Of a stretch of 64,000 nucleotides of DNA, positions 1-64,000 are shown one piece after another. The stretch is from Fragilariopsis cylindrus CCMP1102 (lineage: Eukaryota > Bacillariophyta > Bacillariophyceae > Bacillariales > Bacillariaceae). Each line of letters opens with the position of its first letter. Position 1 is the first letter of the stretch. Below the pieces are notes generated by a model that was not told the DNA's origin, ran no database searches, and saw only the letters and a program-made list of their open reading frames with translations. Position numbers and translations under genes: made by a program. The stretch covers positions 124,001 through 188,000 of the forward strand of contig FMBT01000346.1 in assembly GCA_900095095.1 (NCBI GenBank). Direction: 5' to 3'.

Positions 1-2
1 AC

Positions 3-419
3 GAGGACACAACATCAACATCAATGACGTCCAAAAACAAGAAGAATCCGCCATTATATCTTCATGTTGGACCGTCTGGTGATTGTTGGACTGGACATTC
101 AATATTTGCCGCGAAACACAATCAACCAGGTTATATTAAAAGTGTACCATTGATGAAGATACAACAAGTACTGATGATGTACGATGATGGTAGTGAAGAC
201 AATGATGATGATGACACCCATGATGATGATAATAATGACGATGAAGAAGAAACACCATTAGTATTAGGTGATATACTAATTGAAATATTGGAACAATATC
301 CAGAAATTGCACATGAAATTTATGATACAGAATGCATCCCTAAAAAGTTACAACAGTATCTACTTGAAGAAGAGGACATTATTTCTATGATACTATCGAA
401 AAACAAGAAAAGAAAATGA
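3..419 (+). CDS. C-terminal part of an unknown acidic protein, open at the left edge
   Basis: The frame is open from base 3 with no stop before the first Met at 24, so the gene probably begins outside the window; if Met 24 is the start the protein is 131 aa. An N-terminal segment reads LYLHVGPSGDCWTGHSIF followed by AAKHNQPGYIKSVPL, which looks like a conserved globular module. It is followed by an Asp/Asn-rich acidic linker (about residues 58-76), a helical segment with VLGDILIEILEQYPEIAHEI, and a basic C-terminus ending KNKKRK. I associate the GPSGDxWTG...IFAAKH pattern with diatom proteins of unknown function but cannot name the family. The stop TGA is at 417-419. Confidence 0.55.
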   Translation, partial: EDTTSTSMTSKNKKNPPLYLHVGPSGDCWTGHSIFAAKHNQPGYIKSVPLMKIQQVLMMYDDGSEDNDDDDTHDDDNNDDEEETPLVLGDILIEILEQYPEIAHEIYDTECIPKKLQQYLLEEEDIISMILSKNKKRK

Positions 420-677
420 TAGTAGTAATAATTCGTGATGCATGATATCAATCAATTAATTGCTATGTACTGTATGTGTGTTTCTACAAATCAGACGTCG
501 TTTATTATATGATATCATCGATTCTTGTTTTATTAAATACACAGCAGCAATAACGGTAGATTATGCATCTGTCATTCACGATCTTGTTTCCTCTTATTGT
601 CCCCATCTTTATAATATTATATCTATCTCTATTTTTATACCACTATCGCAAACACAAAACACTCGTATACTGTTAGA

Positions 678-1585
678 CTAGGTCCGTTCCATCTTTTGTG
701 ATTCTTCTACTTGATTCAAAATCATATTAGCAACAGCTTCACCACAACCTTCCTCTAGTATTAAGAATATTTTCCCTGTACCTCTTGTATCAAATCGACT
801 TTCTACTTCAACTAAATCTTTACCTTTTGAACAACAGAATGTTCTATGACAACATGGTGCTGGGATACCCATAACATCAACATCATCAACTTTACTTAAA
901 TCAATATTCTTGGATACGTAACTTGCACCGAAACAAAATAATCGTACTGGACCACATCGTACCGGTTGGACTTTCTTTACCTTTAAATGATTACATGTCA
1001 ATTTGTCTATATAGGATATTGCAAAATATTAGAAGAAGAAAGGGTGGGGCGGGAAGAATATGAAGGTACGATATTGTGAGAGATGTCATCAAACGGAAAG
1101 CAATCTGGTATTCGAGCAAAACAGTACGGCTTTTTCAACTTACAAGTGCTTGGATCCACTGGACAAAATCCATTACATGTAAAACATGTCCTATCGCAAT
1201 CTGAAAAGAATATACGTTCTTCTCCTTCCCAAAATGATTCAATTCGTTTATTGTAGCGTTATCTTCTTGATAAATCCTTTAAATGGTGTTTAAACATAAG
1301 CCGGTCACCAACAATATCAATCCCCATTTGTTTTAAATCATCATCATTTAATAACGGTGCTAATTGACCTGTAATTTTATGTTTTTGTAATGTATCATAA
1401 TATTCACTCAAACCCCGCTTCCGAAAGAATATCCCGAGCTGTTTAGGTGACCATGTATGATAATCAGATAATATGTCTTCATTATTACCGGTAGTGTTAC
1501 TGTCTGGCATCGCCCTGTAGCGGGGACTGTGACTACTTGCATCAGCAGTATTAGTGTCGTAAGGATGATGTTTTGCTGTCATCAT
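678..1585 (-). CDS. SAM-domain protein with Cys-rich C-terminal domain, interrupted by an in-frame TAA
   Basis: Exon 1 is 1585-1144 and exon 2 is 1006-678. The intron 1143-1007 has a GTAAGT donor and a TATATAG acceptor. Exon lengths sum to 257 codons, so the frame closes exactly. Residues about 40-108 form a SAM domain (WSPKQLGIFF, then MGIDIVGDRLMFKHH), a protein-protein interaction fold. Directly after it a TAA at 1259-1261 stops the frame, yet the same frame runs on with RYNKRIESFWEGEERIFF and a Cys-rich segment (CDRTCFTCNGFCPVDPST). Exon 2 carries CCHRTFCCSKGKD and ends VANMILNQVEE. From memory this SAM plus Cys-rich architecture is a multi-copy diatom family of unknown function. The TAA is a substitution, not an indel, so it could be a real nonsense mutation, readthrough or an error. 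The gene faces away from the UBX gene. Confidence 0.75.
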
Positions 1586-1990
1586 TTATGTTTTTTTTAT
1601 AATTTGAAATACCAATTCGTAATTTATCGATCATCGATCTCGAATCGGTACCATGTCGGTAAAACTATTTACTGTATGTGTTCATGATGTGTTCTTTCTT
1701 GTATCGAATTCAAAATGCTCATTTCAGATTGATTCGATTCTGATGCTCCTCCTCATTTTTTTCTCGCCTCGCGCGCGCCGTGCACTGATTGGTTGAAGGA
1801 GATTATAAAAATCCTTGTTGAAATTAAAAATAGCATTCATTCTGATTTCAAAAAAAATCGCATCCAATAAATGAGAACAATGATGCTGTAACAGCAACAC
1901 AAAAGCAATAATATTTTGCATTTCCTTTATTGAATTTCGACACGGCAAATTCATTTCCACCATTCCATTCGGTTTAATAGTAGTAGCAGT
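1586..1990. other. Divergent intergenic region
   Basis: About 400 bases between the start of the SAM gene (minus strand) and the start of the UBX gene (plus strand). It presumably holds both promoters. It is AT-rich with a short GC-rich island (gcgcgcgcc around 1770). No conserved ORF or RNA gene was recognised. Confidence 0.5.
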
Positions 1991-4190
1991 ATGAGTCGAT
2001 CAATAAGATCCGCGGTTGGTTCCCCACAGCGTCCACAGCGTGGTTGTGGGATATTCGTAGCGATGATAATGATGATGATGATGATGATGGTTCAAGGCAG
2101 CCGCGATAATAATCCATCGACACAGTCACTGTCGATAAATAAAAAATGGATTAAAACGATTCCTTCTTTTATCGTCAAGAAACAAAGCAGCGATACTCTT
2201 AATTCAGCAGTTGAAAAACAACAAGATGACAACGACTCATTGGTCAACAACTATTCGAATTTTATAGCAATGCGACAACAAACATATTATTTGCATTCGT
2301 CGTTATTTCAGTCCTTGATGAAATTGCGTGGCGGAGATGAAGAAGATGAAACAGACTACGATGACGAATCAGATTTTGAAGATGATGACGATGATGACGA
2401 AGATAGTGATATGTACCAAAAAGTTCTTGATGTAACCAAGACAAAAATTGTACCAGTTGTTATGACTTATTCTAAAAAAGCTGCTATTACTATCAAAAAA
2501 GCATCGATTACATTTTATCATGCAATGCAACGAGCAATTTCAGCAGGATTGGAAGTAGTAGAGAATGATGAAGAAGAAGAGGATGACGACGATGAGGACG
2601 AAGAAGAAGAAGGTGATGTTTATGAAGTTATCGCGAAGAAACTTATTAAATTTTGCACCAAATCAATGAAAAAAATTCAACGAATGGTAAAAGCAGTCAT
2701 GACAATTCCAGAAGATGAAGGAAGTTATGAAGACGACGATGATGAAGATGACGACAAAAATGATGAAGGAAACGATTCTAATGCAGAAGAAACCGATGAC
2801 GTTACTGCTACTGAATCGAAGGAAGAAGAAGAAAATGATGATTCTAGTGATATGACCACTTCTACTAGTATTAGCAGCTTAGATGTAAAAGAAACTAGCG
2901 TCGAAGTCGAATCAGACGAAGAAACAACTATCACAAAGAAAATCGCTGATTTTGGATCATATCTTGCAGAAAATTATTCTGTAGAAGATAAACGTACTAC
3001 AGATGAGGATAATGATATTACCATCTTGGGTGGATCATTATCGGATGCATGTAAGATAGCACGAGAGCAAGCACGTATGTTAATCGTATTCATTCCATCT
3101 GAAAAACCAAAAAGTGAAAGTTGGTTTGGAGGAGTTGGAGGAGGAAAACAAACCAATGCAAATGATCAAATTGCTATCGAAAGTCTGTTAAGTGATGATG
3201 TAATGAAAGCAGCTAATAAAAAGGCACGAAAGAAGGGTGAAGCAGGCTTAGGGTCGTTTGCTATTTGGGGTAGTAAAACAGGTTCCTCAGAAGCAACATC
3301 TGCTATAAAACGACTGAAGATTAAGGCAACAGCAACTACCGGAGAGAAGCGACCTATTTTGTGTGTCGTTTATCCGGCTCAAGATGTAAGTTACCATTTT
3401 CTAAGTTTGTTGTTGTTGTTGCTGCTGCTGCTGCTATTGTTGTATCCTAACGTGGTCGAGACCAAAGAAACTTCGAAAAAATTGTGTAACACTGGTTGTT
3501 ATGAAGTTCGTTACACTGTTTCTCATTCTTCTTTTGATAATCTTTTATTTCTTCATCCTTTTCACTTTCTCTCTTGTTTTTTAGGGCTCTGCAAAGGTTT
3601 TAGCGCAACATCATTGTAATCCGCCCCTCAAAGCGGAGTCAATGGTATCCTGGATGAATGCTCTACGCAAACGACACGGAAAGCAATATCAAAGTATGCA
3701 GACGATGTACAAAGAAAATCAGTACGCTCTCGAACGTAGAGATGGATACATAGATAGTGTTCTGAGTGATACTGAACGCAAACTCAAGGAAGCAAAGGAA
3801 GAAGCCGAACGGAAAAAGAAAGAGGTGAAGGAAGCGGCTCGTCAAGCAGGAATAGACGCACGTCGTCAGGAATTGAAAGACTCGTTACCTGAAGATTTAA
3901 CAAGTGGTGACAACGTGAAGAAGATTAAACTTACATTTGCTGATGGTCGATCGGGCCAACGTGGCTTCGCTTCCGATCAGCCATTGAGCGTTGTATTTAA
4001 TTGGGTTGATGCTATGTTTGAAACGGAACGTGAAAAGGTTGTTCTTACTACCTTGAACGGCAAACAGACATTTTCTTGGAATGAAGAAGATATTGAAGAA
4101 ATAACGTTGGAAGATTCTGGCTTGAAGAAAATGACCGCATTTCGCGTAAGCTTATCAGAAACGAATGAAAAAGAATCTAAGGATGAATGA
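1991..4190 (+). CDS. UAS-UBX domain protein with an N-terminal leader (FAF/UBXD8-like)
   Basis: Exon 1 is 1991-3385 and exon 2 is 3585-4190, separated by a 199-base intron with a GTAAGT donor and a TTTTTTAG acceptor; the product is 666 aa. An N-terminal hydrophobic stretch with a run of seven Met, encoded by an ATG repeat, could act as a signal or anchor. Long Asp/Glu tracts separate basic helical segments. A UAS (thioredoxin-like) domain starts at LGGSLSDACKIAREQARMLI and runs across the intron to PLKAESMVSWMNAL. It is followed by a charged coiled coil (KEAKEEAERKKKEV) and a UBX domain (VKKIKLTFADGRSG ... AFRVSL). UBX domains bind p97/Cdc48, and FAF-type proteins deliver ubiquitylated clients to it at the ER or lipid droplets. 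That role is inferred from the architecture. The intron contains a GTT/GCT repeat that reads as poly-Leu in the exon-1 frame. Confidence 0.85.
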
Positions 4191-4399
4191 GGAAATTAAC
4201 TGAAGATCAAGAATAACGAGGGATGGGAAAATCTCTATCGGATGGTATATTATGGAATATAAGTTTTTGGTGTGTGTCATAATATGGTGCCTGTGTTTTT
4301 TGTAACGTAGCTAGTATAAAATGTTCTCTTTAATTGCTTGGGGGTCGCTCTTAATCTGATATAATACTAGCTAAATAAAAATAGTGTTTTTAAATGTTT

Positions 4400-5766
4400 T
4401 TACAGGATTTGATTACCGACTTTGCCTACGCCTTCAGCTTTCATAAATGCTTCTCGCATGCTATATATATACCGCATCACTTCAATCTCAACGGGAGTCA
4501 TTGCCAGCGTGTTGAAAAAATCTATGTGTAATACCACCCTCTCTTCTGATTCTGATTCGTTCTTTGTTTCGTGTTCATACGTCGTATCATACAAAATACA
4601 TTCTCCCTCTTTCCAATGCTTTGTTTCTGGTCCGACACGAATCCATGCTTTATCTTCTTTTGGGACATGAATGCCCATTTGTAGGGTTAACCACATATGT
4701 TACCATCAGAGTGAAGTGGAATACCACTCGAAGGACTTTGTCGATTAAATCCAGCAATTCGTCCAGCTAATGGCAAACTTTCCATCAATTTTTGTCGTTA
4801 CGGGGGCATAAATGGTAGGGAAAGTCAGGAATCTATAATAGAATGCGCAATAATATTTGAGTACAGTTAGTTTTGAAGAACAAATCATAAGATACTGTAG
4901 ACATCGACGTATAAACTTTTATGTGATAAAAAGAAACAATATTAACTTACTCGATGACCATTATAGAATAGAACCAGAGTCTTCCAACCACTGTCATAAT
5001 TCATACTAGTAACAGATTGAAATCGATCTTTCCGATCTTCTAATAAAGCCTTGTATTCGTCACATATAGTCTCATAATTTTCATTCAATTCTTTACAAAT
5101 AGTAAGTTCATTAGTATCCCAGAACGGTTTAGTATCTCTCAAGTTCGGCATGTAGGCATGTATTTCATTATGTGGACGCCAAGGATCGTCTATAATATTT
5201 TGATCAAGTAATGATTGATTATCAGGAGAAAGTAGTGCGTGCTTGACCATTCCCGCAACACGTTCAAGTTGATTATCTTTTATAACTGGAAATCGAGACT
5301 GAATAAGGGATGGCATCAGTTCCCAAAATGGATCGATCTCTGTTTCACCAAGTTCACGTTGGGCTTCCGCAACACTCCGACCGATAGACGTTTTCGAAGA
5401 TTGTGCTGCAAATTGTTCGATCATAGCATCCTGTTCAGATTTCACATATGGTTTCTGTGCCGGTTTCCCAATAACGGGCATTTTTCTTTTGTCATCTGCA
5501 AGGGAATCTGTCAATCGATTGCCTTTCTTCGAGACACGTTTTTTGTTTCCTTTCTTCTTACTGTTACTAGTTGAAGCAGCACCAAATCCCTTGGTAGCAG
5601 CAAAGGGTGCAATTCTATCTACATCCTTGTTTCTAACAATTATTGGTTGTGATATGAAAGCTTCTGCACCATAATCGTAGTTGATGACGACAACAACACT
5701 TGCTATCAGCGGTAGAATAAGTGGCATCAATGATGACGATCGAGGAGGAAGAATTCTGTATCTCAT
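4400..5766 (-). CDS. Aspartyl/asparaginyl beta-hydroxylase-like protein, plastid-type leader, frame breaks in exon 2
   Basis: Exon 1 is 5766-4951, the intron 4950-4833, and exon 2 4832-4400. The leader (hydrophobic residues 13-34, then YGAEAF-ISQP) has the Ala-Phe context of bipartite plastid presequences, so import into the plastid is likely. The hydroxylase-type fold is seen in exon 2: GRIAGFNRQ, a HSDGNN-like segment, WIRVGPETKHW, YDTTYEHETKN, VVLHIDFF. These resemble the double-stranded beta-helix of ASPH-family 2-oxoglutarate oxygenases (the HSD and EHE histidines would be iron ligands). Exon 2 has three frame breaks: an extra G in the run 4802-4806, an extra T in 4789-4793 and a missing base near 4698. 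Their net effect restores 432 coding bases exactly, which points to consensus error. It shares a divergent promoter with VPS18. Confidence 0.75.
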
Positions 5767-6164
5767 TGTACTATTTCTTTTCGTTCTCGTAATTGTAGAT
5801 TTGTTGTTGTGCTATTTATTAATCTCTCTTTCGATTCAATACAAAGTTAAGTGCAATGAAGTCGTAACTTCGTCGTCCGTCGTCTATCATTCTCATCACA
5901 CATCACACATCACACACATCAAAAAAAAAAGTTGCCTTGCATATGATGATGATGGCGAGATTGAAAATAGAAATTGAGCAGAAGTTTCCTAAACTTCCCC
6001 CATCCCCCATTTTAAATTGAAAGATCAAGAATGACATGAAAGATAAACATAACAACAACATTATTTTATTACACACATTGTACACATACACCTTTGACAA
6101 TGCATTATTATAACAAAGTACTATTATTATATCCTAGCTAATATCTGATAAATCACAATAACAC
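5767..6164. other. Divergent intergenic region
   Basis: About 400 bases between the hydroxylase and VPS18 start codons. It contains a CACACAT-type short repeat near 5900 followed by a run of A. No gene was recognised, and it probably holds two divergent promoters. Confidence 0.45.
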
Positions 6165-9100
6165 ATGAGTGCCGCTTACGACGCTCGGAGCGGGCGTCCG
6201 GGGGGCCGTTCTCGGAACACGGCTGGAAGCGGAGGCGGAATCGAGAAAAACCCTTTCGATAATGAAGAATCGAAAACCATTTGGCAATCGCGTTATGTTG
6301 AAATGCCAATCCCTAGTGCCATATCACAAATTCATATTGCATCATTGTACAAAGCCAGTAGAGATGCAGGGATGTCGTTGGGGATTGTGGAAGAGAGCAG
6401 TAATCAAAATCAAAGTAAAAATAATATACCAACCGCGTCTGGCGGCGTGGCCATCGGGTCGAGTAGTGGAGGAGGAGGAGATGGCGGTGACGACGACAAC
6501 CAAAATAGTAAGGAAGGAATTAGCGGTAATACTGGAGGTACCATCGGAAGTAACAACAGTGCTGCTGGCGGCGCTAGTGGAGACTCGAGTTACTTTTCTG
6601 GTTTTATGAGTCGCGTATTGAACCCCACCAATACCAACGAAAACAATACTAATAAGGAAGATGATTCAATGCCCAACTCGACATCCTCTGTTGGATCATC
6701 TATGCGTCCCCTTCGTGCTCCCCGAAGTGGTTGTGTTGCCACTGCAAATTCGTGGATGGTGGCTGCTTTGGAATGTCCGGGAGGAGGAGGATTATCGTCG
6801 TCGTCATCCGGGGTCGACTCTTCATCGGCCAACGCTAATAATAGTGGTAGTGGTACGCTTCGTCTTTTGAGTCGATGGAATGTTCGTCGAATGAGTGGCG
6901 GTGTTCAAGACCATTGGATGGCACTTCCTCCTCCCGTTGCGGGAGGAGATGGTAGAATCATGCACGTCTTTATTGATCCGACGGGAACACATACCCTCAT
7001 TTCCGCACGAAATGGAGAGGCATATTATCATCATTCCTCCAATAAGGCGTTGCAGAAACTCAATGGCTTCGGACGTAATGCAGACGGAACTTGGGCATCC
7101 AAAGAAAAATTGAATGGAATTTCGGCCTCGTCACAACAACGGGCCAATGTCAGTAGTGGTAATAATAAAAACCAAAGCAGAAATAATTTCGCCTTACCTC
7201 TACAAATGGGATTATCGGCTGGATCATACGTGACCGCAGTTGCGTGGGATAGGGAGAAGGGAACTGAGGGGACTAGTAGAAAGATCTTGTTAGGAACTAG
7301 TTTTGGTGAAATCTACGAATACATGCTCATTTCTCCCAACGAGACTGCTGCAATGGCAACCACGAATACGTCAGGAATATCTTCATCATCGTCGACCGTT
7401 AACGAGGATCCTGAAGAAATAAGCTTATTGACTAAACACCCCAATCCTGTTACATCAACTCCGGTCAGATGCTGCCGTTACTGGTTTGATTTTTGAACGA
7501 TTACGAACGGGACTATTAGTATTATGTTGCACGTCAGGGAAAAGAAACCGACGCGTTTCTACACCTTTTATTCGGCACACAATAGTTCCTTTCGCATGGT
7601 CATGGCCGATGAAGCGCACTCTTCCTTAGTAGAGCTCCCCGGTAGCCTAGACCGTGCTGATTAAAGATTTGCAACGATCATATTTGTATGAGAACAGAAA
7701 CAGGTATATATTACGGAACTATAGATCGTGCGCAAAGTGGTCCAGCCTTTTCTGGTGGCTGCATGATAGTTGATTCCGGTATTATGCCCTATGATTGCGA
7801 GAAACATCACTCTATCGGCATACCTATCTCGTTGGCGGTAACGCCGCATCACATCATCACACTTTCGGAAAGCAACGAAGTGCGTTTCATCAATCGCGTC
7901 GCCCAAAAGACTATTCAAAACGAGAGAGTGGAATTTGCTTCGATGGCCTCGGAACGACAAGCTGTATCATCTTTGGAGGAGTCCGTTATGGGAACCTGTG
8001 AACTTATGAGTGACATTCGAAGACCCGATCAAGTTTGGTTGAAGAAGGGGCGGAGTTTAGTCCATATTTCGTCAAGTCAAGAAGATCGGATGTCTGGAAA
8101 TATACTTTATATAAAAGCCTGAACATGAGTAATCAATCGTCATCTAATAGAGCGACTGTGGTTGGATCTTCTTCGCGTAATGTTCTCAACGAACAAGAAA
8201 AGGCACAAGAGAACCTTTTTGAAACAGGCCAAGAGCCTTTGTACCAATCCTTCACAAAAAGCTGTAGTTACGACAGTTCGAGCAGAATACCACTTATCGC
8301 AGGGTAGGGGAGAATTGGCAGCAAAGTATTTATCGCAATGTCCCTCCGTGTTGGAACCTTTTGCTGACACGGCAGTTCGGCTTGCTTTGACCCAATTTGG
8401 GAATTGACGATCCTCATTCTTACGGTGGATCTTCACTCGCACGGGAAGCACTTAAGAGTAATCTACCCCTTATCACGTACTTATCGGACAAAATGAGAGT
8501 TGGGAAAAAACAACAACGACAAAATGACCTGTACTATGATAGTGGCATGGTTAACAGAACTTTACTTGCACGAAAGAGACACTTTTCCTGGAGCTAAGCA
8601 ATCTCTTACGCAATTTTTGTCTCATAATGTGCATACTATGGACGCAAAGACAATAATGAAAGATATTAACTTCCCATGATGTTAGTGCTACTGACTGTGC
8701 AGCATACGCCAGCTGTGAGTGGGGACATTGCTACGGCCGTGAACGCAGCTCTCCGTGTATCCCCCGATACGCAAGATGGCGTCGTTGAAGCTTTACCGTA
8801 TATTAAACGAGGCGCCGTTTGAAATGGCTGAATCACTTTACTATAAGTATTCCTCGTCACTTTTGGCCCGAGCACCCGTTTTAGCAGGTAAATCCTTCCT
8901 CTCTCGATACACGCATGGTCTAAGTCCAACCCGATTGCTCCCATCTTTATGTACTATGAACGGCTGAGAGGAGAGCGAAAGCGTGCCAAAGCAAGTGGCC
9001 CAAGCTACGAAGGGAAAGAATCCCATTTGCCTCCTCCAGTACCTTAACAAGGCGTAGAGGAGAGTAAGACTTTAGAGAGTGTAGATGTCGCAGGATCTAG

Positions 9101-10441
9101 AGACATGTTTGGAGGAGGCGTTGAAGTACAAATTTTGACTCAATCAGGATCATTTGTGGATGATACCACAGTTACCACCAAGTACCTAGAGGGGTGATTA
9201 AGCTTGGCTGCCACAGTAGTGCTATATATAGTTTTCTAATCTCGCTTTACGTCGACATGGTAGACCGAAGAACCTCTCTACAAATTCCTGTCGACACATG
9301 TACCCTCGGCAGCTGTTGCATCCGAAGCTAATATGAGGGCGGGTTTAGGAGCCTTTTCTGAAGAAGGAGTTCGGGTCCACTAGATATGTCGTACGCCTTC
9401 GAACTATTTTGGGGGACGGGACGCCACTTCCGATCAGCCATCAAACTATACATGTAAGAATATCTTTGGTTTGTCAAATGCTCACTTGCTGTCCGTTGAC
9501 GGGTCTCTCATCTTCACTTTGCATATTTAAATTACTTTCGACAGGGGCTTTGGGATGAGACAACAAGCCGTAGAGTTAGCGCTTAAGGTAGATCCGTCCT
9601 TAGCAAGGGAACTTGCCCAGGACAGTGTTGAATTGGAGGAGCGAAGGCGATTATGGCTAATGATTGCAAAAAGTGGCAGCATCGGAAGGGGTCATGGAGG
9701 AGATGTTGACGTAGTATCCAAGGTTGTTTCTGTTCCTGAAGGATTGTGGTCCAGATGTTCTCTCCATCGAAGATGTAAGAATGAGGAATAGCGAAAGAAC
9801 AGAGAGAATGGAACGTCATTTGTTCCTGTTTTATACATTGTACTCCTCTCACATTTTTACAATCGTCGTTTCTGTTTCTATAGGTACTTCCTTTCCTACC
9901 AGACTTTGCACAAATTGATCAAATTAAGGACGAAATTTGTGAAGCACTTACTTCTTACTCCTCTAAGATAGAAGGCTTTTTGAAAGAGATGAATGAATGC
10001 GATCACACTTGTGATTCGCTTCGTGGAGAAATATCACGGCTGCGAACTTACCGGATGGAAATGAAGGCTGATGCCATATGTGCATTCACCAAAAAGCCAG
10101 TCCTTACAGCTGGAGAGTCGTTTTACGTATTCCCGTCAGGTTATGTTGTCTTAGAAAGCGCACTAAAAAACGAAATTATGCCTCATCTGAATGAAAAACA
10201 ACGTATTCGTGTAGAGGAGATCGAAAGAGATTTAATTAGAAGTAAGACCAGTAGTGGTCTACCTGTTCAAGCGGCAGATTCATTGCAAGCTGAATTGGAT
10301 GGATTGATTGCAGCTGAGTGCCCTCTAACTGGGTCTATCATGGTAGACAGTATTGATCAACCCTTTAAAGACAGTGTTGAGATTGAAGATATGTTAGGGG
10401 CTGGACCTTTAACCGGAAGAGGCAATACAGCAAGCGTCTAA
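6165..10441 (+). CDS. VPS18: VPS18/Pep3 homologue (HOPS/CORVET core), multiply frameshifted
   Basis: The locus matches VPS18 from end to end. VPS18 is the scaffold subunit of the vacuole/endosome tethering complexes HOPS and CORVET. The start is at 6165, followed by a Gly/Ser/Asn-rich insert and a beta-propeller (about 6700-8100; GIYYGTIDRAQSGPAF). A clathrin-type alpha-solenoid follows (AEYHLSQGRGELAAKYLSQC; APFEMAESLYYKYSS; AVELALKVDPSLARELAQ; SIEDVLPFLPDFAQID), then a coiled coil and a C-terminal RING-like region. Introns are seen at 9454-9544 and 9775-9883. The segments 6165-7450 and 9884-10441 are clean. Between about 7455 and 9745 the frame breaks a dozen times or more by single bases. 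The RING region keeps ICAF and ECPLTG but lacks the second Cys of each pair and the Cys-Gly-His motif. It could be a pseudogene, but local consensus error is more likely. Confidence 0.85.
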
Positions 10442-10831
10442 GTGGCATGCAATATGTCTTGAATTTGTAAATTATGCAATACTACTTCAACTAGCGTTAT
10501 TTAGTCGATATGACTACTATAACTCACTTCTAATGTATGCTTGAAAACAATAAGCACAATAAACTTTGACTTATATCGATTTCGATAGATTCGTGACCAC
10601 TTTCGTTAACTCTCTTTAGCTAGCTGGTATAATTGTAGTCTACTCAATTGTATGCAAACTGTAACTGGCTTGCCCTCTTCAAAAAGCATTTTCGCATCAA
10701 ATTTAAACTCATTTTCGCTGTATAATTGCAGGTAGATGGAATCACTTTGAAGCCTAGCTGCATAGTTTTGAAAGCATAATAATTTCATACAACTGGAGAA
10801 GAATAAAGAAAGATCACTACCATTTAAACTG
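10442..10831. other. Convergent 3' region with a possible extra C-terminal exon
   Basis: Lies between the stop of VPS18 (plus) and the stop chosen for the TPLATE-like gene (minus). On the minus strand an open frame 10788-10606 (CFQNYAARLQSDSIYLQLYS..., 60 codons), extended upstream by SLTNSLNGSDLSLFF, could be a continuation of the TPLATE-like gene if another single-base break lies near 10838. Not proven; otherwise it is 3' UTR. Confidence 0.25.
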
Positions 10832-13800
10832 TTAGTTAAAGATTTCTTGTAACGCGGAGATAAAACCAGGTTGTAGAGCAGATATCAAGGCGTTGCGCGA
10901 ATTGCTTGTTCCAGCGAGGCACAAAAGTAAGTCTTTGTCGTCTCCCCGCACATGCAATGTTTTACTTTTGTCACCTTCTTGTTCGCCCAGCACAAACATA
11001 GCTCGTTTCCTTTTGGGCTCATAAACCCATAAACGCGTAATCATACCACCTGCCACGGGATCCCCTTTAAAAGCTACAGTTGAAATTGAAGCCAATCGAA
11101 TGGCATCATAGAATCTATTTGGTTTCTCTTCAGCTATAGGATCGATGACCAATTTGACTGGGCTCAATTGACAGGGCATACGAGACCTATTGCAATTCAA
11201 TTACAATTCAACGATAAACAAGGACAGTGAAATTCGCGGGGGGTGAGAGACAACACATAAATCGAATAATAGCACGTAGAATTGTTGCCAGTAATATTCT
11301 TACCACAAAAATCGGAAACTGTCTACGTCCCCGAGGCTATCACGAAAGAAGACAAAGGGACATGGTTGTAGACCAATCATTGGGGGCAACTTCATAGGCT
11401 CCCCAGTTATCACAATATCTTGCTTTTGATCGTTGCCTGGTTTCTCTTTTTCGCCTGCACCCTCACTTCCAGTTTTACTATTACCACTAGTCACAGATGT
11501 TTCCTCTCCTTCATTTTTGGTAGTATCACTAGTGACCCAAGAAGCATGCGGTGCCTCCTTTTCCAAAGCGCGAAAAATAATTGTAGGTGTCAGACTGATT
11601 GTCCCTTTCATTGGCAACGGATTCATCATCATTGCCCATGTTAAGTGATCTCCACTCTTTAATTCTTTTTTATATGTGACTACTGACGATCCAAATGTAT
11701 TTTCTCTTATAAGGATTTCAAAAACCTTCAGTGAGAGACCTGGAAATTTCCAGCGAGACGACATCTTGAGCGTCTGCACTAGTACCTATATTTTCTTCTG
11801 TGATTCCCAGTTCCAAACGTAGTCCGTTAGGTATTTCAACAGCTGTCAGATTATGAACACGCATAGTGACCATCAATCCGAAATTCGTCTTCTCCGTCGT
11901 ATCTCATGCTCCTACACATAGAATAAGCCAAAGTAACTGCCACTGGATCAGATCCTGCCGTACATATTTTAACGTTCGATCCCCAAACAAATCGAGGAAT
12001 CTCGGCCACAGATATTTGCGGATTTTGCGATTGCGGCAGGGGTGGGAGTGACAACCTAAGCCAATTTTGTTTACGAACTGTTGATGATAAGTGTGAACTG
12101 ACGGAAAGGAATATAAACAACGATCTGCTCGAGAAGAAATTATTTGCCGACTCAGTTGCATAACGTAACCTTCATTGAAAGCATCACGGCCCTGATTTAT
12201 CCTTGAAGAAATACGATTCGTCGCCGTTTGAAGTCATCTGGTACAAGAGGAGATAATAAAACGGAATCCGTCGCTATCCTATCACCTTTTTGAAAGGCAG
12301 ACTGTATTCGTTCAATAGCAGCTTGACATACAGGTAAGATTGGAGCGTCCGAGTCGTTTCCAGACTTTCCTTGTAGAGACTTTACTGCATAATTCAAGAC
12401 TGCCTTTGTGTCGTTGCTACTCCCAAATCTCTTGGTATAATGACATGCCATTAAAGCTATGCTCTCAATACAGCTACGCATACACTGACAGTATCTTGTG
12501 CAAATTTTTTGTATTTTTCTTTTTTTGATTTTGGAGTAGTTTTCGATTTGACTTTTGTTGCTTTCCACGACTTTCCCGAACATTCGACGAGGGAAATTGT
12601 AACAAGCAGTTGCTTGGCGCAATCTACACTCATACCAATGTCAGATGAAGACGAAACTACAACTTTCCCCGCAGGCACGTGCCTAGCTTGAATCCACTGA
12701 TCCGCAGCTAACGACATCAAAAAGATTCGCATGTGGTGCGAAACAACACCAGCGCCTTTCATTTCTCTTTTAACAATATCGTCCATGAGTATTTCGATTG
12801 GTTCGGTCATGCTTGTATCCATGAGTGGCATATTATCAAATTGAACTAGATATTCTGATGCTTCCTCCATTTGATCCCATAGAATATGCGGGGGAGAAGA
12901 AAACGGTGTCATTTTCAATGAGATGCTTTCTGCACTCAGCAAACCTGCTGTATGTACCACTTCTTGTAGTAATCGAGTATATGAAGCCTGACAGGCAATT
13001 AACATAGTCATTTCCTCATCCATATATGGAGAAGTTGTGCCCCAACCAATACACGGACTACACGCCGTAAGCAAAGCAATCGATAATCTAACCCATTCTT
13101 TTAACTCTTCCTGACGGCCAATTAAATTAGAACTTCTGTGTCTTCTTCCAACCCGGAATGCTACCATGCAAAACGCTGTCACCAATTCTTCACGGATTTT
13201 TCCCTGAGTACCAGTTGTAGTATCATCATCACATTTATCTTCTAGTATATCCACTATCTTGTAGGATTTAAGAAATTTCGTTAGAGTCTGACTTCGTATA
13301 TGGATTCACTGCTGTTGCTGCTGCTGCTGTTACCCACTGGACCATCCATGAAGAATCCAAGAATAATTTCGGACCAAAATGATGGACGAATAGGTTTCCG
13401 ATAATGAGCACTACCGAGTTTATCGATTTCAATCAAGAGTCCCGCTGACACAATACCAGATGGTGCCATTATTGTAGATGGTAATTCCAACACACGGTCG
13501 ACGACAAACTCGAATACATTGTTGACACGTTCTGGGAGAGGAATAACTCTTGATGCAACTAATAAAGTCGCAAGAGTAGTCAATTGGATTTCCAGACAGT
13601 TGTTGCTGCATTCTTCCTTCAAAACCATAATAGTCCAATGTGAAACCTCTGAAATCCACGGTGCCAACGGACAGGCATGTATCAATCGAATCGATGAAAG
13701 AGCTGCAGTTGTTGTCGCTCCCATTGTCATCACACACGATTGTTGCATCCATGGTAATAAAATTTCTTTTACCATTATTTCTATTAAAGAATTGTAATCC

Positions 13801-14920
13801 AATTCACCGACCCGTCGCTTATTATTGTTCTTAGTATTATTTTTGTCGTGTGTGTGTTATTATTATATTGTTGGTCACCGTTGTTGTTACTGTTGTTAAT
13901 CATATTGCGTATCGACCCCGTGGTGGGTACTGTCGTTTTGGAAAGATATACCAAACTAGCAGTTAGTATTGGTATAACCATTGCAACATGAGAAGGATGG
14001 TCTAGTATCATAAATCGAGATACGAGTTGTAATAATCGCGGACAGATAACATTTTCATATATACGAACTTGTAATTCAGATTGTTGCGTCGCTGCATCGT
14101 CATCAACTAACTCCTTGAGACTAGGAGCGTATGGCTGCTGTCCACCTCCTGCTTGTGCGATCGATCGTACCTCTGTCGACAACTCATCATCAACTAGGGT
14201 TCCCGGTGTCGACGTCGTCGATAGTACCATAATACCAAGACTACTCATAGCAGTTGCTGCAACTCCGTCATCTGTGTCTTCCAAAGCGGCTGTACACAAG
14301 GCCATAGGAATATCAGTCCCTATCTCGTCATCTAATCGATTAATGTAATTGTTACCTGCAGTCGATGCGTTATTACTGTTCATGTTCGTATTATTATTAG
14401 CGTTGTTGTCGTCTCTCATACCGGTTATCAAATGAGGTGACTTTCTTAGACGTGCAAAGGCGGATCGTGCCATCAAAGCAACCGTCTTACATGCGACGAT
14501 CCTAGCTCGTCGATCATCATGATCACTAATACATTCCAACAGTGCGGCAAATGATTCACTAAGACTTTGAGCGAATGTAGAGTCGTGAAATAGTGACGAC
14601 GATTCAACATACTCCATCGAACCAGCATTAGTATTTTCGTCTTCCGATGACGCCTTGGAAGACCCGTGCGCGGCAAATTGATTCAGTAAAAGACATGTCT
14701 TCGCAACAGCGATATATTTGGAATGATTGTCCCGAAGTGGTGATATATACCGTGTTGGATTTAAAAATCCAGTTCCAGAAGGGAATGACAAAACTGTGGC
14801 GGAATATCCATCGGTAGCTTCCTTATTACTGTTACCACCATTGCCATTTTGTTGATTGTCACCAATAATTGCAGAACCCGAGGCATCTGTAATTGAAGAT
14901 GTTAGAAATTCCCCAGACAT
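10832..14920 (-). CDS. Large HEAT-repeat coat protein, TPLATE-like (TSET complex), with frame breaks
   Basis: Starts at the Met at 14920 and reads about 1,300 residues to a stop at 10832. One clear intron is 11303-11187 (GTAAGA donor). The N-terminal two thirds are helical adaptin-like repeats (AALLECISDHDDRRARIVACK; ICPRLLQLVSRF). The C-terminal third is an appendage-like beta region: GSDPVAVTLAYSM, then MRVHNLTAVEIPNGLRLEL, YKKELKSGDHLTWAM and DSFRFLW-SRMPCQLSP. Order and motifs (CxPCIGW, GSDPxxxxxAY, NLTxxEIxNGLRLELG, FFR..W) agree best, from memory, with TPLATE, the beta-like subunit of the TSET/TPLATE endocytic complex; a beta- or gamma-type COPI/AP subunit is the alternative. Frame breaks occur near 13850 (AC dinucleotide repeat), 13270, 12470, 12220, 12090, 11890 and 11720 (T run). 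Confidence 0.5.
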
Positions 14921-15270
14921 AATTGAGTTGTCAGTAGATAAGTTGGTACTTGTACAGTTCAGTTATGGACTTACAACTTTGTTCATTGTCATTGTGTCGA
15001 TATGACAAATATAGTTTAAAAAATAAAAGTCATATGATGTAAAAGGGGAAGTGTCAATCATACAAAAAGGGGAAAATGTGGCGCGAACGTCTGTATGTCT
15101 GTCGAATTGACTTTCTCACTTCTTCGACCTTCGATGACAATTCATTCCTCGTCAATCGTTTTGTAAAAAGACGTAAAATCAATCGGCAACAATGGAAATA
15201 GGATTACAAAAAAAGATCTCCTTATTATTGAACCCTATATCAAATTAATCAAAACTTATACTACTATACA
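14921..15270. other. Divergent intergenic region
   Basis: 350 bases between the start of the TPLATE-like gene and TIM13. AT-rich, with no recognisable ORF or RNA; presumably two promoters. Confidence 0.45.
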
Positions 15271-15794
15271 ATGGATATGAATCAACTAACAGCAGAGCAG
15301 CGACAAGCTGTTCTACAACAAGCTCAACAGGAGGCGAATCAGAGAATCATGCAAGATATGATTCAAAAAATGGTGAAAACGTGCTTTACAAAATGTGCCG
15401 GAACGTCGGTAAGTTAGTTAGTTAGTTGCTTTAACGGAAAATCTTTCCTGTATCCTAATATTCGTGGGTAGAATTTTTTTTATTTCTGCTTGCTCTCCCC
15501 ACCGTTATAATAAGAGAATTTCATGTACTTGAATCGAATTGAATTTTGGGCAGCAAAGAAGAAGAATATTTCATTTTTTCCCTCCTTTTTCTCACAGGCA
15601 GGGTATGCGTTTTTCTTTGATTTTCTTTCGACCATATCATATCATATATATATATATATATTTTGAAATTAAAGGGAGATCGATTGGACAGTCGTGAACA
15701 ATCCTGTATCGCAAGTTGTCAAGATCAATATCTGGAAACACGAGATCAAGTGCAAAAATCACTACAACAACGGCAAAGTAATGGTATGAATTAA
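15271..15794 (+). CDS. TIM13: Mitochondrial small Tim chaperone TIM13
   Basis: A small two-exon gene. Exon 1 is 15271-15408 (46 codons), the intron 15409-15674 (GTAAGT donor, AAAG acceptor) and exon 2 15675-15794. The protein is about 85 aa with the twin CX3C motif of the small Tims: VKTCFTKCAG in exon 1 and REQSCIASCQDQYLETRD in exon 2. These four Cys form two intramolecular disulfides that fold the chaperone in the intermembrane space. The helix between them and the C-terminal DQYLETRDQV fit TIM13, the partner of TIM8 in escorting hydrophobic inner-membrane precursors. Assignment to TIM13 rather than TIM8/9/10 is from these motifs and is fairly secure. The intron contains a TA dinucleotide run at about 15640-15662. 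Confidence 0.85.
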
Positions 15795-16019
15795 ACTTTA
15801 CCTAAGAAATACAAATACAAATACAAAAGCAACGTCGAATTATGTGTGTAGTAAATACGGGAAAAAAGACTGACTTGTTTTATATAGAGAATCGCACATG
15901 CTGCAGAAGGAATCGGTTGATACATGCTTTATGTAAAATACTAAACTGGAGACAATGTAAATAATAACTATCATTATATCTTTCTTATGAGAGCAGTTCA
16001 TCGTTTTTGTTTATATATA

Positions 16020-18759
16020 TTAGTTGTCAAGTACCGTCGCGACGCACATATCATTCGCATCTATATCGTATGGCCCAAAAAATGTCATAATCCTGTAACT
16101 GATGACGATCATTGCAAATGAACCAACAACATCTTGAACAGCTGTTTCTAATGGTCCACCCCATTTACCCGAATCTCTTTCAAATATAAAAGTGAACAGT
16201 AATGGTGCTAAAGTTCCGGTAAAACCTGCCGTTAAGATACCAATAAATTGAGCAAAAAATATAGTCAATGCAAAAGCGAAGCTTTGGTGACCCATAACAA
16301 ACGCCATCGTACCAACAACAAGTCCCATGCCTACTCCAATATAAACAGCAGCTCCCATCTCTTTGAGCAACCAGGATTTAAAATTATCTTTCCTAACTTG
16401 ATGATGGCTGATAGCACGCGTTGTTAATGTACTTGCTTGTAATCCAACGTTACCAGAGATTGCACTAGTAATAGGAAGTAATGATATAAGTATCGTGTAT
16501 CGTCTGCGACCAATCAAGGCGCATAATTGATCACTTCCACCCGATATCATAAATAGAGTTGGAAGCTCAAAAATAAGAGTGACTATCAGCGCAAACGAAC
16601 GTTCTGGAAATGCACGTTGCAGTATCGAACTCCCCAGATACGCATCAGCGTCGTTTGATATGGATAGTAAGGTAGCAGCACTTTGGGATCGAATATCACT
16701 GAAAATACTATCGGCGAGTGATTCCAATCACCCATACTCCGAACAGACTGTAATGAATTCCATGATGATCCACGTATATGACTATGATTTTTCACAGAAA
16801 CAGCAGGTGGAATTCCTTCCAATAAAGGTTTTTGTTCGCCATCCACAATATTTCCATTTTTGCATCCTTTTGCTAAAGAATCATTAGTTGCAACGAAATT
16901 CATTTTACCTGTACGTCCTGAACCAAAACGTTGAGTCTCAACATCGTGATCTGTGCTTCCATAACCTTCAAATGCTGGTAAGAATGCGTCGGAAAGGGTG
17001 ATATTCTTTTCGGTTCTATCACCATCAGGTGAAAACCCAGGTGACCACAACTCAGTACGAGTTGTGATGCCCTTTAGATCATGAACGATAGAAGGTGAAC
17101 GAGGAGAAGAAGGTTCGTTCTTGTCAAAATCAAAACCATCGATATGATCATGTTCATTACAATTTGCGATTTGGTCCGAAGATTGAGTATCACGAAGATT
17201 TTTCATGTCATCATTACGTGGTTTGCTTTGTTTGTAATTAAACATACCAGGGCGCATCGTGCGATTAATAATAGTCTCATTCCCTTCCATTTTCATCTCA
17301 TTTTCAAAATCAGCTGAAGTATTACCAGCTGCAACAGTAGGGAGAATTTCGGTAGGGACTTGAGAATGTGGTGACATGATGCCACGGTCGTCGTCGTCTT
17401 CTTCATCATCATCATCGTCTCTAACTATATCACTGGGTGGATTTCCCGCCAAACTACCGTCACCACCACCAGCACTTGATGCAACAATATTCGAGGAGAA
17501 AGAATGTCCGTCAATGCCGCCATGACCGCCGGATGACGATGTGCTTAGTATCACGGTGACTGGGGTACCCTGGGACATATTCTGATTCTCTAATACGTGC
17601 GGCGTTAGACCACCAAAGTCGGATACAAGCTCTCCCAGTTCCGACATATCATCTCGTTCGGACGGAGGTGCATTGGAACGACTAGCATCATCGATGGCGG
17701 CCATTTCTTGTATCTCTGCCTCGGTCAATCCAAAGACAACACGCGGCTCCTGTGATGGACTTGGTAGGTCGATATTATTATGATCTGCTGATAATTCTAC
17801 TGCAAATCACCATCATTATTTGTCGTATTATTGTTGGAAGGTAAGTCTGATGGTATATTATCACCAGTGTTATTTTGGTGGTCTTTAGACGGCGAAGAGA
17901 TGGTTGATGATCCTCCTCCCCCTCCTGTTACAGTAGGGGGTTCTTGTAAAAATCGTTCCATAACGAAGTCTTGTTTTGTTTCATTCTTGCCAAGAAGAGT
18001 TTTACTACCGTCATCGCCATCACCCATCGTGGGTTGTTGTTGATCTTGCAAAAATCTTTCCATTGGATATGAAACTATATCATCGTCGAGTGTTTCGACA
18101 GGTGCTACTGTATCCTCCCCCACAGTTCCAGCCACGCTGGTTCCAGTCACACTGGTTCCAGCTTGAACCATTGAATTTATTCCATTCCGATCGTTCACAA
18201 ATGAATCGTGATCAGTGATTGCGCCGTCGGGAGAAATAGTGTCTCCAAAAATAATAGCTCCTGTCGAACCATTATTAATATTATTATTATTATTGTTATT
18301 ATTATTATTGTCCTCTTCGTCATATTCTGACTCTGCGTGTGCAGCCATGGCAAATTGCCTCTTCCATCGTGCTCTTTCCGATTCTACTCGTCGTTGACGT
18401 TCCCGCTCTACCAATTTCTCTTTCATTGTCGGTTCTTCCCGTCGAGGCGGAACAAGAGATGGTTGAAATTGCTCTTTGGCGCTCCCACTGGCTGTTCTTG
18501 TTCGGGCGTCATCATCTTCGTCATCGACTGTATGGGTATCTCCTCCGGTCACTGAGGAGGATACACGCTGTATGATATCGTCTGTTTCTACTTGCTTACT
18601 CCAGTTATCTTCGTCGTCGTCGTCGTCATCATCATCATCGTGGTTTCTGTCACCGTTGCTTAAAGCATGCTTGTCAAGAAAAGTTGAGGAACCTTCGATC
18701 CATCGTTCACCGCCGCTATCCTCGCTAATACCTGTCGAATCGGCTTTGGATTCACTCAT
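16020..18759 (-). CDS. MgtE-type Mg2+/divalent cation transporter with a long disordered N-terminus
   Basis: Reads from the Met at 18759 to a stop at 16020, about 910 aa, with two single-base frame breaks: near 17774 (T run in a GATTTG context) and near 16727 (GATTTG read as GATTG). The first 600 residues are low-complexity: Asp runs, ten Asn in a row, and two copies of a MERFLQ motif. The C-terminal 230 residues are the integral-membrane MgtE domain: helices LIVTLIFELPTLFMI, then the signature PITSAISGNVGLQASTLT, then TRAISHH and three more hydrophobic helices (GVGMGLVVGTMAFVMG, FFAQFIGILTAGFTG, DVVGSFAMIVISY). MgtE/SLC41 proteins conduct Mg2+ through the GNxGxQ loop. Only one such domain is present, as in bacterial MgtE rather than in animal SLC41. 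The regulatory CBS/N domains of bacterial MgtE are not recognisable. Confidence 0.75.
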
Positions 18760-18949
18760 CTTTCGTCACGATATAATAATGTTGTTTACTACTCGTCTTT
18801 CGTTACTGTAGACTAACTATTGCATCTACACTTAGCTCTAGGTTTTTGTAGTTGTACCGTAGTTGTAGAGTGTTTTCCATAAAATAATTTATTGTTATGT
18901 CTGAGTTTCTGAGAGAAAGATTGAAGATTGATGAGAGGGTAACCCAAGT

Positions 18950-19180
18950 GAGGTTGCCTCAAAGACGTTCGATTGAGTCAATTTGTGACTCAATTTTTTT
19001 TTGAGGCACGTGCAAAAAAATTGAGTTAAGTATCTGCCTGAATTTTTTTTACGGCAGCTCGCCTAAAAATAAAGGTAAGTAACTGCCTCAAAGTTGGCAG
19101 GTGCCTGAAATATTTTTGTGTGTACTTTTTACGCGATTAAAAACGAAAATAAAACGGCCGTGCCTCAATTTTTTTCTCGC
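18950..19180 (+). repeat. Left terminal and subterminal repeats of the 8.1-kb transposon
   Basis: The terminal 30 bases match 27028-26999 inverted without mismatch. Directly inside is a small palindrome (GATTGAGTC ... GACTCAATT) and then GAGGCACGTGCA, shared with the other end. Further in, variants of CTGCCTCAA or TTGAGGCA recur about every 25-40 bases to about 19180. Such subterminal arrays are usually transposase or accessory-protein binding sites. Confidence 0.8.
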
Positions 19181-19515
19181 CTCGCTCACAAAAAAGTGAA
19201 CTTATTCTTTTGAAATAAATTACAAAGCAATACATAACAGCCTCAACAACAACACATATACAAGTCTTGTCAAGAACGTTCCCATCTACTATCCGTTCCC
19301 ACAACAGCAATGGTGGATATTTTTGGCGGTTTAGACCGACACGACTCTTATTTTGCCATTGCCGGTGCAACGAATTCGGCGGGTCAAATTTTCAATCCAA
19401 AACAAAGTTCCAATTTGGGTTTCTTGTACTAATATAATCACTTGGGAGAACGTATTTTTGAATGATCAATACATCTCATAATTACTACTCAGAACAGCTA
19501 AAGTAAGTTTTCATC

Positions 19516-20827
19516 ATGCCGTGGAACAAACATTGCACAGCTGCTCTAGCCAAGCTTTGGGAGGATGGAACTGTATCTCCAAAGGCTTTAGCAACAGATG
19601 AAATCGACCCTGTATTTGATTTGTCTCCCGTATTTGTTGAAAACAAAATATCAATCTTAAGATTCCGTGCTCAATTTAGATCTAAAGCTGCCGATTACAT
19701 GAGATCACAAGCACTACAAGGCCGCCGTCGAGGTGAGTCGATAACTTCTTTCTACATCTAATAAATATTTTGCTTTCTTCCATTCTTCTTTCTACATCTA
19801 ATATTATTTTGCTTTCTTATTCGCAGCTGACATACCTTCGCCTATCCAAGATCCTGATTTTGATCCTGAAAGTGAAACTGAATCTCCAGCTAAAGCTCCA
19901 GCTAAAGCTCCAGCTAAAGCTTCTGCTGTTCATTTCAATAGCACACACACACCTCCTCGATCAACTTTCACTACCCGCACACCTACCCAAACACCAACCC
20001 GCACACCTCTCAGGACACCTACGAGGACACCTACCCATACAACAATGTCTTCAGAAAATAGTCTCTCCAAGCAGTTGGTTAATCTTGGTGAAAAACGACT
20101 CTTTTGTACATTCCAAACACCATCCGGTTTGGAGGGAGGAGAAGCTGTTATCAGTATCAATCAAGATGAAATTTATTGGGTCCAGACCTTCCGTATGTCA
20201 CAATATGGTGCACCTGCTGCAGTTCAAGTAACTATAGATCATACCGGTAATTCTGACAGGAACAACATTCTTTTTATTGCATTACAAGATGCAAAAGCGG
20301 AGGCTTACAATCGAATGCTTGAGCACGCAGAGATGGAAGGTGGTTATGATGATCCTGATATCATTTCTGTTAAGAAAGATGGTAGAGCTGTTGTTGTAAC
20401 TAAACACCTTTTTCATTTGCCATACAAAGTACAAAATCGTTTCTTTGATAATAATGAAAGGGAAGAGAAGCCTATGATTGATACCAACAAGAACACTGGA
20501 GATTGGGCATCCTTTTTTCTGGCCAAAGAGGATGAAAATGCATCCCCAGTTCGATCATCATTCCGGCGTCGTACACCTGCAAATAGTAGTAACAGTGGTT
20601 CTGGATCATCAAGACCACGTCCTAATGAACTAAGTGCAGCTCAACAGCAGCAGCAACGAGACCGTAACAGCAATGTCAATGTGAACAACAACATCAACAA
20701 CACTGGTGGTGGTGGCAACGCGAATGCTAATTCCCATCTCATCGACAACAAAGATGATGCTTCGATGGGTTCTGACAATGATCTCAGTGCATTTCATTCT
20801 CCAACTAATACTAATCTTGCTAAATGA
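19516..20827 (+). CDS. Transposon-borne protein of unknown function, possible accessory factor
   Basis: Exon 1 is 19516-19732, the intron 19733-19826 (GTGAGT donor, TTCGCAG acceptor) and exon 2 19827-20827; about 405 aa. The N-terminal 70 residues (MPWNKHCTAALAKLWEDG, then FRAQFRSKAADYM) form a compact Trp-containing helical module that could be a Myb/SANT-like DNA-binding domain. An Ala/Pro-Lys and Thr-Pro repeat linker (TPTQTPTRTPLRTPTRT) follows. The middle (RLFCTFQTPSG ... HLFHLPYKVQNRFFDNN) looks globular but is unknown to me, and the C-terminus is Gln/Asn-rich. It sits 0.5 kb inside the left end, where Harbinger elements often carry a second gene that works with the transposase; that role is inference. 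The ORF is intact, unlike the transposase. Confidence 0.7.
19745..19824 (+). repeat. Tandem duplication filling an intron
   Basis: Two imperfect copies of a unit of about 40 bases beginning cttctttctacatctaat and ending tttgctttctt lie side by side in the intron of the transposon gene. They make up most of the 94-base intron and provide two pyrimidine-rich tracts before the acceptor. Confidence 0.7.
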
Positions 20828-21127
20828 ATCAAGGGTGGTGAGGAGGCAATCAACATGCAACATGCAACAACAACAAGCAACAGCAACAGCGACAACTTAA
20901 ACGTATTAGAAGAATGATGTGTATGCATCATCTCATTCAGGATTAATAAAAACAATAATAGAATAACCTTTGTCATTCAAATAATTAGATAACTATTTAA
21001 TAGTAATACGTATTTCAGTTATAGGTAGTATAGGATATATTTTTCGCCATGGTGGTCGATATTAACTTGTTTGGTTTGCTTTTAAATTTTGAATGGATTT
21101 AAAAAATTGAAAAATTCGATGACATGT
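20828..21127. other. Gap inside the transposon
   Basis: 300 bases of AT-rich sequence between the accessory-like gene and the nested inverted-repeat unit. It includes a CAACAACAA/CAGCAACAG repeat just after the stop codon. No gene was recognised. Confidence 0.4.
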
Positions 21128-21286
21128 TAGCCTCATCAAAACAGCATCCTACGATCCTGCATATCAAACATACTAAAGTACATAAAGAAACCTTCTATTT
21201 ATACTACTATTTTGTACTAATACTACTGCTAAAGCTGTTCTTGAGGTACAGAAAATATGAAGAATAAAATCGATCTATTTCAGAGC
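21128..21286 (+). repeat. Left arm of the nested inverted repeat
   Basis: About 159 bases matching 24452-24293 in inverted orientation with scattered mismatches and small gaps. Shared blocks include CATCCTACGATCCT, ACATACTAAAGTACATAAAG and TACTGCTAAAGCTGTTCT. The similarity ends in GAGC on the inner side. Confidence 0.8.
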
Positions 21287-21293
21287 GATTTGC

Positions 21294-21763
21294 TTATACA
21301 TATATGATTCGAGTACAATAACTACAAGTACAATGGATGGTGGTGTGACAATGACGGCAATGGCAGCAATGAAGGCAATGATTAACTTGACATTCCAAAC
21401 TGCAATATGCAACTACTACCCAACATCTGGAACATTGACCTGTAGTACCTCTACATCACGTGCAACTTTGTTGCAGTTTTCACAAACAAACTGGACCATC
21501 ATCTGCTCATTCAGCATTGGGCACCTTCGGTTCTCGGCAACAGCAGCAATGTCAACTGGATACGTTTGAAGAACTATCTTCTGCTCATCATTGTTAGATC
21601 TGATATCATTGTCAACATAACCTCCCAATTCTTCATCTAACAGTACTGTCCGTTCTTCAAAATTTCGATCAGGCATGTCCCATAGTGCTCGGTCGTCGAG
21701 TAGGTGAAAAGTATTCTCCATCTCCTCCTCCATCTTTTTCTTTGCCAGCATTGCCTTCATCAT
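21294..21763 (-). pseudogene. MYND-type zinc-finger gene fragment, frameshifted
   Basis: From the Met at 21763 the frame reads a Met/Lys/Glu-rich helix, an acidic middle and the first finger half MVQFVCENCNKVARDVEVLQ. Two extra bases (GT) then shift the frame. The second half continues in another frame as QCSRC, then VAYCSLECQVNH, giving the usual C-x2-C spacing of MYND fingers, and degenerates into CLHCCHCRHC. MYND fingers bind Pro-rich peptides. It is a paralogue of the intact gene at 24483-25154, with which it shares the start region and about 30 bases of upstream sequence (cttgattgctttttaatttg). It has probably lost function. Confidence 0.65.
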
Positions 21764-22637
21764 CTTGATTGCTTTTTAATTTGAATTCAATTTATATTAT
21801 GACTACAACCAGTTCTTTTTTTAAAACAGATTACTCAAGGAAGGGCATGGGAAATTAGATCATTCCATTAACACAACCGCATCACAGGCCATTCCACTAG
21901 AATAGAAAATATTCCTGCTATTAAGATACTCTCAAAGCACCAAGGTACACTCCGATTTCATCAGTTCATTGTCTTCGACGTCAAACAATACATTCTTCCT
22001 TATCTTTCCTTGCTTTTTATGTGTTGAAGATTTATGTCTTGTTCATCGTCGAAACGACAAAAAATTACAACAACAACTCCAAAAATAATTCAAATTTTGT
22101 CTTCAAATCGAAGAATTTATCAAATTCCACGTAGAATTCTACAGACACGTGCAGTACTGAAACTGATTTCAGAGGGGGTAGTCCACAAAATTTGAAGAAA
22201 AAATAAAAAACTATAATAGATCTTATTGGAGCCTTAAAACAGCAATGTGTGACGTGTTGAAGAAGGGTTGACACGTGGTTACTATTAGATTCTAGCCTCA
22301 ACAACTTCAAGCTTAATCAAGCGTGATTCGACTACGATCCAAAGTTGTAAAAAAGTTGTTTTCTCACGATGATCACGATGTAAATTTTTAACACACAAAC
22401 AAAACACAAAAAGCATGAAACAAAACATGTTCATCGTGGGAAAACAAATTAATCCTCATTCCCGTTACCACTTCAAGTACAACAATGATCTGACTATGTG
22501 ATTTGGACTTTAAGTTGTACCTAGCTATGTGATTTGGAGGTTGTACCTAGCCAGTTAGTGGTTTTAGCGTACTATTCATTCATTCATTCATTTATTTCTA
22601 TTCATATCAGCTCATATCATATCATATCATATCAACG
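21764..22637. other. Gap inside the nested unit
   Basis: About 870 AT-rich bases between the divergent MYND fragment and LRR gene. It contains a short tandem duplication (ctatgtgatttgga at about 22494 and 22522) and an ATTC/ATATC microsatellite at 22575-22635 just before the LRR start. No ORF with domain character was found. Confidence 0.4.
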
Positions 22638-24145
22638 ATGGCGAATAATCCTCAACCACCTGCTGCTGCTGAGTTAGTAGTATTACATCATCCATATATG
22701 GAACTAAATCACCCAAGAAAGATACCAACCATCAAAAATACAACAAATGGAAGAGAGTGTATTATTAAAATTAATTGATCGTTCGAATGGAGATCCTTTC
22801 CATCCGGACCACAACAATGTTATGAAAAATCACAAACTAACACTATTATCAATCCTGCTGGTGATGGTGATGGTGATGGAAGAGTATTATTAGTCGACGG
22901 ATTACACATCTTAAAATTACTGATAATTCTTTTTATCGACGTCTTCAAGAAATATTAGCATTTCGTAATGCAGCTGCAGCAAATAGAAATATGCAAATAA
23001 TCGAAATAATCGCAATCATGATCATCATGAACAATTACAATTACCACCAAGAATTTTGGGTCCAAGACCAACATGGATAATGACAAAAGATATTGCTATT
23101 ATGGACCAATTGCAAGTAATTGAATTATATTGTTGTACTGGTCGGTTACCACAATCAATGAATCATTTGAATTGCTTAGTACGTCTTCAATTAGATGGTT
23201 GTCGTGTATTGATTTATCATTATTAGGATTAGGACTAGGTGGTAATACCAATAATAATAGGTTACAGAATTTGATGGAATTAAAGATTACTGATTGTGAA
23301 GATTTAACACCAATTAAATTTCGAAATTTATCCAATTTGAAACGTATATCATTAATGAGATGGGATAAGCAAATGCTAATACAATTGGTCTAGGGAAGCG
23401 TTGGATCGATGAATTATCATTAGCATCAGTTGTTCCAACAACCACAACAACAACATTTCAATTCCGTTTGTCATTACAGTGTTTAACATTTACTGGTTCG
23501 CGTTTAACAAATAAAGATTTATATAATATATTCAAAATGGGATCAGATGGTAAATTTCCTAATTTACATACACTTATCATAAATGATAATCCTGAAATTA
23601 ATTCCTTTAAGGACGTATTGCAGTTACCACCACCACCATCTTCATATAACTATGTTCCACCAGTGCCAACAACAATGGCAACGAATTTGAAAACAATCAA
23701 ATTATCAGGTACAAGTATTAAAGTTAATAATGAAGAATTAGATAGTGTAATAAAATTTTTGGAAAAACCAAATCCAACGGTGGTTATAATGAAAGTTTTT
23801 AGTTATGATTCATTACTTCCAATTGATCAAAGAGAAAAGATAAACAAGATTGAATATTTACTTTCAATGAATTCTATTGATGCATTTTCAATGACAGGTC
23901 GACCAGAAACAATCCCTCTTTCAGTTTTTCCACTGGCAATTTCTAAAGCATTCCGTAAATCGTATCGGACATGTAATCAAGATAGTGATATACGTGATGA
24001 AGATAATTTTAAATATGAAATACGACATGATATTGTTTATCATTTATTACGAAATGGACCAATCTTTGCAACTGGACAAACAGAAAGGTATAAACGTAAA
24101 CGTGCATATTATCCTCGTGTTGTCAAGAAACAGATTAAGTACTAA
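22638..24145 (+). pseudogene. Leucine-rich-repeat protein gene with broken 5' half
   Basis: The start (MANNPQPPAAAELVVLHHPY) is followed by at least four frame changes up to about 23460. The pieces still read as one protein: RLQEILAFRNAAAANRN, then RPTWIMTKDIAIMDQLQVIE, then LEELYCC-type LRRs (MNHLNCLVRLQLDGC; LQNLMELKITDCEDL; FRNLSNLKRISLMRWDK). The 3' half (23468-24145) is open: LQCLTFTGSRLTNKDLYNIF, FPNLHTLIINDNPEINSF, and a C-terminal domain FKYEIRHDIVYHLLRNGP. The arrangement resembles an expanded diatom LRR family with unknown role. As it lies inside a mobile unit, decay is more plausible here than elsewhere, but consensus error cannot be excluded. Confidence 0.6.
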
Positions 24146-24292
24146 GTGAAAAATGAAACGCACTGACCTGTTTTTCCAAGCATGGAGACATTACAAATAA
24201 TTGGGAATGATAATATTGTAACTTTCTTATAAGAAATCCCGGGAAGAGTTACTGTAATAGAAAAAAATGAAAAAAAATCGTATCATATATAA

Positions 24293-24452
24293 GCTCTAAA
24301 TTAGAACGATTTTATATTTCACATTTTCTGTACCTTTAGAACAGCTTTAGCAGTAGTTTTAGTACAAACTAGTAGTATAAATAGAAAATTTCTTTATGTA
24401 CTTTAGTATGTTTGATATGCTAGGATCGTAGGATGCTGTTTTGATGAGGCTA
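24293..24452 (-). repeat. Right arm of the nested inverted repeat
   Basis: Inverted counterpart of 21128-21286. It ends 30 bases before the stop of the intact MYND gene, which therefore lies outside the nested unit but inside the 8.1-kb element. Confidence 0.8.
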
Positions 24453-24482
24453 CGGGTATCATGTATGAAAAAAGTTTTTGTC

Positions 24483-25154
24483 CTAATATAATAATCCACG
24501 TCCTTCCTTTTTCATGATACGACAAACACGCTTATGCTTCTTCCAGTGAATAGCTTGACATTCCTTACTGCAGTATGCGGCGACCATGCAGTCCCCACAT
24601 TGCTTGAGCGGTTCCACACCTCGTGCACCTGTGTGGCAATATTCACAAGTGAACTGCATCTTCACTCTTCCGGATGCAATTTGTTTCATAAAAGATTTGT
24701 CTCCAGACTTGGTGAATGATGTCTTAGTCTTTAATGTACCATTTGCTTCTCTTTTCAAACCCTCTGCCCAAGGAATCATTTCATATCTACCATACTTATT
24801 AATAGTACCACAAGCAACTGGTGTAAATCCTGGGTCTGTCTCCCGGGCTTTCAATGTCATCGCATCTAGAGAAAGAGGTTCTTCTGTATGCCAAACATGG
24901 TGTTCATCCGCAGTTAAGATCCCATCAATGCGTTTCCCCTTCGCTTTCTCCTGCTCCATCAATTCCTCCAACACCTCATTTTTCTTCTCCATTACTTCCA
25001 AAGTCTCAATCATCTGCAAGATTAACTTCTTTTTCAACTCCATCGCCTGCTTCATCGCCTGCTCCATCACCTTCTTCAACTCCTCAATCTTTTTCTTTGC
25101 CACCATTGCCTGAAGACGCTCTCTTGCTACCTTTGCTTTATTATCGTTCACCAT
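24483..25154 (-). CDS. MYND-type zinc-finger protein
   Basis: Intact 223-aa frame from the Met at 25154. Residues 1-75 form a charged coiled coil (KKIEELKKVMEQAMKQAMEL). A middle domain (TDPGFTPVACGTINKYGRYE) is followed at about 170-215 by a MYND finger: C-E-Y-C, then CGDC, YCSKECQ and HWKKHKRVC, with all Cys/His ligands of the C-x2-C ... C-x2-C ... YC-x3-C ... H-x3-C pattern. MYND fingers are protein-interaction modules. The gene lies in the transposon between the nested unit and the transposase, on the same strand as the transposase. Whether it is captured cargo or part of the element cannot be told from one copy. Confidence 0.75.
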   Translation of the reverse strand: MVNDNKAKVARERLQAMVAKKKIEELKKVMEQAMKQAMELKKKLILQMIETLEVMEKKNEVLEELMEQEKAKGKRIDGILTADEHHVWHTEEPLSLDAMTLKARETDPGFTPVACGTINKYGRYEMIPWAEGLKREANGTLKTKTSFTKSGDKSFMKQIASGRVKMQFTCEYCHTGARGVEPLKQCGDCMVAAYCSKECQAIHWKKHKRVCRIMKKEGRGLLY

Positions 25155-25526
25155 CTTGATTGCTTTTTAATTTGAATTCAATTCCTATTATGACTACACC
25201 CATTATAACACCAAAACGACAATAAACCTGAAACAACCAGTTTTCTTGTATACCACTACATTTTGCGTGTAATCTCGTGTTCACTCAGGTTTTCATTTGT
25301 ACAAGATGGTCTATTAACAATCATAAAACGAGAAGCCACTCAAACAAACTACAGACAACAACAACAACAACAATACAAACCATGTGTTTCCATATTCATT
25401 TATTCGATTTCTTTAAAAAGAAAAACATTCTTGGTGATGACGATGGGTCAAAACATCATCCATGCCAGGTCTAATTCAACGACATATTCTTGAATATAGA
25501 TGATTGGTGCTGATGGTGCTGATGCT
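25155..25526. other. Gap between transposase remnant and MYND gene
   Basis: About 370 bases. The part next to the MYND start (aatttgaattcaatt ... tattatgactaca) is duplicated upstream of the MYND fragment at 21770-21815, so it is probably the promoter of both copies. There is an ACAACAACA repeat near 25360. No other gene. Confidence 0.45.
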
Positions 25527-26588
25527 TCATACAAATGGTTCATACCTAACTCCATTTCAAGCTGACATAAAACAAACAGCTGATATGACCAATATCTCAT
25601 GTTTGAGAACTTCTCTTCTGGTGTACCTTTTTAGTTTACATTGTTTCAAACTGTTGAATCGCTTAATTCGATTGAAACCACTTTCGAATCGCCCTTCAAT
25701 TCTTTTACACCATGTGTTTTATCTAAACTTCCAGCAATGCTCGAAGATCCTTGATGGAGAAACTTTATCTGGCGCATCTCCCTCTTAGGCTTTATCACTG
25801 ACAACACGTTCATTTGGACGCAAGTTTGTGGACTAATCCTTGACGAAAGATCAAGATATCATTCCAATCACCAGGCATCCATGGTCCTGATACATGAACA
25901 AAATCACTTGATAGTATTGATGTTGCAATTTCATACCGTAGAGAAGGTCCTTTCGGTGTGTGCAATGCCTTATTGAATGTCAATCTACCTGGCCTATTAA
26001 CATCAGGAATTCTAATCTGATGAAACGGAAAGTCGGAGCAGTCAACTGATGCCAAAGCATCATTCCGTATATCATTTGTTTTTGATTTTCCCAACGGATA
26101 ACTCTTTCTTTGAGGCTCCACATTGCATGCTGAAAAATCCAGATCCATTTTATCAAGGTATTCTCAGAAGGTTCCTTTTTATCACTTCTCATTTTCACGG
26201 AGGATCCCATGGCTGCAATTGTAGAATTCTCTTTCATAAAATTGAGAGCCCATAATAAATGTTTTGGTTTTGCTTTATCAGTCACTTTCTTGCCATCTAA
26301 TTTTTCACTTGTAATGCCTTCCTCATCGATTAGCTCCCATATTTTTGCTACAACAATTGGCATTGTTCCGAAACGGGCAATCATCCTCTTGTTCCGTGTA
26401 CTTTCACTCAGTTTTTTTGCATTCATCATATCAGTAGCTAATAGATCAAATGTAGCAGTAAGCGCTTCTGATGGCATAGAAAATCTCTTAACTCGTCTAA
26501 TGTCATCTTGGACACTAATATTTGCAAACTGACGGTTCATTGCATCCACTGTTGCGTCATACTCCTCGGTTGTTTCGTTGGGTTTCAT
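25527..26588 (-). pseudogene. Harbinger-type DDE transposase, inactivated
   Basis: From the Met at 26588 the frame reads an N-terminal helical region and the pre-catalytic segment HLLWALNFMKEN ... WENQK. A missing A in an A run near 26090 shifts the frame to ALASVDCSDFPFHQIR (first catalytic Asp), FNKALHTPKGPSLRYEI and GPWMPGDWNDILIFR (second Asp). After another break near 25817 the frame reads PNERVVSDKA, a TAA where Tyr is expected, then RIEGRFESGFNRIKRF (the Glu region) and a final HEILVISAV helix. Two or three nonsense codons and two shifts mean it cannot be translated intact. Motif order and spacing fit the DDE superfamily-4/Harbinger transposases common in diatoms (from memory). It sits 0.2 kb inside the right end. 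Confidence 0.75.
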
Positions 26589-26810
26589 TGTGTTGTTGTT
26601 GTTGTTGTTGTCGTCGTTGTTGTTGTGAGCACTTCTAAAACTGTTATTAGTAATAACAGTATCATTGTAAGAATATTTTAACGGTATGTAGTAACAAGTA
26701 TGTGTGTCAGTGATTTAAAAAGTGAACCTGGGAAAAGTGTGTCTCATGTACTTTTTGATTGGCTAATATGACATCAATTTTTGTAACGATAAAATTGGCA
26801 TATATATATT

Positions 26811-27028
26811 TGAGGCAGCTACTTAGCTCAATTTTTAAATTGAGGCACGGGCTTACCTGAATTTATTTTTAAGGCACCTCTTAAAAATATTGAGGCAGTT
26901 ACTTCCCTCAATCTTGACACGTGCCTGAATTTTTTTCTTAACGGATTCAAAACAAGAATTTGATGCACGTGCCTCAAATAAAAGTTGAGTCAAATAACGA
27001 CTCAATCGAACGTCTTTGAGGCAACCTC
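26811..27028 (-). repeat. Right terminal and subterminal repeats of the 8.1-kb transposon
   Basis: Inverted counterpart of 18950-19180. The outer 65 bases are closely similar to the left end, including the GACTCAA palindrome arm and GAGGCACGTGCA. Inside, the TGAGGCA / TGCCTCAA units repeat at least six times to about 26811, but spacing and flanks differ from the left end. Only the outer part is a true terminal inverted repeat. Confidence 0.8.
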
Positions 27029-27031
27029 AGT

Positions 27032-27940
27032 TCAAAAGTTCGCCTTTTAGCAGATGTTTTAAAAAAGCAAGATTGACAAGTAATTCGTGATCGCGCGCGA
27101 GTACTGTACGGTAGAATGGATATATTTCGTTATGTAGGTCCTACTGTATTACGGTATCTAAGCTACTGTATGTAGTTAGTCTTACATAATTATTAAGTCT
27201 ATCTGCCTAGGTCCTACGTAGCTAGTTACTACATGTAAATGGATTAATTTCCTGTCCAATGAATCTCTTCAATTTACTGGGTAGAATCAGAAGTGAGTGC
27301 CCCTAAGCTGTGGCTCCGCACTCAATGCAGTTGTTGTATTCTATTCTCTAGGAGTTTTTTTTTTGTATTCAAATGTGCGTGTACAACTATATTTCAGTAG
27401 CATCGTAATAGGAGACACTAATGCACCATTACTATGCTAATATTATCTACATTTTACTCGTATTATTTTCATTTTCCACACAACACACTAAATTTCCCCC
27501 TTTCCCTTGTATTTATATAGCTACATTTCGATTCCTCTGTTGATGTCGGGATTCTATCAGTAGAAGTGGAGATTAGATAGATGTTGGTTGTTTAACTTCC
27601 TATTGTCATGACAGTGTAAATAATGTTTCATCAAAAATATAAGTAATTTACAGATACTTTTCATAATAGCTACAGTACTGTAAAATAAAAGCACCAAACT
27701 TGTAGTCGACTACTTCGACTCGACTCACAGTTCGCGCCCAAATAATTATTTTCTCTCGTTGTTTCTTTTTTTTTAATGAATTTTGATTGCCTATGATGCC
27801 TGCTACTAGTATTACATATCGATTGACACGATCGAGAGAAACAACACAAGCAATAACAAAAGAAGAGAGAAGAGACCATTAGATCTAGATTCTACAAACT
27901 TGCCATCGTAAGCAAATAAGATATCAAACGAACAAGCAAA
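27032..27940. other. Intergenic region right of the transposon
   Basis: About 900 bases from the transposon end to the PARP-finger/HIRAN gene. It holds an AT-rich sequence with several TACGTA/CTACGTA-type short palindromic motifs (27100-27240). No coding exon or RNA gene was recognised. The last 150 bases presumably hold the promoter. Confidence 0.4.
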
Positions 27941-29799
27941 ATGGTCAGAATTGAATACTCTACCAATTCCCGTGCTAGGTGCCAATCATGTCATTCCAAT
28001 ATCGGCCAATCAACAATCCGTATAGCAATCAAAGCACTGTCACCGTATCAGAAAGGAGAATACATGACAAAATATCATCATGCAAGTTGCTACAATAATC
28101 GTAAAGATTTTACAAAATTGTATGGCTTTTGGGATCTAACAAAAGATGATAAAAAACAATTTATGAACGAAGAACAACGGAGAGAAAGCTTCCCCGAAGA
28201 TTATATGGAGGATGCTATTATTGCTGCTACTACTACGACTACGTGTAGTGCGACGCAAATAGAAAACATGACGACCGAATCGTCATTAAATCTAACAATT
28301 ACTGGTATCAAATACGGTGAAGTTTGTGCGTATGCTAATCAGAAAGTATCATTGGTTCGTGAGCCAGATAATGTAAGTTAATACGTATTTTGTCTTTGAC
28401 TATGATTTGTTCGTTCGTTTGTTTGTTTGTTTGTTTTTGTTTCTTGTGTAACTGACTTTATTTACATTCAATATATATATATATATCTTGCTCGTACGCC
28501 GCACCACTCATTATCCATGTATAGCAATACGACAGAAATGCCATCAAGGTTACCACTTTAGCTGGACAATTAATCGGTCGTATCAAAAAGGAACAGGCTG
28601 TTGGTCTATCATCCGAAACTGGCCGAGTTGGATTGTATTTGTACCGTGATTGATAATGGAGATGGATGGAATCAAAAGCTCAAGTGTGTGTTTGAGAAGA
28701 AGGAGGTGACGACCGCAGATATTCCTGCAATGGTGACGACTACGTATGAAAGTACTGCAAGTGCTGCTAGCGCGACCGCAAAATCCACAGGGAAGCGGAA
28801 GCAAGCTCCTTCTTTGGACGCCGATTCTATTAATGCCCCGCGTGCTAAGAAGAAAGTTACAGAAATTACACCGTCAAAGAAAATTCCGATCGATTTTGTC
28901 AATCCATACCTCAAGATCAATTCTACTACCAATGCAACAAGAGTCGATGATGTAACAATTGCTAAGAAAGTCCCGGAAGTTACACCATCAAAGAAACTTC
29001 CGACTGTTATTGCCAATCCATACCTCAAGATCAATTCTACTACCAATGCAACAAAAGTCGAGGATGTCGCAACTACCAAGAAAGTCCCGGAAATTACACC
29101 GTCCAAAAAACTTCCGACTGTTATCAATAATCCATACCTCAAGACCAATTCTACCAATGCAACAAAAGCCGGGGAGGTAACTGATAAGAGACCCCCGGAA
29201 CTATCAAAGAAACGTCCAATCGTTGTCAATCCATATCTCAAGGTATTAATTCTAACAGTTACCGGTATTAAATACGCTCAAGTATGTGCGTATGAAAATC
29301 AGAAGGTATTGCTGGTTCGTGAGCCAGAGAATGTAAGTTAAATGCGTAACTTTTTTACTTTTTACTATTGTTGTTGTTGGTATTATTACTTTAACTGACC
29401 TTATTTATATTCAAAATCACTTGCTCGCTGAACCACTTTTTCATACAAAAGATACATGACAAACACGCCATTAAGGTTCTCAATTCAGCTGGACAAAAGA
29501 TCGGTCACATCAAAAGGCAACAGGCTGTTAGTCTATCACCGAAACTGGCCAAGTTAGATGATAGTTTAATGATGACTGATTGTGTGCTAATCGATAATGG
29601 AGATGGATACAACCAAAAGCTCAGGTGTGTGTTTAAGAAAAAAGACACAAAGGTGTGTGACCAATCAACATCTTCTACACCTGCAAGTACTGCCATCATT
29701 AGTAGTGCGGCCGCCATTACGGCTAGGAAAATCCCAGAAGTTACTCCATCAAAGCCGATTATTACCAATCCATACCTCAATAAGGAGAGAAAAACTTGA
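27941..29799 (+). CDS. PARP-type zinc finger protein with two HIRAN domains
   Basis: Three exons: 27941-28372, 28525-29332 and 29452-29799, with GTAAGTTA donors at both introns. Residues 1-75 are a PARP-type finger (RCQSCHSNIG ... KYHHASCYNN; C-x2-C ... H-x2-C), which binds DNA breaks. Two HIRAN domains follow: LTITGIKYGEVCAYANQKV-REPDN joined to QYDRNAIKVTTLAGQLIGRI, and LTVTGIKYAQVCAYENQKV-REPEN joined to IHDKHAIKVLNSAGQKIGHI. Each is split by an intron after the REPxN codons, so the domain was duplicated with its intron. HIRAN domains in HLTF/Rad5 bind 3' DNA ends at stalled forks. The linker repeats a unit of about 35 aa (PSKKLPTVIANPYLKINS) four times. One extra T near 28607 breaks the frame after the first HIRAN. 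A role in damaged-DNA recognition is inferred. Confidence 0.75.
28830..29245 (+). repeat. Coding tandem repeat between the two HIRAN domains
   Basis: About four imperfect copies of a unit of about 105 bases encoding KxVPEVTPSKKLPTxI-xNPYLKxNSTT. A shorter trace (VTPSKPIITNPYLN) follows the second HIRAN. The unit includes a repeated Lys-rich patch that may serve as a DNA- or partner-binding linker. Confidence 0.75.
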
Positions 29800-30306
29800 A
29801 AACGGTTGGAATATCACCACAAATAATTATTGATAGAGATCTCGTTTTCAAGTGAAAATACGCGCCTTAAAAGCGAGAGAAGAAAAGGAATGAATCTACC
29901 TTCACTGCATGCTCTACACAAAAAAGAATAATCAAACGAAAGACCAAAAACAACAGCAACAAAAAGTATAGATTGAATCTGCTTTGAGGGTTGCCCTTTA
30001 TTCTTATCCTTGGTGGATCACGATAGCTACATTATTTTTATTAAACATTTATTCTACTACATAAAACGTACATTCAATCTCAATCAATGCAGCAAAAATG
30101 AAAAAAGTCGCACTTACTGGATAGAAAAAAGACATTTAGATTTGTTTTTAACATTACATTTTTCGTACAGACAAAAGTTCGATTGTTATAGGGTTTGACG
30201 CTAAAATAGGGAAACTGTTAACTCATAGACTAGTGTTATACTCGGCTTTGTTATTTGGCTAATGATGTTCGAGGATGAGGACGTAGAGAGGATGGCCAAT
30301 AATACC
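29800..30306. other. Convergent intergenic region
   Basis: About 500 AT-rich bases between two converging genes. It holds the 3' ends of both transcripts. No ORF of substance or RNA gene was seen. Confidence 0.4.
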
Positions 30307-32551
30307 TTAATCTGTGCATATTTCGTCAATTTGTACCTCTCCTCTCAACAAGATTTTTGGAAGATCGACAACTTCCATGCCTTCATGTGGACATAAATGT
30401 GGAAATAGTAACAGGCGGCCTCGTCGAGGTGATACCTTGGCAAGAATGCCTGAACTACCATCCGCCGAAACGTACTCTAACAGATTGGTCGCGCCTCCAA
30501 ATGGCAATCCGTTAGATAGAGAATAAAAGTATGTGTACTTTTATGTTTTGGATTTAAAGGGTCACCAAAAGGATTCGATCGCACAAGGTCAATATGGGGA
30601 GGTAGAACAGTTCCATAAATAGAATAATTCAAGAAGCGCATATGAGGAAATACTCGGACCGCTGGTTTTACTGAAGATGTTGTCGACTGAGATGATAGTG
30701 ATGGATGATTGTAAACGGACATCTTGGTGATGTCTTCCACTGACGCTACAGTCGATGCCAATCCAGCTCTTACAATAGCGTTCCCAAGTAATTGACGTAT
30801 TGAGCCTTCGGCATCACAAAAATACGATCGATCCGAACAAGGAGCAGAATTCTTCTTTTGTTTTTGATTCTTGTCTACCGGAAGAGAATGGAATAATTGT
30901 AATAATACATCGACAGTGTCACAGGAAATTGCTTCGTCGATGAAACAAGATCCAGCGCCGATATGATCCGAAAATGCTGATATGAGTGAGGTGCATCTCA
31001 CATTAGTATTATTGCTAATTGACGCAAATGAAGGATTAGAAGAAGATGTCGTCGACTCTTCCTCTTTTGAAAAGTAACGCGTCAGTACGGTCCCAGTATC
31101 AGACTCAATCATAGTTTTTGTAGAAGAAGAATGGTGTTGATCTATAGACTCGATAACGTTCGTATTTCGAAGGATGGAGCAGACACTGAACATAGTGGAA
31201 CCTCCATTTGCAGGTATTAATGGATCGGCTCCGTGTTCAAGCAACATTTCGACCATTTTGCTATATCCTCGCCATACTGCAACGTAAATAGCTGATTGTC
31301 CATACTCATTCGTTTGGTTTACATCGACTCCTCCAAGCAGACATCCTTCACGTAAGGAATTGTATTCCTTTCTACATGTATCATAAATTTGTCGCGACGT
31401 ACATCCTGTGTTGATCCTAAAGATGGTAATACTGCTTGTTGCCAGCTTGAAGATATATGATCTTTTTCTGAATGCTTTTTCTTTCTTGAACTTCTTGCCT
31501 TTAATGCCTGTTGATTGACTGGTAATAAACAAAAACGTTGAAGTGACAGTTCACATTTTTCGCTAGGGTTGAGATTTTGATCTTGAGATTCTTCTTTCCA
31601 TGACAAGCAGCTACTATCCGATGACGCATCATTGTTTTCTACTAGAACAGTGTTGTTCTGTGAATGATTGTTGGTCATCGTCGTCCCTGATGTTGTTCCA
31701 CATATGATGCATGAAATCACATCGTTGGCTGCATGTTTTGTGGGAGTGTCAATATTCAACAACAGGTCTTTCCAAAAACATAATTCGCAGAAGACATGAT
31801 GGCAGTTATTAAATTGTAACATAAAATCGATTGGTATAATATCCTGACAACTTAAACAACGAATATTACCATTATTATTACTATTATTATTGTCAACAGC
31901 AGTTAGATCATCGATCCTCCTCATGTGCACGACGCTCGTGACAATATAGGTGGAAAGACGTGACGGAAACGAGTTGAAAAATCGTTTTAAAACAATTGAT
32001 CCAATTTCTGCTAATTGCTCTTGCGGCTGCTGCTGTTGCTGTTGATGCTGCTTATCGTTGTTGTGGTGGCAGCTCCGTATACATGGATTTATACCACCAT
32101 ACAACATAGCAGAAACAATACTATATTTCTCAAGCCATGCCGCGTATTCGATTAGCGTAAATTTCGATAAAGATTCCATGTGTTGCTGTATTCTCATTGC
32201 ATCCTTGGGGCTCTGTTTTGATGCTAACAATTGAAGGGTGTGGGTTCGTGCAACTGGATCCTCCAGTATATGTCGAATAGGATGAGGACTACGAAGAAGA
32301 TTGAAATGACAGTCCATAAACGTCGTCGAAAATTTGGATCTATTGCCTTGGCGTATATACCAAAGATATTTAGATATAACTTCGTCACTCGTCTTTGTAT
32401 TATCGTCAATAACAAAAGCCGACGATGATGTTTCCCCTGGTGCTGCTACTCGTTTTTTTATTTCATATCGAGATTTCATTCGGTCCCTTTCTCGTGCATT
32501 ATTCCAGCACTTTCTTCCATTATCTGTTGTCGCGGCATTATGCTGCTTCAT
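30307..32551 (-). CDS. RING finger, ankyrin repeat and 2-oxoglutarate dioxygenase fusion protein
   Basis: Read from MKQHNAAT at 32551 (a Met 66 bases upstream is open but looks like UTR). The locus reads about 745 aa over three frames. The N-terminal part has a helical region, a Gln run and a RING-like finger (CLSCQDIIP, then CHHVFCELCFW, then CIICG). After a break near 31370 the frame gives ankyrin repeats (VDVNQTNEYGQSAIYVAVWR; MVEMLLEHGADPLIPANGG). The C-terminus is a prolyl-4-hydroxylase-type oxygenase: RFLNYSIYGTVLPPHIDLVR (HxD iron ligands), STHTFILYLTD, and after a break near 30500 GGATNLLEY, GRLLLFPHLCPHEG (distal His) and LRGEVQID. It may be a ubiquitin ligase that also senses 2-OG/O2. 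Both breaks lie at A or T runs and look like consensus errors. Confidence 0.7.
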
Positions 32552-32684
32552 AATTATTATATCATAAACAATATGCAAAATAAAATGGAACTGTTCAATA
32601 GTACAAGTGATTTTCAAAGTCTCTCATTGATCCTCATTGTCATCCTAATAATAATAGCTCATGTTGCTTTATATTTTTATGGCT

Positions 32685-33194
32685 GGACCATCTTCCGCTC
32701 GGCGTATTAAAAAAATTATTAAACATTACGAATTTCCCCTGGTACTCTTACTCGCGCGAGGCTAGAAAAATCATATAAGCAATCATTAAGCAATCATTAA
32801 GCAATCATTAAGCAATCATTAAGCTTAAAAACAATCATTAAGCTCATTAAGCAATCATTAAGCTTAATGAAAAATCATAAACCTAATGAAAAATCATTAA
32901 GCTTGATAAAAATCATTAAGCTAAAAACAAAAAAGCGCGGCATCTTTCGCGATAGTGCTTAATGATCATTAAGCTAAAGAAAAATCATTAAGGTCATTAA
33001 GCAATCATTAAGGTCATTAAGCAATCATTAAGCTTAATGAAAAATCGTTAAGTTTAAAGAAAAATCATTAAGAGAGATAATTGAAAAATTTGTCTTAATG
33101 ATTTTTCATTAAGCCAAAAAAATATTTTTGGGTTGCTAGGGGAATATGAGCAATTTTTAATAATTTTTTTAATTCCCCGAGCGGAAGATGGTCC
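32685..33194. mobile_element. MITE-like element with inverted ends and an internal ATCATTAAG array
   Basis: 510 bases with terminal inverted repeats of about 55 bases. Both ends start GGACCATCTTCCGCTCGG and share ATTAAAAAAATTATTAAA and TTCCCCT. The interior is almost wholly built from about a dozen ATCATTAAG units and their complements (CTTAATGA) in irregular spacing, with a central GC-rich patch (AAAGCGCGGC...CGCGATAG). No ORF. No clear target duplication was seen. It is probably a non-autonomous DNA element and lies between two genes. Confidence 0.7.
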
Positions 33195-33702
33195 TGAGAT
33201 TAATCGAGCATTAATCATAAATCAAATTGTGGCGCGCTTGGAATTCAAAACGGGACTGGATTTGATCACGGACACATAAAACTAACTTCTCATTCGATGA
33301 CAAATTCACTGTTAACACAAACGACAAACAAAATCAAACAAACGACGATGGCAACAACATTTGTGTGCTACAGTACTTATACTTGCAGGAGAAACACAAA
33401 TCAACTATTCACAACTTAACACATGCTAGCACTGGGACTTAAGATTAAGAGACGACACGAGAGAACAAGATCAATGTGAGGCCCATGCAGGTCAAATGTT
33501 GATTGAGTAGGTTGTCAAACACTCTAACTCTAACAAAACAAAACTCAAACGACACTCAAAAACATAGAACAAAACGAAATGAAAAATGATCTACTACAAA
33601 ATAAAAAACGTTTTTTCTCGCTATGATTTCTTGCCATAATAAAGTAGAAAGAAAATACAAATACAGATACAAATCAAGATCAAACAATCTATTCAATCAA
33701 CC
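33195..33702. other. Intergenic region upstream of the tandem-repeat gene
   Basis: About 500 bases, AC/AAC-rich and AT-rich, with no conserved ORF. Presumably contains the promoter of the gene starting at 33703. Confidence 0.4.
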
Positions 33703-34515
33703 ATGATGAACGTCAAACAAAAAGTTCAACGAATCGTCCTGTTCCTCCTCATCGCCGCCACCGGCTATGTTGTAGACGATTCTGTGAAGGCTTATTCTTG
33801 TAAAACTTTTTCTTCTACCACGACATCAAACACTGACCTCTTTGGGACTCCTTAGCAGCTACAGTCCATCGAACAGGTGGTCGACGGCGAAAAAGATACA
33901 CCTGTTAACTCAATGAATCCTGGTGCCATGCCAGATCATAGTGAGCTATTGAAACTATTGAAGCCATCACTTCCTTCCTCGATCGACAACTCGAAAGATA
34001 CTGCACTGTCTGACCTCTTTGGGACTCCTCCGCAGCTACAGTCCATCGAACAGGTTGTCGACGGCGAAAAAGATACACCTGTTAACTCAATGAATCCTGG
34101 TGCCATGCCAGATCATAGTGAGCTATTGAAACTATTGAAGCCATCACTTCCTTCCTCAATCGACAACTCGAAAGATACTGCACTGTCGAAGTCTTCTAGC
34201 TCCATGTTAAGCATTAAGGAGGAACAGAAGTACCTGAAGCGTACTAGAGAAGATGCTTATAACAAGCAGTTGGATTTCATTGTCAAACTAGTGACACTAC
34301 TAACATTTACAGTGGACTACATTGTTCCTGTAATCAAAGCGGCTATAATCAAAGCGGCTGTAATTATAGCGGCTGTAATCAAAGCAGGAGAAGAGGAGGG
34401 AAAAGGGAAGGAGGGAAAAGCGCAGGATGTACCTTCGAAAGGAAAAGTGCAGGATGAAGAGATTCCTCTATGTGTACGTTTCCTTCTCTTTCTCCTATTC
34501 CAGTACTTGAAGTAG
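33703..34515 (+). CDS. Secreted or membrane protein with a 59-residue tandem repeat and an in-frame TAG
   Basis: Starts MMNVKQKVQRIVLFLLIAAT, a typical signal peptide. The frame is stopped by TAG at 33853-33855, in the first of two nearly identical 59-residue units (DLFGTP-x-QLQSIEQVV ... DNSKDTALS). In the second unit the same codon is CCG (Pro). Downstream the same frame runs on to a hydrophobic, repetitive segment (IKAAIIKAAVIIAAVIKAG), probably a membrane helix, and stops at 34513. A further open frame (VLEVVIQFDQLDDKDKELL to 34688) could be joined only by a 32-base intron or a frame error. The function is unknown. With the TAG taken literally the gene makes only a 50-residue peptide. Confidence 0.55.
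33835..34188 (+). repeat. Two-copy 177-base tandem repeat in coding sequence
   Basis: Copies at 33835-34011 and 34012-34188 are nearly identical. The main difference is TAG versus CCG at unit position 19-21, with a few silent-looking changes (for example CAGGTGG versus CAGGTTG). Recent duplication is implied. Confidence 0.85.
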
Positions 34516-34985
34516 TCATTCAATTCGACCAATTAGATGACAAAGATAAAGAATTATTAAAGAAGCACTCGAAAGATGACTTGATTATCGAAACTAATTC
34601 CAAGGTCGAATTTATGACATACACATACATTGAATATCCAATTGACATACAGTTGAAAAATTTCGATTCATACCAGTTAAACTTATAAAACTCGAAATGA
34701 AGAGAAAAAACAGAATTCATAATAAAATAGCCCTCTATATTCTTATCATTTGATCCCAATATCCTCTTCTATATATCGTCTATCTTGTTTTTTGAGCGAA
34801 GTGGTGAGTTTTGGTCGATATTCCCCTCGGCATATATTCAAATTCAGTTTCGACTTGGACGGTCAAAGTCCTAATATTATCACAGCCACGAAGTGATTCA
34901 GTTCTTCCGCGAATAATGCAACGTTGAATTGAATCAAATGAATCACTTCTAATTCTAATCTAAATTCTTGTTGTTGTTACTATAA

Positions 34986-35579
34986 TCAAAATATATATAT
35001 AATTAAATTCACCATGAAATCTGTTTTATCGTTGAACCAGTAATCTGTATATATATCGTTGGACCAGTACCATGTAATTGTAATAATCCCACATAAAGCG
35101 AACCACACAGACAGATTAACATCAAAGAGACAGTAAAGATAGTATACCCATAGATATTGATGTAGTGGTGCTGGTGGACGGTATACCGTCTTCTTTTTCT
35201 GTGATGTTAATTTTTGATGACGACGACCACCCATTCGACGTCCTGCTTTAATTCTTTGTCGCCGCCGTGGTTTAAATTCGGAATCATCGAGTTTAGTAGT
35301 GGTAGTGATAGAAGTGGCGATGAAAGTCTCAGGAAGAGAGGACTGGGAGCCCAACAATTTACTGCTACCATTGCCACTAAGTTTAATCTTGCGTTGACGC
35401 AACGTTAAATCGTAACAGCTTTTGTTCGCACCACTTGCAGTTAAAAATGTTTGCCTTCTGCTGCCGCTGCCGCTACAGTCGTTGGTTACGGTACCAAAAG
35501 CGAAAGCCTTCGCAACGTTATCAGTATCAACTAATAGTAACAATAGCAATTGTAATTGTAACAGCAATAGTTTGCTCAT
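34986..35579 (-). CDS. Small plastid-targeted membrane protein, unknown function
   Basis: 197 aa from the Met at 35579. The leader is a Leu-rich hydrophobic stretch (LLLLQLQLLLLLLVD) followed by VAKAFAFG, an Ala-Phe cleavage context typical of bipartite plastid presequences in diatoms. A Ser/Thr/Arg-rich transit-like region and a strongly basic patch (KPRRRQRIKAGRRMGGRRHQ) come next. The C-terminus has two hydrophobic segments (LHQYLWVYYLYCLFDVNLSV, WFALCGIITITWYW). I do not recognise the family. The ORF is intact. Confidence 0.55.
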   Translation of the reverse strand: MSKLLLLQLQLLLLLLVDTDNVAKAFAFGTVTNDCSGSGSRRQTFLTASGANKSCYDLTLRQRKIKLSGNGSSKLLGSQSSLPETFIATSITTTTKLDDSEFKPRRRQRIKAGRRMGGRRHQKLTSQKKKTVYRPPAPLHQYLWVYYLYCLFDVNLSVWFALCGIITITWYWSNDIYTDYWFNDKTDFMVNLIIYIF

Positions 35580-36422
35580 GGTTAGTATGTTATTTATATT
35601 GTTGTCAAAGGTCTATACGGTATGTTCGATGTTCAACTAATAATTTATGACTTTTTGTGACGTTTCTCGTTTTCTTCACCTCATCAAACCAGTGTAAGCA
35701 AGAAAAGTGTGGTGAATTCAATTCCTTCCGCTACACGTACCACCGGTAAGAAGTTCCCAAATTAGCGTGGACGGTAGAGTAGAGACGGAGACTTCTTCCT
35801 TAATACAGTATGTGAATTTTGGCATTCATTGATTAAATCGAACGTTCCGTGATGTTGATTGAGGCGTTGAGACTGTACTAGTATTGAAGAACATACCGAT
35901 TTTGCACGTGAAGTATCATATATTAGTGTATCTAGTGATGCAATAATTGGGGTATAAGTTATTCTATCGCGCATTCAGTCATGGATGATTGAGTCCTGGT
36001 ACAAGTGAAATCCCGGTACAAGTGAAAGTCGCTAGTATTGGTTTACACTCCACTGGATTCCAAACATGCGCCGTGTTGGTTTACAACCACTCCAACTACT
36101 ACTACACTATCATGCAATATCACTGGACTCAATATCTCTGTCTCTCGAGTTCACTTCTAGCTAGTACTCTAATTTCTACTTTAGTCTAAACCTATTTGAC
36201 TACTTACTGCTTGTAACTCTCTATTAAAGCAGATAGAATGATTACAATTCACTGCATGTCTTCTCCAAGCAACACAAGAGACAGTCAAGCTTCTACTTCA
36301 TCCCGTTGTCAAAGTTTTATCTTGACGGGAAAATTTGAGTTAAAAACTGTATTAACGTTCCGCGTCTTCAATAGAAACTTCAACGTATCTAGTTCTTTTA
36401 TTCATATTAGCTCTACAAGTAT
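35580..36422. other. Intergenic region upstream of the truncated monooxygenase
   Basis: About 840 bases. A minus-strand frame at 35974-35762 (MRDRITYTPIIASLDTLIYD..., 70 codons) is possible but unsupported. There is a short tandem repeat of ggtacaagtgaaa at about 35998-36025. The missing N-terminal half of the adjacent monooxygenase is not present here in any frame I could read. Confidence 0.4.
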
Positions 36423-37330
36423 GTGGAGGATCTTTTTTGGAAGAGAATTGAGTTAATTAACAAAGTGTATGATGGCTATTATTGCCAGCTAGTTTTTATA
36501 GTTTACTTGTATAATTATGGAAACAATTGTTGGACGAATGCACAGAATCCATCGAAACAATTTGGATTACGAAAATATATAACACCTTCAACAGGATTAC
36601 GAATTAAAGGATTACGGTTGAAACCCAATTTTACAATTCCAATGGGAATTGGTAAAGGAAATGAAAATGAGGAAAAAGGAGGAGAAGAAGAAGAAGAAGA
36701 AGAAGTAACATCAACAGAAGAAGAGAATAGTAATAACAACAACAATAAACAACAACAACAACAACAACAACAAGACCAACTTCCTCTCGATCTTCGATAC
36801 AATTACCAATTACAGTCAATAGCGACAGGTCCTATAGATAAACTAAATTTAATTGTTCTCCCACAAAAGTTAGAAACAGGAAATGGTTTGTCATTGAATA
36901 TTTGTACATTGCCAGATCATGATTTATGGAATTCAGATAAGATACGGGTTGATGATGGAGGTAGGTCTGTAAAAGAATATTTTACAAAATTATTTCCACG
37001 ATTTGATATGAATCAAATTGTGGACGATGAAGAATGGGATTTGTTTGCATCATCCCAGGGTGCAAATTCCCACCTTGTCAATATTCACCATCGTTATATG
37101 TTTCATCCCCATCAACAACAGAAGAAAATGATAATAATAATGATAACAACAGCAGCAGCAACAACAACAGTGGTGGTAGTGGTGATGGTATTGGTGCGGG
37201 AGTGGTTTTGGTGGGAGATGCACTACACTCATTCCCTCCTGATTTAGGACAAGGTGTGAATGCAGCACTTTGTGATGTTATGATGCTCGGTAAATGTTTC
37301 AAGGATGTATTAGTAGCTCGCAATAATAAT

Positions 37331-37379
<49 letters not shown>

Positions 37380-37792
37380 GTGATAATAATATCAATGATG
37401 AGACGACAACGACGACAACGACAACAACTAGTACTAAGAAATCGTCATCGTCGGTATCAGTTGTAGCTCAGGCACTTAAAATGTATGAAACTACCAATGG
37501 ACCTGAAACACGTGCACTTATTGCATTGGCACGATGTGGAGCACCCTTTCAATACGAACAACCCTCAAGGATTATGAAATCTCGAAAATTGTTATGGACT
37601 GCCAATGTTGCATTACGGTTACTACTGAACAAAGTCACAAAAGGAATGTCACCTAAACCAGCTATCCTGTTAATGATGGATGCACGATTAAGTTTTCGAC
37701 AGGTAATGAAACGTGCAAATACGTTGACAGGTATCTTGTGGTCATCGGTTGTCTTAACATTTATTTTTTGGATGAAAAGATTTGTAGTGTAG
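36423..37792 (+). CDS. Kynurenine-3-monooxygenase-like FAD protein, 5'-truncated, one frame break
   Basis: The C-terminal part of a class A FAD monooxygenase. It reads FGLRKYITPSTGLRIKGLRL, then KLNLIVLPQKLETGNGLSLN, VKEYFTKLFPRFD, and after a single-base break near 37050 CKFPPCQYSPSLYVSSP, GVVLVGDALHSFPPDLGQGV (the GD motif that binds the FAD ribityl chain) and a final hydrophobic helix (LWSSVVLTFIFWMKRFVV), like the membrane tail of kynurenine 3-monooxygenase. Low-complexity inserts include Glu, Gln and 17 Asn (AAT repeat) runs. The N-terminal Rossmann GxGxxG region is absent and no clear ATG start exists; the frame opens at a GTG. It is therefore a truncated gene, or its 5' exon lies outside normal reach. 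KMO identity is moderate; a related FAD hydroxylase is possible. Confidence 0.6.
37316..37379 (+). repeat. AAT trinucleotide microsatellite in coding sequence
   Basis: About 19 AAT units, interrupted once near the start, encoding Asn in the monooxygenase. It is followed within 40 bases by ACG/ACA repeats that give a Thr run. Confidence 0.9.
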
Positions 37793-37972
37793 TAAAATTA
37801 TAGAAAAAAATACAAATACAAATATAAACAGTAATGAGAAGCGTTTGAATAGTTGTTAATACATTATTTCAATTATAAGTTTTTCGTACGATAATAAACG
37901 ATCATCTCAATACTTTTACGTACCGTATGACAATTACTAATGGTCGTTCCAAGCAAGTGAGGCACGATGATA

Positions 37973-39042
37973 TCAATAATGTTTGGTGATGACCGCCGCT
38001 TCTAAACCAATTTCAATGCTGGTCACATTTGGGAAGGGACTATGTTTGGTAATCAATGGTTTTTGCCATTCCACCAATTTGGAAAAAATTGTCGGATTGC
38101 CTTTCGTTGTTTCCATACACCCTCGTGTGCCTTGGACACGTAGTCCGGATGATGGTCCTCCTCCGGTATTGGCCTTCCAGGCCATACAGGATGAATGGAT
38201 GTCCTCAATGACATAAATTCCTCCATTGGAGACATATTGGACCATGTGAAGGAAGGTAAAAATCTGGTGCTCGTTCAAATGGCTGGCATCATCAATGATC
38301 ATGTGAACGGCAAACCACCACTATCACGATACACGCGAACTAAATCTTCGGTAGAACTGGCATCGCCAGAATGGACCTTCGTTGCAATCATCGGGTTTTC
38401 TTTTTCCCATTTTGTAGCGCATTCTGCATCGTATTCCATAACGTGCAAATCCAACTCAATGGTTGAGGATGATAAGAGATATCTCCATGCCAACGTTGAT
38501 CCACCTGGTTTATTTTTTATCATCCCGCCTATATAAACATACATACATACATCAAACAAAAGAAAGATTAACAACTGGATTTTAGAAAAATATGGTCATA
38601 TTGAAATGGTAGTGCTTTTTTAATCTTTGTTTATTATCCTTACCTCCCCCGGGGCGCATCCCAAGCCAATTTCTAGCATCCGAAATTTTCGTTTTAAAGA
38701 TCGTATCAGGATAGGACTTAAGTAACGGTGGTACATGATCTGGTATTTATGATTGGTACTTTTGTCGGTAAGTCCCCCACTCCCCACCTCAAACGCTTTC
38801 GCAAGGGAAATAGAGTGTTCATCACGGGCCCATTCAGGAACATTGTTGTTGTGTGAAGGATCATCTACTACAGTTGTTCCTTTGTTGTCTACCAGTAAGT
38901 TCTGTTGTTTCCCAACAATCAGACCCAGAATGAACATTAGAGCGTACATGGCATAATGAAACAGTAGTGTTTTTTCTTTGGTAGTTTTTTTTGTGGGAGA
39001 TTTGTCATCTTTCTTCGCGATGTTACGATGTCTTCTAATCAT
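37973..39042 (-). CDS. Membrane-anchored methyltransferase-like protein with frame breaks
   Basis: Starts at 39042 with a basic N-terminus, then one membrane helix (FHYAMYALMFILGLIVG), making it a likely type II membrane protein. The catalytic domain follows: NHKYQIMYHRYLSPI, then the SAM-binding motif LEIGLGCAPG, then across an intron (GTAAGG donor near 38649, acceptor TATATAG near 38526) NKPGGSTLAWRYL, LDLHVMEYDAECATKW, and after a break near 38300 FDMIIDDASHLNEHQIFTF, GGIYVIEDIHSS. These are class I methyltransferase motifs like those in macrocin/sugar O-methyltransferases, where D-D-A-S-H coordinates the metal. Substrate is unknown; a glycan target would fit the topology. A one-base mismatch at the intron junction and one missing base near 38300 interrupt the frame. 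Confidence 0.65.
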
Positions 39043-39175
39043 CGCTCAGGACCTAGATTAGGAGAGGTACTAGTCGGCCAATAATATTGTTTCGGACGAT
39101 GATTAGGGAAAGATAAGGAGATAATATATTGAATATTATATGTCTCACATACCGTATTGCTTGCGTACAGTATGT

Positions 39176-39384
39176 CTCCGTGTACCGTTAAGTGACTCCA
39201 CTCTATCCCTTGTAATTATTAGACGTTAAAAGCGTGTTGAACGCTTAAAATATTCGTAAAATATTCGCTTATTTTTATTTGTTTCGTACATTTCGAATTT
39301 TGTGGTAGATGTTTAGGGTTCAAAGCGCTTTTATCGTCTAATAATTCTAGGCGATATCACGCCGTTACTTAGCGGTTCACGGAG
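39176..39384. mobile_element. Short MITE-like inverted-repeat element
   Basis: 209 bases with ends of about 65 bases that match in inverted orientation (CTCCGTGtACCGtTAAGTgAC ..., then AATTATTAGACG-TAAAAGCG, with mismatches in lower case). The centre is AT-rich. No ORF and no clear target duplication. It sits in the shared divergent promoter region 39043-39541, so it may influence both genes. Confidence 0.65.
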
Positions 39385-39541
39385 GAAGTAGGGTAAAGTT
39401 TATAAGCAACAATCGTCGACAACCTATCCTATCTAATCAAAATTAACTACTCTCACCTCAATGTCGAAAACGATATGGTTCTAACTGCTACTTAATAATC
39501 AGCTTGTGCAGTAAAAACGGTGTGATCCATTCGTCGTGACG

Positions 39542-42501
39542 ATGAGTGTCAATGCTGATGACACCCAGCAAAATTCGATCAATAATAAGAATAGTAAACG
39601 ACGACAGCGACGTGTCTACCAGTATTATCAATTGGGTGCTCCAACACTGGTATGTGAAGGAAATCGCATCGATGATTATTCTCATTTTCGTACATCGTCA
39701 AAGAATCTACCAACTGACAAAGCAAGAGATATATACGAGGCGTGCAAGAGTCAGAATCGTGTCAGAGCACGTTGGCAGTACTCCATAGACGTTGATAAAA
39801 TCGAGTCCGTTACAGTACCCAACTTAACCTATGGTAGAAAAAATAATAGGAATAATAATAATAATAATAATCGAACGACGGCTGCGACAGCCAAATCCAA
39901 ATCCAAAATTTCGATGGATGATACAGAACAAGATACAGAAGATAATAATAATGATAGAAAGAGTAATTCATCTGGAAAATCTATTATTGAAGGTGATTAT
40001 GATGAGGAAGAGAAGGAACGCCTTCACTACAAAAGATGGATAGACGAGGAACAAGAACGTGATCGGCTCGTGATGTTGCTAGAAAATGATAGTCGGGTAT
40101 CAAGGCACAGAGAATGTATTAAAAATTATTTATCGTATGAGCATCCATATGTCGATGCAAAAATACAACATAGAAATTCAAAAAAAAGACATCACGCCAG
40201 TAATAATAAGGCTAAGAGTTATTGTCAATTGAAGTCAGTAATTTACTCGAAGAGTCAAGAATTCAGTAATAACTATCAAATCAATTCTGATCCATCATAT
40301 TTAGCTCCATTCGATCTTGACAGTATCAAGGAAGCTAGCAATTATAACAGTAACGGCACTACAAACTTCCGAAAGAACATTCAATCTGACCTACCAGAAA
40401 GGCCTTCTCAAGGAAACTCCCTCTTAAGTATCCCATGTCCGTGTCGACCTTGCTCAAATAAAAAAAATGAAAATGGTCGCAAGCAGGGCGGTTACGTTCT
40501 CTTACACCCAAAGGGATTCTGTTTGGAAAGACTATGTGTTTCTAATCTAATTCCTCCTACCGGTGAAGATAATGATGGTGATATTAAAAATGTTAATCTT
40601 AACAAAATCAGGAATAATAGTGAATTTCGTTGGAATGTAATCGCATCCCAACCTAATGAGATTTGCTTAGACGACACCATACTTGAGATTCGACAATGCG
40701 GAACTTGGAATGTTGACAATCCACAATGTGTATTTACTGTCCGAACATACACACATATAAGTGTTGTCAGTATTATATGCAAGAGACCAGTATTTGATGG
40801 ACAACAACATCAACAGCAACATTCATCTGAAAGTACTACATGTTGGGGATGCTATGTTCTAGAAGAAATAGAACGGTTAGATCATAGATCATTCTTCCCA
40901 AAGATCCCTTCCTTTCGACCTGTATCGTTAGCTTCTCATCCGCGGTACGGCAATGCCTTGGCTCCCAGTAAGTTTGCTTTCGTTAGTCACTCAGTGGGAG
41001 ATTCCGCTTCAACCTTCAATGTTATCCATAGCTGTTCTGGGGGAACAGGAGGGATTGTCACGAAACGTCACGACATAAATAATCTCAAAAGCATTTCTCT
41101 AATTGATTTTAACAGCACTAATCCCATGTGCTTGTGGTCAGTAGCCTCCTCATACATTCGTCCAGCATTGGTACCGGGAGCTATTTCAAAAATGCTTGGA
41201 CACACAAAAAGTCCATTCGGACTCGGTAGCTCTCTATACACGATTGATTTACGAAGTAATTCTGCTACCTTTCAATGGAGTCCAAGCGCTGAAGAGATGA
41301 CGACAGAGGGTGTTCATTCTATCAATGGGATTTTAACAGATTGGACTCGAGACCATATAGTGTGGGCGACTTCTACATCGGCTGGGAAAACGTGGGAAAT
41401 CGATGCAAGGATGCCATGTCAAACACTGAATACGTGGTCCTTGACCGCAGTTTGTGAAGCATCTAGAAATTTTACTATTCCTCGTAAGGGGCTCCACGGT
41501 GAAAATAGTATACTCTATAAGCCCCCTTACACTGTAATGATAGATACAATGAAATCAGCAGCTTAGATGATTCGCCTCTTATCAAGGTCGACACAGACTT
41601 TAATGCTAGCGGAATTCATCTGTTTCAAAAACCTTTACACAGACCAAGGTTTCAAACAGATAGCTTGGAGTGCATCGCTGCACCTGGAATACAATGTACT
41701 GATAAAACTAGTATCGCAACAAGTTCCTTCTTTGACTTAACAGATGTCTCAGACGACGTTTACACTTGTGGCATATCTAGTATAGGGTTTCCAATAAATT
41801 CATTTGTTGACGCGAATGAAAACATTTGGCAAGATTATCTTGAACATAAATTGAATATTTTATGTACTCTGACCATGAATAATAACGGAGATATCCATTC
41901 ACATTCACTACTGGAATGTGATGATAAGGTGGTACCCAACTGTTGTCGACTTGACGGCTTGCCTATCGGTACAAGTGCAATTAAGATTCCCAAAGAGCTT
42001 GATGGGAGGACGAAGTTCCTAGCAAATGGTCATTGGAAGCCAACAGGTGGTAGGAACCTAAACCTTTTTTTAAGCAACCTCTACCCTGTTCCTTGTAACG
42101 CAATGCTATCCCGTGAGAACGACGATGACGATGACCATAATGAGATTCTTCTAAATAATTCAAAGAAGAGCAAAATTGATGATAGTGTAGAAGTCACCCA
42201 AATAAGAAAAATGAACAGAGCATCTGCTGGTTTGATGATTAGTGAAGAAGATAGACCTCATGAGATGATTAATGACGACCGTTCTTTGATAATGCCAGTC
42301 TTATGCTCAAGTAAAATAGAAAGGATTAAGGTTTATGGGGGAAGGGACGATAACGACGACGTCCTGAATGAGAATGTAAACAGTACACGCAAAAATACCA
42401 GCTTGGAACGAACTGATCTTTCAAATAATGTTATCCAAAGCATGCTTAAAGAATGGGACACAACGTCAGAATCTGAATCTGAGTCTGAACAGCACGATTA
42501 G
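39542..42501 (+). CDS. Large protein of unknown function with beta-propeller-like middle
   Basis: ATG at 39542 (an upstream GTG is in frame but unlikely). It reads about 985 aa with one break near 41560, where the frame passes from MIDTMKSAA-stop to LDDSPLIKVDTDF. The N-terminal 260 residues are charged, with an Asn run and coiled coil (YKRWIDEEQERDRLVMLLEN). The middle has short beta-strand blocks (VFTVRTYTHISVVSI; FAFVSHSVGDSASTFNVIH; MCLWSVASSYIRPALVPGA; GLGSSLYTIDLRSN; DHIVWATSTSAGKTWEIDAR) like a degenerate WD40 propeller. The C-terminus ends in an acidic Ser-Glu repeat. Overall this recalls RNA polymerase I factors of the TAF1C/RRN6 type, but that is only a suggestion. It shares a promoter region with the methyltransferase gene. 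Confidence 0.6.
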
Positions 42502-42652
42502 TCACGACTATCAGCCTATACTAAAATATTTTTCTATACTAAAAAACGACTACTCAGATTATTTCGTACATTTGGGCAGCTTATTCTATAACCATCCAGT
42601 GCCTCTTACCGGGCTTCTGTAAGTGAATCGTTATCTGTTCTAGTAACATAAA

Positions 42653-45088
42653 TCAGCTTTCCTGTTCGTCAATCCCATTCCTGCAGGAGATATTTAAACA
42701 TGTAGCTGCCAGTTCAATAGCTCTTTTCACATGTTCAATTGAGTATCTATTGTCGAGACCTAGAACATACTGAAGTAATTCCAAACGCAAGCAAGGGGAA
42801 TGCATCCGATTGGTTATCTCATCAATGGTCATGAGAAATCGCATATCATTGAAGTCTGTTTGTTCAACTGCCTGGTGAAGCTGGATCGCGAAGTTTTTCC
42901 TGTTTGATATGGCCTTGTTACTAACAAAGGCCATGAAACTCGAATCTTGATCGACAGCAATTTCAAGATTGTCTTGAGCTGCACGTTGATCACGCCAAGA
43001 GGCAAGTCTGAACGCAAAGTTTCGTTCACCTAGTTCGACCCATTCTTCTACAGCCTGCCAAGATTCCTTCGTTCGTATCTTGGCACCACCATCTTGCATT
43101 GCCTTAAGAATTTGAGCAGCACCAAGTACTGCCAATAGTCCATCCGAATTGGTCGCCGATCTTAAGCGATCTGTATCCAATGGCGGTGGAGGAGGTCTTG
43201 AAGGGAGACTTTTCTTTACATCACTCAGAATCCTCGGGTCGCCTTCTCTATTGTATTTCAACAGCATGGCTTTTGAATCCAATATTGACTTTCTCTCAGT
43301 GACTTCTATTTTAGATTCTTCATTGCCGTTCTCTAGATTCTTTACTATCTTCGTTTGATGAACCTCTGATGACACCAAGGAATACAAAATAAGTAATTGT
43401 CTAGACGTGTAATAGTCCGATGCTCGAACTATAATTTATATATAAAGAAGAGTATTTATTCGCCAGCAAGGGTTAGTTAGACAAGCGATACTAAGATTAT
43501 CATACAATCATAATATTTTCTTTTCTTTCTTTTTCTTTCTCTCGGTTTGATTTACTTACCAGATGCTGCCAATCCCTCATTGACAATATCTTGCAAATTG
43601 TGACGCCTTCTTCAATATCGTCGCTGTCGTTACCATGACGATAAGCCTCGTCATGGTATTGTTTTTGCTTATCTTGAATCATAGCATCTCTCAAAATTTG
43701 TGCGACACTTTCATCGGTTGCACCAAATCCACCAGCAACACGAACAAGTTCCTCGGAGGTTAATGTTTCACGAATTTTATCATCCAAATCAATTAATTCT
43801 TCTAATTTTGTTTGCATATACTGCTTGTCTGTACAATCAATTTTGGTCTTGTGGGCAATTAATGAATTTTGAAATGGATTCAAATGTTGTGCAGCAACTT
43901 TTAATAACTCGTGTTGAAGTTTTTCTGTCAATACCCGTACAGACAAATCAGGTCTAATCATTAATAGTGGTAAACCTTTCATCTGTGTTTCACCAAAGAT
44001 ATGTACTAACCGTGCCCGTGTACGAAGTAATGAAAAAAGATGCCCGAATGATGCCGTCCTGCAGAATATAGCAACGGGTAGTCCAACTCCTGTATCAAAT
44101 GATCGATCGCCATTGCTCGTCAGGAGTTGTTGTTTGTTGTCCTTGTTTTTTATTCGACCTTTACCACCAACTCTTAGAAATATTTCATTGTAAGGAACAG
44201 TCTTAATTTGGTCCTCCTTAACAATTCGACCACCAATGATATATTCAGATTTGTATATATAATCATTATTCATCATCCGTAATTGAGATAACGATACGAG
44301 TGCTTCTGCTCGACCATTAATAAGCTCTCCACGGCCATCAATATTGAATTCAGTTTTAGCTGAATACCCTGACGGCCAACTCCATGTTCTACTTTCTTCA
44401 GCAGCTTTATCTTCTAATTGTTCATTATTATCATCAAAGGTCGGCAATGAAAACACAACACCTGCAGTATAATTATTGGTTGTACCATATGATCGCATTT
44501 TCATCCCTCCTCGTGGTAGCATAGTCGTTGATGTTATAAAGCTATTGTAGGGAAAGTTTCCATCCTCATCATCTTCAGAATCCTTATCTTGGTGATTATG
44601 TGGTCCAATATCAATATGTTGATCATTCTTCCCACGTGGATCTATTTTCGATGTAATAAACCGTTCCAAAAATGATGTCCAATCAGTATTTTTAATAGTC
44701 TTAACGGTTGCTTCCTGATCCATTAGCATACGATGTACATTCTTTTCAGCATCGGTCCAACAATATTTCGCATCGCCTTGCTGACTTTGACTTTCATCAG
44801 ACAAGATAAGTGGTTGAAATTCATCATTCCGTCCAAGTTGTAATCGTGGTAAAGGTACTATCTGTGGTTGAAAGCCTTTGATTTCAACTGAATGTATGGA
44901 ACTACTACTTCTATGAATAACACCGTCCAATACTAACGAACCTGTGCTATTATTATTATTATTATTATTACAATCAGACTCATTGTCATCGTCATTTATA
45001 ACATCTGGATGTTCGTTGATTGTATTTGATATGTATTCACTTTTCGCAAGTCTAATAGGTGGATTTTTTTCATGATTGTCGTCTGGCG

Positions 45089-45120
<32 letters not shown>

Positions 45121-45668
45121 GCTGTAGAAGGGCGTTCGGATAGGAAATTTGAATGTAGAGTCGTAGTAGTAGGATGTGACGGAGATGGAGATGGAAGACC
45201 ACCCACTAATATTGATGCAACCTGTTCTGCAGCAACATCACATGCCCTATGCATATTATCACGAAATACAATTGAACGTGCAGATTCATGATATACTAGC
45301 ACAGGTTCTGGAAGAGGTTTATCATTGCTGCTACTGATTCTACTACCTTTCGTCGATCTACTATTCGATCTGGATCTTGATTCTGACCTTGATGATCCGT
45401 GAGAAGAACTCCAACTTGCAGTACTGCTACTGCTTTCTTCATCAGATCCTTGCGAACTACGATCGTCAGCATTATCATTATCATCAGCATTAGCATCAGC
45501 ACCACAAGCCCGAGAGGACGATATTTCCGATAATGATGCTATCGAAGAAGAACCTCCTGGCTTTGCTGCTGCTGCTGCTGATCCTGTTGTTTGTTGTGGC
45601 GGCACAACATCAACATTATCGTTATTATTGGTAGGTGATGATGATCGTAGTTGTTCGAACGATTTCAT
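42653..45668 (-). CDS. Large protein of unknown function, two exons
   Basis: The chosen start is MKSFEQLRSSS at 45668; the upstream open frame starts only at a TTG. Exon 1 runs to 43560 (GTAAGT donor) and exon 2 from about 43400 to the stop at 42653, but the junction is off by one base, so an indel or a different acceptor is likely. The first 200 residues are Ser/Asp/Thr-rich, with Thr and Asn runs. A folded part follows: VHRMLMDQEATVKTIKNTDW, YSAKTEFNIDGRGELINGRA, LPVAIFCRTASFGHLFSLLR, MKGLPLLMIRPDLSVRVLTE. Exon 2 is helical (LLAVLGAAQILKAMQDGGAK; WRDQRAAQDNLEIAVDQDSS). I do not recognise the family. The 45081-45120 GTT repeat encodes a poly-Thr tract. Confidence 0.6.
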
Positions 45669-46773
45669 TGGTACTATACTTGCACTTGTAGTATTAATGT
45701 TTATATAATGAGACTGATGCTTTTGTCTTCTTTTTTTAAATGAGAAATCGAAATCGAAATCGAACAATTCGCTATACTAGTAGTGTATGCCGATACTGAA
45801 TGGGTAAATTGATATTCAATTTCTAACTCAATCTCACGTACGATTACAACTGTATACACAGTATGCCGATCAGTATCAGATCTGATTCATTCAATCACAA
45901 AGTGTAATAGTTTATGAGGATGATCGATGATTTGATTGACTGTACGCACGAGAATTTCAAAATTCTTTGTGAAGAATGAATTCGATCGGAGTTGAGTGAT
46001 ACTTGCTTACTTCGATATACGACAGTAGTGGTGTCTGTAGATGTTCTTCTATTACTTAGAGGCGTCTCAAAAACAGATTTCACACAGCAGGTTTTTTTAC
46101 TTAAGCAACTAAAAGCAGTGTCCGTTGTTCTATTATTTCTTTATTTTTGTGTTCGTTGACCAATCATGCAGCCGTGTCAGCCGCGAAAAAAATAAACAAA
46201 CAACTTTAAAAATATAAAGGGTCAAGCCAGGTTTTTTCTCATACTGTACAGTACCAAATAACTACAATAATATATTATTATAGAAACTATAATGGTTTGC
46301 AAACTAGAGTACACTGCTGAAGAAGCCTAATGGCGAGAATTAATATTGATTTTGGAGATTCAAAATGGTATATTCAGGACACTTGATCTTGTGAATTTCA
46401 GTGCACCATTAATAATGTATTGTGTTAGAGGCTTGGAACTATGCTGTACTGAATACAAAGATAATCTCGGTTGCTTGAAGTCTTCTGCTATACATAAACG
46501 TCAATGTGCAGTACAAGCTGTCTTGTATGAACAAGAGCTACAATGTTAATATATGGAAGTAACGAAAGCACAAACTGATCATAGCATACAGAGAATTTGT
46601 AAAGTTTCAATGGACAAACAAACGCGAGGAAGATAAATAAACTTATCAAATCCAAAGGTATACACAAAAATGTTCCCCATCCTTTTCTATAACACCTAGA
46701 ATGGCTCACGATTATGTTTTTGGATGTTATTAGTGACATCATATCATTTAAGTCGTATGGAATTTGATATTTT
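45669..46773. other. Intergenic region
   Basis: About 1.1 kb between the unknown gene (5' end) and the 3' end of APC10. AT-rich, with a TATACAGTAC-like palindromic motif near 46242. Only short unsupported frames were found (for example 46853-46488 minus). No RNA gene was recognised. Confidence 0.4.
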
Positions 46774-47968
46774 TTATCGCAAAACGGAAAACTGTGACAT
46801 CGATATGGTGGAGAATTCATCATCTCTACTCCTCTTCTTAATCTCTGCAGCATTACTTATACCATCAGTTGGTGACTCATTTTGTAAGTTGTTCATTGTT
46901 GTTCTGGGACCATATAATTGGACTTTTAAGGATTGATAACAAAAAGTTAAAACAAAAGAAACCAAAACAAAATGATGATGAGAGTTGATCAAAATATCCA
47001 TGGAATAGATTTCGTGGTTTTGCATCCGTGCCTTCTCTTCTTGTATAATCGTGTTTTATTCTAGTCTATCAGAGATGGTGGTGGAATATTTCACAGAGGA
47101 CCAGAGGGGACGCCACACCTACATTATTTTCTTTTTAAAGTACGCATTACGACATTACTTACCTTGTCTTACGTGAGTATCACGACCATTTTGATGCATC
47201 GAACAAACTTCTATCTGAATTAGGTGGGTTCGTACGATTCGTCTTGATCTTGGAATTCCCGAGTCCGCAATGTCGTCTGTAATATCATCTAAGGGATCAG
47301 GAGGTGACGTTAACGGAATAATACACCAACCAACGGGCTCATTTAATTCGACAATAGATGCCTCGAAGATAGCTGGGACAAGATCTTGTGTTGTCATTCC
47401 AACTTGTACTGATATATTTTTTGGAGTATAGCTTCTGATCTCACAGTTTTTTTGGACGTTTACAAAATAGTAGTGTTAGAATGTAGAACAGGACGAAGAA
47501 GAAAAATGGAAAAACCCGATTCGATTGCTTCTTGTAGCTTATCGATGGAATAGAAACTCACTCGTCTAGATTGAAATCAAGATAAAGACAGATATGTGAT
47601 ATGGCAACTCGTCGAGCAAAATGTACCTGTATCAGATGTGGTTGTGATACACCATCACTTTGCCAATATGTATCAGTACTCTGATCTCTAATCTGTTCAA
47701 CACCATTTCCAGGCTTTGCAGAGCTAAGTTGCCAACAAAGTGCCTCTCTGCCAATCTCTCTAAGTCCATAAAGTGAATCTAAATTTGAAACAGCCTGTAT
47801 CGGTAGAACTGAACCAGAACCGTTCCCACCAATATTATCACCCGTAGTTTCGCCATCACCTTGATCTTCATCATCTGCAGTTTCGTCAGCGTCGACTTCT
47901 GAAGCTTCGTCAGCATTATTATCAGCTGCTACACCACCACCTTCATTATCTTGATTGTCGTCGGCCAT
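46774..47968 (-). CDS. APC10: Anaphase-promoting complex subunit 10 (DOC1)
   Basis: Three exons: 47968-47562, 47434-47163 and 46922-46774, all with GT-AG introns and matching phases; the frame closes without any error. A Glu/Asp/Gly-rich N-terminal extension of about 60 residues precedes the DOC/galactose-binding fold: LREIGREALCWQLSSAKPGN, YWQSDGVSQPHLIQVHF, ICLYLDFNLDESYTPKNISV, NEPVGWCIIPL, MHQNGRDTHVRQ and VQLYGPR. These are the hallmark APC10 blocks; APC10 helps the APC/C capture D-box substrates together with CDC20/CDH1. The C-terminus is MSQFSVLR, ending Leu-Arg where most homologues have the Ile-Arg tail that docks on CDC27/APC3. The last exon lies 240 bases beyond the second. Confidence 0.92.
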
Positions 47969-48319
47969 TATTGTTAGTAGATTGCTGTGATGTAGAATTT
48001 ATCCAAAGATGGGTTTTGAAGTTATGGTCAAGTAGCAGCATACAGTAGGAAGGAGTTGAGTTTGTCGTAACAAAGTTATTTGTTGTGCTGATGTTTGATG
48101 TACAGTAATAATAAGTTAGTTTGTTGCGTTTCCGTGAATTTGAATTTTTAAATAAAAATCAATCACGAATGATTCAATCACGCACACGAGCAGGTTTGAG
48201 TTTCAAGTTTGTTATTGCATACCTTGTAAGATTCAAAATTCTTAATGAAATAATGTGTTAAAAATTGGACATTAAAACATGTTGAATATTGGACGTACTT
48301 TTAATTAATAGCTTACTTC
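47969..48319. other. Divergent intergenic region
   Basis: 350 bases between the APC10 and bisphosphate nucleotidase start codons. AT-rich, no ORF; presumably two promoters. Confidence 0.45.
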
Positions 48320-49623
48320 ATGCAGTTGATACTGATACTGCTAACGGTAGTCGCTTCATTCTTCTGTGCATTCGCTCACGGGTGGACTAATAAACATAAG
48401 CATCGCTCATCGCAGGTTCGTCCTCATCATCAGCAGGCAGCAGCAGCAACAACAACATCAGCCACATCAGCCACATCATATCGCAAAGGATACTATTATT
48501 GTTTGTCGAGGATGACGATGACGATGGATCCGAACAACAATCAAGATGATACATTCGACCTGAAGAAATTAATGTCAGCATGTATCTATCTCGCTCGGAG
48601 AGGAGGAGACATCATTAAAGAGGAACATAATAAAGGTCAAATTAGTCTGAAGGCACACAACAAGAAAATGGATGGAGATACTCGCACCGTCACCGAGATG
48701 GAGGCAAACGAAGTATTGACCGTTGCAGATGGTCGAGCACAGGATGCAATCATTACGAGTCTTCGTAGCCTATTTGGTTCAAATTTACGGATTGTTGGTG
48801 AAGAGGGCGAAGTGCCCGGAGAAGAATTACCAACCAAGTGGTCCGATATTATTAATGATGAGGACAGGGAGCAGCAGCTGCAGCTGCAGTCGCTACTGCG
48901 TCCGTTTAATACAGTTCCTTTGCAACTCCAAGAATCATTGACAGCGAAAGATGTTTGCTTGTGGATTGATCCTTTGGATGGAACCAAGGAATTTGTGTTG
49001 GGAAACTTGACAAACGTATCTGTTCTCATTGGAATTGCGGTGTGCGATAGGCCTGTTGCCGGTGTCATTCTACAACCGTTCGTTGGTGGTGGTGATGTCA
49101 CGTATGGAGCCATCGGCGTCGGTGTATTTCACAATGGAGACAAAATTGAAGCTGATCTTAGTCACGTTGATGATAATGGTAATGGTGATGATAGCAGGTC
49201 ATATTCGGACACGACCATCAAAATAGCAATGTCTGGGAAACACATTGGCGATGGTGGGCGTCTCAGTGACGCCATTGATCGCCTCAACGACGTCGACATT
49301 GATCCTAATAATGATAGTAATAACAATAGTAGTAAGTCGTGTGTGCAAGTTCTTCCATTGAATGCGTGCGGGAACAAGATGCTTCGTGTGATCCGTGGCG
49401 ATGCGTCGGCCCATCTCCAGGGACCTGGGGCGAGTCGTTGGACACGTGTGCGGGCGAGGCGTTACTGATGGCGCTTGGTGGGGTGGTCACATCGTTAGAT
49501 GGATTACCGTACCAGTACATACAAGACAGTTGCTATGACAACGCTGATGGATTTGTAGCGGCTAGGACACCCAAATTGCATTCCAAACTAGTGCAGGTCC
49601 TTATGCGACCAGGAAATAGATAA
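48320..49623 (+). CDS. 3'(2'),5'-bisphosphate nucleotidase (BPNT1/SAL1-like), one frame break
   Basis: 434 aa from the ATG at 48320 if one G is restored near 49440 (TGGACACG read for TGGGACACG). Inositol-monophosphatase superfamily motifs are in order: LARRGGDIIKEE, RTVTEMEANEVLTVADGRAQ, FGSNLRIVGEEGE (metal ligand Glu), WIDPLDGTKEFVLGNLTNVS (the D-P-L-D-G-T metal/lithium site), and after the break WDTCAGEALLMALGG. The enzyme would hydrolyse PAP to AMP, clearing the by-product of sulfation and sulfate assimilation. The leader (LILILLTVVASFFCAFAHG) combines a signal peptide with a Cys-Ala-Phe site, compatible with plastid import, as for plant SAL1. A Gln/Ala/Thr-rich linker follows. The break in a G run looks like a consensus error. 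Confidence 0.8.
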
Positions 49624-50175
49624 ATCCATACATGCATGCATACATACATATCCTACCCGTGCACGTCATTGGAGAGTTCCGAGTGAAATAAGTAGGCGTC
49701 TTCTCCCCTTGTGACAGGTGTCTGTCTTGTGCACGATCGGACGACTAAAGAAATCACAAGATTTCATACATTTATTGAAAGGCATTCGACTACAATATAT
49801 ATAGAAAACGTGTAGGACTACATTGTGCATGGTCTAGTTCAATATCAATATTAGAAGAAGAAAAAAACCTCCAGTTTTTCGCTACGACCTTTCTGTTTGA
49901 ATTTTCTTCTAATTTGTTCTTTTTCGCAACTCAGACTTTTTCGAAAAAAATAAGGACTAAGATAGTACTAAAGTAGCCTACAGTATGCGTCATCAGCTGG
50001 TATTGAGAAACATCACGTGCTACAACAACAAAAATACGAAGAGTACAGAATGTACAATCTTTGATACAGCCAAGTACTCACGACATATTATCCTTAACAA
50101 TCCATCAGAGTTGTGTGTGCACAATCTTTGATACTGTCGACATATTACTACTAACCATCCACCTGAGGGATTAGA
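49624..50175. other. Intergenic region
   Basis: 550 bases between two plus-strand genes. It has a catgcatgcatacatacat repeat at 49631-49650 and a duplicated cacaatctttgatac motif (near 50055 and 50119). No gene was recognised. Confidence 0.4.
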
Positions 50176-51593
50176 ATGGCTACCAGCATGATGACAGATG
50201 ACGAATCATCAAAATGCGCCAACAAAAAACCAGAACGCGTTGCTTCTTTGCTCGGCGCATCGACTGAGATTATCTATAGACTAGGATTAGGTCCTAAATT
50301 GGTAGCTCGATCGCATGAATGTGACTGGCCAATAGAATGCTTGGAGTTGCCTTGTATTTCTCGTCCAAGGATGGACCCGAATAAAATGACGTCGTCAGAA
50401 ATTGACGATGCTGTCCGTACTTTTTCTGCGCGAGATGAACCTGTATACAGACTACAAGATAAGACTCTTTTAGAATTGGAACCGGATCTTATAATTTTAC
50501 AATCTTACTGTAGAGTTTGTGCCGTTACGAAATCTGATATCCAGGAAAGTTCAGCATGTCATCAGATTCCACAACTTATTTTGAAACCAAATAATTTAAA
50601 TGATTGTCTTCATGACGTTTTGAAGGTCGCAAATGCGATGGGTTATCCAGAACGAGGCCAAAGGCTTTATGATACATTACGAAATCGTATGGACCGAGCG
50701 GAAGACCTAGGGATGTCATTATGTGCTAGTAATGGTGGAATTCGACCTCGAGTGGCACTTTTAGAATGGTGTGATCCCGTGATGGGTTGTGGATACTGGT
50801 TGCCAGAACTTGTAACTTTGGCAGGAGGAGAGCCAATATTTTGTGCTCCAAGCGGAGGAGCAACACCAACTATTTCTTTTCAATCACTCGTACAATCCAA
50901 ACCTGATGTAGTAGTTTTGGCTCTATGTGGATTTGGTATCACGCGCACCACCCAAGAGGTTCGTAAAGCATGGACTCCAGAACGAATAAAACAAATACAG
51001 CAGGCGTGTGGTGACCAGATATACATTACAGATGGGAACTTCTTTTCAATAGAAGCGGCCCACGAGTTGTGGAATCAGCGGAGGTACTACTAGAAGCGAT
51101 TTATCCCCCAATGAGAGGCCATTTTGGGCATTTCAATAGTGATTTTTTGATGTCGTTACAGGATGCATTGGATCTCGGTGAAGAAAATACAACTATTTGT
51201 AGCAGTGTTAAGGATCGACCACCTGTTCAAGAGAATGATGTTTCAAACGAGACCTCTCCTGTCGTCATGCCCGTCGAACCTGCGTCAGAAATGGTCGCAA
51301 GACAACTTGCGTGTCTCCGATCTAACGATATTCATAGTGCGTTTGCATATAATAGCACTGCTAACCAGAATCGATGGTGCAATTCGCAGCAATTTTTTTC
51401 TGTCCTGGAATCGCACAATGACTTCAAACATATACTTAACGAAATTCCTGCACTCGAAGAGTCGACTAGTCCTAGTAAAGTGGTAGTGAATGCAAAATTG
51501 TCCAATGGGTGTGTTCTGGTGTGGACCTGTATCGTCGAGAATGCGAAGGAGCAAGATTCTGTCTGGCGCACTGAAAGGGTTGGAATTCAATGA
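50176..51593 (+). CDS. BtuF/TroA-like substrate-binding domain fused to a DUF4864-like domain, one frame break
   Basis: The N-terminal 290 residues read like bacterial class III periplasmic binding proteins for cobalamin or ferric siderophores (BtuF type): RVASLLGASTEIIYRLGLGP, LVARSHECDWP, LLELEPDLIILQSYCRVCAV, GYWLPELVTLAGGEPIF and SKPDVVVLALCGFG. No signal peptide is present, so it is probably cytosolic, unlike the bacterial proteins. A missing T in the run near 51045 shifts the frame; it resumes as RSGPRVVESAEVLLEAIYPP. The C-terminal 130 residues (MVARQLACLRSNDIHSAFAY, WCNSQQFFSVLESHNDF, VNAKLSNGCVLVWTC) resemble the DUF4864/NTF2-like fold. Eukaryotic BtuF-like proteins of this kind occur in algae and plants; their ligand is unknown to me. 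Vitamin B12 or corrinoid handling is a guess from family. Confidence 0.7.
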
Positions 51594-52028
51594 TCGGATG
51601 TCCAGTGTCGAAAAATGCACAAAGATACAGTAGATAATAAGACGTAATGGAGAGAATGGTGACTGGATATAGCAAAGGATTTATAATTACAATGTATTTA
51701 ATAGTAGATTGTTTAGTTGTCTTGGGGGGTAAATAATAACATACCGTACTTAAGCATTTCTTAAGAGAGTAATACCTACTACCTAACTATTTTCATAACG
51801 AGTTTAACGAAAAGCGTTGGAGTCTTATTTCGCTGACTTGATGCCAAGCTATAGGAAAGTCTGTAAGAAAAAATGATTACTAAATCAGACATCAACTTTT
51901 AGTTTTATATTCAATATTCAACCTACTCGATCTTAATTCTGATCCACATTTCTCGTATTCTTCAATATCAGTATATAGCATCTAAACAAACAATTGAATG
52001 CTCACTCCCAGCCTACATTTTCTTTCAT
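51594..52028. other. Convergent intergenic region
   Basis: 430 bases between the converging BtuF-like and PLD genes. AT-rich with no recognisable gene; contains the two 3' ends. Confidence 0.4.
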
Positions 52029-54054
52029 CTATTTAGATGATTCATTTTTCCTTTCTGCCTCATCTTCTTCCCCCTCGCTTGCATCGCTTTCGTCATCGTC
52101 GGCCTCGTAGTACTCTTGTATATTTGCCTTCATTGCATCCTTAGCTTGTTGAAGCTCGTACTTGGTCATCGATAATTTACTCATAGCAGCGCGGTCGATA
52201 CCAAGACCATCCATTACCTCGTCAACATCACAGTCATCTCTCGTGTAGGAAACCTCCCACAGTTTATCCCAGTAGTCCTTCTTTATGTCGGCTACGGCTT
52301 CCGGCGAATCAATGACGACACCCCACTCTGCCAAATCACACGAGTACAAGTTTTGCGATCCAATGTAACAGCATACGTCATCAATAATAAAATGTTTGCT
52401 GTGGAGACCTAGTGTCCCCCCGTCCGAGTAGTTACATCCCCCACGTCGACACCTAACGAAACAAACTCGGAGGTTGTCTTGAACCGTCTCTCTTAATTTG
52501 TTGTGGGGTGCATCCGGGAATTGTTTTTGAATACACTTAATAAGCTCTGCTGCAACGTCAACGCAAGACCATCCAATTCCGTAACATGCATCCTTCATTG
52601 CAAGACCATCGGGAATACTCATCGGGTTGCTCAGAACAATTTCAACATCCACGCCTCTCGTCCACATAGCATGCGCCATTGCATTCAGGTACTTCTCAGG
52701 CCATACCGTACCTGGTAATGTCATTTTTGTAGTTGGAATACATGGCGGGCCAACGTCTTGCAGCGCACAGCGGATAATGGTTTGTGCCGAATTGAACATG
52801 GCAACAAATGCATCATCGGAGGGGCGTGCATTCTTGAGTACCACACCATACCTACCCATGGTAATAACTGGTACAAATCCAGGATCAACAGTTCTTGCAC
52901 TAGGTCCACGCTGTTTTGCAGACGAGGGAAGTTTTTTGTGTTTTAAGGCTGTATAAAACGGAGGGAATTCTGCTGCAGTCGCCTCTGGAAAAGCAGACAC
53001 AGTCACACGTGCAGTACGAGGAACATCCATACTATCAGGAATACGTCTATCAACGAAACGACCCCATGCTGTATTCTGTTTCTTGGTAATATATCCCCAC
53101 TGTGCATTGGCGTATCGATGTGCATCTCGAGCGACGTTTCCTTCCATTTCGATAGATAAATCATTAGTGGGACTATAAATAAATCGTAACAAAAAAAGGT
53201 AATGGTTGCAGTAGTAAAAAATCATAACGTCAGAAGAGGGAATAAATAAAAAGTAAACAGAATAACAATAGACATCCTCTTGGAAAGAATTTTCAAGAGT
53301 TTTTGTTGAAATGAACGAGGAAGAATACAACACAACACAACAATCTTGTAATGATACGACATAACATTAAAAAGTGTAGATAAACGAATATCATCAACTG
53401 CTATAATACTAATACTTACTTTGATTTGAGATAATGTCGATCCCAACAATTATGTCCACCGGTCCAAAGGTATTTACCGTCAACTGCAATAATCTTCGCA
53501 TGATTCCAACTCACACCTTTACGCCAACTACCAACCCACAAATTAATCTTATTGCAGGCATCGGCGGGCAGATCTGCAGTTAGCTCATCAATAACTCTAG
53601 TACAGTTGACTGGCATACCGAGAACATTACCAAACATAATCCGGATCGTGATCTTGCGATTTAAAATTAATTCCTTTTTACAAATTGTCTTAATTCCATT
53701 TTTAAATGCCTCTAAAAACAAACCATCCGGTTGGGCCAGAGTTAATATATCACACCATTCTTCGGTCCGTGCGATATTCGCCTCCATTCTTTTTGGTAAC
53801 CAATCATCATGTCCATCAGGAGGATCGGATCGATCATGTCGGTCAAAGAAATCACGTGGCGTGTATTGTAACTCACATACTTTTCCTTTCGTGACGTTCC
53901 ATAATTCATGATGGTAATGATTATGATGCTTCCGAAGTACATCATAGGCCGCCGTACCTACATGGGAAAGATCACCGGCACTAGCATCTTTACATTCCTC
54001 ACCAGATGACTCATCAAGGCCAACCTTCTTGCGGAAATGGGAAAACAATGGCAT
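52029..54054 (-). CDS. Phospholipase D superfamily protein
   Basis: Two exons, 54054-53420 and 53172-52029, with intron 53419-53173 (GTAAGT donor, TTTATAG acceptor); intact, about 592 aa. Two HKD motifs are present: SWNHAKIIAVDGKYLWTGGH near the end of exon 1 and GLHSKHFIIDDVCCYIGSQN in exon 2. Together they form the catalytic His pair of PLD enzymes, which cleave or transfer phosphodiesters of phospholipids (or nucleic acids). No PX/PH or C2 domain is visible, so it is closer to the bacterial-type/secreted-like PLDs than to plant C2-PLD. A conserved block ARTVDPGFVPVITMGRYG lies between. There is no signal peptide, and the C-terminus is an acidic tail (DDDESDASEGEEDE). The substrate is not determined from sequence. 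Confidence 0.85.
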
Positions 54055-54768
54055 AGCAGTATTAGATAGTATTTAGAGGAGCTGTTTGTTTATTGTGGGT
54101 GGTGGTTGTTTTAAAACTTCAGAATGCTTACGAAGATAACGCTTTGTTCAAAGTGCTGTATTTGATTATTTTTAGGCAAACAGTAATGTAAATGAATTGT
54201 AGCTAGCTTGTTAGCAGAAATTTCTTATCACACAATTACAATAGCTCTCTCTCTAGAAGTTAGAAGTTGTGATAAAACTCGCAAGAACAAGAACCCTTTT
54301 TGATTTTACAGTAGCATCATCAATCACGCATGCATGTTGGATGCTGCATGGGGAAAAGAACAGCCAAGATTCAAGATTCAAGATTCAAAAAATTCTTCGT
54401 CTTGCTATTTTTGTTGAGGCGAAAGGATCGTCGCCCATTTCGTACGTGATGAGAAGGTATGCGCGTTCCTTCAAAGCGACTAATTCGCTCAGACTCACTT
54501 CTGAAATTTTTTGTACACATACTATACATACATAATCCCTATATGCTTAATACATATGACATCGTACTGCGTTCTTTTTTTTCGTTTGCTTTCGATGAGC
54601 ATCGTTTGAAATCATGCGACGAAACGAAGCAGTAACATTGTAATGCCAAGAACGATATCCATCAAGGTAGCACATTATCATTATATTCTTTATTTGTTGT
54701 AATACACTTGCATTTGAATTACATCAAACGAGAAACAACAGAACCCAAACAAACAAAACACAACAAAC
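54055..54768. other. Divergent intergenic region
   Basis: About 700 bases between the PLD and RPT2 start codons. It contains a triple attcaag repeat (54370-54390). An 88-codon frame at 54269-54535 shows no family features and is not called. Presumably two promoters. Confidence 0.4.
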
Positions 54769-56286
54769 ATGGGTAATATACCAGGTGGAGAAGGTGGACC
54801 ACCACCCGGTGCTGACCGTAACGGAAAGGAAGATGCAGAGGAGGCAGCCAAGAAAAAAAAGAAAAAACGATTTGAACCACGTCCTGCTAACCGTCAGGGA
54901 CGTAGACGTCGTCGTAAGGGTCCATCTGGATTAAATAAGACACCAACAATTTTACCAACATCGAAATGTAAGCTTCGTCTGTTAAAATTAGAACGTGTGA
55001 AAGATTATCTTCTGATGGAGGAAGAATTTATTCGTAACCATGAAGTATTTAAACCATCGGAAGAACGTGATCAAGAAGAACGTGAAAAGTTAGAAGAATT
55101 ACGTGGCTCGCCATTGGGTGTGGGTAGCCTAGAGGAGCTTATTGATGACAACCATGCGATTGTTAGTTCCTCGGTCGGACCAGAATATTATGTAAATATT
55201 CTATCGAGTGTCAATCAAGACTTACTCGATCCGGGATGTTCTGTATTATTGCACAATAAGACAATGAGTGTTGTTGGTATATTAGCAGATGATACTGACC
55301 CAATGGTGAGCGTAATGAAGGTTGAAAAGGCACCTCTTGAAAGTTATGCAGATATTGGTGGCCTTGAAGATCAGATTCAAGAAATTAAGGAGGCGGTCGA
55401 ACTTCCACTTGCTCATCCAGAACTATATGAAGATATTGGTATCAAACCACCAAAGGGTGTTATCTTATACGGTGAACCTGGTACGGGTAAGACGCTTCTT
55501 GCTAAGGCTGTTGCCAATCATACATCTGCAACGTTTCTACGTGTTGTTGGATCGGAATTGATCCAAAAATATCTCGGTGATGGTCCGAAATTAGTTCGTG
55601 AATTATTCCGTGTCGCGGATGATTTAAGTCCAACCATTGTATTTATTGATGAAATTGATGCTGTTGGTAGTAAACGATACGATTCCTCTAGTGGTGGTAC
55701 GAAAGAAATCCAACGTACGATGCTTGAACTTCTAAATCAATTGGATGGTTTCGATGAACGTGGTGATGTCAAGGTCATTATGGCAACTAATCGTATTGAT
55801 AGTCTTGATCCTGCATTGATCCGACCTGGTCGTATCGATCGTAAGATTGAATTTCCTCTTCCTGACATCAAAACGAAACGTCATATTTTTAATATCCATA
55901 CAAACAGAATGACATTGTCTGATGATGTAAGTACTGTTGTTGTTATATTCTTTGAAAAAACAATTTCACAAAGTAATGATCTTCCGTTCTTCGAGAGGGA
56001 TTACTGGGTTTTTTTAAAACGCCCGTTAACTAATTAATTCTTTTCTATTATTTTGGTTTTGATTTTGTTTTATATTTTTACCTTGGAATAACAGGTCGAT
56101 TTAGAGAAATTTGTCCAGAGTCGTGATGAAGTGAGTGGTGCTGATATCAAGGCTATCTGTACAGAAGCAGGTATGTTGGCGTTGAGAGAACGTAGAATGA
56201 AAGTATGCCAAGAAGATTTTGTGAAGGCCAAAGAAAAGGCATTGTACCGCAAAAAGGGAAATGTTCCAGAAGGACTCTATTTGTAA
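54769..56286 (+). CDS. RPT2: 26S proteasome regulatory ATPase subunit 4 (RPT2)
   Basis: Exon 1 is 54769-55926, the intron 55927-56094 and exon 2 56095-56286; intact, 449 aa, the usual length. The N-terminus MGNIPGG is the N-myristoylation signal typical of Rpt2. A basic [12 protein letters not shown] stretch, a coiled coil and the OB domain follow. The AAA+ module has Walker A (GEPGTGKT), Walker B ([11 protein letters not shown]), the pore-loop neighbourhood ([17 protein letters not shown]) and the arginine-finger region ([20 protein letters not shown]). The C-terminus GNVPEGLYL supplies the HbYX motif (L-Y-L) that opens the 20S gate. The subunit unfolds ubiquitylated substrates in the 19S base. 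This is among the surest calls in the window. Confidence 0.95.
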
Positions 56287-57599
56287 AAAAAATTGTTGAA
56301 CGAAATAAGATTGATTTATTCAATTTTCAATTCGATTCAATGATTCAATTCAAATTATTTATACATGCATACAGAAAGAGCTACGAAGGAAATAAATATA
56401 GTCTTTAATTTATACGAGTATTCATACAAGAATGTATGAACAAAATGAAAGCATTATTAATGAAAACAAAAATATGAACTCACTGAAAATTATGCCTGCA
56501 GTAGAATGCTTACTTTGTACCATTATTTTTACCAGTTTCCAAGAACATAAGAGCACCTTTCTCTTTGGTTACTCTTGAACTGTTTCCTGCTCTAACGGGA
56601 TATATCCATTATTTCATCAACTATTGTTGTATCTTCATCCAAAGTAGCTTGTCTCTCTTTCTGCATTTGAATTATGGGGCTATCTGTGTGTGCATGTTGT
56701 AGAGATCGTTTCACATGAGGACTGGATTACTCATTACTTGCCACATGTTTCCAAGGAAATCTACTCCTTCTCTCATTCAATACTACAGCTCTCTATCTGG
56801 TTGATAACATGTATACATGATTCAGACTGTACCGGTATGGTAGTAAGCACAGTCTAACAATAACTTACATTTCATACATTATTATTATATTATTACTGGT
56901 TGTTTACAAAAAACTCATGGCAGCAGCAACCAAAAACCCACTGATGCTGTAGATTCAAACCCAAAGATACTGGTACCAAAGGTTATATATTTGATATAGT
57001 CCCTCTCACTTAGATTTGCATATTATTCTGTCCCTGATCTGTAAACTTCAACACTTCTTTATGATGAACAATGTCAAATAGTCTGAAAATAAGGCTCTTA
57101 ACATAACATACTACTTCCTTACTGCTGTGACACATCAGAATACCTTAGCTTTTTTTGTCTCCATTCTCGCGTTCTTCCAATGCTCATTGCTCATCCTTAT
57201 TATGACGTGTTTATCCCCGACTGAGAGAAAAATCTCGCTGCCACGCTCTCGCGCAGGATCCCCAAGCAATGCTAGAAGTGAATTTTACCGCTACAGTAGC
57301 TACAGTACACGATACACGTGTATTTCTACGTGACGAACAGCGCGCAATTTTCCATTGTCCATTCCTTTTATCTTCGCTTTTTCCTTCTATTTTTGTTTCC
57401 TCTTCATCCGTGGTAATAACAAAAAAGCATTAGGTCTAAATCATAGACAATACTTGCTAAAAGAAAAACGAGTACGACAACCACCTAATCCAATCTCTCT
57501 CTCTCTATTCTTGTTGGTGGCATCTTCGATTCAACGTTCTATAACTCTCCTCTTCCTTCGATTATACAGCATTTCGCGTGCCTTAGTAACAAAGAAACA
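56287..57599. other. Intergenic region, possibly with a small minus-strand exon
   Basis: About 1.3 kb. On the minus strand 56721-56592 an open stretch reads SPHVKRSLQHAHTDSPIIQM, then QKERQATLDEDTTIVDEIMD before a stop. It follows a possible CAG acceptor and has coding character, but I found no matching upstream exon. The rest is AT-rich, with TACAGTAGCTACAGTAC-type palindromic motifs near 57292 and a CT repeat before the DDM1 start. Confidence 0.35.
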
Positions 57600-60401
57600 A
57601 TGAGTGTAGCGGATAGCGAAAATACCTCGAATCAGGAGCAACAACCTGTGACTCAGAACGGTGAAACTCCTGTAGCAGCCGATGCTGTTGTTGCCACTCT
57701 CGCCGCCCCTGCTGTTGCTTGTTCTGAGAGCAAAGATGTTATTCAATCCTCCGTAACACCAGCAGAGGATTCCAAACCCGAGGTCATTGCCAGCACTTCT
57801 ACGAATACTACTACTACTACTACTACTCCGATGGATACTAATTGTTCCGCAGTAGCACCAGCATCAGACGATGTTGTTGTGAAGAAAAGTGACAGCGACG
57901 ACGACAACGCAAAAGATGATGATGATGATGATGATACATCTGTCAAGTCGGAAGGTGCGGACGAAGAAGATGCATTATTTACTACTCTTGAAATTAAAGA
58001 AGAACAAGAAGAAATGGCTCATCCTCATGAACAACCCAGTGATGCGAAAGCTGCACCAATGCTACTCCAATCAGCATTGGCGAAAGGAGATGTCAAAATG
58101 GATGATTCTGGAAATGAAGAAAAGAAAGTTGAATCAGTGGACGAGGTTGTTCATCAAAGGGTAAGTGGAGAACATACCTTATCACCTATATATATATCTA
58201 TTTGTACTTGTACTTGTACTTGTTCACGTCATATTTTATTTTCACTTTCATCACTCATACATTCATTCGTTCATGCATTCATTTATTACTGACAATCCTT
58301 TTATTCGAATTGATTTCTATTCTTCTTCGATATCAAATTTTAATTATATTATCAACAGGAAAATCAACTTGATTTCTTGCTTTCTAAAGCCTCCGAATAT
58401 AGTTCCTTTATTTCAGCCGATCTTGAACAATTACAAAACGATATGGCCGAAAGAGCACAAGAAAAAATGGATAAGTCAGGAAAACGCAAAAAGAAAAATT
58501 CAAAAGGTGGTAAATCAAAGAAGAAAACGAAGGGTAACAGCGGTGAGGCATTGAAATCTGCTTTTGAGAAGGACAATCAAGTTCGTACTAATAAGGAGTT
58601 AAAAGCAATCTTCGTCCAACCTCCCAATTTAACGAAAAGCTGTACCTTGAAAGATTATCAATTGGAAGGCGTACGATGGTTGGCAAGTCTATATGAAAAC
58701 GGAGTATCTGGTATTCTTGCAGATGAAATGGGTCTCGGCAAAACGATCCAAGTGATTGGTTTAGTGGCTCATTTGTTAACACAGGAAGTAACAGGACCTT
58801 TCCTGGTGGTAGCGCCACTAGCAACTCTTCCCAATTGGGTCCGAGAATTCATTAAGTGGCTACCGAGCAAACCTGTGTGTAGATACCACGGAGCAGCTGC
58901 GGATCGAGAGGAAATGATGCGAGGTCCACTCAACCCAAAAGGGAAAAGGGACAAGAATTTTCCTGTCATTGTCACATCCTTTGAAACAGCCATTCGTGAT
59001 CAAAAGAAATTGCAGAAACTCGGTCCTTTTGCTTATGTGATTGTGGATGAGGGACATCGACTGAAGAATCATCGCTGTATGTTGATTCGATCTTTGAAAC
59101 AACTCGATGCGTCGAATCGTTTGTTATTAACAGGAACTCCGATCCAAAACACCCTTGACGAGCTTTGGGCACTACTCAACTTTGTCAATCCTCAAATATT
59201 CGATGATCTGAATGTCTTCCAATCGTGGTTCGGCTTTAAAGATATTGGTCAAAAATCTCATAACGGAACAACTGAAGAAGACATTATTGCCGAAGAGCGC
59301 AAGAACAAGACAGTTACAAAGTTACACGAAATTCTCCGCCCATTCTTGTTGCGTCGTGTTAAGATTGATGTCCTTAAGGAGTTGCCTCCCAAAAAGGAAG
59401 TTGTTGTTTATTCGGGTATGTCGAGACTCCAACTCGGATATGCCGATCTTATTGAGAAGGGGACTCTCCGTGAAGAGTTATTGCGACAGGGAATCGGCGA
59501 TGGAAAGAACTTGAGCCAAACGAACAAGATGATGAATCAACGAAAGAATGTCAATCATCCTTTTATGTTCGGAGAACCATTAGATCCCTCAACAGGAGTG
59601 CATATCGGGACATCGTATCCTCAACTTTTGGTCCGTGCTAGCGGTAAATTTGCTCTGATGGATCGTATGTTAGATAGACTTCATATAGATGGTCATCAAG
59701 TCCTTATCTTTAGTCAGATGACAAAAGTTCTTAATATTATTGAAGACTATCTCAACTTTCGAAACTGGAAATACTGTCGGATCGATGGTTCGACGAAAAT
59801 TGATGACCGACAAACTGCCATGGATGTATTCAATGCTGAAACTACTGGAGCAGCAGATGGGTCACGCAACTACAGCGATGATAGGTATTTTGTCTTTATG
59901 CTTAGTACCCGAGCAGGTGGATTAGGTATTAATCTAACTAGTGCAGACACTTGTATCATTTTTGACAGCGACTGGAACCCTCACGCAGACTCGCAAGCAA
60001 TGGACCGTTGCCATCGCATGGGACAGACACGTCCGGTTGCAGTTTATCGCTTGTTGACTAGTAACTCTGTTGACATCGATATGATGGAAAAGCAAGTATC
60101 GAAAAAGAAATTAGAAAGAATGACTATCGCTGGCGGTGATTTCCGCAAGGCAGGTCACAGGTCACAGGGTGACATGACGTTCGAAAATTTGCAGAATCTT
60201 CTCCAAAGTGACATCCAGGATTTACAGGGAAGAGGTACAAATGATGTCGAGGACATTAAAATCAGTGACGAGGAATTTGAATGGATCATGAATCGAAAGA
60301 AGCTCTTCGGAGAAGGCGATAAGACTATTCCTTCGGAGGGGAAGATGTATGACGTTATCAGCGCCAGTGGGGGCGATATGCTAGGAGCCATGACAACTTA
60401 A
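57600..60401 (+). CDS. SNF2-family chromatin remodeller, DDM1/HELLS (LSH) type
   Basis: Exon 1 is 57600-58160, the intron 58161-58358 and exon 2 58359-60401; intact, 867 aa. The N-terminal 180 residues are disordered with Thr and Asp runs. The helicase core follows: LKDYQLEGVRWLASLYENGV, Walker A in ADEMGLGKTIQVI, VVAPLATLPNWVREF, DEGH box (VIVDEGHRLKN), LLLTGTPIQNTLDELWALL, QVLIFSQMTKVLNIIEDYL, YCRIDGSTKIDDRQ, STRAGGLGINLTSADTCI and DRCHRMGQTRPVAVYRL. The segment ENQLDFLLSKASEYSSFISA before the core and the short gap between lobes match the LSH/DDM1 subfamily, which slides nucleosomes to let DNA methyltransferases reach heterochromatin and silence transposons. A transposon lies 30 kb away, but that is not evidence of interaction. 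Confidence 0.9.
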
Positions 60402-60524
60402 AAAAAAATACGGACATCGATTTATTTAATAGATTTTAAAAAGTTATTAGGGAGTCGAAAAATTCCAAGATATATTTTCTATTCAATAATTGTTAAGCTC
60501 TATTTACTACTATTGTTATTTATT

Positions 60525-63002
60525 TTACAGTTCGACGTGATCACTCGCCCTATTCGATGGATTGTCTTCTAAGATTTGATCGTAGGTACCCCTTGAAGCC
60601 TCCGTGGATTCTACAACTTCAATAACATCCGGATCTTTTCCCGCAAGAAAGCGCTCCCAAGCTGCTATCAAGCCTGATTCAAGATTCTTGGCGTATCTTG
60701 GCGCATCCCAATATGGATGCATTGGATTGGATTGGAGGGCCGTGTCAATTAGCTGCCGTCGAACCGCTTTGAACTTTGTTCGGTTATTTCCCAACTCGAT
60801 AGCAATATCCTCATATTGTCGGGATCCATCGTAAGCATTCAATTCCTCTAATCCTAAAACAATGTTACCCGAGGTTGTCTGAAAGCAAAATGAGAACGAG
60901 AAAAGTAAGCAACGTAAACTTAACCAGAAATAAAATCAAAATGACGTCTACGGTAGTACAAGTACTGTAGATATTTATATCTACCAAAAAATGGGGCCAT
61001 CATACGTATGTTTTGTGTAACGTACCACTCGTGAACTCATGTCATCACCATCACTTCGAGTAATAATGGGCACACCACCATAAAGAGCATCTTGGGCTAC
61101 AGTGTGACCGTTGTATGGGTGCGAATCTAACATCACATTACAAAAATCCTGGTTCCTTGCCTGATGATCAAATGGATTTCGTTCCCAAGGTAAAAAATGA
61201 ATCCTCTCATTCAGAGAATCACCATCCTTTGGTTCGAAGTCAGGTATTTTTTCTCCAGATTTCGGATCCGTATAGATCTTCGGTTCTCCTGCTGCCTCGT
61301 GTACGAATCGGCGCAGATAGTTTGTACCCGTCTTGGGATTCTCAAGTAGACACAGCATAGAATCAGGAACTTCTCGTAGAATTCGGATCCAACTCCGGAG
61401 TGTTTCCGGACTATTTTTCAGAAATTTGTTAAAATTACAGAACACGAACTTTGGTTTCTTGCCGGTTTTGGTCATGCAGGCATTTTCTCTAGGTGAACCT
61501 GTCCCGATCGTGTACGGTTTGTTTGCGGGAACATACTCATACGTAGGCTTTTTTACTTCTTCCTGCACAGCATGTCCCTTACTAAAAAAGTGATTAGGGA
61601 GGTACATGAATTTTTCGGTGTACAAATCTGCCAAATGTGGGGGTGATGTTATCTTGTCAGTAACGATATAATCAACATATTGACCACCACTCGTACCCAA
61701 AAATTCTTGATGAAGGATTTGCAACGGACTTGGTCGTAAAGCCATTAAACCTTGCGCTCTTTCGCCCTGTCTTGCGTAGCCGTCCCATTCAATTAATATA
61801 TGAATTCCTTGGTCGTGAATATATCTCGCCAAGCCGATGTGATCCATCTTGATTTCTTCATTGTCATGAAAAAAATCTACATGTTCTCTTACTCTTTCAC
61901 GCCAGTCTACTCCTCTCATTCCAATGTCGATAAAATTTTCATTATCGGCTGGACCCAAAGAAAAAATATGCATCTCAATTTTGTCGCGATCGTAAAACCG
62001 AAAGATATCTTGTGACAAGTATAGAACTGCTTTTGAGTTGAAGCCACTTCCCACAAAGCCCACTTTAATTTTAAAGTCAAGTTGATTCGCTTCCATGACA
62101 TATTTTTCTCGTTCTGATATTGGGTCGAAAGGCATATCATCCGGAAGTGGCGTTAAGGATTGTGCACCTCCCTCTAAAGAAACTCGTGCCATCATTTCAT
62201 CCATATAGGCAACCGATTCAGCTACATATCGTTTCAACATGGGAGGAAGAGGATATCCCAACATCATATGCGGATGTGTCGACATCGCTCTCTTCCATTG
62301 AAAATTCTCGAGGTCCCCTTGTCTCCAATTTGATTTTTCTGTTTCAGCCATTGTCTGTAGTCTAATCATATCTTTTTCAAAGCCCGTACCGTTCTGCGAA
62401 ACGAATACGAGTAACTAGAATGTGAGTGACGAAAATAAAATATGATCAGAAGAAATAAAGTAACAATAATTTGGTTATCCTACAACTTACAAAGCCATAG
62501 TCCATTATCATCATACGACAATATACAGCATTGCTGCAGCTCGGTCCTAAGGTATTTCCCGATCGTTTACACGACAGTTCAAAGATATCAGCACAATGTT
62601 CGTAATTTTTTCTTGAAAAAAGTGTACTACCGTATTCATACAAATCTTCTGGACTTTTATCTGTCATCGCAGATGGATCTCTTGCTGCTTCAGTTCCCCA
62701 TTGTGGTTGGAATTTATTATCTCGTTTCTTCTTCTTCACATCACTAGAAGCACCAGCGGCTCCTCCACTCTCAAAACGTACCCTAAGAGCAAGTGCCTGC
62801 TTATTGTCTGGTTCGATACTATTATTTGAATGTTTTTTATGAAAAATCAAGATTTTTCATAAAAAAAGAAGGTAGAAAACAGTCGTTCGTTAGAGATTGA
62901 CAAGGTCGACGAACAAGATATCATCAGCACAATATTTTGAAATTCCCACTACAATGAAGATCATTATATATACATATACATATATATATACATATGTATA
63001 TA

Positions 63003-63034
<32 letters not shown>

Positions 63035-63462
63035 ACGATGGATCTTGAATATCTCAACACTCACGCTAATGCTTGATCAATGTACTGCAACGCCATATCT
63101 TTTTGTTTTCGCTCCATAACTTCCATCGCGATGAACAAGAATCCGTCGACGGTCCTATCCTGTACGGTGTAGCAACCAAGAAATCCCTGAAATGCTTCAT
63201 CGACAGAGTATTTGTCGGCATTGTTGGATTGTAGCAGTACTGCACGCCAATAATACAATGCTGCTTCATCATATGTTTTTTCTTGGTATAACCGTTTGCC
63301 TTCCGACAATGATTGTGGACCGTCCGTTGTTAGGTGGGAAATAGCATCTGCGGCAACTTCATAGGCAAATGGTGCAATAAGAAGAAGTAATACGACGACT
63401 AGTAACCGTAGTAGAAGTGATGCATTGTATATGCAATATGTTCGTTCTCGTCGAGATGTCAT
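60525..63462 (-). CDS. GT41 family O-GlcNAc-transferase-like protein with N-terminal membrane leader
   Basis: Four exons: 63462-63065, 62818-62491, 62393-61026 and 60878-60525, all GT-AG and in phase; 815 aa, intact. Residues 15-40 are a hydrophobic leader (LLLRLLVVVLLLLIAPFAYE). A TPR-like region follows (LYQEKTYDEAALYYWRAVLL; DMALQYIDQALAIEPDNKQA; LFSRKNYEHCADIFELSCKR). The catalytic half matches OGT/SPINDLY: IKVGFVGSGFN, ILIEWDGYARQGERAQG, LRPSPLQILHQEFLGTSGGQ, YVDYIVTDKITSPP, FVFCNFNKFLKNSPETL, DSHPYNGHTVAQDALYGG, SSRVTTSGNIVLGLEELNAY and YEDIAIELG. The Lys and NGHT/D residues that bind the nucleotide sugar are kept, but the HPxxH-type motif after VGFVGSGF is replaced by NSKAVLY. The leader suggests an ER/Golgi rather than nucleocytoplasmic enzyme. 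Confidence 0.85.
62958..63034. repeat. TATACATA/TA microsatellite in an intron
   Basis: A run of TATACATA and pure TA units within the first intron (63064-62819) of the GT41 gene. Nearby (about 62835-62866) a short perfect hairpin tatgaaaaatc/gatttttcata is also intronic. Confidence 0.9.
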
Positions 63463-63523
63463 TATTTTTCACAAATTTATGTTTAAAAAAAAATGATACA
63501 CTTTCGAACTTTATTTAAATCCG

Positions 63524-63760
63524 TTACAAAGATTGATTTGAAATCTTTGTGCGACGGCGTTGACGTAGACGTTTACGTTGATAAATACGATCAACGTTTC
63601 TATAAAGACCAATAGTATGACGGATACGATGGACTTTGTGTTTGTCTAAAGCAGTAATCGAAATCGTCGTAGCTGTTGTTATGAAATATGAACTATGCAT
63701 GATCGAACTCTGTCGAAATCGTGAAATCGAAGAAAATTTAAAAATTGTGCAGATTTGCAT
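63524..63760 (-). CDS. Small basic protein, possibly mitochondrial
   Basis: Start taken at MQICTIFKF (63760), 78 aa; an upstream Met at 63829 is open but would overlap the divergent gene. The N-terminus is Ser/Arg-rich (FSSISRFRQSSIMHSSYF), compatible with a mitochondrial presequence. The C-terminal half is very basic (RIRHTIGLYRNVDRIYQRKR, then LRQRRRTKI), as in small mitoribosomal proteins, but I cannot assign a family. It starts 45 bases from the divergent gene at 63806. Confidence 0.4.
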   Translation of the reverse strand: MQICTIFKFSSISRFRQSSIMHSSYFITTATTISITALDKHKVHRIRHTIGLYRNVDRIYQRKRLRQRRRTKISNQSL

Positions 63761-63805
63761 AGTTTTTCTCAAATCCCATAAAATTAGAGTTAGGGTTAAG
63801 GTTAA

Positions 63806-64000
63806 ATGAGCGTACGCTGCAAGACTCAAAGACGTCCTCCAGATTTGCGGAGAGCCAATAAATTAGATTTTTTACATTCGAAACTCATCTACGACAATAA
63901 TGCAACGGAACAATTAGCAAAGTACATCAACATACCAAATAAATATTTGAAGTACTCGAGAAACTTGAAGAGCACGGAACGATTGAAGACGACTGAGGAC
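63806..64000 (+). CDS. Unknown protein, N-terminal part, open at the right edge
   Basis: ATG at 63806 (or at the window frame) opens 65 codons with no stop before the edge: MSVRCKTQRRPPDLRRANKL, then HSKLIYDNNATEQLAKYINI. The N-terminus is basic and the rest looks helical. It is too short to classify. Codon use and the divergent layout make it a likely gene. Confidence 0.45.
   Translation, partial: MSVRCKTQRRPPDLRRANKLDFLHSKLIYDNNATEQLAKYINIPNKYLKYSRNLKSTERLKTTED

Follow-up and report, generated by a model that had tools for sequence, protein, structure and literature searches.

A cut-and-paste transposon in Fragilariopsis cylindrus suggests that jumping genes in this genome trade accessory genes

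Introduction

Harbinger elements are usually described as carrying two genes. A stretch of about 8 kb in the diatom Fragilariopsis cylindrus CCMP1102 raises the question of whether one pair of inverted ends can enclose a Harbinger-type element that also holds MYND and leucine-rich repeat (LRR) genes and, if so, how such genes came to lie within it. The stretch is part of a window of 64,000 nucleotides, the whole length of DNA analysed (contig FMBT01000346.1, positions 124,001 to 188,000), and all coordinates are those of the window.

Results

The inverted ends and the AGT duplication of the original prediction were both confirmed. The left terminal inverted repeat (18950–19015, plus strand) pairs with the right (26963–27028, minus strand) with the first 30 bases identical and 59 of 66 positions matching over the full repeat, compared with a top score of 32 of 66 among 20,000 random position pairs from the window. 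Identical AGT target-site duplications flank the repeats (18947–18949 and 27029–27031), giving a transposon proper of 8,079 bp (18950–27028). An Rfam search of 18500–27500 gave no match. A single genomic copy of the ends had been named beforehand as evidence against an element; the outer 30 bases also occur at C609, C411 and, in degenerate form, C514. C609 is a second long copy (98.4% identity over 5.5 kb; 33 mismatches in 5,516 columns) on a contig that starts inside the element and so retains one end only, while C411 is a 1.34-kb internal-deletion copy, 99.5–99.7% identical to the window element, with both ends and AGT on both sides. C514 is a single end with 3 of the 30 bases changed and GGT, not ANT, before it.

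The three good insertions have different flanks, and their targets (AGT, AGT and AAT, the last read on one side only, at C609) conform to ANT, by which the Pangu group of PIF/Harbinger-like (PHIS) transposons is recognised. The expectation of differing 3-bp duplications was borne out in part: the two that are readable on both sides are identical, and the third differs on the evidence of one side and a probable empty allele. That allele is C26, in which a contiguous block, AATGAAATT, starts where the C609 target lies. A score of 36 was obtained for the flank piece of 35 bases; one shuffle in 20,000 reached that value, and the other C26 pieces, 126 in number, scored 24 at most. A lenient aligner supplied with 100 bases of the element, however, also joined gapped AT-rich matches over the boundary (42.5, compared to 35.0 for the element alone). 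The left flank of C609 is absent from the assembly, and C26 is probably the AAT target without the element. At C611 the window's element is missing, but so are 93 and 13 flank bases, and neither C611 nor C26 offered a clean two-sided empty site. No empty site was found for C411, where a search with one flank returned C411 itself and a dispersed repeat. The paired contigs around the copies share 90–97% identity, below that of the copies themselves; with the copies closer to each other than their surroundings are, movement of the element looks recent. Taken as a whole, the 8-kb stretch is a genuine and, it seems, recently mobile cut-and-paste transposon.

The predicted remnant of a DDE transposase beside one end was recovered on the minus strand at about 25500–26588, with an open piece at 25980–26588 and the rest in other frames with stops. 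It matches the open C383 transposase at 50% over 86 aa and 33% over 160 aa. The window pieces had no transposase match in Pfam, while the C88 transposase scores over the PF13359 cut-off and one of nine homologues of the C383 transposase (P0011) bears PF13359. Three features of PHIS elements, namely terminal inverted repeats, a 3-bp target duplication and a DDE_Tnp_4-type transposase, are represented. A fold search with a model of the C383 transposase had no match with an E value of 0.001 or lower, piggyBac (E 0.09) and P element (E 0.29) transposases coming first, and a PDB sequence search with the transposase alignment returned nothing. No locus read has an intact transposase between such ends.

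Near the left end lies gene A (19516–19732 and 19827–20827, plus strand), an intact reading frame of 405 aa in two exons, with splice sites assigned by reading. Gene A is also intact in C609, is represented by relics at C279 and C447, and its exon-2 part is 70% identical to P0002. Neither exon, scanned apart, had a Pfam match, and a model of exon 1 is all-helical but poor (pLDDT 53). PHIS elements have a second ORF with a Myb/SANT-like domain; gene A occupies the position of that ORF and is likely the second transposition protein. The first genes of the C570 and C383 elements were considered as its counterparts and rejected, having no similarity. The 3' flank of gene A (20872–21008, plus strand) also adjoins the MYND 3' end in C383, C88, C164 and C158 (last part only), four loci at which gene A itself was not found beside the MYND gene.

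Two MYND genes had been predicted, of which the second stands and the first is broken. The second (24483–25154, minus strand) is an intact gene of 223 aa with a MYND finger (PF01753, 41.0 bits; cut-off, 22.7), and all 13 of its database matches are 83–100% identical, 211–243 aa long and carry a MYND domain. The first (21416–21763, minus strand) had no Pfam match; its start region and that of the second gene share 93% identity over 56 bases. MYND matches in the genome number 48, most covering the finger alone, and only five loci of the second-MYND type were found. Each of the four close relatives (C158, C383, C88 and C164) has a Harbinger transposase no more than 2.3 kb away. With C383, the second MYND gene shares 95% DNA identity over 580 bases compared to 33–50% for the transposases, although identity to C383 and C158 drops to 81–88% in the N-terminal part. 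Three comparisons gave dN/dS values of 0.66, 0.30 and 0.36, which together with the 13 database matches support the view that this gene has been kept. Between this gene and the transposase remnant is the stub of a small gene (25382–25474, plus strand) of a type named MCFYFPC here, longer relatives of which adjoin the transposase in C383 and C90.

The element also carries LRR sequence (22591–24145, plus strand), as predicted, though the gene is broken across several frames and its LRR matches, obtained with the open C664 relative, are sub-threshold. Beyond these, the LRR protein gave one far sub-threshold LRR effector row in NCBIfam (16 bits; cut-off, 500), which otherwise had no match, and one weak row, an NADase, in a PDB sequence search (E 0.0075). 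The gene lies beside a Harbinger transposase at four other loci (C43, C664, C265 and C570), and is open at the first three. LRR gene and spacer together are 97.8% identical between C265 and C570 over 1,831 bases, ending by the C570 transposase stop, while the transposases are 46% alike; for the window and C570 the corresponding values are 91–93% (LRR) and 26–31%. Identity of the window LRR gene to C43 and C664 is only about 86% over long pieces. Between open copies its dN/dS is near or above 1, whereas the adjoining transposase is strongly constrained, a pattern expected of an arms-race component. For C90, C56 and C678, the proposed identity of the spacer-side gene with this LRR gene was not supported (E 0.44; no Pfam match for C90), and in the comparison of the C90 and C570 first genes dN/dS is saturated.

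The LRR gene and the first MYND gene lie in an insertion of about 3.47 kb (21009–24477) that separates the second MYND gene from the gene A flank; C383, C158, C88 and C164 lack it, and C609 has it at least to 24442. Because the gene A relics of C279 and C447 are likewise followed by 21009–21040, the insertion may in fact begin no earlier than 21040. Sequence comparison places near the two edges a spacer of about 260 bp that belongs to transposase 3' ends of a second Harbinger group, inverted on the left (21128–21286, minus strand) and, on the right (24200–24459, plus strand), in the form that elsewhere lies 81–212 bp past the ends of transposase matches. The spacer adjoins, always in the same orientation, all 16 transposase loci matched at 45% identity or more over at least 229 residues, which amount to about nine distinct lineages at most. 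It had no match near two short transposase fragments (C463 and C52) or 11 more distant loci, and 18 of 40 spacer matches have no transposase within 3 kb, among the transposases listed. The insertion edges showed no target duplication of their own, and the spacer leaves 18–25 bases unaccounted for at the right edge and as many as 119 at the left. The block of LRR and first MYND genes appears to be a later insertion between inverted spacer copies of another Harbinger group, which would make the element composite.

Discussion

At a probability of roughly 75%, the element is a composite PHIS transposon with a Pangu-type target, mobilised in trans and now probably non-autonomous, whose accessory cassettes have passed between Harbinger lineages. 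It would move by cut and paste at ANT sites with transposase made elsewhere and gene A. The core would be a tail-to-tail pair, gene A and the transposase, enclosing the MYND gene in what may be the older order; the block of first MYND and LRR genes, flanked by two inverted spacer copies, would have been copied in later, parting the MYND gene from the gene A flank. Exchange would most simply be passive, with an excision break repaired from a related element. As the weakest step, the MYND gene may have been kept intact by aiding the element with host chromatin or expression. In the clearest pairs, accessory DNA is 91–98% identical between elements whose transposases are 26–50% alike, a disparity that suggests that jumping genes in this genome trade accessory genes. 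A broader and quite tentative proposal is that several Harbinger lineages with transposases 26–50% alike share a pool of accessory genes (MYND, LRR, MCFYFPC and ubiquitin-like domains), swapped as cassettes at the spacer beside the tail-to-tail genes and serving the transposons against host control, with the LRR gene in an arms race.

The inner block (21128–24452) could itself be a non-autonomous transposon, bounded by inverted ends of 160 bases and nested by its own jump into the outer element, as its inverted arms (31 bases at 100% and 128 bases at 91%), its absence from four related loci and the multi-copy nature of the arm sequence (40 scored matches of 46 candidates) might suggest. This is unlikely, however, for elsewhere the arm sequence is an internal spacer by transposase 3' ends, as at all 16 long matches, paired spacers run in the same direction in C570 and C56 and flank other genes in inverted orientation in C90, the block edges have no visible target duplication, and homology among C43, C664, C265 and C570 continues past the would-be end to the transposase.

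Somewhat less probable again is a Pack-type element, in which MYND and LRR genes of the host were taken up between the ends, with the gene sharing due to later gene conversion. A Pack-TYPE transposon has no transposase of its own and holds host gene fragments. The large MYND family, most of whose 48 matches are to the finger alone, and an LRR relative (C67) with neither spacer nor transposase over the 1.5 kb that follow its 3' end would accord with capture, but a transposase remnant and an intact gene A are part of the element, all four close MYND relatives lie beside transposases, and the LRR gene adjoins one at four loci. These relatives, next to transposases of several Harbinger lineages, speak against capture of MYND and LRR host genes by this element alone. 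That the copies reflect segmental duplication and the assembly of diverged haplotypes is very improbable; the assembly does contain paired diverged contigs (C706/C611 and C609/C26) and the C609 copy is cut by a contig end, but similarity stops at the terminal repeat in C609 and within two bases of it in C411, with unmatched flanks, and C411 occupies a third place with both ends and a duplication. The composite element remains the preferred reading. The original prediction thus holds as to a single, mobile, multi-copy Harbinger-type element with MYND and LRR sequences, though not as to the spread of three signalling genes, with only the second MYND gene intact.

Elements of the Pangu group, also called Harbinger2 (PMC12730594), have ANT target duplications, short inverted ends, a DDE transposase and a second ORF, for which PMC4482050 gives no known motif in its results and a Myb/SANT motif in its discussion. 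This element shares the ANT targets, the short inverted ends, the second ORF and, as a remnant, the DDE transposase. For Pangu, terminal repeats of 11–40 bp are given; here they are identical over about 30 bp but begin with GAGG, so that the first bases are GA where AG or GG is usual. Unlike the Pangu group as described, it carries extra MYND, LRR and small genes and measures 8.1 kb compared to an average of about 3.5 kb. Harbinger elements of Ectocarpus, likewise a stramenopile alga, also have two tail-to-tail genes, and one subset has ANT duplications; the passages on them in PMC12477816 mention no MYND or LRR accessory genes, and describe accessory genes for giant transposons of other superfamilies. 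In fungal TET/JBP transposons, including Harbinger/PHISTA, accessory genes without ends of their own pass passively between transposon lineages (PMC12730594). The likeness is one accessory gene family passed passively across lineages, whereas here the genes are MYND and LRR, the host is another and the exchange is among Harbinger lineages of one genome. The same source names HarbingerS of Phytophthora, a stramenopile Harbinger element that also has a chromatin-type accessory gene, in that case a SET domain methyltransferase and not a MYND finger, and its account of HarbingerS mentions no LRR gene (PMC12730594).

Among the MYND and LRR genes annotated in diatoms, some may belong to transposons. 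A MYND expansion has reportedly been seen in Fragilariopsis cylindrus, which the transposon MYND alone does not explain because only five loci of its type were found. A diatom Harbinger family that trades accessory genes would make the purpose of such genes testable, through natural pairs of elements carrying and not carrying MYND or LRR, and would broaden the fungal TET/JBP case by a further branch of life and by gene types new to it.

Ends, copies, and class of the element

The element (18950–27028) is flanked on both sides by an AGT triplet, and its inverted ends are identical over the outer 30 bases and agree at 59 of the first 66, compared to a best of 32/66 among 20,000 random position pairs. 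Searching the whole genome (67.9 Mb, 818 contigs) with the left 100 bases yielded eight matches on four contigs: the window (both ends), C609, C411 (both ends), and C514, where the end is degenerate (3/30 first bases changed, preceded by GGT). The ends that the original prediction had taken to define a Harbinger-type transposon are thus not single-copy. The right 392 bases revealed no additional element end genome-wide, the extra matches on C159 and C593 being confined to the inner 111 bases of that query. The C609 copy covers window positions 18949–24442 at 98.35% identity (33 mismatches and 35 gap openings across an alignment of 5,516 columns) and is broken off by the contig start. The C411 copy is an internally deleted derivative of 1.34 kb whose identity to the window element is 99.5% and 99.7%, with AGT at both flanks and only a short imperfect match at the deletion joint (ATTTCAA versus ATTTTAA). 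A dispersed repeat of ~255 bases (C411:428193–428450; ~4194–4451 of locus L009) adjoins this copy and accounted for almost all of the 50 matches to the C411 flank.

Targets of the three good insertions are AGT, AGT, and AAT (the last readable on one side only). ANT targets are described as defining the Pangu group of the PIF/Harbinger-like superfamily (PMC4482050) and as being used by a subset of Ectocarpus Harbinger elements, in which the genes lie tail-to-tail (PMC12477816); two ORFs are described as the usual Harbinger content (PMC9179366). The transposase remnant (~25500–26588, minus strand) resembles an open 367-aa transposase on C383 (33% over 160 aa, 50% over 86 aa). PF13359 was present in one of nine database homologues of the C383 protein, and the C88 transposase scores above the PF13359 cut-off. 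A structure model of the C383 transposase (mean pLDDT 78) had no significant match in the PDB, the two top rows being piggyBac and P element transposases (E = 0.09 and 0.29). Elsewhere in the genome, a ubiquitin-like domain (PF00240, 49–51 bits at C88 and C158) lies in front of Harbinger transposases at C88:717079–718574 (L071, 2–1497), L072, and C158 (L068, 2–880); at C158 the transposase match falls inside an open frame of 589 aa, as would fit a fusion.

Sites without the element

A counterpart of the C609 flank occurs on C26 (94–96% identity), starting 35 bases out from the element, and within those 35 bases the likeness continues, weaker and gapped. Aligned to the adjoining 120 bases of C26, the 35-base piece scored 36, a value reached by 1/20,000 shuffles and compared to a top score of 24 among 126 other C26 pieces; its first nine bases, AATGAAATT, align ungapped, beginning at the target AAT. 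BLAST of the C26 locus detected no part of the element except one chance 13-base match. C26 is probably, though not provably, the empty site of the C609 insertion, compared at one flank because C609 ends inside the element; it is only probable because a lenient aligner given 100 element bases also ran on over the boundary through gapped AT-rich matches, scoring 42.5 (35.0 with the element alone).

The window locus has a counterpart on C611, matching 16963–18856 and 27042–29526 in pieces 90–97% identical, that is missing the element as well as 93 bases of the left flank and 13 of the right. This is a presence/absence difference and not a clean empty site; a post-excision deletion and an independent indel would both fit. 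Copies of the element are less diverged than the paired contigs around them, so its movement looks recent. For both loci the assembly retains a pair of diverged contigs (90–97% identical), of which one carries the transposon and the other lacks it: C611 (L058/L049) versus window 16963–29526, and C26 (L066) versus L010.

Gene content and the MYND gene

Gene A (19516–19732 and 19827–20827; 405 aa) contains no stop in the window or in C609, between which there are six synonymous and two non-synonymous differences. It matched two database proteins (100% and 64% identity, covering 64% of its length), the second at 70% identity in the exon-2 alignment. Broken in the window copy are the first MYND gene (21416–21763, minus strand), the LRR gene (22591–24145, plus strand), the small MCFYFPC gene, and the transposase.

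The second MYND gene (24483–25154, minus strand) is intact. Its 13 database matches are all 83–100% identical and all carry a MYND domain, three of them lacking a named source, as would also be the case for the protein of the window itself. The majority of its 48 genomic matches are restricted to the finger, and those of at least 71% outside the window occur at four loci (C158, C383, C88, and C164), all four with a Harbinger transposase within 2.3 kb. Because C88 and C164 share 3.2 kb at 98.2% identity, these represent three independent cases, not four. The window MYND DNA is 95% identical to that of C383 and C158 over 580–598 bases (81–88% in the N-terminal part), whereas the window and C383 transposases are 33–50% alike. 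Pairwise dN/dS was 0.66 (window–C158), 0.30 (window–C383), and 0.36 (C158–C383). Judged from these comparisons, the MYND gene appears to be shared with other Harbinger elements of this genome. MYND expansion has been described in F. cylindrus (PMC8991070).

Inner block and spacer

The 3′ flank of gene A (20872–21008) and the 3′ end of MYND are separated by ~30 bases in C383, C88, and C164 (in C158, the last part of the flank only), compared to ~3.47 kb in the window. This inner block, which is the same in C609 as far as that contig reads, looks like an insertion. Apart from 3′-end relics at C279 and C447, gene A itself turned up nowhere but in the window and C609, so gene A–MYND–transposase is only the putative older order. 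The relics (L056, L057), which include the downstream flank, share 99.7% identity.

Two spacer copies, inverted to each other (21128–21286 and 24200–24459), bound the block. Genome-wide, 46 candidates gave 40 scored spacer hits, and 33 transposase matches were reduced to 30 rows (after leaving out one surplus piece from each of C43 and C287 and merging two from the window's contig, C706). The spacer occurred 81–212 bases past the match end, in the same orientation, at 16/16 transposase loci matching at ≥45% identity over ≥229 residues, though these include near-identical copies (C113/C80/C351/C640/C425; C43/C664; C56/C678) and therefore represent ~nine lineages at most. No spacer was found near the short transposase fragments on C463 and C52 or at 11 more distant loci; the transposase of the window element lies 1.3 kb away from a spacer copy. 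For 22/40 spacer hits, one of the listed transposases lies no more than 3 kb away, and for the other 18 none does; a crude chance figure for a single locus is 0.00015.

Probable exchange of the LRR cassette

Genes of the LRR type are present at C43, C664, C265, C570, the window, C609, C67, and C464, with a weak match at C420. In the first four, of which C43 and C664 are nearly identical, the LRR gene and transposase are convergent with the spacer between; at C67, the 1.5 kb beyond the LRR 3′ end contain neither spacer nor transposase. LRR gene and spacer are 97.8% identical between C265 and C570 over 1,831 bases, a stretch that stops no more than 6 bases from the final codon of the C570 transposase, while the transposases are 46% identical. 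The window LRR gene is 91–93% identical to that of C570, with transposases 26–31% alike between these two, and ~86% identical to those of C43 and C664. These patterns suggest that the LRR cassette moved between elements, the C265/C570 pair being the clearest sign.

Between the open LRR genes of C43 and C265, dN/dS was 1.21 (bootstrap 0.75–2.20; 412 codons, 94 gapped columns); stops were absent, compared to 4.2 expected under a neutral model (zero stops in 26/2,000 simulations); values were 1.16 for C664–C265 and 1.07 for C43–C664. N-terminal windows exceed 1, resting on very few synonymous changes, and full-length bootstrap ranges include 1. This transposon-borne open gene (L032, L031, L037) thus evolves at 1.07–1.21, not significantly >1, beside transposases at 0.24 (0.14–0.43; C43–C265). 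At C90, C56, and C678 (L039, L035, L046), this position next to the spacer is taken by another, unnamed gene, with dN/dS of 0.87 (C90–C56), 0.72 (C90–C678, part), and 0.25 (C56–C678, part).

Proposed working of the element

The element has several insertions, a broken transposase, and intact gene A and MYND. A related transposase may mobilise it in trans, gene A being a putative second transposition protein. Cassettes would be transferred when excision breaks are repaired from related elements, and this kind of repair could have left the C411 deletion derivative as a by-product. Searches of an open-access library brought up no description of Harbinger elements with MYND or LRR genes, and the passages on diatom Harbinger elements in PMC2806351 mention no accessory genes. 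TET/JBP and SET are described as transposon accessory genes elsewhere (PMC12730594); by analogy with these, it might be guessed that MYND counters host control.
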